The translations under genes and the position numbers were made by a program. From Clostridia bacterium (GTDB taxonomy: Bacteria > Bacillota > Clostridia > Christensenellales > Aristaeellaceae): DNA of 36,077 nucleotides. How positions within the stretch are numbered: the first letter of the stretch is position 1; the number at the start of each line of letters is the position of its first letter. Where the stretch lies: contig JAUMVG010000034.1 of assembly GCA_030530315.1 (NCBI GenBank), positions 1-36,077 of the forward strand, read 5' to 3'. The notes beneath the pieces were generated by a model. The model saw only the letters and a list, made by a program, of their open reading frames with translations. It made no database searches and was not told the origin of the DNA. Below are positions 1 to 36,077 of the stretch, piece by piece.

Positions 1-30
1 AGGAGCACGAACTCGCTTGTTCGTGCCCCT
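1..30. repeat. Perfect-stem palindrome at the window edge
   Basis: Bases 5-12 (GCACGAAC) are the exact reverse complement of 19-26 (GTTCGTGC) with a 6-base loop. After one mismatch, bases 1-3 (AGG) pair with 28-30 (CCT). No T-run follows, so it is not a standard intrinsic terminator. It looks like a dispersed palindromic element or half of an interrupted terminator. A reading frame stays open through it, but that translation does not resemble the kinase downstream. Confidence 0.5.
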
Positions 31-45
31 CGTTGCCCTATCTTA

Positions 46-882
46 GTGACATTGAGCCTGACCCGCGTCATGCCGGACTGCAAGACGCTTCCCAATGACA
101 GGCTGCGATGTGGCGATAAGATATACCAGCGCAGCATCAACCCGGTGTACGCGCAGAACCTGCACGTCGGATACACCGTCTATCTGTCAGACATCACCGA
201 CCGAGAAAACCTGATCGAACAGCAGCGCCGCAAAAGTGTGGAGCTGAAGGCGCTGACCCAGCGCCTGGCGAAGGCCAACGCCGAGCTGGAGGCATACGTC
301 CGGCAGGCCGAAGCGCTGTCGGACTACGAGGAGCAGCGACGCATCGCCCGTGCCATACACGACGACGCCGGGCACGCCATAACGGCGCTGAACACCCTGT
401 CTCAGATGTGTCTGCAGCTTGGTCATAGCGATCCGGAACGCTATGAGGAGCTGGTAGACGAGGGGATCTCGCTGTGCGGGAATGCGCTAAAGGCGCGTGA
501 GAAGTGCCAGTGTGCCTCCCTGCGGGAGATGCTGGAGATCTTCCGGGATGAAAGTCCCTTTCCTACCGAACTGGTCATCGATGGGGATGAGCCTGCATTC
601 GCCGCATCGCTCTATGATGTTATCGACAGGGTCTGCAGGGAGGCCTATCACAATACGCTTTCCCATTCCCTGGCGGACAAGCTGACGATTGAGGTCTGCA
701 TGGCGCCGGAGGTCCTGCGGCTACACATCACGGACAACGGCTGCTTCCGTGGAACGCTTGAGAAGGGTTTTGGGCTGACGACGATGGAAGAAAACGTCCG
801 CGCTTCGGGCGGAACAATTGCCTTTGAAGCGGAGGAAGGCAGGGGCTTTGGGATTTCGGCGGAATGGAGGCTGATACAATGA
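46..882 (+). CDS. Sensor histidine kinase, HisKA_3 type, C-terminal part
   Basis: This is the cytoplasmic half of a two-component sensor kinase that would phosphorylate the response regulator encoded next. A PAS-like end (GYTVYLSDIT, about residues 42-51) leads into a coiled-coil-like linker rich in Glu, Lys and Gln (53-95). The HisKA_3 phosphoacceptor box is RRIARAIHDDAGH (about 98-110), with His105 as the likely phosphorylated residue. A GHKL ATPase domain follows: N-box REAYHNTLSHS, then ITDNGC and GFGLTTMEENV. The layout matches kinases with an N-terminal 7TM sensor, but no membrane segment lies in the window. GTG at 46 is the first usable start and has no Shine-Dalgarno (SD) sequence. 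The frame is open to base 1, so the gene is probably cut at its 5' end. Its stop overlaps the next start (ATGA). Confidence 0.85.
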   Translation: MTLSLTRVMPDCKTLPNDRLRCGDKIYQRSINPVYAQNLHVGYTVYLSDITDRENLIEQQRRKSVELKALTQRLAKANAELEAYVRQAEALSDYEEQRRIARAIHDDAGHAITALNTLSQMCLQLGHSDPERYEELVDEGISLCGNALKAREKCQCASLREMLEIFRDESPFPTELVIDGDEPAFAASLYDVIDRVCREAYHNTLSHSLADKLTIEVCMAPEVLRLHITDNGCFRGTLEKGFGLTTMEENVRASGGTIAFEAEEGRGFGISAEWRLIQ

Positions 883-1508
883 GCGAAAGGATCAGGGTAT
901 TACTGGCGGACGATCATCCCATCATGACAGAGGGATTGAAGCTGACCATCAGCGCATGGAGCGAATTTGAAGTCGTCGGCATTGCAACAGACGGGCAGCG
1001 GGCGGTTGAGATGTGCCAATCGTTGTCGCCCGATCTTATCATACTGGACATGCAGATGCCCAGGCTCTCTGGCCCAGAGGCAATCGAGCGGATCCGGAGG
1101 GATCATCCTGGGGTCAGAACCGTGGCGCTGACCACCTTCGACGACGCTGATACCGTGGCCCACGCCATGGAGGCCGGCTGCAACGGCTTCCTTTTGAAGG
1201 TGATCGCGCCTGAAAAGCTGAGGGCTTCGCTGCTCTCCATCGCGGGCGGAATGAATGTCTATGACGATGAGGCCATGTCCCACCTGAAGATGAACTTAAG
1301 CCAAAGGCCGGAGGTGGACTTTTCGCCCAGGGAGCTGGAGATGCTCGGCTATGTCTGCCGCGGCATGACCAACGCCGAGATCGCGGACAGGCTGAACCTT
1401 CGCCCTGGAACGGTCAAGAATATGATCTCCCTGCTGCTCAACAAGACCGGCTGCATCAGCCGGGCCCAGCTGGCCCGCTATGCCGCCGATAACCGCCTGA
1501 CTGACTAA
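879..1508 (+). CDS. NarL/LuxR-family response regulator
   Basis: This is a DNA-binding response regulator of 209 residues. The receiver domain (about 1-120) has the acidic pair in LLADDHP, the phosphoacceptor Asp in LIILDMQMP, the Thr in ALTTFDD and the Lys in FLLKVIAPEK. A LuxR-type helix-turn-helix follows (FSPRELEMLGYVCRGMTNAE through GTVKNMISLLLNKTG, about 145-200). I chose ATG 879 over an in-frame ATG at 864 because GGAGG at 866-870 sits 8 bases before 879. The start overlaps the kinase stop as ATGA, so the pair is translationally coupled and very likely cognate. An intrinsic terminator follows about 22 bases after the stop. Confidence 0.93.
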   Translation: MSERIRVLLADDHPIMTEGLKLTISAWSEFEVVGIATDGQRAVEMCQSLSPDLIILDMQMPRLSGPEAIERIRRDHPGVRTVALTTFDDADTVAHAMEAGCNGFLLKVIAPEKLRASLLSIAGGMNVYDDEAMSHLKMNLSQRPEVDFSPRELEMLGYVCRGMTNAEIADRLNLRPGTVKNMISLLLNKTGCISRAQLARYAADNRLTD

Positions 1509-1822
1509 AAGACAATTAAATGCAGAAATACAGTGCCGAATGGAATGACCATCGGCACTGTTTATTTGCAGCCGAATCTAATATAATAATGTAGTGATAT
1601 ATACTTTTTTTAAATCTGCCGCGCTGGATTTTGCTTTGGCTATCCTGTCTTGCTGTGGCCTTGAGAGGCGGAATCCCGGGGTGTGCTTCCGGCACGTCTG
1701 CCGATCCTGACGCGGGCGCGGTCACCTTGTGCGACGGGTTGGAACGCGGGATCCTGCCCGGGGCGCGGGCGGTGCTTCGGCATTAATCACACGACACCGT
1801 GATCGGGAGGAGGGCATGAAAA
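1509..1822. other. Intergenic region: terminator, AT-rich tract, leader
   Basis: No gene is supported here. After the terminator there is an unusually AT-rich stretch (about 1576-1615) in otherwise GC-rich DNA. It contains TATAAT at 1582-1587 with only a poor -35 (TGTTTA, 1559-1564, 17-base spacing), and a run of seven T's. This is the best place for the promoter of the helix-turn-helix gene at 1823. The rest (1620-1800) is GC-rich with no motif that I can defend. GGAGGAGGG at 1806-1814 is the SD sequence of the next gene. Confidence 0.45.
1531..1568 (+). terminator. Intrinsic terminator of the two-component operon
   Basis: CAGTGCCGA (1531-1539) pairs perfectly with TCGGCACTG (1552-1560), leaving a 12-base loop, and is followed by TTTATTTG. 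It lies just after the response-regulator stop at 1508 and ends that transcription unit. Confidence 0.8.
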
Positions 1823-2959
1823 ATGGCAAGTGAAGCCTCCGGAGCGCGGACGCAGAGCTGGCGGGAGCGCGTGGAAGCGGCCGAAAGCATAAGCGAGCTT
1901 CGAAAGCTGTTGATTGCGCTGCGTGGCAACGCTGTCGGGTGGTCCAGGTTTTTCTCGGATGAAATGATCTCCCGGGGAATAAAGACGCAGGACCTCGTCC
2001 CTCTTTGCGGCGTCACGCGGCAGACCGTCTCGCGCTGGAGGAACCAGAACATACTTCCCCGCAGCCGCGAGCAGTTCATCAACATCGCCATGGCCTTTGG
2101 AATGACGCAGGATGAGACCAACCACATGCTGCAAAGGTATGGCCTGCATCCCAGGCTGTATTCCCGGAATATCCGCGATGCGGTGCGCATTTACGCCATT
2201 GAAAGTCGGGTGAAGCGGACCGATGAGGCTGTCCGCCACGACAACTTCCCCTACGGATACGTGCGCGCGCTGGATGAACGCCTGAACCGGATACTGGAGC
2301 GCTGGTCGACGGAGGACAGGACGGGCAGGTATGCGGAAACCTGGCGCGTGACCGACATGCTCGGACAAATCACCAGCACGGACGAGTTGGAGGAATACCT
2401 GCTGTCAAATTTGAGCGCCTTCCCCAGGGCGCCCTACCAGAAGCTGTCGCACTGGATCGACACCTTCATCGATATGCAGGATGGCGGGGATACGTCCATC
2501 CACGCACTGGTGGAATCGGGCGTATTCGACACCCGGTTCAATAACCTGATTTCCGGCCTGAAGCAGCACGGAGAGGTTCCGCCGCGGGAGATGCTGATCG
2601 TGCTGGGCATACGGTTCAATATGACGGTGGAGATGCTGGACCGCATGCTTGCGCTGGGCGGCGGAGAGCCCCTGTGCGCGCGGATCCCAGAGGAGATGGC
2701 GCTGATCTTCGCCATACGCAGCGCCCACCTCTACAACCCCGTGATGGAATATGACATTGCGCTGCGCCTGCGCGGCCATGCCCGGAACCGGGAGATCCGC
2801 AGCCGGGCGGAGGGCATCCTCCGGGATTACGACAGGATCTGGGGCACGGGGGAACCGAAGGTCGTCGAATACGGAGACCTGGCGGGCTTCGTGCGCTATG
2901 TTTTGAAAAAACTGGAGAGGGAATTGCCCGGCGCGGCTGAAAAATACTGCCCGATGTAA
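1823..2959 (+). CDS. Helix-turn-helix protein upstream of the chaperone-kinase operon
   Basis: The protein has 378 residues with an XRE-like DNA-binding segment at about 50-105: TQDLVPLCGVTRQTVSRWRN resembles an HTH with its recognition helix, followed by AMAFGMTQDETNHMLQRYG, typical of the helices after an XRE domain. The rest (about 130-378) is helical and unrecognised. It may be a sensor or oligomerisation region. ATG 1823 is set by GGAGGAGGG 8 bases upstream; an ATG at 1816 gives only a five-codon frame. It sits about 107 bases before the operon starting at 3067 on the same strand, so it may be its regulator. The inverted repeat at 3021-3036 is a candidate operator. No enzymatic motif is visible. 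Confidence 0.75.
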   Translation: MASEASGARTQSWRERVEAAESISELRKLLIALRGNAVGWSRFFSDEMISRGIKTQDLVPLCGVTRQTVSRWRNQNILPRSREQFINIAMAFGMTQDETNHMLQRYGLHPRLYSRNIRDAVRIYAIESRVKRTDEAVRHDNFPYGYVRALDERLNRILERWSTEDRTGRYAETWRVTDMLGQITSTDELEEYLLSNLSAFPRAPYQKLSHWIDTFIDMQDGGDTSIHALVESGVFDTRFNNLISGLKQHGEVPPREMLIVLGIRFNMTVEMLDRMLALGGGEPLCARIPEEMALIFAIRSAHLYNPVMEYDIALRLRGHARNREIRSRAEGILRDYDRIWGTGEPKVVEYGDLAGFVRYVLKKLERELPGAAEKYCPM

Positions 2960-2966
2960 CATTTCT

Positions 2967-2997
2967 TTGGAAACACGCGTGATGGCGGCGGTATGAT
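2967..2997 (+). promoter_or_regulatory. Possible promoter of the chaperone-kinase operon
   Basis: TTGGAA (2967-2972) and TATGAT (2992-2997) resemble sigma-A boxes, but the spacing is 19 bases, longer than ideal. The site lies in the only gap before the seven-gene operon, 70 bases upstream of its first start codon. Confidence 0.35.
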
Positions 2998-3020
2998 GGT
3001 TACAGATAAAGGAACCGTCG

Positions 3021-3036
3021 ACCGCGCAGGCGCGGT
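3021..3036. promoter_or_regulatory. Inverted repeat in the operon leader
   Basis: ACCGCG (3021-3026) and CGCGGT (3031-3036) are exact reverse complements around CAGG. No T-run follows, so this is not a terminator. It lies between the putative -10 box and the SD sequence (GGGAGGG, 3052-3058), where an operator for the upstream helix-turn-helix protein, or a leader hairpin, would be expected. Confidence 0.4.
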
Positions 3037-3066
3037 TCGAAACGCAAAGATGGGAGGGCGCTGTCC

Positions 3067-5361
3067 ATGACGGATAAAAAGATCAACGAGTTCCTGCGCA
3101 TCTGCTTTGAGAAGCCCTGGCGCATCGTCGAACCCCTGTATGTCGGCGAGGGAGAATGGGGCACGAGGCTTTTTTCGATCCGCGATGATGACGGGACTCT
3201 GTGCGCCCTGAAATATGTGCCTTCGCCGGCAGCGCGGAGCGGGGAGATCCGTCGGGAGGCCGAAACCATGCGCCTGTTGTGTGAGGCTGACGGATTGCTC
3301 CATCTGGAGGAATTCATTTTGCTGGACGACGGCGACGTGTGCGCGCTGCTCATTCGCATGGAAAAATGCGTCTCCCTGGCCCAGATCATGGACGAGGAGG
3401 CGGTGACGCCGGAAGAGGCGGAGAAGATCTCGGTCGACCTTTTGAGGGGGATATGCTCCTGCCATGCCAGCGGCGTGGCGCATCGGGACATCAAGCCCCA
3501 GAATATCTTTCGCGACCACAGGGGGCGCTATCTGGTGGGCGATTTCGGAATCTCGCGGGTGATGACGCCCGACGTCAGCCTGACAGCCACCGTGCGCAAT
3601 CTCTGTACGCCCCTCTATGCGCCGCCGGAGGTCATCAGGGACTGCGCAACGGACTGGTTCCGGGTGGACGTGTACGCGGTCGGCCTGGTGATGTATCAGC
3701 TGTACAACGAGGGCCTCCTTCCCTTTGGGCCGCGCGGCCAGGATGCGCTGATCCGTCGCCGCTGTGACGGAGACGACTTCCCTATGCCGGTGATGGCGCC
3801 GGACGCGGTCGCGTCGGTCATCCGGAAGGCGCTTCAATACGCGCCGGAGGATCGCTATGCCGATGCCCCGGAGATGGCGGAGGACCTGGAGCGCGCCTTC
3901 GGCGGGGCAGAGCCCGTGGCAATGGACGCGTATCTGCGCGATACGGCGCTGCGTGCCTATGCGGAAGGAGACGCAGAGCGGGCGTGGCGCATATTCTCGT
4001 CCCGCGACGGGCGCGAATGGGCTCGGCGGGGCATGGGGTTGTGCCTGTTCTATGGAGCCGGTGTGGACCGGGACGCGCCGAAGGGCGTGGAATTCCTCAG
4101 GGACAGCGCTGATTCGGGCGATCCCGAAGCAGCCTGCTGCCTGGGGATGTACTATTTCAGCTCGGACGAGCGCGACTATGTCCGCGCGGCGCAGTACTTC
4201 CGCCGGGCCGCGGAGGCGGGCAGCGCGGAGGCACAGTTTCGCCTGGGCTACTGCCTGACGGAGGGTCTTGGCGTCGACGCAGATGCCAGGGAAGCGGCGG
4301 CGTGGTTTGAAAAGGCGGCGGTCCAGGGCCACATGGGGGCCCGGACTTATCTGGCCCCCGATCAGAAGCTCTGGGAAGCGTTCGACTGGATGCCTGTGGA
4401 CGGCGGGCAGGCGCTCCAGATCACGCGGTGTCGCCGGATCGAAGATGGGACCGTTCGCATTCCTCAGAGCGTTGAAGATAAGCCGGTGGTCTCTCTGGGC
4501 GCCTATCTGTTCGTCGAGGCCCATCCTCAAAGTGATTCCACCGACCACAAGCCCACGCTGTACACCCAGACGCGGGAGGACATCCGGCGCATCGAACTGC
4601 CGCGGCAGCTGAGGGAAATCCACCCGAAGGCGCTGTACGGCTGCACGGCGCTTGAGGAGATCGCGCTGGCGGAGGGAAACGCCTGTTTCAGGATGGCGGA
4701 GGGCCTGCTGTACACGGCGGACGGGAAGACGCTGGTCAAGTGCCCGGCGGCGGCGCGGGAAATCGCCATTTCCGAACAGACGGAGGCCATCGCGGACCGC
4801 GCGCTGTTCGGCTGTGCCGGACTGACGAGGATCGATTTGCCGTCCTCTCTTCGGACAATCGGCAGGGCGGCCTTTTGCGGGTGCGCCTCCCTGGAGACGC
4901 TGGAGCTTCCCGAGGGTCTCGAGGAGATCGGCGACGAGGCATTCACCTTCTGCAAAAGCCTGAGGCAGGTATCCTTCCCCGGGAGCGTCAGGCGGGTCGG
5001 CGAACACATCCTCTCCTGGCGCTATGGCACGCTGCCAATCTGCCCGGAGGGTTCGCTGATGGCGTCGTATCTCTCCGAATACTGCCCATACGACACGAAG
5101 ACACCGCCTTCGGATGAATCTGCACAGGCGGTCGGGGCCGCTATCCTTCGCGCGATGGTGCTGCTGGCGTTCGCTTACGCGCGGCATCCGGAGGGCGTGC
5201 CTCGCACAAGCGGCTCCTATGGACTGGTCATGCAGGCCCGGAAGCTGCTTCTTGCGGAGGGAGGAGAGGCGGCGGTGGCCCTGGCGCTTTCGATGTTTGC
5301 CACGCAATACCCTCAGTATGTTGAGGAACTCAAGGGATACTGGCGCGAGGACGATGGATGA
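3067..5361 (+). CDS. Ser/Thr protein kinase with Sel1 and LRR_5 repeats
   Basis: This is a three-part cytoplasmic signalling protein of 764 residues. Residues about 18-275 form a Hanks-type kinase with all key residues: glycine loop GEGEWG (27-32), ATP lysine in CALKY (Lys49), catalytic loop HRDIKPQN (139-146), DFG (159-161), APPE (185-188) and a late Arg in EDRYADAPEM. Residues about 316-430 are Sel1-like repeats (GLCLFYGAGVDRDAPKGVEF, FRLGYCLTEGLGVDADAREA). Residues about 455-650 are BspA-type LRR_5 repeats (LPSSLRTIGRAAFCGC, LPEGLEEIGDEAF). The repeats probably choose partners or substrates. No membrane segment or PASTA domain is present, unlike PrkC/Stk1. ATG 3067 follows GGGAGGG by 8 bases. 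Its stop overlaps a possible upstream start of the next gene. Confidence 0.9.
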   Translation: MTDKKINEFLRICFEKPWRIVEPLYVGEGEWGTRLFSIRDDDGTLCALKYVPSPAARSGEIRREAETMRLLCEADGLLHLEEFILLDDGDVCALLIRMEKCVSLAQIMDEEAVTPEEAEKISVDLLRGICSCHASGVAHRDIKPQNIFRDHRGRYLVGDFGISRVMTPDVSLTATVRNLCTPLYAPPEVIRDCATDWFRVDVYAVGLVMYQLYNEGLLPFGPRGQDALIRRRCDGDDFPMPVMAPDAVASVIRKALQYAPEDRYADAPEMAEDLERAFGGAEPVAMDAYLRDTALRAYAEGDAERAWRIFSSRDGREWARRGMGLCLFYGAGVDRDAPKGVEFLRDSADSGDPEAACCLGMYYFSSDERDYVRAAQYFRRAAEAGSAEAQFRLGYCLTEGLGVDADAREAAAWFEKAAVQGHMGARTYLAPDQKLWEAFDWMPVDGGQALQITRCRRIEDGTVRIPQSVEDKPVVSLGAYLFVEAHPQSDSTDHKPTLYTQTREDIRRIELPRQLREIHPKALYGCTALEEIALAEGNACFRMAEGLLYTADGKTLVKCPAAAREIAISEQTEAIADRALFGCAGLTRIDLPSSLRTIGRAAFCGCASLETLELPEGLEEIGDEAFTFCKSLRQVSFPGSVRRVGEHILSWRYGTLPICPEGSLMASYLSEYCPYDTKTPPSDESAQAVGAAILRAMVLLAFAYARHPEGVPRTSGSYGLVMQARKLLLAEGGEAAVALALSMFATQYPQYVEELKGYWREDDG

Positions 5362-5384
5362 CAACGGCCTGTCAGGAGGAAAAC

Positions 5385-8315
5385 ATGATGTGGAAAAATC
5401 ATTCAGCGGAGCTGGACATTGCCGCCTATTCGCCCGCTTTGGGGCATCTTCTGGAGGTCGTCACGGAAACTGCCGTGGAGCACAGATACAGGCAGCTCGG
5501 CGAGGGGAACCTGCTGCATGCGCTTTTGACGCTGAACTACAACAGTATTGAATTCCAGTCCCTCGACAAAGACGCACAGGCCGACCTCGTGAGCGCCCGC
5601 GCGATGCTGGAAAATCACCGCGCCCCGGGCGTATCCGTATCGGATTGCCGAAATACCTTTGCTGAAACGCTCCTGTCCGGCCGCGTGGAGCTGAATCCCT
5701 TCGCCCGGGAGAGCTGGCGGGACGGCGCGGCGGAGGTCCTCGAGGCCCTGCCGGAGGGCGCGGGCGTGGCCGCCTTGCTGTCCGGCCTGTTTGAAAGCGC
5801 GGATCGCCTGGAGGACGGCTCGCTGCTGGAGGGGCTCTTCGACAGCGGGGCGCTGCTGAAGGCGCTGGCGCAGGTCCAGATCCGGGTGTCCCTGTTTGGC
5901 GACAGGGAGGCGCTGGATCAAAGCCAGTTCCGCAAGCGGGCTCTCTTCCTGCTGAACTCGGCCCTGAGCATCGCCGCCAGGACGGGGGAGGCGCGGCTCC
6001 AGCCCTACCACCTGCTGCTCTCGCTGGCCGCGGCGAAGGACACCTATGCGCGGCTGGTGCTCAAGAAGATGGGCCTCGCCTTCGACATCACGCTCCAGGA
6101 CTACCTGGGAACGCTGTACGCCTCCGGCGACGAAAATGCCGTGCCGCTCAAGCCGGTCCGCGGGAGCTTTTCCGATCGAAGTATCGCCGTGCTGGAGGAT
6201 GCCGCCAAGGCAGGCACCTCCGCGGGCAGGCCGCAGATCGGCGAGCGGGAACTGCTGTCGGCGCTCTCGGGCTGCGAGGACCCGAAGCTGAATTACGTGG
6301 CGGGCAGCGTGCTGCGCATGGATTGGAACCTGCTTGCAGAGCTCCTGCGCGACACCGACGAGCCGGAGGTGATCGAGCCCCGCCTGCCCCGGGAAGCCTG
6401 CGAATGCACAAATCTCACCCTCAAGCACGGAAGCCCCACCATTCGGGAGCCGATCCTTCAGCCGATCATTCGCGCCTTTTTCCGGCGCAAGAACAGAAAT
6501 GTGCTCCTCTACGGCGACAGCGGCGTGGGCATGAGCACCGTGGGCGAGATGCTGGCCAGCGTGCTGGCCGAGGGCCGCTTCTCCGCCCTGGCCCAGACCC
6601 ACGTGATCCGCTTCGACCTGACCTCTCCGCCCCCGGAGCAGTACGAGTCCGCGGTGGAGAAGGTGCTGGGCTTCATGGAGGAGGAGCCGGAGCGCATCTG
6701 CTTCCTGGAGGGCTTCGGACCCTATTTCTGCGATCACTTCGCCTCCTGCGCCCGCCGTTTTTCCAGAAACGAGTACCGCCTGGTGGTGTGCGTCAGCAAG
6801 GCGGACTACACCCGGCTCCAGAACATGTCCGAGGTGCTCTCGGACTTCATAGAGCCCGTCGAGGTGACCGAGCCCAACCTGGCGACCGCCGTGCAGATGA
6901 CGGAGAACGCGCTGGCGGCCATCGAGGCGGAATACGGCGTCACCTTCGCGAAGAACGCGGCGCAGACGGCCTGCCGCATGGCGGGGGACTACCTGATCTC
7001 CCAGCGCTTCCCGAAGAAATCCATCGAGCTGCTGACCCGCACCGCCGCGGACGTGGCGGCGGACGCGGAGATGAAGGGGCTCGTGGACCGGACCGTGAAG
7101 AAGGAGGACATCGCCAAGCGGCTGAGCGCCCAGACGGGCCTGCCGGTGGAAACGATCCTGGGCACCGGTGCGGACAAGGACTACGTGTACCTGCTCAGCC
7201 AGACGGTGGTCGGCCAGGACGTGGCGGTGGGCAAGGTCGCGGCGCGGCTGGACCTCATCCAGAAGGGCATGGTGGACAAGAAGGCCCCCGCCGCGGTGTT
7301 CGTGTTCGCCGGCCTGTCCGGCACGGGCAAGACCGAGCTGGCCAAGCAGATCGCCCAGATCTATTCCTCCTCCCGAAAGCTGATCACCTTCGCCATGGCG
7401 AACTTCGGCGAGAGCCACTCCGTGTCCCAGATGATCGGCACGCCCCCGGGCTATGTGGGCTATGAGGAGGGCGGCAAGCTGATCAACGACCTGAACCGAG
7501 ATCCCTATTCCGTGGTGCTGCTGGACGAGATCGAAAAGGCCCATCCGGCGGTGTGGGACCCCTTCCTGAACCTGTTTGACGAGGGCGTCATCACCGACAT
7601 GCGCGGCGTCACGGCGTCGGGCAGCCAGGCCTTCTTCGTGCTGACCAGCAACATCGGCCAGTACGACATTACCCGGATGCTGCGGGAGGGCCGGCCGATG
7701 GACGAGATCTCCCAGACCGTGGAAAAGCAGTTCGTGGAGCACGTCCACTTCAAGACCGGGCAGCGTTGCTTCCGACCGGAGTTCATCGGCAGAATCATGC
7801 GCCGCGGCGGCATCGTGGCCTTCAACGCGCTGTCCGAGGAGGCCCTGCGCGGCATCGCCCGGCACATGTTCGACAAGGTGGCCCGGGATTATTCCGGCGT
7901 CCACGAGAGCAAGCTGATCTGCGACGACGCGGTGATCAACATGATCGCCCATATGGTCTATGAGGAGAACGAGGAGACCATACGCCACAAGGGCGACGGC
8001 TACTACGGCGGGCGACGGCTGGACATCATGATGAACGAGCATGTGACGAACAAGCTGGCCGCCCAGATCCGGCAGCTCGCGGGCGCGCCGATGGTGCGCG
8101 TCATCCTGAACGGCAGCAAGACGGAGCTGGTGCCGGTGTTCAGCGACGGGGATATGCAGCAGATCATGCAGCAGCGCCGCATTCACCTGCTGGACCGCGT
8201 CAACCGGCGCTTTGCGGACATCGTCTCCCTGCCGGACGACGCCTTCGACGAACTGGACGAGGACAAGCTCAAGACGCTGGACAGCCTGCTTTCGCAGATC
8301 CAGTCGATCCACTGA
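5385..8315 (+). CDS. ClpB/ClpC-like double AAA+ ATPase with degenerate first ATPase site
   Basis: This is a Clp/Hsp100-type unfoldase or disaggregase of about 976 residues. The N-terminal third carries two helical Clp_N-like segments. The first AAA+ module has a spoiled Walker A (GDSGVGMST, about 377-385, Lys replaced by Met) and no acidic Walker B (CFLEGFG), so it probably does not hydrolyse ATP. The second is intact: GLSGTGKTE (about 643-651), pore loop PPGYVGYEEGG, Walker B VLLDEIEK, sensor-1 FVLTSNIG, arginine finger FRPEFIGRI and sensor-2 GGRRLD. I see no coiled-coil middle domain like that of ClpB. AGGAGG (5374-5379) favours ATG 5385 or 5388 over the ATGA-overlapping ATG at 5358. Located between two kinases and beside an Hsp70, it is probably the motor of this operon. 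Confidence 0.9.
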   Translation: MMWKNHSAELDIAAYSPALGHLLEVVTETAVEHRYRQLGEGNLLHALLTLNYNSIEFQSLDKDAQADLVSARAMLENHRAPGVSVSDCRNTFAETLLSGRVELNPFARESWRDGAAEVLEALPEGAGVAALLSGLFESADRLEDGSLLEGLFDSGALLKALAQVQIRVSLFGDREALDQSQFRKRALFLLNSALSIAARTGEARLQPYHLLLSLAAAKDTYARLVLKKMGLAFDITLQDYLGTLYASGDENAVPLKPVRGSFSDRSIAVLEDAAKAGTSAGRPQIGERELLSALSGCEDPKLNYVAGSVLRMDWNLLAELLRDTDEPEVIEPRLPREACECTNLTLKHGSPTIREPILQPIIRAFFRRKNRNVLLYGDSGVGMSTVGEMLASVLAEGRFSALAQTHVIRFDLTSPPPEQYESAVEKVLGFMEEEPERICFLEGFGPYFCDHFASCARRFSRNEYRLVVCVSKADYTRLQNMSEVLSDFIEPVEVTEPNLATAVQMTENALAAIEAEYGVTFAKNAAQTACRMAGDYLISQRFPKKSIELLTRTAADVAADAEMKGLVDRTVKKEDIAKRLSAQTGLPVETILGTGADKDYVYLLSQTVVGQDVAVGKVAARLDLIQKGMVDKKAPAAVFVFAGLSGTGKTELAKQIAQIYSSSRKLITFAMANFGESHSVSQMIGTPPGYVGYEEGGKLINDLNRDPYSVVLLDEIEKAHPAVWDPFLNLFDEGVITDMRGVTASGSQAFFVLTSNIGQYDITRMLREGRPMDEISQTVEKQFVEHVHFKTGQRCFRPEFIGRIMRRGGIVAFNALSEEALRGIARHMFDKVARDYSGVHESKLICDDAVINMIAHMVYEENEETIRHKGDGYYGGRRLDIMMNEHVTNKLAAQIRQLAGAPMVRVILNGSKTELVPVFSDGDMQQIMQQRRIHLLDRVNRRFADIVSLPDDAFDELDEDKLKTLDSLLSQIQSIH

Positions 8316-8348
8316 CATGAACCGGCAGCGCAAACGGAGGGAATGCGT

Positions 8349-9551
8349 ATGAAGGTTTCGGAACTTGGCGGCCAGGTTGTCGGCGGCGGGCGATACAAGC
8401 TGCTGTCGCGGCTGGGCAGCGGCAACTTTGGAACGGTCTACCGTGCCCACGAGCTGTTGAACGGCAGCTTCGTTCGCGAGGCAGCGCTGAAGCTCTATTC
8501 GCCGGAGGCCACGGCCTCGGGCAACGTGGAGGGCATGCTGCGGGACTGCACCCTGCCCGCCCGAATCCTCGGCTCGGACGCCCCCATCGAGGTCAAGCGC
8601 CACTTCGTTCAAATATATGGCTTCGGCACGCTGGACACCCCCGCCGGGGAATGTGCCTATGTCTCGATGGAGCTGGTGCGCGGCGGGACGACGCTGGAGA
8701 AGAAGATCCAGCGCAACAAGGACCTGGGCATACTGCCGCAGGAGGACGAGATCATCGACTACATGCGCCAGTTCTTCACGGCGCTGTCGGCCGCCCACGC
8801 GGCAGGGGTGCTCCACCGGGACATCAAGGGTGCCAACATCATGCTCCACAACGGCGTCGTCCGCGTGATGGATTTCGGCATGGGCGCCTGGGTGGACGAC
8901 CCAGGGGCACAGCTCAAGACCACGATGAGCATTTACGCGCCGGAGAACTTCGAGGGGCGGTATACGGTCGCCTCGGATCTCTACCAGGCGGGGCTGATGT
9001 TCCTGGAATTCTACACGGGCGTCTCGCCTTTCGCGGAGCGCTTCGGGTCCGGCGGCATGGCGGCGGAGAAGGAAAAGCGGCGCAGCTTCGCGTTCCGCGG
9101 CGGGGCAGCCTATAAGGGCGCGAACATCTCCAGGAAGGTGGACAACGTCCTCAAGGGCTGCCTGGAATACCTTGAGGTCATGCGCTTCCAGTCGGCGCAG
9201 GAGGTCCTGGCCGCGCTGGAGACAGACGACCTGAAGTCCGGTATACGCGCCCTGAAGGCCCGGGACTTCGCCGAGGCCGAGCGCATCGCCCGGACGCTGA
9301 CGGAGCAGCCCAACCAGACGGAGGAAAAGCGGATCCACGCCCACATGCTGCTCTCGCGGTCCCTGAAAGGACTGGACAAGCCGGACGAGGCGCTGACGGA
9401 GGCCAGGATGGCGCTGGCCATTGCCGAACAGTCTGGGCTCGCGGCCCGGGACTGCGCAGCCTGGAACCGGATCATCGATTCCATCACGGTGCTGTACCTG
9501 CAGAGCGGCCAGGCGGGCATGGCCCGGATCTACGAAAAGAAGAAGCGGTGA
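8349..9551 (+). CDS. Ser/Thr protein kinase with helical (TPR-like) tail
   Basis: This is the second Hanks-type kinase of the operon, 400 residues. The kinase domain (about 14-285) keeps the glycine loop GSGNFG, the ATP lysine in EAALKLY, HRDIKGANI, VMDFGMG and a YAPENF activation-segment end, so it should be active. The last 110 residues are helical and TPR-like (AEAERIARTLTEQPNQTEEK, then LSRSLKGLDKPDEALTEARM). No transmembrane segment is visible, so it is cytoplasmic. The start is ATG 8349 rather than 8343, because GGAGG (8336-8340) is 8 bases upstream of 8349 but only 2 from 8343. It follows the AAA+ gene by 33 bases. Substrates are unknown; the flanking chaperones and the membrane scaffold are the obvious candidates. 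Confidence 0.9.
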   Translation: MKVSELGGQVVGGGRYKLLSRLGSGNFGTVYRAHELLNGSFVREAALKLYSPEATASGNVEGMLRDCTLPARILGSDAPIEVKRHFVQIYGFGTLDTPAGECAYVSMELVRGGTTLEKKIQRNKDLGILPQEDEIIDYMRQFFTALSAAHAAGVLHRDIKGANIMLHNGVVRVMDFGMGAWVDDPGAQLKTTMSIYAPENFEGRYTVASDLYQAGLMFLEFYTGVSPFAERFGSGGMAAEKEKRRSFAFRGGAAYKGANISRKVDNVLKGCLEYLEVMRFQSAQEVLAALETDDLKSGIRALKARDFAEAERIARTLTEQPNQTEEKRIHAHMLLSRSLKGLDKPDEALTEARMALAIAEQSGLAARDCAAWNRIIDSITVLYLQSGQAGMARIYEKKKR

Positions 9552-9567
9552 CCTGGAGGTGACGACC

Positions 9568-10143
9568 ATGGAATTCAAGCCGAGGACCCTTCCTCCGGGA
9601 CTGGAGGAAAACACCACGCCGGAGGAGCAGATGGCCCTTTTGATTCGGCGGAAACGAGTGCAGGAGGAAAAGCTTATCGCCCGCATCAAGGCTGAGCAGA
9701 AGAGCCGCGCCGAGCTGCTGACCCAGCTGGCGCTGGATATCCACCGGAAGCGACACTACCCCTATGCCGATTCGTTCCGCAGTCTCTCCGCGATACTGGA
9801 AAAGGCGGGCGTACGGATCGTGACCTATGAGGGAGAGGATCTCACAGACCGGATGCGGGAGGAGCTGAACATCGTTCAGTGGCTCCCTCCCAACGGCGAT
9901 CCCCTTGACCGGGTGGTGGAGGCCTTTGAACCGGAGATATACGTCGATGAGGCCATCGTCCATCGCGCCAGGCTGATCTGCCGGGAGGGCGGGGCGGCTG
10001 TGGAGCCGGAATCTCCTGTTGTGGAGCCGGAACCCTCCGCGGCAGAGACTTCCGCTTCGACATCGCCGAAGACGCCGCCGAAGAACCTGGGGAGCGTCAG
10101 CAGGAAGCGCCTCAAAAAGAAGAAGAAGGCCGGCAGGCGATGA
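9568..10143 (+). CDS. Divergent GrpE-like protein (putative Hsp70 exchange factor)
   Basis: The protein has 191 residues and sits 48 bases before the Hsp70 gene. An N-terminal helical, charged segment (about 18-65) precedes a small domain (about 75-145: ILEKAGVRIVTYEGEDLTDR, then DPLDRVVEAFEPEIYVDEAI and HRARLI). Its order resembles the beta domain of GrpE: a G-x-FDP-like turn, a segment ending in VV, Y and D, and a final R-A-x-(V/I). The tail is Pro/Ser/Glu-rich and ends in a basic KKKKK patch. The GrpE link comes from motif order and position beside Hsp70. No search was possible, so it remains an inference. ATG 9568 lies 8 bases after GGAGG (9555-9559), and an upstream in-frame extension lacks an SD sequence. 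Confidence 0.6.
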   Translation: MEFKPRTLPPGLEENTTPEEQMALLIRRKRVQEEKLIARIKAEQKSRAELLTQLALDIHRKRHYPYADSFRSLSAILEKAGVRIVTYEGEDLTDRMREELNIVQWLPPNGDPLDRVVEAFEPEIYVDEAIVHRARLICREGGAAVEPESPVVEPEPSAAETSASTSPKTPPKNLGSVSRKRLKKKKKAGRR

Positions 10144-10191
10144 GCCCGTCAGGACATACACAGGAAATCATAGAATTGGAGGGTTCAAACC

Positions 10192-12804
10192 ATGAAGATC
10201 AGCAAGGCTGTGGGCATCGATCTGGGCACGACCAACAGCGTGATCGCCATGATCGGCAAGGACAATGAAACCATCATCTGCCGTGCGGACAAGACCGGGC
10301 AGAAGACGTTCCCGTCGGTGGTCGTCTATGATAAAAAGTCCGACCGCCTGCGCTCGGGTCGCTTCGCCTTCAACGCCCGCGGCACGGCCAAGGAGCCCAT
10401 CGTGTCCATCAAGAGCCACATGGGCGACCCGAACTACACAGCGACCACCGGCGGAAAGGTACTCACGCCCATCGAGGTCTCGGCGGAGATCCTGCGCACC
10501 ATGAAGGAGGAGATGCAGGCGCAGCTGAACGCCATGCCGGATTACGCGGACTACGTGGTGGACCGGGCAGTCATCACCATCCCGGCGTACTTCCTGGCGG
10601 CGGCCCGCGAGGCCACCACCAAGGCGGGCGAGCTGGCCGGGCTGGAGGTGGAGATCACCCTCCCGGAGCCGACTTCCTCGGCGCTGTACTACTGCCGCAA
10701 GAACGGTATCGACAACGGTACCTTCCTGGTCTACGACCTGGGCGGCGGCACCTTTGACGTGTCCATCGTCCAGTTTACCGAGGGCAACGCCCATGTGGTG
10801 GGCATCGCCGGCAACAACTACCTGGGCGGAGACAACCTGGACGCCGAGCTGGCGAAGTACCTGCTGGAGGAGATCCAGAGCGACGAGGATTCCGACTACG
10901 AGCTCGACCTGGACATCTATGGCGACGAGGAGGACAAGCGCCGCTTCCAGAAGCTGAAGCTGGTGGCGGAGAACATCAAGAAACGCCTGAGCTACGAGGA
11001 CGAGTACATCGTCGAGGAGTCCGGCGTGTTCACCGACAAGGCCGGCGTGCCCGTCAACCTGAACCTCACGGTGACTCGCGCGAAATTCGAGGAGCTCATC
11101 CGGCCTCTGCTGGACTCCACTCTCGATGAGTGCCGGAAGGCCCTGGCCAGCGCGGAGGAGAAGCATGGCGTGACCCTGGACAAGATCGACGGCGTGCTTC
11201 TGGTGGGCGGCAGCACCCACGTGCCGGTGATCGCGCAAATCATCGAGGAGGCGTTCACCTCTCCGGGCCTGCCTGTTCACACGAAGATGCCCAAGCCCCT
11301 CAAGGACGAGCCGGACATGGCGGTGGGCTATGGCGCGGCGATGGCCGCGGCGAACTTCGGCATCAAATATGTGAACGAAGGAGAAGCGGGTGGGGAGAAT
11401 CCCTCCGGCAAGCCCTCCTACGCGCCCCAGTTCAACCCCGCCGAGGGTTACGGCGGGCTCTCCAGCGTGTCGGGCAAGCTGAATGTGTCCGGCGGCAGCC
11501 TGCCGGACGCCGTCGTGGCCGTGGTGACGCGGGTGTACGACGGTTTCGAGGAGGAGTATCCCGTGCAGGCTGACGGCAGTTTCGCCTTCGAGGAGCTGAC
11601 CGCCGAGGAGGAGCCGGAGATCTACCGCTGCAAATTTGTGGCCGGCAAGGAGGTGCTGGCCGAGGCGGAATTCGACGCGACGCCCATAGGCACCGTCGCC
11701 CCGCCGGTCACGCTTTCGCGCAATTACTACATAGAGACCATCAACGAGAACACGGGCCGCAGCGAATACGTGCTGCTGATGGAGAGCGGACTGGAGCTGC
11801 CGATTTCCCGCGATTACGAATTCACCACCAACAGCACCAACCGCTTCTTTGCCACGCTGCGCTTCTTTGAGGAAAAATCTTTCCTCAAGCAGATCGACAT
11901 CGAGTTTGACACACCGGTCATGCCCGGAACGCCCATCAAGCTCTCCATCTCCTGCGACAAGAAGAGCATCTTCTCCGTCAGCGCGGAGGTCGCGGGGCTG
12001 ACGCAGAATGCGGAGTTCAAGGCTTCGCCCGCGCCGGAGATGCCCGATGAGAAGGCGATCTCCAACGCTTACGACGCCGCCATGGACGGGGCTTCCATGA
12101 ACCCGAACCGCGGCGCACAGATCAGGGACCAGCAGAAGGCGAAGCGCATCGCCACCGGCATCCGCGAGGCCATGTCGGAGAACGACGCCGTGAAGGCCAC
12201 GAATCTGATGGAGCAGCTCAAGGAGATGGGCAAGCAGCAGGACACGGTTCGGCTGGAGCCCGATCAGGATCGCTTCAACGCCCTGGTGGCTGAGGTGGAG
12301 GAGCTCAACGCCAACGCCCCCAAGGGCGGCGCGGAAATTGCCGCGGAGATCCGGAAGGCCGCTGCGGCCGGAAGCCGGGCCTATGAGGACAGCGACCAGG
12401 AAGCGCTCTCGGGAGCCGTGGATCGGCTCAACAAGCTCAAGGAATCGCTGAAGGAGAAGGACAATGGCGGCGGTGGAGGGAACCCGCCGGAGCCGGAGCA
12501 GTGGCAGCTGTGTGGGGCGATTGCGTATCAAACTGGCCAGTATATCGAGCAGGCCATCGCGAAGCGCGACCGGGGCGAACTGCCCGCGAAGTTCTGTGCT
12601 GAGTACCTCGATCCGCAGCAGGTGGCTCGGGACCAGCAGACGCTCAGGCGTGTCATGCAGAAGTGCATGGGCGAGTGCCGCATGCTGCATAAGAAGGACT
12701 GCCGCGAGACCTGCGAGATGTGGAATCCCCTGGTGGAGCTTTACAAGAAGTGGCACGAGGTTGCCAACCTTAGCGGCATCCCGACGAAGAACATAGGCTT
12801 CTGA
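10192..12804 (+). CDS. Hsp70-family chaperone with linker insertion and extra C-terminal domain
   Basis: The protein has 870 residues; DnaK is usually about 610-640. The nucleotide-binding domain (1 to about 390) has the phosphate loops IDLGTTNS (9-16) and YDLGGGTFDVS (181-191), and VLLVGGSTHVPVI (335-347). The usual hydrophobic DVLLLDV-type linker is missing. In its place is a Gly/Pro-rich stretch and a beta module (about 425-490: SGKLNVSGGSLPDAVVAVV, DGSFAFEEL) like a carboxypeptidase-regulatory/prealbumin-type fold. A recognisable substrate-binding beta domain follows (about 505-602: LPISRDYEFTT, FSVSAEVAG). Then come helices (640-755), a GGGGGNPPEPE hinge and a Cys-containing helical domain (770-870). 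ATG 10192 follows GGAGGG by 8 bases. It is probably a specialised Hsp70, not the housekeeping DnaK, because no dnaJ or hrcA is nearby. Confidence 0.92.
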   Translation: MKISKAVGIDLGTTNSVIAMIGKDNETIICRADKTGQKTFPSVVVYDKKSDRLRSGRFAFNARGTAKEPIVSIKSHMGDPNYTATTGGKVLTPIEVSAEILRTMKEEMQAQLNAMPDYADYVVDRAVITIPAYFLAAAREATTKAGELAGLEVEITLPEPTSSALYYCRKNGIDNGTFLVYDLGGGTFDVSIVQFTEGNAHVVGIAGNNYLGGDNLDAELAKYLLEEIQSDEDSDYELDLDIYGDEEDKRRFQKLKLVAENIKKRLSYEDEYIVEESGVFTDKAGVPVNLNLTVTRAKFEELIRPLLDSTLDECRKALASAEEKHGVTLDKIDGVLLVGGSTHVPVIAQIIEEAFTSPGLPVHTKMPKPLKDEPDMAVGYGAAMAAANFGIKYVNEGEAGGENPSGKPSYAPQFNPAEGYGGLSSVSGKLNVSGGSLPDAVVAVVTRVYDGFEEEYPVQADGSFAFEELTAEEEPEIYRCKFVAGKEVLAEAEFDATPIGTVAPPVTLSRNYYIETINENTGRSEYVLLMESGLELPISRDYEFTTNSTNRFFATLRFFEEKSFLKQIDIEFDTPVMPGTPIKLSISCDKKSIFSVSAEVAGLTQNAEFKASPAPEMPDEKAISNAYDAAMDGASMNPNRGAQIRDQQKAKRIATGIREAMSENDAVKATNLMEQLKEMGKQQDTVRLEPDQDRFNALVAEVEELNANAPKGGAEIAAEIRKAAAAGSRAYEDSDQEALSGAVDRLNKLKESLKEKDNGGGGGNPPEPEQWQLCGAIAYQTGQYIEQAIAKRDRGELPAKFCAEYLDPQQVARDQQTLRRVMQKCMGECRMLHKKDCRETCEMWNPLVELYKKWHEVANLSGIPTKNIGF

Positions 12805-12823
12805 TTGACAAGGAGGTGTCTCC

Positions 12824-13177
12824 ATGAATTGCCCTGTATGTTCAGCAATGGTCGCGCCGGTTGAGACGCAGTGCCCGAAGTGCGGCGCGAACCTGACGGA
12901 GTACGCCCAGGTCTGCTACATGCCGGACCGGCTTTTCAACCAGGCTCTTTCGAGGATGCGGCACCGGCGCTTTGCCGAGGCGGCTGAGCTGCTGTGCCGC
13001 GCCGCGGGGCTGCGGCCGAACGACAGGGAGATCCTCCTGGCCTGGAGCGAAGCCTGCGCCCAGGCCGGGGATCATGCCGCCGCCGCCCGGGTGCTTGAGG
13101 GGGCCCTGGAGTATTTCAGCGACGACGTCATCGTTGATCTGTTTCAGCGTGAAAACGACCTTGCGGAGGAGGGCTGA
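12824..13177 (+). CDS. Small zinc-ribbon and TPR-like protein
   Basis: The protein has 117 residues. The N-terminus is a zinc ribbon with two CxxC pairs (CPVC at 3-6, CPKC at 17-20). The rest is a helical pair or two of TPR-like repeats (ALSRMRHRRFAEAAELLCRA, LLAWSEACAQAGDHAAAARV). It is probably an adaptor between the Hsp70 encoded 20 bases upstream and the membrane scaffold encoded 2 bases downstream. There is no J-domain HPD motif, so it is not a classical DnaJ, although a zinc ribbon is a plausible chaperone-docking module. The start is set by AAGGAGGT 6 bases upstream. Confidence 0.75.
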   Translation: MNCPVCSAMVAPVETQCPKCGANLTEYAQVCYMPDRLFNQALSRMRHRRFAEAAELLCRAAGLRPNDREILLAWSEACAQAGDHAAAARVLEGALEYFSDDVIVDLFQRENDLAEEG

Positions 13178-13179
13178 TC

Positions 13180-16100
13180 ATGGCGGACAACCTCTTTGAA
13201 CTGTTGAACGCACCGACTTCGCTGAAGCCGAAGGACCTGGCGACGCACATTCGCATGCAGGTGTCCCTGCCGGAGGAGACGCGGAACAACTGCAGCCGCG
13301 ACCTCTTCCGCATGGACATCAAGCTCATGAGCGAGCTGACCACCTGCCGCTACGGCAGGAAGATGCCCAAGGAAGAGGATCCGGAGTACCTGGCGTTCTG
13401 CGAGGCCATCGCCTTCAAGGGCGTCGAGCCGATTCCCTATCGCTTCTTCGCGTCGGAGTTTGCAGCGTTGAAGGCGCAATCCAGGGATTATAAGGCGGCA
13501 GTTTCTGCCGTCACCGAGCCGTGGCGGGTCCAGGCCTATGCCGCCCAGTATCTGCGCATGGCGCAAAACGCGGAAACCGGCAAGCCCGAAAGCGCGAGCC
13601 AGCTCTGGCACACGGCCGTCCGGTATTACAAGAAGTTCTTCGCCGGGGCGAGCGTGGAGGAAAGCTATTCCTTCCAGTTCGCCCCGGATGATGACGCGCG
13701 GGAGGCGTGCCGCCGGGCCTGGAACGACTTCCTGAAAAACCAGATCGAAGCGCTGGTGGCGCGGCGCAGGGATTACATCAGCCGCCAGAACACGAAGTCG
13801 GCCGAGGCCTGCCTGAAGGTGCTCTCCTACAAGGAGGTCAAGGCCATCGTTCCGGACGCCTACGACAAGGCAGTGAAGGAGGGCTTCGCGCCCTATGTCT
13901 CCGCCATCAAGTCCGCGGCGACCCTCGATAAGGCCGGGGAGATGTATAAGAACTGCCCCAAGACCCTGCTGGAGCTCGATGAGGACCACGAGCTGGAGAT
14001 CGCCATGCTGACGGCCATCGGCGCCGAACTCAATCGTCGAAAGGCGGTCAAGGGGCCGGCAAAGGCCGTGCCGGTGTGGCTCGAGAAGCTGGAGGCGAAG
14101 AAGCTTTACACCGCCGGCGCGGTCATGGTCAAGATCGAGGCCAAGTCCCTGTACGAGGCGTGCGCGGACTACGTCCGCTTTGCGCTGGAATCTGAGGACG
14201 CGGACATCCTCCAGTGCGCCTGCGACATCTGCGCCGCCGATAACTTCCCCGACGATGTATTCATCGGAAAGAGCAACGATGGAGACCTGTATCGGCCCGG
14301 CATCGCGCCGATCCTGGTTGGCAACCTTACCGATGCCTTGGCGAAGAAAATGCTGACGAAGCTGAACGCGACCAGTGCAGCCAACTTTGCCCAGAAGATC
14401 ATCCCCGTGTGCAGGAAGCTGGGCTATAACGAATCCGCCTATGCCGCGGTCACACGGGCCGTCAACTACATGGGCTCCCGAAAGGCCGACCCGGAAATCA
14501 TACTGGCGTATCTGAGGAAATTCAATGCCAATACCCCGCTGCAGGACCCCAATTGCCCGACAGTCGAGGCGTTGATCCGGAATATCGAAGGTGATCCGGG
14601 AGTCAAGCTGCTGAAGGAGCTGGCGGAGACCAGTTGCACCAACTCGAAATACCCCAGCCTCGTCGACAAGATACTGGATTATGTCAAAAAGAATGGCGAT
14701 GAGAGGGTCAATGGCGAAAGCTTCGAGGACCTGGCCCGAAGGGTGCTGCTCAATGAGTTCGTGGGCTGCGCAAACCAGTACCAGAGCAGCCAGAGCGAGA
14801 CGCTGATGAACTGCCTGAAGAAGCTGGCGCAATTCCTCAAATATAGCACGCAGGTCCCCACGAGCGGTGAAAAACTGACTGTGGGTGACGTGATGAAGAG
14901 CATCCAGGGGTCGGCCGAGCTGGAGAGCTTCAAGAAGCTCACCAACGCGAGCACGGGCTCCAGGGAAGAGAACGCCGCTGTGAAGGAAATCACCAAGCTT
15001 GCGCGGTCGAAGGGCTCCACCGAGGTGCAGGGCACCACCCTGCTGGAGCTGGCCCAGAGGGTGCTGATCAATACCTATGTGAGCAACGCCAACGCCTATC
15101 AGAGCAACCACAGCAGCTGCGGCAGGGAAACCATGCACATCATCGCCGACTTTCTCCCCGCGGACACCAAGCTGCCCGGCGCCGGTAAAAAGACCGTGCG
15201 CGAGTTCGACGATCAGATCCAGCCCCTGCAGGCCCTGAGCGAGATCCAGGGACGCATCCAGAACGAGAGCTTCACCGAGTCGGACATCATGTGTCTGAGC
15301 TGGTACGTCAACAACCTGCCGGATTTCGACCTGGGAGGCAAGTCCTTCCGGGAGGTGGCGAACTCCTTCCTGCATGCCATGCTGGTCGTGTGCGCCAACA
15401 ATGTCCAGCGCAGAAACGCATACGGCAGCAGCAAGTGGGGCGACATGATGGTGCTCCTGATTGCCCTGGGCCCTGCGGTTCCAAAGCAGGAGTCAGAGGC
15501 GCTCTTCAACATAATCCAGCACTTCAATATCTCCTTCACCAAAAGTGCTGAAAACACCTTTTCGCCGCTTTACAAGCCCTTCGGCAAGGTGGAAAAGCAC
15601 GGCGGCGGGTATGGCGGAGGTGGCGGCTACCATGGCGGAGGTGGCGGCGGCGGAAGTCATGGCAGGGTTCCGGCCGTCGGACGGGTCATCGCAGCGCTGC
15701 TGGTGCTGGCCATACTGGCACTTGCGGTGTGGGGGATCACGACCAGGGTCAAAAAGCGCTCGCAGGCTTCTGACGACAGCGCCAAGAATGCCTTGGAGGC
15801 GACGGCTGTAATGGCCGTCGCTTCCTCTAATGAGGACAGGACCGACGCTCCCACCCGGACTCCGAAGGGGAAGGAGATCGCTGCGACGATGGTCAAACCG
15901 ACAAGTACACCTAAAACTGAGACGACGGTCAAACAGACGAATACGCCAAAGGCTGAGACGAGGGCCGAACCGACGACTGCCCCGACAGCCAAACCAACGG
16001 CAGCTCCAACTGCCGAACCGACGACTGCTTCGACAGCCGAACCGACGGCAGCTCCAACTGCCAAACCGACGGCGGTTCCAACAGCATCCCCAACGGCAAA

Positions 16101-16518
16101 GCCGACGGCTGAACCCACGTCAACTCCGACGACCAGACCGACGATGGCTCCGACAGCCAAGCCCACGGCAACTCCGACCATGGAACCAAATCAGACGCAG
16201 ACCGGATCGGAGTCTCCCGCCGAACCCGGCATCGAACAGGTACTGGATGCGCTGGGGGAAGAGGCCTATCGGGGCACCTATGAAGCGCTCCTGGCGGGCG
16301 AGATCATCCAGAAGGGCAGCAAGGGCGAGGCGGCGAGGGGCCTTCAGCAGACCCTGATCGCCTTCGGTCAGAGCATCGTCGCGGACGGCAACATTGGCCC
16401 CAAGTCCATTGCGGCTCTGAACAGCGTACAGCAGGCCCACGGTCTGGAGGCAACTGAAATGGTGGACGCAGAGGGCTATGCGTTGCTGCTGTCCGCACTG
16501 CTGGAGACAAACCCCTGA
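13180..16518 (+). CDS. Membrane scaffold with cytoplasmic repeats, Thr/Pro spacer and peptidoglycan-binding domain
   Basis: The protein has 1112 residues and no N-terminal signal peptide. About 800 cytoplasmic residues end in three repeats of about 100 residues, near residues 501, 604 and 704 (for example FEDLARRVLLNEFVGCANQY and LLELAQRVLINTYVSNANAY). A Gly/His-rich stretch (about 808-826) precedes one membrane helix (about 832-853: VIAALLVLAILALAVWGI) with a basic KKRS stop. Outside lies a low-complexity Thr/Pro/Ala spacer of about 100 residues (901-1006, TAKPTAAPTAEPT style). A PG_binding_1-type domain follows (about 1046-1105: QKGSKGEAARGLQQTLIAF, ADGNIGPKSIAALN). This is type II-like topology with the bulk inside. 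It would tie the chaperone-kinase machine to the wall. The start follows GGAGGAGGG by 6 bases. Confidence 0.88.
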   Translation: MADNLFELLNAPTSLKPKDLATHIRMQVSLPEETRNNCSRDLFRMDIKLMSELTTCRYGRKMPKEEDPEYLAFCEAIAFKGVEPIPYRFFASEFAALKAQSRDYKAAVSAVTEPWRVQAYAAQYLRMAQNAETGKPESASQLWHTAVRYYKKFFAGASVEESYSFQFAPDDDAREACRRAWNDFLKNQIEALVARRRDYISRQNTKSAEACLKVLSYKEVKAIVPDAYDKAVKEGFAPYVSAIKSAATLDKAGEMYKNCPKTLLELDEDHELEIAMLTAIGAELNRRKAVKGPAKAVPVWLEKLEAKKLYTAGAVMVKIEAKSLYEACADYVRFALESEDADILQCACDICAADNFPDDVFIGKSNDGDLYRPGIAPILVGNLTDALAKKMLTKLNATSAANFAQKIIPVCRKLGYNESAYAAVTRAVNYMGSRKADPEIILAYLRKFNANTPLQDPNCPTVEALIRNIEGDPGVKLLKELAETSCTNSKYPSLVDKILDYVKKNGDERVNGESFEDLARRVLLNEFVGCANQYQSSQSETLMNCLKKLAQFLKYSTQVPTSGEKLTVGDVMKSIQGSAELESFKKLTNASTGSREENAAVKEITKLARSKGSTEVQGTTLLELAQRVLINTYVSNANAYQSNHSSCGRETMHIIADFLPADTKLPGAGKKTVREFDDQIQPLQALSEIQGRIQNESFTESDIMCLSWYVNNLPDFDLGGKSFREVANSFLHAMLVVCANNVQRRNAYGSSKWGDMMVLLIALGPAVPKQESEALFNIIQHFNISFTKSAENTFSPLYKPFGKVEKHGGGYGGGGGYHGGGGGGGSHGRVPAVGRVIAALLVLAILALAVWGITTRVKKRSQASDDSAKNALEATAVMAVASSNEDRTDAPTRTPKGKEIAATMVKPTSTPKTETTVKQTNTPKAETRAEPTTAPTAKPTAAPTAEPTTASTAEPTAAPTAKPTAVPTASPTAKPTAEPTSTPTTRPTMAPTAKPTATPTMEPNQTQTGSESPAEPGIEQVLDALGEEAYRGTYEALLAGEIIQKGSKGEAARGLQQTLIAFGQSIVADGNIGPKSIAALNSVQQAHGLEATEMVDAEGYALLLSALLETNP
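15880..16195 (+). repeat. Degenerate Thr-Pro codon repeats
   Basis: An imperfect short-period repeat inside the scaffold gene encodes (P-T-A-x)-type units such as AKPTAAPTAEPT. It is typical of wall-spanning spacers in Gram-positive surface proteins. The repetitive DNA can expand or contract by slippage, which would change spacer length. Confidence 0.75.
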
Positions 16519-16713
16519 TAACCCTGTCGTTCAAGCCATGAGCCATCCATACCGGAATCCCTGGCTGATTGCGGATGGCACGAATCGTTGTGGAATCGGC
16601 CGGCCCGGGAAAGATGGCCCCAAAGAGACGGCCAGATGTCCGATCGGCGGGGTTTTTCGCCGCCCGTCAGCCTGTGATCTGGTGATAACGACAGCATCGG
16701 AGGAGGAAGCGAC

Positions 16714-19491
16714 ATGTGCGATACCGGAGGGTTTCACATCCTGAACGGCGTGCTGGTAGAATACACGGGCCCGGGAGGGCAGGTGACCGTGCCGGACGGC
16801 GTTCGCGAGATCGGGCGCGGGGCCTTCCACGGCTGCACAGCGCTCACGAGCGTCCGCCTGCCGGAGGGGCTTTCACTGATCAGAGAGCATGCTTTTCGTG
16901 GATGCACTGCCCTGCGAGGCGTTGCGCTTCCCGATGGGCTTGAACACATCGGCAACTATGCCTTTTCCGGATGCAGGAGCCTGGAGGCCATCGACATTCC
17001 GAATGGGGTAAGGAGCATTGGCAGCGGCGCCTTTCAAAACAACGCTTCACTGGGCAGGATCACGCTCCCGGATAGCTTGGAAGCGCTGGCGGCCAAGGCA
17101 TTTCAGTTCTGCCTGAGCCTCGGGGAGGCGGCGCTTCCGGCAGGGCTCGCCCGCCTCGGGGACAGGGCCTTCGCCGGCTGCGGCCATCTGCATAGGGTTC
17201 TTTTCCCGGCAGGACTCGAGTGCATTGGCCGCGAGGCTTTCCTCGACTGCGCTGCCCTGGAGCGGCTGTCGTTGCCCGATGGACTGAGGTACCTCGGGGC
17301 CAAGGCCTTCGCCGATTGCGGCCATCTGCAGAGGGTTCTTTTCCCGGCGGGACTCGAGTGCATTGGCCGCGAGGCTTTCCTCAACTGCGCCGCCCTGGAG
17401 CGGCTGTCTCTGCCCGACGGACTGAGCAGTGTGGGGGAGAGGGCGTTCGAGGGCTGCGCGGCGCTGACGGATATCACCTTGCCCTGCCGTCTTGCCCGGG
17501 TAGAGGCGTGGGCGTTTTGCGATGTGCGGGTCCTGCATGTGCGTCAATGGCCCGAAGGTTTGGAGAATGCTGTAAACCGAGAGGCGCTTCGGCAGCTGGA
17601 CGTCGACGATCTCACCAGCGTCCCGGATGCGCTTCGGATGCTCGCCATCGATACCTTCGTCTCCGAAACCGGGCAGGCGTTTCCACCGGACAAAGTGCGT
17701 CGCGCCCAAGACTTTCTTCGGGAAAACGCGCTGCGCCTTTTGAAGGAAGCCCTTGAGCGGTTGCCGCTGCTGCGGTATCTCTGCGCCCATCGGCTCATAT
17801 CGGCCAGGGATCTTGACACATTCTTGGACGCAGCGATAGCGCAAGGGAATGGGGAGGCCCAACGCCTGCTGACGCGCGCCATCCGTGAGATGGAGGAAGA
17901 CGTGGCGCTTGCGCGGGAAAATCGCCGGGCGGCCCGGGAAGCCTATCTGCGTGCCCGGTCAGAGCGCAGCAAGGCCTGGGATTTTGACAGGGGCATTGCC
18001 GGCCTTCACTTTCTCCTTGCCGATGCTCCGTCCAGGATCTGGGATTCTGAAGCGGCCCTGCGTGCTCACCTGGCGCGCTATGGCGCGACGCTGGATGCCG
18101 ATATCACCCCGGCGGTGGATTTCCTGGTCGTGGACGACGGGGACGACGGTGGGAAGACGGCTATACGGGCGCGGGAACTGGGTGTGCCGATCCTTTCGGA
18201 GGCGGCATTCAATGCGCGGGTCGGCAAACGCTTCGACGACGCCGAGACGTTTGTGCTGCCCTCCTGGATCGATGAGATCGCGGACGCCGCCTTTCTGAAC
18301 TGCCGACACCTGAAAAAGGTCGTGCTGCATGAGGGCGTCACGCGCATCGGCAATCGTTCCTTTGCAGGCTGCTTCAGGCTGACGGACGTGCAACTGCCGG
18401 ACAGCCTCGCATACATCGGGGCTGGCGCGTTCCAGAATTGCGCTGACCTCAGGGAGATAAGCCTGCCTGCGGGCCTGAAATACCTCGGTGAGAGGGCATT
18501 TGAAAACTGCACGGGGCTTGAGACCCTCGCCCTTCCGGAGGGCATCGCGGAGGTCAGCGCTTCCCTGTGCAGGGGCTGTGCGAATCTTCGACACGTGACA
18601 CTGCCGAAGTCCGTGCGAAGGATCAGCGGGTACGCGTTCGAGCGCTGCGAGAACCTCACCAACTGCGCGCTTGGGGAGAATACCACGGAGATCGGCGTCG
18701 ATGCGTTCGCGCACTGCAAAAGCCTTCGGAGTATGACGTTTCCCTCAAGCCTTCGCGCGATCCAATACGGCGCCTTCGAGCAATGTATCGGCCTTGAAGC
18801 GCTGCGCTTCCACGAAGGAATCACGGAGATCGGGGCCAGGGCGTTTTACGGCTGTACGGGCCTTACATGGATAAGACTGCCGGAGAGCCTGCAGCGCATC
18901 GGCTGGTCCGCCTTCGGAGAATGTACCAGGCTGTGTGATGTATTGCTTCCGGACGGCATGAAGGAGCTCGGAGGCGGCGCCTTTGCGGATTGCTGTAATC
19001 TTCAAAGCATCGTGCTCCCGCCGGAGATGGACAAGCTGGGAGATTCGCTGTTTATCCGCTGCACACGGCTTCAAAATGTGAAGCTGCCGAACAACCTGAA
19101 CAGCATCAAAAGCCGAATGTTTTGGGATTGCAAGAGCCTCCGGAGCGTGGAGCTGCCATCGGGAGTGACGAAGATCGAGCGCGAGGCCTTCAAGAGCTGC
19201 AGCCGACTTTTGGAGATGACGATCCCAGAAAAGGTCACGGAGATCGGCGACGGCGCGTTTGGCTACTGCTTCAGCCTGCGGAACATCACGCTTCCCCAGG
19301 GCCTGCAGCGAATCGGTTGGGAGGCGTTCGTCTGCTGCGGGAGCCTCGGGCACGTTCGCATCCCGGCGAGCGTCACGTACATTGAGATGAAGGCCTTCCA
19401 CAGCTGCCCCCGACTCATCCTCCACGCGCCGGCAGACTCCTGTGCCGCGCACTATGCCCGGGGACATGATCTGACCTGTGCAGAGGAATGA
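16714..19491 (+). CDS. LRR_5 protein with central BRCT-like domain
   Basis: The protein has 925 residues, with no signal peptide and no membrane segment, so it is probably cytoplasmic although LRR_5/BspA proteins are usually surface-exposed. A first LRR block (about 10-275) is followed by a helical domain (about 290-400, ending LLRYLCAHRLISARDLDTFL). A BRCT-like domain follows (about 424-505: GIAGLHFLLADAP, AHLARYGATLDADITPAVDF, ARELGVPILSEAAF), which fits the pattern of a first strand, a G-G-like turn, a LVV strand, and K/R-A-x-ELGVPI with a final E-x-x-F. A second LRR block (about 515-900) completes it. BRCT domains bind phosphopeptides or DNA ends, which would suit a cluster full of kinases. 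A 138-bp tandem duplication lies in the first block. ATG 16714 follows GGAGGAGG closely. Confidence 0.82.
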   Translation: MCDTGGFHILNGVLVEYTGPGGQVTVPDGVREIGRGAFHGCTALTSVRLPEGLSLIREHAFRGCTALRGVALPDGLEHIGNYAFSGCRSLEAIDIPNGVRSIGSGAFQNNASLGRITLPDSLEALAAKAFQFCLSLGEAALPAGLARLGDRAFAGCGHLHRVLFPAGLECIGREAFLDCAALERLSLPDGLRYLGAKAFADCGHLQRVLFPAGLECIGREAFLNCAALERLSLPDGLSSVGERAFEGCAALTDITLPCRLARVEAWAFCDVRVLHVRQWPEGLENAVNREALRQLDVDDLTSVPDALRMLAIDTFVSETGQAFPPDKVRRAQDFLRENALRLLKEALERLPLLRYLCAHRLISARDLDTFLDAAIAQGNGEAQRLLTRAIREMEEDVALARENRRAAREAYLRARSERSKAWDFDRGIAGLHFLLADAPSRIWDSEAALRAHLARYGATLDADITPAVDFLVVDDGDDGGKTAIRARELGVPILSEAAFNARVGKRFDDAETFVLPSWIDEIADAAFLNCRHLKKVVLHEGVTRIGNRSFAGCFRLTDVQLPDSLAYIGAGAFQNCADLREISLPAGLKYLGERAFENCTGLETLALPEGIAEVSASLCRGCANLRHVTLPKSVRRISGYAFERCENLTNCALGENTTEIGVDAFAHCKSLRSMTFPSSLRAIQYGAFEQCIGLEALRFHEGITEIGARAFYGCTGLTWIRLPESLQRIGWSAFGECTRLCDVLLPDGMKELGGGAFADCCNLQSIVLPPEMDKLGDSLFIRCTRLQNVKLPNNLNSIKSRMFWDCKSLRSVELPSGVTKIEREAFKSCSRLLEMTIPEKVTEIGDGAFGYCFSLRNITLPQGLQRIGWEAFVCCGSLGHVRIPASVTYIEMKAFHSCPRLILHAPADSCAAHYARGHDLTCAEE
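17170..17426 (+). repeat. Recent 138-bp tandem duplication in LRR gene
   Basis: Bases about 17170-17288 recur at about 17308-17426 with only a few substitutions. The period is 138 bases, or 46 codons, equal to two LRR_5 units. Neighbouring repeats are far more diverged, so this copy is recent and shows how the LRR array grows. Confidence 0.8.
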
Positions 19492-19502
19492 GAGTCGCAG
19501 CA

Positions 19503-19616
19503 ATGCGTTTCAACAGCGGATGTCCATGCGCCGATCGGACGCTCAATACCCCGCCAGGCGTCAGGCACATTGGCGAGCGTATTCCGACGGAACTGCATCT
19601 GTTTTTCCCATCGTGA
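19503..19616 (+). pseudogene. Possible LRR repeat remnant
   Basis: This 37-codon frame contains LNTPPGVRHIGERIPTELH, which resembles one LRR_5 unit (PxGVxxIGxxxF). It has no SD sequence and lies between the BRCT-LRR gene and the secreted-protein gene. It may be a decayed end of an LRR gene, but the match is short and could be chance. Confidence 0.3.
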
Positions 19617-19640
19617 AAGGACCCATGAGAGGAGGTTCAT

Positions 19641-21470
19641 ATGAAAGAAAGGTTCGCGGTTTTGATAGTAGCGTGCCTGCTGCTTATCACGCTTTCAGCG
19701 GGAGCGGAGGCGGACTACGGGCGCTTCGCAAGCGCTGGAAAGCAGGCTCTCGGTGCACTGGATGCCTTGCTGGAGGCCCAGTACAACAGCGTCTATGTCT
19801 ACAAGGACTTTGGCGATACCGAGAACCACTTCACCCAGAAGGCGAAGATGTTTGGCTTTGACGACAGCCTCGTCCTGGACATGGACGAAAACTGGCGGGA
19901 GAATCCCCACAGCGGGGAAAGCTGCATCCGCTGCCGACAGGTCACCCAGCCGACGGACTGGGGCGGCTGGCTGTTTTTGAACGGCTGGCTGGCCGAGGGG
20001 GAGACCGTGCCCCGGCTCAACGATGGAAGCATGGATGGCCAGGGACTGGACCTTTCGGGGGCTGAAGCGTTGCGTTTCTGGGCACGGGGCGAGCGCGGCG
20101 GCGAGACGGTGGAGTTCTTCACCTGCGGCTTCGGCTACGATGGTGAGTGGGGCGTACCCACCGTCAAGTACCCGGACAGCTGTCCAAAGCGCAGTCTGGG
20201 CTACGTCGTCCTTGAGAGTGAGTGGCGGGAGTACGCCATTGACCTGACGGATGCTGATATGGGCGCCATCGCCTGCGGCTTCGGTTACGTGCTGTCCGGC
20301 GGGGATTCGGGCGTGGGAGACAACGTGTTCTATCTGGACGACATCCGCTTCGAGGGGGATTTCTCGGCGCGGGATGCCCATCCGATGCTCCGATCCTATG
20401 AAACGGACAACCTCTACATCAAAAACGCGGCGTTCTCCTACGACAACGCGCTGGCGGCAATGGCCTTCCTCTCCGAGGGTCGCAGGGCGGAGGCAGCAGA
20501 GTTGCTGGACAGCTTCGTCTACGCCGTGACGCACGACCGATACCTTCCCGGCCGCGTGCGCAACGCCTACGCCGCCGGTGACATCACCGCCTTTCCCGGC
20601 TGGGACGACTCGGCGCGGCTGCCGGGCTGGTACGATGCCGGGACAGGTCAGTGGTACGAGGATCGCTATCAGACAGGCAGCAACGTGGGCAACACCGCCT
20701 ATGTGGCGCTGGCGCTTCTGCAGTACGACGCGATCTACGGCAGTGAAGCATACCTGAATACGGCCAGAGCATTGATGGACTGGGTGATCGACAGCTGCTC
20801 CGACGGCGGGCCGGGCTTCACGGCGGGCTATGACGGCTGGCCGGAGGGCGGCGCAGACACCACATACCCCTTTTCTTACAAGTCCATCGAGCACAATATC
20901 GACGCCTGGGCGGCGTTCAGGCAGCTGTACGCCCGCACCGGCGAGGCGCGCTATGCAGTGGCTGCGGACAGTGCGCTGGCGTTCATACGCTCCATGTATG
21001 ACTCAGACAGGCACATCTTCTATACCGGCACGCTGGACGACGGCATGACGCCCAGCACAGAAAACCTTGTGCTGGATGCTCAGGTATGGGCCTGCTTGGC
21101 GCTGGACGATGAATATGCGCCTTACGAGGCGTCGCTTGATGCTGTGGCGGCCATGCGCACCCCGGAGGGCGGATATCCCTTCTGCGCGGCCAACGCCAAC
21201 GGCGGCTGGTGGGCGGAGGGCACCGCCTATACGGCGTTGATGTACCGGCTGAGGGGCGAGGACGCGCGCGCCGAGGAGGCGCTGGAGGCGCTGGAGGGCA
21301 TCCAGCTGGAGGACGGCCTGTTTCCCGCAGCCACGGTGGACAACCTGTCCACGGGCTTCGGCCTGTTCGACGGCTCTGCCTGGGAATACGGCACCGCGCC
21401 GCACATCGCGCCCACGGCCTGGTTTGTGATGGCGGTGAACGGCTTCAACCCCTATTCCTTCAATCATTGA
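19641..21470 (+). CDS. Secreted CBM11-like plus alpha/alpha-barrel protein, putative glycoside-active enzyme
   Basis: The protein has 609 residues and a clear Sec signal peptide (basic MKER, hydrophobic VLIVACLLLITLSAG, probable cleavage after AGAEA). Residues about 50-245 look like a galactose-binding/CBM11-type beta sandwich (LDLSGAEALRFWARG, YVVLESEWREYAIDLTDADM, NVFYLDDIRFEG). Residues about 255-600 are repeated helical hairpins as in (alpha/alpha)6 barrels (YDNALAAMAFLSEGRRAEAA, GNTAYVALALLQYDAIYG, HNIDAWAAFRQLY). The pattern is common in glycosidases and lyases, but I cannot assign a family or point to a catalytic acid. There is no sortase motif, so it is probably secreted. GGAGG lies just before ATG 19641. 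It is the only clearly exported soluble protein in the window. Confidence 0.75.
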   Translation: MKERFAVLIVACLLLITLSAGAEADYGRFASAGKQALGALDALLEAQYNSVYVYKDFGDTENHFTQKAKMFGFDDSLVLDMDENWRENPHSGESCIRCRQVTQPTDWGGWLFLNGWLAEGETVPRLNDGSMDGQGLDLSGAEALRFWARGERGGETVEFFTCGFGYDGEWGVPTVKYPDSCPKRSLGYVVLESEWREYAIDLTDADMGAIACGFGYVLSGGDSGVGDNVFYLDDIRFEGDFSARDAHPMLRSYETDNLYIKNAAFSYDNALAAMAFLSEGRRAEAAELLDSFVYAVTHDRYLPGRVRNAYAAGDITAFPGWDDSARLPGWYDAGTGQWYEDRYQTGSNVGNTAYVALALLQYDAIYGSEAYLNTARALMDWVIDSCSDGGPGFTAGYDGWPEGGADTTYPFSYKSIEHNIDAWAAFRQLYARTGEARYAVAADSALAFIRSMYDSDRHIFYTGTLDDGMTPSTENLVLDAQVWACLALDDEYAPYEASLDAVAAMRTPEGGYPFCAANANGGWWAEGTAYTALMYRLRGEDARAEEALEALEGIQLEDGLFPAATVDNLSTGFGLFDGSAWEYGTAPHIAPTAWFVMAVNGFNPYSFNH

Positions 21471-21482
21471 GGGGCGCGCGCC

Positions 21483-21848
21483 ATGTCCTGTTATCGAAAG
21501 CAGAAGGTGCTCAGGATCGCCGCCGACCGGGTGGGCATCCACAGCCGCGCGGCCTATGAGCGGTTCGAGGCGGAACACCCCGGCGCGTTGGATTACGCGG
21601 TGGGGCACATGGCCTGCTCCCTCGCCAACAGCGGCGACAGGCTCTACTTCGATTACTGGCTGTATGACCGTGACATGCCCGGGCTGTGCGCCACGGATGC
21701 TTATCAGTGGAGCCGCGGCCTGACGTCGATGGAGCGAAGGAAGTATACCGCTGCGTTTCAGCGCTTGTTCCCGGATATGGACATGGACGATGTGCGCTAC
21801 TGCGAATATGTGTGGTACGATGGCATCGAGGCGCCGGAATGCCTTTGA
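21483..21848 (+). CDS. Small hypothetical protein
   Basis: The protein has 121 residues and I do not recognise it. It is rich in Tyr, Asp and Arg, with no membrane segment or signal peptide. It starts 12 bases after the secreted-protein gene without a strong SD sequence (only a GGGGCGCG stretch), so it may depend on coupling. Codon use looks like that of its neighbours. An alternative frame over its end (from 21790) is only an upstream extension of the next gene without an SD sequence. Confidence 0.55.
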   Translation: MSCYRKQKVLRIAADRVGIHSRAAYERFEAEHPGALDYAVGHMACSLANSGDRLYFDYWLYDRDMPGLCATDAYQWSRGLTSMERRKYTAAFQRLFPDMDMDDVRYCEYVWYDGIEAPECL

Positions 21849-21888
21849 CAATACTGCTGTATCACGGCGTGCTGTGGAGTTGATTCTT

Positions 21889-23037
21889 ATGGATGCATTG
21901 AAGCGAAGCGTATTGAATGTCTACATGTCCATACCAAGAGAGCTGGAGACAGACTGGATCAGCCTGATGCGGCAGTTTGGGTTTTTGAATGCCGAATGCC
22001 AGGCGCGGGGCATCTCCATGAATCTCTGCAAGGGCTGGCAGGAGGGCTTTCATTGGCAGGAGCTGAGCGCGGATGGCCCGTGCGTCTGCGTCTCGCTGAT
22101 GGAGGCAGAGGACTTCACAGAAGATGAGCGGACGGCAGCGAGAGACCTGCTGAAGCGTGAGGGCGTCGCCTGCGTGATCGCCCTGCTCAAATCGGGATCG
22201 GCCGGCACCGCCTGGTACGAGGTCGACCGCTCGGTGCTCTTCATCCTCCACTACTCAGAGCCGTCCGATATTCGCATCGTGGAGCTGCCTGCCGTGCACA
22301 GACTGTTGCAAACGCTGGCCCCATGTGATGAGAGCGATGACGACGGCCGGGCGAGCGAGATCCATCCCGGCCTCATCGTCGGGCGAGGCCCGGATCTGTA
22401 TGAGACCTTGCAGATGAACCCCGATGTCATCGTGGCACTGGACAGCCTTCCCGGCGACGTCTGGGAGCAGGATTTCAGGGGTGAGATCCTCTATTATCCC
22501 ATCAGGCCCTACGGGGTGCTTCCCTTCTTCGTACTGGAGCGATTGGTGGTGGAGGTGGCCGCGCGGCTGGAGGATCGGCAGAGGGTGGCGCTGTACAGCG
22601 AAGAGGACTGCGGACGGCTGGGGTATGTGGCAGCCTGCGTGCTCTTTCAATGCGGCGTCCGTGAGCCCATCGAGCATCTCAGGCGGGGCTGGGACACCTC
22701 GGCGTTGTCGGTGGAGCTGCAGGAGAGGGATGTCCGCCTCTTCTGCTACCGCCACGTCGCCAGGACCTACTGGCACTGCGTGCAGTTGACCCGGCACATC
22801 CAGATCGACAGCATCGATGCGTTCAAGGCCGACGAGGACATTCGGCGCACCGCCCATCAAATCAGGGAGGCGCTGGGCGGGAAGGGGCGGATATCGTTTC
22901 GCTTCTCCGGGCTGCTGCCCAGCGTGCGGATCCTGGTGGAGGCGCCCGACATGGAGAAGTGCCGGGAGGCCATCGATACACTGATCGCTGCCGTGAAGCG
23001 CAGCGGACATTATGAGGGCATGGTATACGGATGGTGA
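21889..23037 (+). CDS. Cysteine pseudophosphatase-like protein with extra N- and C-terminal regions
   Basis: The protein has 382 residues. A central part (about 160-265) is clearly paralogous to the phosphatase at 25342: HPGLIVGRG against VPGLILGG, then PDVIVALDSLPGDVWEQDFR against PDVLAPLDRLPGRIWRTGFR. The catalytic loop is YSEEDCGRLGYVAAC where the paralog has FCHGGHGRTGYVAAC, so the nucleophilic Cys is Ser. The acid-loop Asp is also lost (PIRPYGVLP against PIPDREVLP). It should bind but not hydrolyse phosphate. The N-terminal region of about 140 residues and the C-terminal 110 residues are unrecognised. The start at 21889 is supported by TGGAG 9 bases upstream, in preference to a longer frame from 21790. 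Confidence 0.7.
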   Translation: MDALKRSVLNVYMSIPRELETDWISLMRQFGFLNAECQARGISMNLCKGWQEGFHWQELSADGPCVCVSLMEAEDFTEDERTAARDLLKREGVACVIALLKSGSAGTAWYEVDRSVLFILHYSEPSDIRIVELPAVHRLLQTLAPCDESDDDGRASEIHPGLIVGRGPDLYETLQMNPDVIVALDSLPGDVWEQDFRGEILYYPIRPYGVLPFFVLERLVVEVAARLEDRQRVALYSEEDCGRLGYVAACVLFQCGVREPIEHLRRGWDTSALSVELQERDVRLFCYRHVARTYWHCVQLTRHIQIDSIDAFKADEDIRRTAHQIREALGGKGRISFRFSGLLPSVRILVEAPDMEKCREAIDTLIAAVKRSGHYEGMVYGW

Positions 23038-23057
23038 CGCGCAAGGGAGGCGATCGC

Positions 23058-23174
23058 ATGGGGGCGTGTGTCATGCCCTTTGCTCTGTAAAGAGCGATTT
23101 GAAGCGCTGGGAGCAAAAGTGGCGATGGAACTGCATTTCCCCATCATGGATGGGCCAGGGTATTATGATGAATA
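23058..23174 (+). pseudogene. Possible gene remnant
   Basis: A strong SD sequence (GGGAGG, about 23045-23050) precedes ATG 23058, but that frame stops after ten codons. In an overlapping frame, 23074-23174 encodes CKERFEALGAKVAMELHFPI and on to a stop. This looks protein-like and could be the body of a small gene broken by a frameshift near 23070. It is too short to identify. Confidence 0.3.
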
Positions 23175-23195
23175 ATGGAACGTGAGGGATCTGTC

Positions 23196-24476
23196 ATGGG
23201 TATCAAAATATACAGAAGGGAAAACTGGGACCGGTGGGAAGGCGGGCCCTATACGCTTCTGGATTTCCTGCTGGACCCTGAAAAGGACAGGTGGCTTTTG
23301 CAATATATGCTGAGCCACTGTTCGGATTCTCAGCGCAGTCGCGTACCGAAAAGGTTCAATCTCGACCAGGTCCCCGAGCCGCCCGTGAACGTAGACGATC
23401 CGGGGGATGAGATGTACGCGCCCTACATCATGCTGCGGGAGCAGGTGATGCGGGAGGACGACTGGTGGGTGCTGAAGGCCGCGGCTCTGGAAGCGCCCAA
23501 CGCCATGATGCGTCGATTCGCGTTCTGCCGCCTGACGGGCTACAGCTGGCCCGGGGACGAATGCGACGCCTACAGCTATCGCACCTGGGACTGCGGGCTC
23601 AAGAGCGTCGTGTCCCGTGAGGACATCGAGGATTTTTGCCGCGAGCTGATCGCCTCCAAGGGCCAATTTGCCGTGGAGGCCGCTGAGTGGCTTGAAAAGC
23701 TGCCAACTCTTTCAGACGATGTGCTGGCGGAATGGTCAGCCGGGAAGACAGAGCGAAAATACGACTCAGAGCCGGATGAGGTGCTTCGGAAGAACTTGCG
23801 TCCGGCGAAGAACCTCACTGCCCGGGAGGATTTGGAGGACAAGCTCCTCGCCATCTTCGACGCCTACATCTTCCGCAAATACCAGCGCCATCATTTCAAT
23901 GGCAGCGGTGTTGTCCTGAGGGAAGCCGCGCAGGATTCACTGACTTATTATCTCGCCGGCAGATTCGAGAAAGCCAGGCCGCACGCGTCTTTTGAAGCCG
24001 CCCTTGAAGAAATAAAGCGCAGCAGCGGGTGGGATCCGGGTCTCACACCGGAGCAGATCGACCGCCTCGTCTGGTCCGTTTCCCCGCGAAGCCGCCAGCA
24101 CAGCTACTTTCTGTGGATGGCCTGCTGGTTCGGCATCGACGTGGATGAGGACGAGGACAAGGCGATCAAGCTGCTCGCGGATGCCGCTGGGAGGGGGCAT
24201 TTGCGCGCCTATGACGAGCTCGTTCGTATCTATGCAACGGGGAATTCGGTTCACAGGAATTTCAAAGAGGCGCTTCGATGGCAGGAGAAAAAGGTCGGCG
24301 TATTGAGAAAGGCCTACGAAGCGGACGAGTGGAGGGACACGAGGTACAGCGAGACGCGAAGGCCGTACGCGCGGGTCTTGCGCGAGACCGGGGATTTTCT
24401 GAAGGATGCCGGCTATGACAAGCGCGCCAAACAGTACTACCGCCAGGCGGAGCGGCTGGAGGAGAAGGACTCATGA
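23196..24476 (+). CDS. Sel1-repeat-containing protein of unknown function
   Basis: The protein has 426 residues. The first 280 are unrecognised, helical and rich in Trp, Asp and Arg. The last 130 contain Sel1-like units (WFGIDVDEDEDKAIKLLADA, YATGNSVHRNFKEALRWQ, GYDKRAKQYYRQAERLEEK). Sel1 repeats usually act as protein-binding scaffolds. No signal peptide or membrane segment is visible. ATG 23196 is favoured over 23175 because GTGAGGG (23182-23188) lies 7 bases before it. The stop overlaps the next start as ATGA, so it is coupled with the zinc-ribbon gene. It shares the Sel1 theme with the kinase at 3067. Confidence 0.72.
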   Translation: MGIKIYRRENWDRWEGGPYTLLDFLLDPEKDRWLLQYMLSHCSDSQRSRVPKRFNLDQVPEPPVNVDDPGDEMYAPYIMLREQVMREDDWWVLKAAALEAPNAMMRRFAFCRLTGYSWPGDECDAYSYRTWDCGLKSVVSREDIEDFCRELIASKGQFAVEAAEWLEKLPTLSDDVLAEWSAGKTERKYDSEPDEVLRKNLRPAKNLTAREDLEDKLLAIFDAYIFRKYQRHHFNGSGVVLREAAQDSLTYYLAGRFEKARPHASFEAALEEIKRSSGWDPGLTPEQIDRLVWSVSPRSRQHSYFLWMACWFGIDVDEDEDKAIKLLADAAGRGHLRAYDELVRIYATGNSVHRNFKEALRWQEKKVGVLRKAYEADEWRDTRYSETRRPYARVLRETGDFLKDAGYDKRAKQYYRQAERLEEKDS

Positions 24477-24715
24477 ATGGACAGCGACAGCATGAATGGG
24501 AAGAGGAACCGCGCGACGAGACAACGGCCGCGATCTACGGCTACTGTCATCCGGCCTGTGCGCCGATCGGGCGCTGCTGCTACTGCGGCGGCGAGGTGTG
24601 GCCCATCGAGGACACCTATTGGGACGGGATGGAAAACCACTACTTTACCTTCGCCTACCAGTGCTATGGCTGCGGCCATACAGACGTCAGCCCATGCTTC
24701 GCCGGAAAGAAATAA
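24473..24715 (+). CDS. Small zinc-ribbon protein
   Basis: The protein has 80 residues. Two cysteine knuckles, CCYCGG (about 35-40) and CYGCGH (about 64-69), enclose about 25 residues, as in a zinc ribbon. The intervening stretch is acidic and aromatic (PIEDTYWDGMENHYF). It overlaps the Sel1 gene by four bases (ATGA), so translation is probably coupled. It may bind nucleic acid or act as an adaptor. Other frames over this stretch are shadows. Confidence 0.7.
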   Translation: MNGQRQHEWEEEPRDETTAAIYGYCHPACAPIGRCCYCGGEVWPIEDTYWDGMENHYFTFAYQCYGCGHTDVSPCFAGKK

Positions 24716-24753
24716 GGGGTTCACGGGTTACATACGATTGGAGGTTGGCTTCA

Positions 24754-25302
24754 ATGCGGGATGAAAGGATCGTGCGGGAATGGTTTGGAGCGGTACGGGA
24801 TGCCGCAGACCGCGCTGTGAAGGCGCTTGAGGAACGGCAGAGCATCAATCCGCATCAGCACAGGATGGCAGACATACTTTTTCGCCAGCTTCTGTCGAAT
24901 GAGATGACTGAACGGTTCCCGGAAGCGGAGGGCATGGACGATGCTCAAAGCGAAACGCTTCGCTGGATGGTATACAGTGAGCTCATCGAGGACGCCCTGG
25001 CGGGGACGGGGATGGGGTCGGATGACATGGCGCTCGCCGTGTTTTTGAGCGCCTGTTCGGAGGGCGCCTGGAGCGAAGAGTTCTATCTGGAGCGCTTTCG
25101 CGACGTGCTGGGACGGGGTGTCATCCCGGACGACGGGATTGCCGAGCTGGCCGGAGAGACGCGGATGATCGCGGAACGCCAGCTTGAAGCGTTCGCGAAG
25201 CACAGGCAGGAGAGGCGTGCGCCGAAACCGATCCGGTATGTCGACGGGCCGCCGGAGGGAATGGACGAATTCGAATACATCGACTGGCAGATCAGCCACT
25301 GA
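24754..25302 (+). CDS. Hypothetical helical protein
   Basis: The protein has 182 residues, is acidic and mainly helical, and I do not recognise it. It ends in a short proline-containing stretch and EFEYIDWQISH. No membrane segment, metal site or catalytic motif is evident. GGAGG (24740-24744) sits 9 bases before ATG 24754 and decides the start; a longer frame from 24496 overlaps the zinc-ribbon gene and has no SD sequence. It is followed 39 bases later by the cysteine phosphatase and likely belongs to the same transcript as the Sel1 and zinc-ribbon genes. Confidence 0.65.
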   Translation: MRDERIVREWFGAVRDAADRAVKALEERQSINPHQHRMADILFRQLLSNEMTERFPEAEGMDDAQSETLRWMVYSELIEDALAGTGMGSDDMALAVFLSACSEGAWSEEFYLERFRDVLGRGVIPDDGIAELAGETRMIAERQLEAFAKHRQERRAPKPIRYVDGPPEGMDEFEYIDWQISH

Positions 25303-25341
25303 ATTCGGCGAAACGGCCGCCCCTTCACGGGAGGAGCGAAT

Positions 25342-25767
25342 ATGAAACCAAAGCAGATCGTTCCGGGGCTGATCCTGGGCGGAATCGACGACTTGGATGC
25401 CATGCTGACGATGCAGCCCGACGTGCTGGCCCCGCTGGACAGGCTCCCCGGGCGCATCTGGCGGACGGGCTTTCGCGGGGAGATCCTCTATTTCCCAATC
25501 CCGGACCGGGAGGTCCTGCCGGATGACGTGCTGGAGGCGCTGGTGTCGGCGATTCTCGCACGTATTCGCGGGGGAAAGCGCGTCGCCCTGTTCTGCCATG
25601 GCGGCCATGGTCGGACGGGATACGTGGCCGCCTGCGCGCTGTTTCTATTGGGCGTAACGGAGCCGATGCCCTTCCTCTGGCGCAATTACAGCGCATCCGC
25701 GGTGGAAACGGATGTGCAGATGCTGGCAGTGGAGCGGTTTTGCAGGCGACATGTTCCAAGAGATTGA
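25342..25767 (+). CDS. Dual-specificity/tyrosine-type cysteine phosphatase
   Basis: The protein has 141 residues, the length of a minimal dual-specificity phosphatase. The signature loop CHGGHGRTGYVA (about 92-103) gives C-x5-R-(S/T), with Cys92 as nucleophile and Arg98 binding phosphate. PIPDREVLPDD (about 53-63) is a plausible general-acid loop. The substrate may be a phosphoprotein, phosphoinositide or RNA 5' phosphate; the sequence does not decide. It is paralogous to the inactive-looking protein at 21889. GGGAGGAG lies just before ATG 25342. Its stop codon (25765-25767) lies inside the -35 box of the promoter for the Y RNAs, so the gene directly abuts the Ro60 locus. Confidence 0.85.
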   Translation: MKPKQIVPGLILGGIDDLDAMLTMQPDVLAPLDRLPGRIWRTGFRGEILYFPIPDREVLPDDVLEALVSAILARIRGGKRVALFCHGGHGRTGYVAACALFLLGVTEPMPFLWRNYSASAVETDVQMLAVERFCRRHVPRD

Positions 25768-25792
25768 CAATGCGCAATGGATATGTTACTAT
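25764..25792 (+). promoter_or_regulatory. Strong sigma-A promoter for the Y RNA / rsr locus
   Basis: TTGACA (25764-25769) and TACTAT (25787-25792) are separated by exactly 17 bases. A TG dinucleotide at 25784-25785 gives an extended -10. The expected transcript start is about 25799. The stop codon of the upstream phosphatase gene is embedded in the -35 box. Confidence 0.85.
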
Positions 25793-25798
25793 AAGGTT

Positions 25799-25986
25799 GC
25801 GCTGGGAGACCGGCGTGGGACGGCATTGCAGGCTGCGGTTACTTCGCTTTCCTGGTGGAGGGGCGGGTTCGAATCCCGCACGCCCGAAGAGGGCGTTGGC
25901 CTAGCGGTTCAGGGCGACACCCATAGAATACCGCAGTCGTTTTTATCCGTCCCCTTCTCATCGGGTATCGGGCGTTCGCGCCTTTT
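25799..25986 (+). ncRNA. yrlA: YrlA-like Y RNA, copy 1 (tRNA-mimicking)
   Basis: This is a structured RNA just upstream of the Ro60-family gene. Outer helix P1 is GGGACGG (25817-25823) with CCGTCCC (25947-25953). A conserved two-sided loop follows (CATTGCAGG 25824-25832; TCGTTTTTAT 25937-25946), then P2, CTGCGGT (25833-25839) with ACCGCAG (25930-25936). A variable-arm-like hairpin (25847-25862) leads to a perfect T arm (GCGGG-TTCGAAT-CCCGC, 25863-25879). An acceptor-like stem ACGCCC/GGGCGT (25880-25885/25891-25896) is capped by GAAGA. U8 is at 25897. The D arm has stems 25899-25902/25912-25915 and an AGCGGTTCA loop. The tRNA is therefore circularly permuted: its two ends are joined and the anticodon stem is replaced by the Y RNA stem, as described for YrlA. 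The RNA would bind the TROVE protein and gate or guide it. Confidence 0.85.
25971..25986 (+). terminator. Short UUCG hairpin with T-run between the two Y RNAs
   Basis: GGCG-TTCG-CGCC (25971-25982) is followed by TTTT. The stem is only four pairs, so termination is probably partial. That would yield copy 1 alone plus read-through into copy 2 and rsr. It could instead be a processing signal. Confidence 0.5.
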
Positions 25987-25990
25987 ACCG

Positions 25991-26132
25991 GCGAAGCGGC
26001 ATTGCAGGTGGGGGTTACTTCGTCTTTTAAACGAGAGGCTGCGGGTTCGAATCCCGTCCCGGCTGCTTTGAGGGGCCGGGTAGCTCAATTGGAAGAGTGC
26101 TAAAATACTCCTGTCGATTTTATCCGCTTCGT
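25991..26132 (+). ncRNA. yrlA: YrlA-like Y RNA, copy 2 (tRNA-mimicking)
   Basis: This has the same plan as copy 1 with different bases. P1 is CGAAGCGG (25992-25999) with CCGCTTCG (26124-26131), a fully compensated helix. The loop strands CATTGCAGG (26000-26008) and TCGATTTTAT (26114-26123) are conserved. P2 is TGGGGGT (26009-26015) with ACTCCTG (26107-26113), using three G-U pairs. A hairpin at 26019-26035 has the seven-base loop CTTTTAA. The T arm is GCGGG-TTCGAAT-CCCGT (26041-26057). The acceptor-like stem CCCGGCT/GGCCGGG (26058-26064/26074-26080) is joined by a 9-base loop. U8 A9 are at 26081-26082. The D arm is GCTC-AATTGGAA-GAGT (26083-26098), with the G-G and A positions of real tRNAs. 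No separate promoter fits between the copies, so it is probably co-transcribed with copy 1 and then processed. Confidence 0.85.
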
Positions 26133-26176
26133 TCTTGAACCTTGGAGCTTTGCCTTGCGCGTTCTCTCGACCATGC

Positions 26177-26222
26177 CGCGGGCGGGGCTCTTTCTGGTTT
26201 TTGGCAGCCATTTTTGCCCGCG
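26177..26222 (+). promoter_or_regulatory. Leader hairpin before rsr
   Basis: CGCGGGC (26177-26183) is the exact reverse complement of GCCCGCG (26216-26222), enclosing a 32-base T-rich loop. It ends 14 bases before the rsr SD sequence (GGGAGG, 26237-26242). It could protect the 3' end of the Y RNA transcript or affect rsr expression. There is no T-run after it, so it is not a plain terminator. Confidence 0.4.
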
Positions 26223-26250
26223 AAAGCGGCGCTGACGGGAGGTGCTTATC

Positions 26251-27693
26251 ATGAGCAAATTCAACAACAGGCCGACCAATCTGACCACCAATCGCGAGGG
26301 CATGCCAGCCTTTGCCATGAAGGACAGGGCGAAGCTGGTGACGCAGGTGCTGACCTCGTTTTTCAACGAGCAGAAGTTCTACGGCGACAACAGCGCCGAG
26401 ATGGAACTGACGATCCGAAAGGTGATCCAGCAGGACGCGGATTTCGTGTCTCGCCTGGCTGTGTTTGCCCGGCGGGAGTTTAATATGCGCTCCGTTTCCC
26501 ATGTGCTGACCGCGTACTTGGCCCATGAGCCGGAGGGCAAGCCCTTCGTTCGCAAGACCGTCCAGGGCATCGTCCGGCGGGGCGACGATGTGACGGAGCT
26601 GATGGCGTTTTACCTGTCCACCTTTGGAAAGCCCATTCCCAACGCCCTGCGCAAGGGCATCTGCGATGCCTTCGTCACGTTCGACGAATACACCCTGGCC
26701 AAGTACAAGGGAGCGGGCAAGGCTGTCAGGATGAAGGACATCGTGCTGCTGTGCCACCCCAAGCCGGCGGACGAGGCGCAGGCTGCGCTGTGGAAGCGGC
26801 TGTTGGAGGACCGGCTGGAAACGCCCTTGACCTGGGAAACCGAGCTTTCGGCAAAGGGCAACAACAAACAGACCTGGAAGGAGCTGATCGACAGCGGCAA
26901 GGTGGGCTACATGGCCCTGCTGCGCAACCTGCGCAACATCATACAGGTCGCGCCGACGAACATCAACAAGGTATGGAAAACCATCGGGGATGAGGATGCG
27001 GTCAGGAAATCCCGCCAGCTGCCCTTCCGATTTCTTTCTGCCTACAAGGAGATCAGCCCCGTCGCCGGAAGCAAGGCGCTGGACGCGCTGGAGGACGCGG
27101 TGCGCTTCGCCGCGGGAAACCTGCCCCGACTGCCCGGCAGGACGGTGATTGCTGTGGATACATCCGGCTCCATGAGCTCCACCATGAGCCGGAAATCCAG
27201 CGTGCGCTGCTGTGAGGTAGGCATGATGCTGGGCCTGATCGCGACTCGCATCTGCGAGGACAGCCTGTTCTACACCTTTGATGATAAAATCGAAAAGTTT
27301 CCGCTGACCCGCCACACAGCGATTCTCGAGACCTGTATGCGCTACGCCAGCGCGGGGGGAGGCACCCGCATGAGCCTGCCCTTTGAGGTGATGATCCGTG
27401 ACGGCATCCGGGCCGACAGGATCATCATCATCAGCGACAACGAGTGCAACAGGTATCGTTGGGGTGACAACAAGGCGTTTGTCCAGAACTATGCGGACGA
27501 GTACCGGCGGCAGTCCGGCATCGACCTATGGGTGCACGCCATCGACCTGATGGGCTATGGCACACAGCAGTTTGCCGGGTCGAGAACCAACATCATCGCG
27601 GGCTGGAGCGAGAAGGTGCTCAACTTCATATTGCTGGCGGAACAGGGCGCGGGCACCCTGGAGGAGACGATTGCCCGCTATGAATGGCAATGA
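26251..27693 (+). CDS. rsr: Ro60/Rsr-family TROVE and vWA protein
   Basis: This is a bacterial Ro60 orthologue of 480 residues, close to the usual length of the family. The N-terminal HEAT-repeat ring (TROVE, about 1-290) binds Y RNA on its outer surface and misfolded RNA ends in its hole. The C-terminal vWA domain has a complete MIDAS: DTSGS (303-307), Thr372 in GGGTRMS and Asp396 in IIIISDNE. Family knowledge: bacterial Rsr with Y RNA works with exoribonucleases such as PNPase in RNA degradation and 23S rRNA maturation under stress. ATG 26251 follows GGGAGG by 8 bases; GTG 26242 lies within the SD sequence and is rejected. Two Y RNAs lie just upstream on the same transcript and a cysteine phosphatase overlaps its stop. 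No rtcB or rtcA RNA-repair gene is in the window. Confidence 0.95.
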   Translation: MSKFNNRPTNLTTNREGMPAFAMKDRAKLVTQVLTSFFNEQKFYGDNSAEMELTIRKVIQQDADFVSRLAVFARREFNMRSVSHVLTAYLAHEPEGKPFVRKTVQGIVRRGDDVTELMAFYLSTFGKPIPNALRKGICDAFVTFDEYTLAKYKGAGKAVRMKDIVLLCHPKPADEAQAALWKRLLEDRLETPLTWETELSAKGNNKQTWKELIDSGKVGYMALLRNLRNIIQVAPTNINKVWKTIGDEDAVRKSRQLPFRFLSAYKEISPVAGSKALDALEDAVRFAAGNLPRLPGRTVIAVDTSGSMSSTMSRKSSVRCCEVGMMLGLIATRICEDSLFYTFDDKIEKFPLTRHTAILETCMRYASAGGGTRMSLPFEVMIRDGIRADRIIIISDNECNRYRWGDNKAFVQNYADEYRRQSGIDLWVHAIDLMGYGTQQFAGSRTNIIAGWSEKVLNFILLAEQGAGTLEETIARYEWQ

Positions 27694-28193
27694 TGATCGA
27701 GATATGCGGTCAGGAGACGGCAGTCAGCCTCGTCGCCAACGCGCGGGAGAGGTTTTCCGTGATCTCCATCACCGCGACGGAGGACGGGGATGTCGCCTTT
27801 CCGGCCAATGAAAACGCAGTCGCCATACTGCGCCTGCGCTTCAATGACCTGACGGAGGCCTATGACGAAGACGGCTTTCCCTACGGACGTCTGCTTCCCG
27901 AGCAAAGGGATTTCGAAGGCTTGAAGACCTTTGTCGATGTACTTGTTGGTGAAAGGCTGATCATCCACTGTTGGGAAGGCGCGTCTCGCTCGGCGGCGGT
28001 GGCGACGGCGATATTTGAAGCACGCGGCGGTGTGGATCATTTGAAGACCCATGGCCGATACGCGCCGAATCCCCGCGTCTACGCGCTGGCGTGCCGGGAG
28101 CTGGGCATTCCTCTGCGTGGCTTGAATTACATAGCCGTGCCGGACGGAGATGGCACGTGGAGGATGGTGAAGAGCGAACGGACCTTTACATGA
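27690..28193 (+). CDS. Cysteine phosphatase coupled to rsr
   Basis: This is a tyrosine/dual-specificity-type phosphatase of 167 residues. The signature HCWEGASRSAAVATAI (about 90-105) has C-x5-R-S with Cys and Arg intact. A candidate acid loop lies about 30 residues before it. ATG 27690 overlaps the rsr stop as ATGA and there is no SD sequence, so translation is probably re-initiated from rsr and the two proteins made together. ATGs at 27684 and 27693 are also possible. It is only distantly similar to the phosphatase at 25342. Its 3' end overlaps the tail of the minus-strand LRR gene by 8 bases. The substrate is unknown; RNA ends or phosphoproteins are both conceivable. Confidence 0.85.
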   Translation: MMIEICGQETAVSLVANARERFSVISITATEDGDVAFPANENAVAILRLRFNDLTEAYDEDGFPYGRLLPEQRDFEGLKTFVDVLVGERLIIHCWEGASRSAAVATAIFEARGGVDHLKTHGRYAPNPRVYALACRELGIPLRGLNYIAVPDGDGTWRMVKSERTFT

Positions 28194-28439
28194 CGTGGAA
28201 CGGGTCGCGCCCATTGTCGTAAAACGGATCCCATCCGTTTCTGAAAAAGGCTCCCCAGTAATTGAATCTGGCCAGCCCGATTCTGGTGGTGCCGTCCGGC
28301 AATTCGACACGGTCGATCTGAGGGCAGCCACGGATGGCGTCACGCATCAACACGATCAGGCTGTGGGGCAACTCGAGGTTCACAAGCTCTTCGCAGCCTG
28401 AAAAGGCCCGCCTGCCGATGGCAACCAGACCATCGGGGC
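28186..28439 (-). pseudogene. Frameshifted-off C-terminal tail of the minus-strand LRR gene
   Basis: After the codons for LSTVKLP, the open frame of the LRR gene runs into unlike sequence (RWSGCHRQ). If one base of the GGGG run at 28436-28439 (plus strand) is removed, the LRR pattern continues: DGLVAIGRRAFSGCEELVNL, then ELPDGTTRIGLARFNYWG and a stop at 28186. The tail of about 84 residues is well formed, so the shift is either very recent or a sequencing error. Confidence 0.75.
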
Positions 28440-30028
28440 AGCTTGACGGTGGACAGGGCGGCGCAGCCGGCGAAGGCGCGCTTGCCGATCGTCCTCAGGC
28501 CTTCGCGCAAGTAAGCGCCGGATAGTTGCGTACAGTTCTTGAACGCGCGATCTCCGATCCTCCGCAGTCCCTTTGAAAAACTGACGTGTGTCAGGGCGCT
28601 GCAACCCCAGAACGATTCAACCCCAATCCAGGTGGTTCCCCGGCGCAGGATGACGCTTTCCAGCGCCGTGCAGCGTGCAAACGCGCCGTCCTGAACCTGG
28701 CGCACGCTACCGGGGATGTCGATGCTCCGCAGGGCGACGCAATCGCGGAAGGTGTCGCGCCCAAGGGTTTTGAGACTTGCGGGCAGATCGATACTCGCAA
28801 GGGAAACGCACCCCCGGAATGCGCCGCCCCCGATCTTGACCAGGCTGTCCGGCAAAACGACCTGCTCCAGGGACGAGCAGCCCGAAAACGCCGCGCCTTC
28901 GATGCGCACCGTATCGATCGGCAGTGTCATGTCCGTCAAATGAACGCAGCCATGGAAGGCGTGATTGCCGACCGACGATGCTGCAATACAGTTTTCTGTG
29001 GGCTTCGATTGGGCGACAGACAGTTCGACGCGCACCAGTGACGCACACCCTCGAAACGCGTGGTCCTCGACCACAATACTATGGTCGGGCAGGGATACCG
29101 AGGTCAAACTGATGCAATCGCGGAATGCCCTGTCGCCGATCCTTTTCAAGCTTGTGGGCCAAATGACATGCGACAGGTTGGCGCAGCCCTGGAATGCTTC
29201 GTCGCCGATTTCCGTCAGTCTGGCGGGCAGATCAGCCTGGATCAGGGCTGTGCACTCGGCAAAGGCCCGGTCGGAGATAGCTATCGGGCCATTGCCGAAG
29301 AGAATGCGCTTCAATCTCGTGCAGCGGCAGAATGCGCCGTTGTGCAGTTCCGCAAGATCGTCGGGCAGCGCGACGCTCTCAAGGCGCGAACAGTTGTTGA
29401 AAGCGCACCATCCAATGGTTTTCAAGCTACTCGGAAAGCGGATACCGACAAGCCTTATGCAGCCGTCAAAGGCGTTCGGGCCGATTTTCAACAGCCCGTC
29501 GGGAAGTTCTACCCGATCCAGCGCGGCGCTTCCATAGAAGGCATAGGGGCCGATCTCTGTTATGCCCGGGGGGATGGAGAACGCGGGACCCTTTGCCGGC
29601 GGGAAGCAGATCAGCGCGTTGTTTCCGTCAAACAGCACGCCGTCGACGCTGTAATAATACCTGTTCTGCGGGGAAACCTCAACGGCTTCCAATGCCGCAC
29701 AGCCTCGAAAGACGTTGTCCTCCATCCGCCAAAGGCTTCCCGGCAGCGCGACATTCGTCAGGGCGGTGCAGAAGACAAAAGCGCTTCCATCGATCCTTTC
29801 AAGGCCTTCAGGCAGTTCAACGCTCGTTAGGCCGGAGCAGCCGGCAAACGCCAACTTGCCGATTCGCCGTAAACTGCCGGGCAATATGATGCGGGTCAGA
29901 GTGGCGCAATCGTAAAAGGCTTCCCTGCCGATTACACAGACGCCCTCGGGCACGACGACTTCTCCGCCCGAACCTTGATAGCGCTCGAGCACGTGGCTTT
30001 TGATTGTGAACAAATCTGGTTCTGCCAT
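28340..30028 (-). CDS. LRR_5 protein without signal peptide (C-terminus frameshifted)
   Basis: This protein consists almost entirely of BspA-type LRR_5 units of 23 residues (for example LPEGLERIDGSAFVFCTALT and LPARLTEIGDEAFQGCANLS). The open frame gives 562 residues. Repairing the homopolymer shift near 28437 would give about 614 residues with a natural end at 28186. The start is ATG 30028 (MAEPDLFTIKSHVLERYQG), because GGGAGG lies 8 bases upstream; a longer frame to 30121 has no SD sequence. The first 20 residues match the N-terminal cap of the other LRR proteins here (F-x-I-x-x-x-x-L-x-x-Y-x-G). It has no signal peptide, so it is probably cytoplasmic. It is transcribed from its own promoter, divergent from the PPP phosphatase, and is convergent with the rsr operon. 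Confidence 0.85.
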   Translation of the reverse strand: MAEPDLFTIKSHVLERYQGSGGEVVVPEGVCVIGREAFYDCATLTRIILPGSLRRIGKLAFAGCSGLTSVELPEGLERIDGSAFVFCTALTNVALPGSLWRMEDNVFRGCAALEAVEVSPQNRYYYSVDGVLFDGNNALICFPPAKGPAFSIPPGITEIGPYAFYGSAALDRVELPDGLLKIGPNAFDGCIRLVGIRFPSSLKTIGWCAFNNCSRLESVALPDDLAELHNGAFCRCTRLKRILFGNGPIAISDRAFAECTALIQADLPARLTEIGDEAFQGCANLSHVIWPTSLKRIGDRAFRDCISLTSVSLPDHSIVVEDHAFRGCASLVRVELSVAQSKPTENCIAASSVGNHAFHGCVHLTDMTLPIDTVRIEGAAFSGCSSLEQVVLPDSLVKIGGGAFRGCVSLASIDLPASLKTLGRDTFRDCVALRSIDIPGSVRQVQDGAFARCTALESVILRRGTTWIGVESFWGCSALTHVSFSKGLRRIGDRAFKNCTQLSGAYLREGLRTIGKRAFAGCAALSTVKLPRWSGCHRQAGLFRLRRACEPRVAPQPDRVDA

Positions 30029-30088
30029 ATCGATATCCTCCCGAAACAGGAACCCGGGCCGCAACAAAGGGGTATGTGCTATTCCGGT

Positions 30089-30097
30089 TGTTATTAT
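30089..30097 (+). promoter_or_regulatory. Extended -10 promoter for the PPP phosphatase, overlapping the divergent promoter
   Basis: TGTTATTAT on the plus strand is an extended -10 (TGn plus TATTAT). It overlaps the -10 box of the minus-strand promoter at the same bases. I see no good -35, which extended -10 promoters can lack. It would start transcription toward the phosphatase at 30166. Confidence 0.5.
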
Positions 30098-30121
30098 GGC
30101 GCGACGCCATGCGGATGTCAA
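30093..30121 (-). promoter_or_regulatory. Sigma-A promoter of the minus-strand LRR gene with palindromic spacer
   Basis: On the minus strand, TTGACA (30121-30116) and CATAAT (30098-30093) are 17 bases apart, a near-consensus promoter about 60 bases from the start codon. The spacer contains the palindrome ATGGCG-CGA-CGCCAT (30096-30110), a candidate operator. Confidence 0.8.
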
Positions 30122-30165
30122 CCTGGTATTGTGTACAACACTGAAACGTGAAAGGGGGCCGTGCC

Positions 30166-30894
30166 ATGCATTACGCTCTGTCGGACATTCACGGCGACAG
30201 CGCTGCCTTTGACGCGATTCTCACCATGATCGATCTGCGTTCAGAGGATCATTTGTACATTATTGGCGACGCGATTGATCGCGGACCGGACGGGATCAAA
30301 CTGCTCCAAAGCATTCAGTGCATGCCCAATGCCACTTTGCTCCTGGGCAACCACGAGTACATGATGATCAATGCGCTGCGTCATCCCGAGGACAATTGGG
30401 CCGCGTATCAGTGGTATAAGAACGGATGCGAGGAAACCCTCCGGCGGTTTTATGACCTCATCCCCCGGGCGCGGGAAGAATTGCTTTCGTATCTGGAATC
30501 CTTGCCCGTGCAGTTGGAGCTGACCATCAACAGGCGACAATACTGCCTCGTCCACGCGGCTCCGCTGGAGCTCTATGAAGCAGGTCGATGGAAGGATGAG
30601 AGGGAATTTGCCGTGTGGCAGCGGATCCCTCTGGCGCCGCCGCCCCTCGGGGATCGGACGATTCTCATCGGCCACACGCCCACGAGCCACGTGCAGCGTG
30701 CCGACTGGCCGAGGATGCGAATCGCCCATGGCGACGGTGTGATCGACCTGGACTGCGGCTGTGTGTTCCCGGAATATGGCGGGCAGCTGGGCTGCCTCCG
30801 GCTGGAGGACGGCATGGAATTCTATTCCGGGGAAGGCCCCGTGACGGCAGGGGAAGCGGCAGAGTGGAAAGCGCGATATGTCCAAACGATTTGA
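30166..30894 (+). CDS. PPP-family metallophosphatase
   Basis: This is a calcineurin-like protein phosphatase of 242 residues with the full metal-binding set: SDIHGD, GDAIDRGPDG, LGNHEYMM, a His in CLVHAAP and a His in LIGHTPT. This is the PPP pattern (GDxHG, GDxVDRG, GNHE) shared by bacterial Ser/Thr phosphatases and the lambda-phosphatase/ApaH group. With two Hanks-type kinases in the window it is a natural counter-enzyme, although diadenosine tetraphosphate hydrolysis cannot be excluded. ATG 30166 follows AAAGGGGG; an upstream GTG at 30148 has no SD sequence. The next LRR gene starts 11 bases after its stop, forming an operon. Confidence 0.9.
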   Translation: MHYALSDIHGDSAAFDAILTMIDLRSEDHLYIIGDAIDRGPDGIKLLQSIQCMPNATLLLGNHEYMMINALRHPEDNWAAYQWYKNGCEETLRRFYDLIPRAREELLSYLESLPVQLELTINRRQYCLVHAAPLELYEAGRWKDEREFAVWQRIPLAPPPLGDRTILIGHTPTSHVQRADWPRMRIAHGDGVIDLDCGCVFPEYGGQLGCLRLEDGMEFYSGEGPVTAGEAAEWKARYVQTI

Positions 30895-30905
30895 GGTGAC
30901 GCGAC

Positions 30906-32150
30906 ATGGCAGATCACAATGGCTTTGTCATCGAAAACGGGCGTCTGATAAAGTACGAAGGCCCGGACGGAAGCGTGGAGATTCCGGAGGGCGTGTCGGA
31001 AATCGGCGACAGGGCATTCCAGTATTGCAAGGGGCTGACGGAGGTTATGATCCCCGCCACCGTAACGCGCGTGGGGAAGGGCGCCTTCCGGCACTGCGAG
31101 AACCTGGAGTGTGTCGCGCTGGAGACGGGTGTGGAGGAGATCGACGACGAGGCGTTCCAGGGCTGCTTCAGCCTGCAGCACATTACGCTTCCGACAGGAA
31201 TGCGGAGAATCGGCCGCAGGGCGTTCGGCTGGTGTATTCGGTTGAAGACCGCCGCGCTTCCGGAGGGGCTGTGGCAAATCGACGCGGATGGCTTTTCCGG
31301 ATGCAAGGCGTTGGAAGGACTGTCGCTGCCGGAGGGCTTGACGCGCATCGGCGAAAACGCCTTTTACGGCTGCGAGCGTTTGACGGAGCTCGTCCTGTCC
31401 CATAGCATCAAGGACATCGGCAAATGGGCGTTCAACGATTGCAGGGGTCTCGCGCAGGTCACGATCATGGACAGCGTGGTGGATTTCAGCGTATTCTGGG
31501 GATGCACCAGCCTGGAAACCTTCATCGTATCCCCTGCGTCCCGGCACTATCGCGCGGTGGACGGCGTCGTATTCAGCCGGGACGGGCGACAGCTGATCGC
31601 CTGGCCGCCCGGGCGGCGTCGCCAGCGCTATGACATCCCGCGAAGTGTCATGGAGTTCCCGGCATCCGCGTTTGACAGAGCGCCGGTGAAGGTGGTCTTC
31701 GCGCCGAAGGGCGTGAAGTGCATTCCGACCTATACGTCGGGCATCGAAAACTGCCCCTGTTTCGCGAGCGCCGACCCTGCCCTCACAGCCCGGGTGGGAA
31801 GGAACGTCTACCTCGGTCCGCTGGACGACCTGCCCAAGCGTCAGCGGCGGATCGCCGCGGAGGGCTTCCTTGCCGCGCTTGAAATCGGTATGCCGGAGCT
31901 TGAGCCCTGGGAGGACGGCTATATCGATTACATCCGGCAGGAGTACGCCGCCTTTGAAAAGAAGGCCTGGCGGAACGAAACGCTTTTGCGCCTGCTGATG
32001 GAGCAGGGCCTGTTGAAGCCGGAGACGGCGATGGTCATGCGCCGAAGGTTCGATGCAGAGAGAAAGACCGACCTGGCGGAAGCGCTGGACGACTATCTGG
32101 CTGCACATACCGACGTGAACGGGAAGGGAATGGAGGAAAGGTTACGTTGA
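30906..32150 (+). CDS. LRR_5 protein with C-terminal helical domain
   Basis: The protein has 414 residues. The N-terminal cap (GFVIENGRLIKYEGPDGSV) is followed by LRR_5 units to about residue 275 (LPEGLTRIGENAFYGCERL). The helical C-terminus (about 300-405: RIAAEGFLAALEIGMPELEP, YIDYIRQEYAAFEKK, LLRLLMEQGLLKPETAMVM) resembles the helical domain before the BRCT-like domain in the 925-residue LRR protein. It has no signal peptide. GAGGTGA lies 8 bases before ATG 30906. It is probably co-transcribed with the phosphatase upstream, and its stop overlaps the TTG start of the next, frameshifted gene. Confidence 0.85.
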   Translation: MADHNGFVIENGRLIKYEGPDGSVEIPEGVSEIGDRAFQYCKGLTEVMIPATVTRVGKGAFRHCENLECVALETGVEEIDDEAFQGCFSLQHITLPTGMRRIGRRAFGWCIRLKTAALPEGLWQIDADGFSGCKALEGLSLPEGLTRIGENAFYGCERLTELVLSHSIKDIGKWAFNDCRGLAQVTIMDSVVDFSVFWGCTSLETFIVSPASRHYRAVDGVVFSRDGRQLIAWPPGRRRQRYDIPRSVMEFPASAFDRAPVKVVFAPKGVKCIPTYTSGIENCPCFASADPALTARVGRNVYLGPLDDLPKRQRRIAAEGFLAALEIGMPELEPWEDGYIDYIRQEYAAFEKKAWRNETLLRLLMEQGLLKPETAMVMRRRFDAERKTDLAEALDDYLAAHTDVNGKGMEERLR

Positions 32151-32759
32151 ACGCGGGCGCTTCAATATACTTCGGCAGATTTCAGCAGGGAGACAGAGGC
32201 AGGGACAGAGACGTAAAGGCCATCGAATGGCTTGTTCTGGACGTGCGCGACGGACAGGCGCTTATAATATCAAAACAAGGGCTCGACGTTAAAATGGTTT
32301 CATAAAAGCAGCAGAAGTGTCACCTGGGAGACCTGCACGCTCAGGACGCGCTTTCTGAACGGCTACTTCCTGGAAACGGCCTTTCGTCCGGCGGAGCGGA
32401 AACGAATCGCAATGACCACGGTCACGGCGGATCCCAACCCGGAAACTGACACGGATCCCGGCAGAGATACGCAGGACAAGGTGTTCCTGCTCAGCGCGCG
32501 GGAAGCAGAGCAGTACTTCAGCTCCAGAAGAACACGCCTTTGTTACCCTACTGCCTACGCCTGGTCCCGGGGCGCCAATTCCTGGGGGCCCTATCATGAG
32601 ACGTTCAGCGACAGATGCTGGTGGTGGCTGAGGACCCCGGGGTGGTCCAACAAATACGCGGCGGGCGTCGACCTGGACGGCAATATCCGATACGGGGGCG
32701 ATGGTGTTCGCGGCAATGGAAACTGTGTCCGCCCGGCGCTGTGGTTGAGGCTGGAATAG
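32147..32759 (+). pseudogene. DUF6273-like gene broken by one frameshift
   Basis: Joined over the shift, the product is about 203 residues of the DUF6273-like type common in Clostridia: SIYFGRFQQ, IEWLVLDVRDGQALIISKQG, then VTWETCTLRTRFLNGYFLE, DPGRDTQDKVFLLSAREAE, CWWWLRTPG and CVRPALWLRLE. The start is TTG 32147, overlapping the LRR stop as TTGA, with GGAGG at 32132-32136. The frame breaks at the AAAA run 32291-32294: removing one A joins LDVK to WFHKSSRSVTWE. Both halves look well preserved, so this is a recent mutation or a sequencing error. If it is real, only a 115-residue piece from ATG 32412 could be made. These domains are usually extracellular or ligand-binding, but there is no signal peptide here. 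Confidence 0.75.
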
Positions 32760-32813
32760 CGCTTGGCGGTACGAATTCAGCATCGAAAGCGGATCGCCGC
32801 GCGGTCGGCAACC

Positions 32814-33725
32814 ATGGTGAGATCAATGAGCAGGCGGAGCAGAACAGGGAGAAATACAAAAGGGGCGTTTCGTGACGGCCCCATCTACATCAGGCGCTGG
32901 AAGGCGCGAAGGCGCGCGGAGCGGCTTGTGGAGCGCGTCGGTCGGCGAACGCTGGGCCTGGCGGGCGCGCTGGTCCTTGCGCTGCCTGTCGCAGTCGCTT
33001 TGATTTGGATCAACTGGCCATCTATGTCCAAATGCGCGCTCATCGTCGATGTGCTGCGCTGCGTCGGCGGGATGGTCGCGTTTCTGATTCCCTGTGTCGC
33101 CATTCTGACCCCGGTCAGGTTTTTGACCCAGATCCCCTCGTTTGTCTTCCGAAAGCTGATGCACATTGTGGCCTTTTCAACCGTCGCGATGGCGATTCTG
33201 ACGGCCGGAAGCTGGCAGGCCGCAGCCCTGACCTTCGCCCTTGCCGCCGTGGCCGCGTTTCTGCTTTTGAGTTTTCTGGAAGGCGAGGAATGGTATGGAC
33301 GGCTTCTCGTTCAGAAGTCAGGAGGCGAGGTAAAGCGCAGTCTGTCGATGTACTTTGGCATGGTCGCTGCATTGGTCGCGCTTTGCGGAGGCGTGTTCGG
33401 TCGACCGGGAATCGCGGCGACCGCGATCGTGATGTGGGGCGTCGGCGACGCGGCAGCCGCGCTGATCGGCATACCGTTTGGCAGGCACAAGGTCAGGTGG
33501 GCCGATGGCAAAAAGTCATGGGAGGGCAGTGTGGCGATGCTCGCGGTTTCCTTCGTCGGCGGGCTGTGCTTGCTGCTGCTTGTACAGAGGATTCCTCTGC
33601 CAAAGGCGTTGCTGGCTTCCTGTGTTGGCACGCTCCTGGGCACCGTGGTGGAACTGTTTTCGCCCGGTGAATACGACACCGTCACAGTGCCGGTCGTAAT
33701 CGCGGCGGCATTGCTGCTCATCTGA
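32814..33725 (+). CDS. COG0170-type CTP-dependent lipid kinase (dolichol/phytol kinase family)
   Basis: This is a polytopic membrane protein of about 300 residues with 7-8 hydrophobic segments. Family motifs are visible: FRKLMHIVAF (R-K-x-x-H), GVGDAAAALIGIPFGRH and KKSWEGSVAM, as in Sec59/VTE5/DGK1-like kinases and related cytidylyltransferases. It would use CTP to phosphorylate a lipid alcohol or diacylglycerol in the membrane; the substrate cannot be told. The start is uncertain. ATG 32814 and 32826 are in frame with weak SD sequences, and TTG 32763 would add a basic tail. The long basic N-terminus (RRSRTGRNTKG, RRWKARRRAERL) precedes the first helix and fits the positive-inside rule. Its link to the LRR genes is unclear. 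Confidence 0.75.
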   Translation: MVRSMSRRSRTGRNTKGAFRDGPIYIRRWKARRRAERLVERVGRRTLGLAGALVLALPVAVALIWINWPSMSKCALIVDVLRCVGGMVAFLIPCVAILTPVRFLTQIPSFVFRKLMHIVAFSTVAMAILTAGSWQAAALTFALAAVAAFLLLSFLEGEEWYGRLLVQKSGGEVKRSLSMYFGMVAALVALCGGVFGRPGIAATAIVMWGVGDAAAALIGIPFGRHKVRWADGKKSWEGSVAMLAVSFVGGLCLLLLVQRIPLPKALLASCVGTLLGTVVELFSPGEYDTVTVPVVIAAALLLI

Positions 33726-33756
33726 ATGAAAAAGAGAGCAAGGGAGGACAGACACC

Positions 33757-34689
33757 ATGAGCCTTGAGATCAAAGGCGGTATTCTGAGGAAGTACAGGGG
33801 CGATGAGCCCGGAGTTGACATTCCGGATGGCGTGCTTGCCATCGATGAATACGCGTTTCGGGGAACCGATGTGCATCATGTGTCGATCCCCGGAAGCGTT
33901 GCGGTGATCGGGGTGTATGCATTCAACGACTGCCATCGCCTGGCGGGCATCGAGATCCCCGATGGCGTTTCTGTGGTCGGGGGCAGTGCCTTCTCACGCT
34001 GCAAAAACCTGTTGAGCGCAAAGGTGGGCGGCATCATCATCCAGGAGCGCGCGTTTTTGAAATGTACGACCCTGCAAAGCGTCACATTCTCCAACCATGT
34101 CAGGATCATTGGCGATGAGGCGTTTTATGGCTGCCAATGCCTTGAGAGCATTGTGATCCCGGACAGCGTAACGCAAATCGGCAGCGGCGCGTTTGCCGGA
34201 TGCGAGAGACTGCGCACTGTAACCATAGGCAAGGGGGTAAGGAACATCGGGGAGAGGGTCTTTGCTTGCTGCCCGCATACAAAATTCGTCGTCGATCCTG
34301 AGAACCCGTGGTGGATCAGCAATGGCGACGGCTTCCACAGCCGACCGGACGTTCAGGAAGAGCAGGATTCATCCTTTATCATTGAGGACGGTGTATTGAA
34401 GGCCTACACAGGCTCCGGGCATATCATTAACATACCGCCGACGGCAGACCGCATCGGCGTGGGGGCTTTCTACCACAATCCCAGGCCGACGCATGTGAAT
34501 ATCCACGCAGGGGTGACAAGCATCGGTGCCCTCGCGTTCTGCGGCTGCAGGAATGTCCTTTTTATAAACTTCACTGACAGCGTAACCAGCATCGGAAGAC
34601 GGGCCTTTGCCCAGTGCTGGCATAAAAGGAGCGTTTCCATGCCCGCCCATCTGAGGGCGAACTGGAGGGCATACTTTGAACAGGCGTGA
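33757..34689 (+). CDS. LRR_5 protein with two LRR blocks
   Basis: The protein has 310 residues and no signal peptide. The first block (1 to about 175) starts with the shared cap (LEIKGGILRKYRGDEPGVDI) and contains units such as IPDSVTQIGSGAFAGCERLR. A second cap then appears inside the protein (SSFIIEDGVLKAYTGSGHII, about 205-224), starting a new short LRR block (SVTSIGRRAFAQC). This suggests two LRR genes were fused, or that the cap can begin a block anywhere. GGGAGGAC lies 9 bases before ATG 33757. It follows the lipid kinase gene by 31 bases. It is probably a cytoplasmic binding protein, like its paralogs here. Confidence 0.85.
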   Translation: MSLEIKGGILRKYRGDEPGVDIPDGVLAIDEYAFRGTDVHHVSIPGSVAVIGVYAFNDCHRLAGIEIPDGVSVVGGSAFSRCKNLLSAKVGGIIIQERAFLKCTTLQSVTFSNHVRIIGDEAFYGCQCLESIVIPDSVTQIGSGAFAGCERLRTVTIGKGVRNIGERVFACCPHTKFVVDPENPWWISNGDGFHSRPDVQEEQDSSFIIEDGVLKAYTGSGHIINIPPTADRIGVGAFYHNPRPTHVNIHAGVTSIGALAFCGCRNVLFINFTDSVTSIGRRAFAQCWHKRSVSMPAHLRANWRAYFEQA

Positions 34690-34790
34690 CGGCGGCTGTG
34701 AAACGGAAATGTGTGGTTGCCAGCGCAAACCGGAATCGGGCTTGAAGACAATCATATATCGTCGATGGACGGACAGGAGGGCGTTTGAGT

Positions 34791-35819
34791 ATGATATCTG
34801 TTTCCGAAGAAAACAGAGAGCCGGAGACGCTGATCGATGAGTGCGAGGCGCTCCTGCGCTCCGAGCGGGCGTTCTTTGAAACCGACCCGGATTTTGAAAG
34901 GCATCCGTTGGTGCCGGAGCCGGGATCGATTGAAGCACAGCTTTTTGCGGTGCTCATTGAGGAATCGCAACCTGTCATTCGCCTGGCTGAGCAATTTGCG
35001 CTCTGGCAGGAGTTCTGTGCGCTGCGCGTGCAGAGGTTCAGGGACAATTTGGAGGTACTGAGTCGCACTCCTATAATAAATGGCGATTTGCGGAATAGAC
35101 TGGCCCTTATTCTGGAAGGAGAGCATGCGATCAGTCTTGCTGATCCGAACCGCGACGTGCGAAGCCTGATTTCCTACGCCGTGGGCTGCATGTTTGGTCG
35201 ATATAGCGTCGATGTGCCCGGCCTGCTTGACGTGGATGGAGACTGGAATTCGTACAGATACATTTCCTTTGTTCCCGATATGGACGGGATACTGCCCATC
35301 TGTGATGAAGAATGCTTCTCCAATGACATTGTGACCCTGTTTGTGAATTGGCTCGAGGCGGTCTTCGGCACGGTCACGCTGGAGGAAAACCTGGCCTTTG
35401 TCGCAGACGCGCTGGGCGGGATCGGCGCGCCGCGGGAAGTGATAAGGTGGTACTTCCTGAACAGCTTTTATCGGGATCATCTGGCCGTATACGGAGATCG
35501 TCCCATCTATCTGCTGTTCGACAGCGGGCAGGAGCATGCCTTCAAATGCCTTGTATATGTACATCGGTGGCAATCGGACACCGTCGCCCGCGTCCGTGAA
35601 AAATATGTCCGTGCCATGCAGGATCGCATAGATGCCCGCTTCAAAGACCCTCGACACGGCATGGATGATCCTGCGGCTCTGAAGGCCAAGGCCGATGAGC
35701 TTCAGGTATACAGCGATAAGCTGCGCGGCTGCGAGGACATGGCGGTTTGTATGGATCCTGATAGTGATGCGAAAGTTGCGTATGCAAGACTTGCGGAGGT
35801 GCTTTCGCCAATCAGATGA
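34791..35819 (+). CDS. pglX: Free-standing C-terminal domain of BREX methyltransferase PglX
   Basis: The protein has 342 residues, corresponding to the C-terminal quarter of PglX, which is usually about 1200 residues. Typical blocks are DVRSLISYAVGCMFGRYSVD, MDGILPICDEECFSND, REVIRWYFLNSFYRDH and RPIYLLFDSGQEHAFKCLVY. The adenine methylase motifs (SAM loop, NPPY) are absent, so it cannot methylate DNA by itself. In BREX, PglX recognises the target and the C-terminal region contributes to DNA recognition. Here it has its own SD sequence (AGGAGGG, 34775-34781) and ATG 34791, so it is expressed alone or is a remnant with a captured start. The region upstream shows no methylase pieces. Other brx genes are not in this window. 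Confidence 0.8.
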   Translation: MISVSEENREPETLIDECEALLRSERAFFETDPDFERHPLVPEPGSIEAQLFAVLIEESQPVIRLAEQFALWQEFCALRVQRFRDNLEVLSRTPIINGDLRNRLALILEGEHAISLADPNRDVRSLISYAVGCMFGRYSVDVPGLLDVDGDWNSYRYISFVPDMDGILPICDEECFSNDIVTLFVNWLEAVFGTVTLEENLAFVADALGGIGAPREVIRWYFLNSFYRDHLAVYGDRPIYLLFDSGQEHAFKCLVYVHRWQSDTVARVREKYVRAMQDRIDARFKDPRHGMDDPAALKAKADELQVYSDKLRGCEDMAVCMDPDSDAKVAYARLAEVLSPIR

Positions 35820-35902
35820 GGGTACGCTTCGGGAAGTCGTTTCAGCTTGCGAAGAGCCAAACGCGCAGAATCCCTGCGAGCGGCAAAAAGGAGGAAGTGT
35901 GA

Positions 35903-36077
35903 ATGAGGGACATCATCAAGCGCATCAATAATGGAAGGCGATACGATCTGGACACGGCACTGGAGATTGCTGTCGTTACCCACGGGCTTCCGGGCGCTTA
36001 CAGCTTTGATGTAGAGCGGCTGTTGAAAAAGCGAAACGGCGAATATATATTGCATGGAAGAGGCGGCCTCTTGAGTC
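35903..36077 (+). CDS. Hypothetical protein, cut by the window end
   Basis: AGGAGG (35889-35894) lies 8 bases before ATG 35903, and the frame is open to the window end (58 codons). The product starts MRDIIKRINNGRRYDLDTAL and contains RLLKKRNGEYILHGRGGL. The K-x-x-GEYxLHGxGG stretch resembles small proteins of unknown function that I associate with Firmicute genomes. I do not recognise a named family or role. Confidence 0.6.
   Translation, partial: MRDIIKRINNGRRYDLDTALEIAVVTHGLPGAYSFDVERLLKKRNGEYILHGRGGLLS

Follow-up and report, generated by a model that had tools for sequence, protein, structure and literature searches.

Evaluating a 36,077-nt stretch of DNA from a Clostridia bacterium (the window, here always meaning this whole stretch), we found two tandem YrlA-type Y RNAs ahead of a Ro60 gene, and we consider it probable that the locus makes two Y RNAs riding on Ro60 whose heads, one canonical and one a full cloverleaf, present a tRNA disguise to a partner. 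As we read the sequence, copy 1 is of canonical YrlA architecture, its anticodon stem continuous with the Y stem, whereas in copy 2 the circularly permuted cloverleaf is complete: its anticodon arm stands free, and the Y stem is inserted at position 26, between the D arm and the anticodon arm. This anticodon arm, which is frequent in phages, hints at dealings with enzymes that recognise anticodons.

The contig carrying the window (C118) is one of the 144 of a 3.58-Mb genome, and the features of the locus are collected in Table 1. The array is preceded by a sigma-70-type promoter, and 12 of the 14 loci examined reach a promoter score of at least 10 of 12 before their first Y RNA (window included; absent in L041 and L042), against 6 of 2,000 random window stretches. 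By eye, a hairpin at the position of P0 is present also in L034 and L040, with a different sequence. The hairpin between the two Y RNAs may be a processing or termination signal, and the terminator-like hairpin behind the second, which is not among the calls of a terminator scan, may attenuate the Ro60 gene. For that gene we prefer by eye the ATG at 26251 as start over the listed GTG at 26242. Its protein combines a TROVE and a vWA domain and matches 9l5y/9kop as well as Ro60 and Rsr structures; the NCBIfam Rsr equivalog scores 44.1 of 900 bits on it, far under cut-off.

Table 1. Features of the Y RNA and Ro60 locus, in window coordinates, with the sequence or the evidence for each.
Feature	Position	Strand	Sequence or evidence
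DSP/PTP-type phosphatase-like gene, upstream	25342-25767	+	PTP-SAK 2.7e-8; relatives in 2 of 26 loci searched (L039, L025)
Promoter of Y RNA array, sigma-70-type	25764-25792	+	TTGACA-17-TACTAT; 10/12 consensus matches
P0, 7-bp hairpin with GAGA loop, at expected transcript 5' end	25799-25816	+	Fold -12.2 kcal/mol, z -3.18
Y RNA 1 (copy 1)	25817-25953	+	YrlA 24.2 bits; model R1 88.7 bits (outside R1 training set); pair counts in six-RNA alignment
Copy 1, P1	25817-25823/25947-25953	+	GGGACGG/CCGTCCC
Copy 1, 5' loop strand	25824-25832	+	CATTGCAGG
Copy 1, P2	25831-25839/25930-25938	+	
Copy 1, UACUUCG	25840-25846	+	
Copy 1, anticodon-stem equivalent (GGUG/CACC)	25854-25858/25917-25921	+	GGUGG/ACACC, 4/5 paired
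Copy 1, T arm	25863-25879	+	TTCGAAT loop
Copy 1, acceptor	25880-25885/25891-25896	+	
Copy 1, D arm	25899-25915	+	
Copy 1, 3' loop strand	25937-25946	+	TCGTTTTTAT
Hairpin stretch between both Y RNAs; end overlaps start of Y RNA 2	25956-25995	+	Fold -14.3 kcal/mol, z -1.52, weak
Y RNA 2 (copy 2)	25992-26131	+	YrlA 32.9 bits, tRNA 28.4 bits; R1 138.1 bits (R1 training sequence); covariation
Copy 2, P1	25992-25999/26124-26131	+	CGAAGCGG/CCGCTTCG
Copy 2, 5' loop strand	26000-26008	+	CATTGCAGG
Copy 2, P2	26007-26015/26107-26115	+	
Copy 2, anticodon arm	26019-26035	+	UUCGU-CUUUUAA-ACGAG; pair 31-39 CG, UA or AU in 10/10 copy-2-type RNAs; rotated RNA is tRNA-Lys(UUU) by ARAGORN
Copy 2, anticodon	26026-26028	+	UUU
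Copy 2, variable loop	26036-26040	+	AGGCU
Copy 2, T arm	26041-26057	+	TTCGAAT loop
Copy 2, acceptor	26058-26064/26074-26080	+	
Copy 2, U8-A9	26081-26082	+	
Copy 2, D arm	26083-26098	+	
Copy 2, 3' loop strand	26114-26123	+	TCGATTTTAT
Terminator-like hairpin, Y RNA 2 to Ro60 gene	26144-26191	+	Fold of 26132-26205 -29 kcal/mol, z -2.97
Ro60/TROVE protein gene	26251-27693	+	PF05731 E 1.9e-35; vWA_Ro60 3.5e-10; PDB TROVE chain 9l5y E 2.2e-38
Small protein with HCxxGxxRS phosphatase-like loop, directly after Ro60	27684-28193	+	DSPc E 0.0026, weak, under cut-off

Relatives of the small protein behind Ro60 follow Ro60 in 3 of 26 loci searched (L039, L030, L032), and none was found in L025, L026 or L028, each with 4 kb of downstream sequence; as a guess, the flanking HCxxGxxR-like proteins could be RNA 5'-phosphatases. 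PADLOC, given nine window proteins, named nothing around Ro60 and no anticodon nuclease, and its weak PDC-S48 match falls inside a leucine-rich repeat (LRR) protein. As a separate observation, positions 1-24476 of the window hold a two-component system, two Ser/Thr kinases, an AAA ATPase, an Hsp70-like protein and BspA-type LRR proteins, which would make up a signalling or surface-protein island adjoining the Ro60 unit.

A preliminary description of this DNA had proposed two tandem YrlA-type Y RNAs built as circularly permuted tRNA mimics upstream of Ro60, and the elements that it quoted (both P1 helices, the loop strands, T arms with a TTCGAAT loop, a closed acceptor-like stem, U8 and the GG of the D arm) are all present, in the T-acceptor-D order that it gave. 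Its further statement that both copies share one fold holds for the common frame and fails in the anticodon region, since only copy 2 has a free arm. The suggestion that two copies with different acceptor stems may be specialised gates or tethers seems to us a reasonable guess. Folded singly against 200 shuffles, the RNAs were only mildly better than chance, with z -1.78 (10 of 200 as good) and z -2.39 (2 of 200). A copy 1 hairpin drawn from its single-sequence fold (CUUUCC-UGGU-GGAGGG) gave way to the pairing of the anticodon stem, which covaries.

YrlA (RF02553) is the best Rfam family on both copies, with E-values of 2.3e-5 for copy 2 and 0.0077 for copy 1, so that the covariance-model search proposed in the preliminary description agrees with it at scores below the gathering score of 69 bits. 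That score was passed by nothing in the window, in nine loci or in 100 relatives, a search of the window at Rfam gathering scores returned nothing, and the TROVE-linked Y RNA of Deinococcus gobiensis likewise falls below it. Because the 69-bit score, which we judge a weak criterion, is a curated cut-off and not a biological trait, we keep the YrlA filing, and the evidence supports both copies as divergent members of the YrlA, or bacterial Y RNA, family. Both have a basal stem formed by the two ends of the RNA, with conserved internal-loop strands, and both are encoded beside a Ro60/TROVE gene, as are their relatives. Replacement of the anticodon stem by the Y stem, as in the Rfam consensus, fits copy 1, whereas copy 2, though built on the same frame, has its free arm and so a variant architecture. 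Nor is copy 2 an ordinary tRNA gene with a cloverleaf in genomic order: it is readable as a tRNA only after rotation, and its Rfam tRNA score lies just under the tRNA cut-off.

According to the portions of the literature available to us, YrlA is a mimic of the D, T and acceptor arms that is modified by DusA and TruB, and the Y RNA links Rsr to PNPase (PMC8394870); structure 6CU1 is circularly permuted relative to tRNA (PMC11472068), Rsr attaches to Y RNAs at their lower stem (PMC4726728), and the three arms with their circular permutation have been described (PMC8394870, PMC7790460, PMC9569102, PMC11472068, PMC13355120, PMC4726728, PMC7824862). The parts of the Y RNA and Ro60 literature available to us, key papers excluded, hold no mention of a free anticodon arm in YrlA. 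Wang is said to have reported in 2018 a kinked stem in the anticodon position. The free anticodon arm would thus be a new variant of YrlA, with uncertain priority.

Using a hand-drawn structure of 37 pairs for ten RNAs of the copy 2 type (type 2), we obtained 95.0% standard pairs against a shuffled mean of 74.7 (0 of 500 shuffles as high), double changes in 22 pairs (shuffled mean 15.6) and a covariation score of 0.577 against 0.205 in shuffles and 0.070-0.135 in slid controls, the structures being favoured over the slid controls by having been drawn from the same sequences. Double changes occur in all six helices, P1 and the anticodon stem included, and pair 31-39 is CG in four, UA in four and AU in two of the ten, in keeping with the covarying helices claimed beforehand. 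For the six RNAs of the copy 1 type (type 1), which are more alike, support is modest, with 97.1% standard pairs against a shuffled mean of 94.9 and a covariation score of 0.196 against 0.149 shuffled; their further pair types (14) were not above shuffles (420 of 500). The anticodon-stem equivalent of type 1 carries UA to CG and AU to GC changes, with one mismatch in the window copy.

Cut at position 26, re-ordered as a tRNA and given to ARAGORN, all ten type 2 RNAs were called tRNAs (0 of 500 shuffles each; one anticodon undefined), which bears out the permuted-mimic reading; in genomic order the same program finds zero tRNAs in the window. Window copy 2 becomes a tRNA-Lys(UUU) and its relative in L039 carries UAC, so that anticodons differ among relatives. 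Compared with 40 distinct tRNA genes of its own genome, taken from 30 of 47 tRNA places, copy 2 is nearest to a tRNA-Thr, with 52 of 77 aligned positions identical, and is therefore not a recent copy of a Lys tRNA.

Evaluating bacterial relatives, we found matches to the Ro60 protein in 7 of 28 genus genomes and 11 of 300 family genomes at E 1e-40 (own genome included in both), and relatives 66-78% identical in four uncultured Clostridia or Clostridiales assemblies, one from goat abomasum. The 12 close relatives that we read (L025-L028, L030, L032-L034, L039-L042) carry one to five Y RNAs upstream of TROVE, whose reading frame is split in two in L042. With small variations they share a frame of P1, GCAUUGCAG, P2 of about 9 bp, GUUACUUCG, a variable module, P2', CGAUUUUAU and P1'. 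The module may be a permuted cloverleaf, its anticodon stem open in type 1 and its anticodon arm intact in type 2; it may also consist of just a T arm (L026, L027, L028) or hold no tRNA part (second copy in L032 and L033). As observations in their own right, a conserved tRNA-less module sits in the Y frame at L026:3635-3819, L027:2513-2695 and L028:3632-3763, and by eye a possibly similar one with a T-arm-like hairpin is seen in L108, L110, L111, L115 and L116. No Y RNA was found beside the distant TROVE genes in L037 and L038 (about 30% identical) or two fragments (L035, L036), and R1 matched nothing near the own genome's distant TROVE genes (C73, C58) or near that of G023.

Tandem tRNA genes proved to be a source of false matches. 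At E 0.001 the Rfam YrlA model matched 62 of the 100 relatives, none over cut-off; of 19 matching loci inspected besides the window, 15 were tandem true tRNA genes and four (L005, L006, L008, L016) were tRNA-less. Among 14 control genomes, 7 likewise gave a weak match, including E. coli and B. subtilis, so weak matches were left uncounted. Because tandem true tRNAs reach 64.8 bits with R1, each counted match was read individually; one counted Y RNA, L121, also receives a doubtful genomic-order call from ARAGORN. Separately, by eye, the reverse strand of L016 (G071:C65) holds a candidate Y RNA with anticodon loop CUGGAUA and a long, tRNA-Ser-like variable arm, near a Band_7 gene and scoring only 24.8 bits with R1.

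Running R1 over 308 family genomes, we confirmed Y RNAs by reading in at least 11, own included; as at most 10 candidates per genome were scored and matches of 53 bits or less were uncounted, absences are soft. Ten genomes hold both a Y RNA (308 searched) and a window-type TROVE (300 searched), the mismatches being G147 with the RNA only and G023 with the protein only, a fragment. Extra type 1 Y RNAs lie in L083 (G011:C100) and L084 (G016:C1); they share the promoter and 5' hairpin seen before the window array, and neither has a TROVE within 1.5 kb. Besides the own genome, R1 matched two genomes at order level (396 searched; TROVE in G513, none in the stretch of G484), seven at class level (391 searched; TROVE in 7 of 7 fetched stretches) and ten at phylum level (398 searched), the last divided into four tandem true tRNAs and six Y RNAs with TROVE, the TROVE match being weak in one case (E 5e-14); in the family of G842, 7 of 14 genomes matched. 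In G1040 (L113/L114), of the same class as the window genome, Y RNAs lie on either side of TROVE and an RtcB gene (PF01139 E 3.9e-58) follows the second, an arrangement resembling an RNA-repair operon. Among 27 listed bacterial anticodon-arm rows, a set that includes close relatives (L122 and L123 resemble each other) and in which the pattern missed L042, the loop has 7 nt in 20; 15 of these 20 have U35-U36 (Lys/Asn-type) and 2 of the 20 are without U33.

The anticodon arm is frequent in viruses. A pattern blind to the loop letters, with loop length and parts of the flanks fixed, gave at least 123 matches in at least 120 viral stretches, where chance would give 2-5 stretches in an assumed collection of 50-150 Gb. 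The 123 matches listed have U33 in 120, a purine at 37 in 119, A38 in 113 and a standard pair 31-39 in 122. Rotated, 103 of 120 listed RNAs were called tRNAs and 17 were not (shuffles 0 of 2,400); of the 7 acceptor positions, 6 or 7 are paired in 93 of the 120 and at most 5 in the other 27. Collapsing the listed stretches at 70% ungapped identity, the sole handling of phage relatedness, left 112 clusters, with pair 31-39 as CG in 47, AU in 33, UA in 20, GC in 11 and other in 1, and with positions 36-37 as UA in 65 and GG in 30 (0 of 10,000 permutations as high). Forty of the listed stretches were first examined after the 36-37 rule had been stated and thus form a fresh sample; they gave UA in 21 and GG in 12, a sum of 33 of 40, again with 0 of 10,000 permutations as high. 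At position 36 the listed clusters have U 65, G 34, A 7 and C 6, against U 165, G 109, A 120 and C 116 in 510 ARAGORN tRNAs of the same stretches (chi-square p 3e-10), and this skew to U and G relative to true tRNAs suggests selection on the loop.

These viral RNAs are also linked to TROVE, which was found at E 0.001 in 39 of 50 chosen viral records, mostly longer contigs (38 over the Pfam cut-off), and was not seen in the other 11, which may be fragments; for comparison, tblastn, a different method, found it in 87 of 50,697 phage records. A TROVE peptide pattern run over viral contigs gave no relative. In Caulobacter phage CcrPW the 1.4 kb preceding TROVE contain five R1 matches, of which three score 35-37 bits; three matches were found in Xanthomonas phage Olaya and one, at 68.8 bits, on Deinococcus gobiensis plasmid P2, type 1 by reading, with stem CACGU/ACGUG.

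A counterpart in normal order occurs in crAss-like phages. Shortly after TROVE, PhiCrAssBcn1 (L285:6674-6817; also L286 and L287) carries a tRNA (Rfam 46.6 bits) that holds an inserted Y frame closed by a GUAA loop; 24 records match at least 80% of the query, with no annotated feature under the match among the records listed. By eye, its P2 is paired at 9 of 9 positions and compatible changes appear in cr106_1 and cr112_1, where TROVE is near too; as a whole the RNA does not fold significantly better than its shuffles (z -1.23, 29 of 200 as good). This RNA is apparently an un-permuted isomer of the Y RNA.

In the explanation that we favour, the two Y RNAs would ride on the adjacent Ro60 ring by their basal stem, as in relatives, its near-invariant internal-loop strands being the presumed Ro60 site. 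Disguised as a tRNA, the head would face a partner that recognises tRNAs, such as PNPase, a tRNA-modifying enzyme or a tRNA nuclease, and the ring would meanwhile deal with damaged RNA; with two heads, one Ro60 could dock both partners that read the anticodon loop and partners that ignore it. That the loops keep to tRNA-like rules, above all in the phage relatives, suggests that something reads this loop; since the anticodons are unconserved, no single reader is implied, and since the UUCG of the anticodon stem is kept also in arm-less copies, part of the stem conservation has another cause.

How such a loop would be used may be explained in more than one way. The anticodon-arm Y RNA may be a bait for, or competitive inhibitor of, anticodon nucleases, with a loop that is not chargeable and a product handled by Ro60 and repair or decay enzymes, which we regard as possible but on the unlikely side. 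The viral loops listed follow tRNA rules with covarying positions 36-37, and an RtcB ligase gene follows TROVE and Y RNA in G1040; in the portions of the sources available to us, AriB of PARIS cuts tRNA-Lys (PMC11455837), the class of the window's UUU loop, and Hughes 2020 proposed competitive inhibition for YrlA (PMC7790460). Yet YrlA itself is not a nuclease substrate according to the same portion of the latter source (PMC7790460), the RtcB match of the window genome lies on another contig, the anticodons are diverse, and PADLOC names no anticodon nuclease among the nine window proteins.

Alternatively, position-37 enzymes might use the anticodon loop for docking or modification, whereby the loop would be stabilised or the enzymes titrated, a tentative reading to which we would not give even chances. 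A U36-A37 context leads to t6A37 and a G36-G37 context to m1G37, and it is these contexts that prevail among the 112 listed viral clusters, with A36 and C36 depleted relative to tRNAs of the same stretches, but several bacterial relatives lack both.

That these are permuted genes for functional tRNAs, their transcripts processed, circularised or re-joined and then charged, is very improbable in spite of the tRNA calls for rotated RNAs (10 of 10 type 2, 103 of 120 listed viral), for P1, P2 and the loop strands are strongly conserved and kept even in copies without a tRNA part, the RNAs are linked to TROVE, and close relatives carry different anticodons (UUU in the window against UAC in L039). 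Tandem tRNA remnants, decayed or accidental, which the scores of tandem true tRNA genes with YrlA and R1 (up to 64.8 bits with R1) might suggest, have next to no probability left and are in our view already refuted by covariation, with compensatory changes in six of six helices within a shared non-tRNA frame, a window free of tRNAs by ARAGORN, an identity of 52 of 77 at best for copy 2 among the own tRNAs compared, and a conserved frame, promoter and TROVE linkage.

Returning to the disguised Y RNAs, their frequency in phages and their linkage to TROVE point to a tRNA-centred conflict between phage and host. As a wider conjecture, which we put forward as a rather doubtful one, Ro60 particles of bacteria and especially phages could be anticodon-loop traps, arrays of permuted uncharged mimics whose loops are chosen for UA or GG at 36-37 and which bait, inhibit or sense anticodon nucleases or position-37 enzymes in a widespread counter-defence or RNA-damage system, with tRNA and Y RNA as interconverting topological isomers (compare the crAss-like un-permuted form). 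A large natural family with a real anticodon arm turns the purpose of the Y RNA head into a direct test, namely which enzyme reads the loop.

Permuted tRNA genes occur in algae and archaea, and they resemble copy 2 in having a circularly permuted complete cloverleaf, but the window's cloverleaf heads a Ro60-type stem and bears no sign of tRNA maturation. The RNA repair operon rsr-yrlBA-rtcBA likewise unites Ro60 and Y RNAs, and RtcB is adjacent in the relative G1040; unlike in that operon, no rtcBA or RtcR was recognised at the window locus, where phosphatase-like genes flank the unit instead. RYPER, the Ro60-Y RNA-PNPase machine of Deinococcus radiodurans, also combines a Ro60 ring with a Y RNA that has a tethering head; at the window locus PNPase is one putative partner. 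YrlA itself (RF02553; Salmonella, Deinococcus, Mycobacterium; PDB 6CU1) differs in that copy 2 has a separate anticodon arm missing from the Rfam consensus structure and in that the window's loop strands depart from the Rfam consensus, with scores below gathering, and yet it is alike in adjoining Ro60 (Rsr), in the basal stem with its internal loop, in the permuted T-acceptor-D mimic and in occurring in multiple copies, as in the Salmonella operon rsr-yrlBA-rtcBA.
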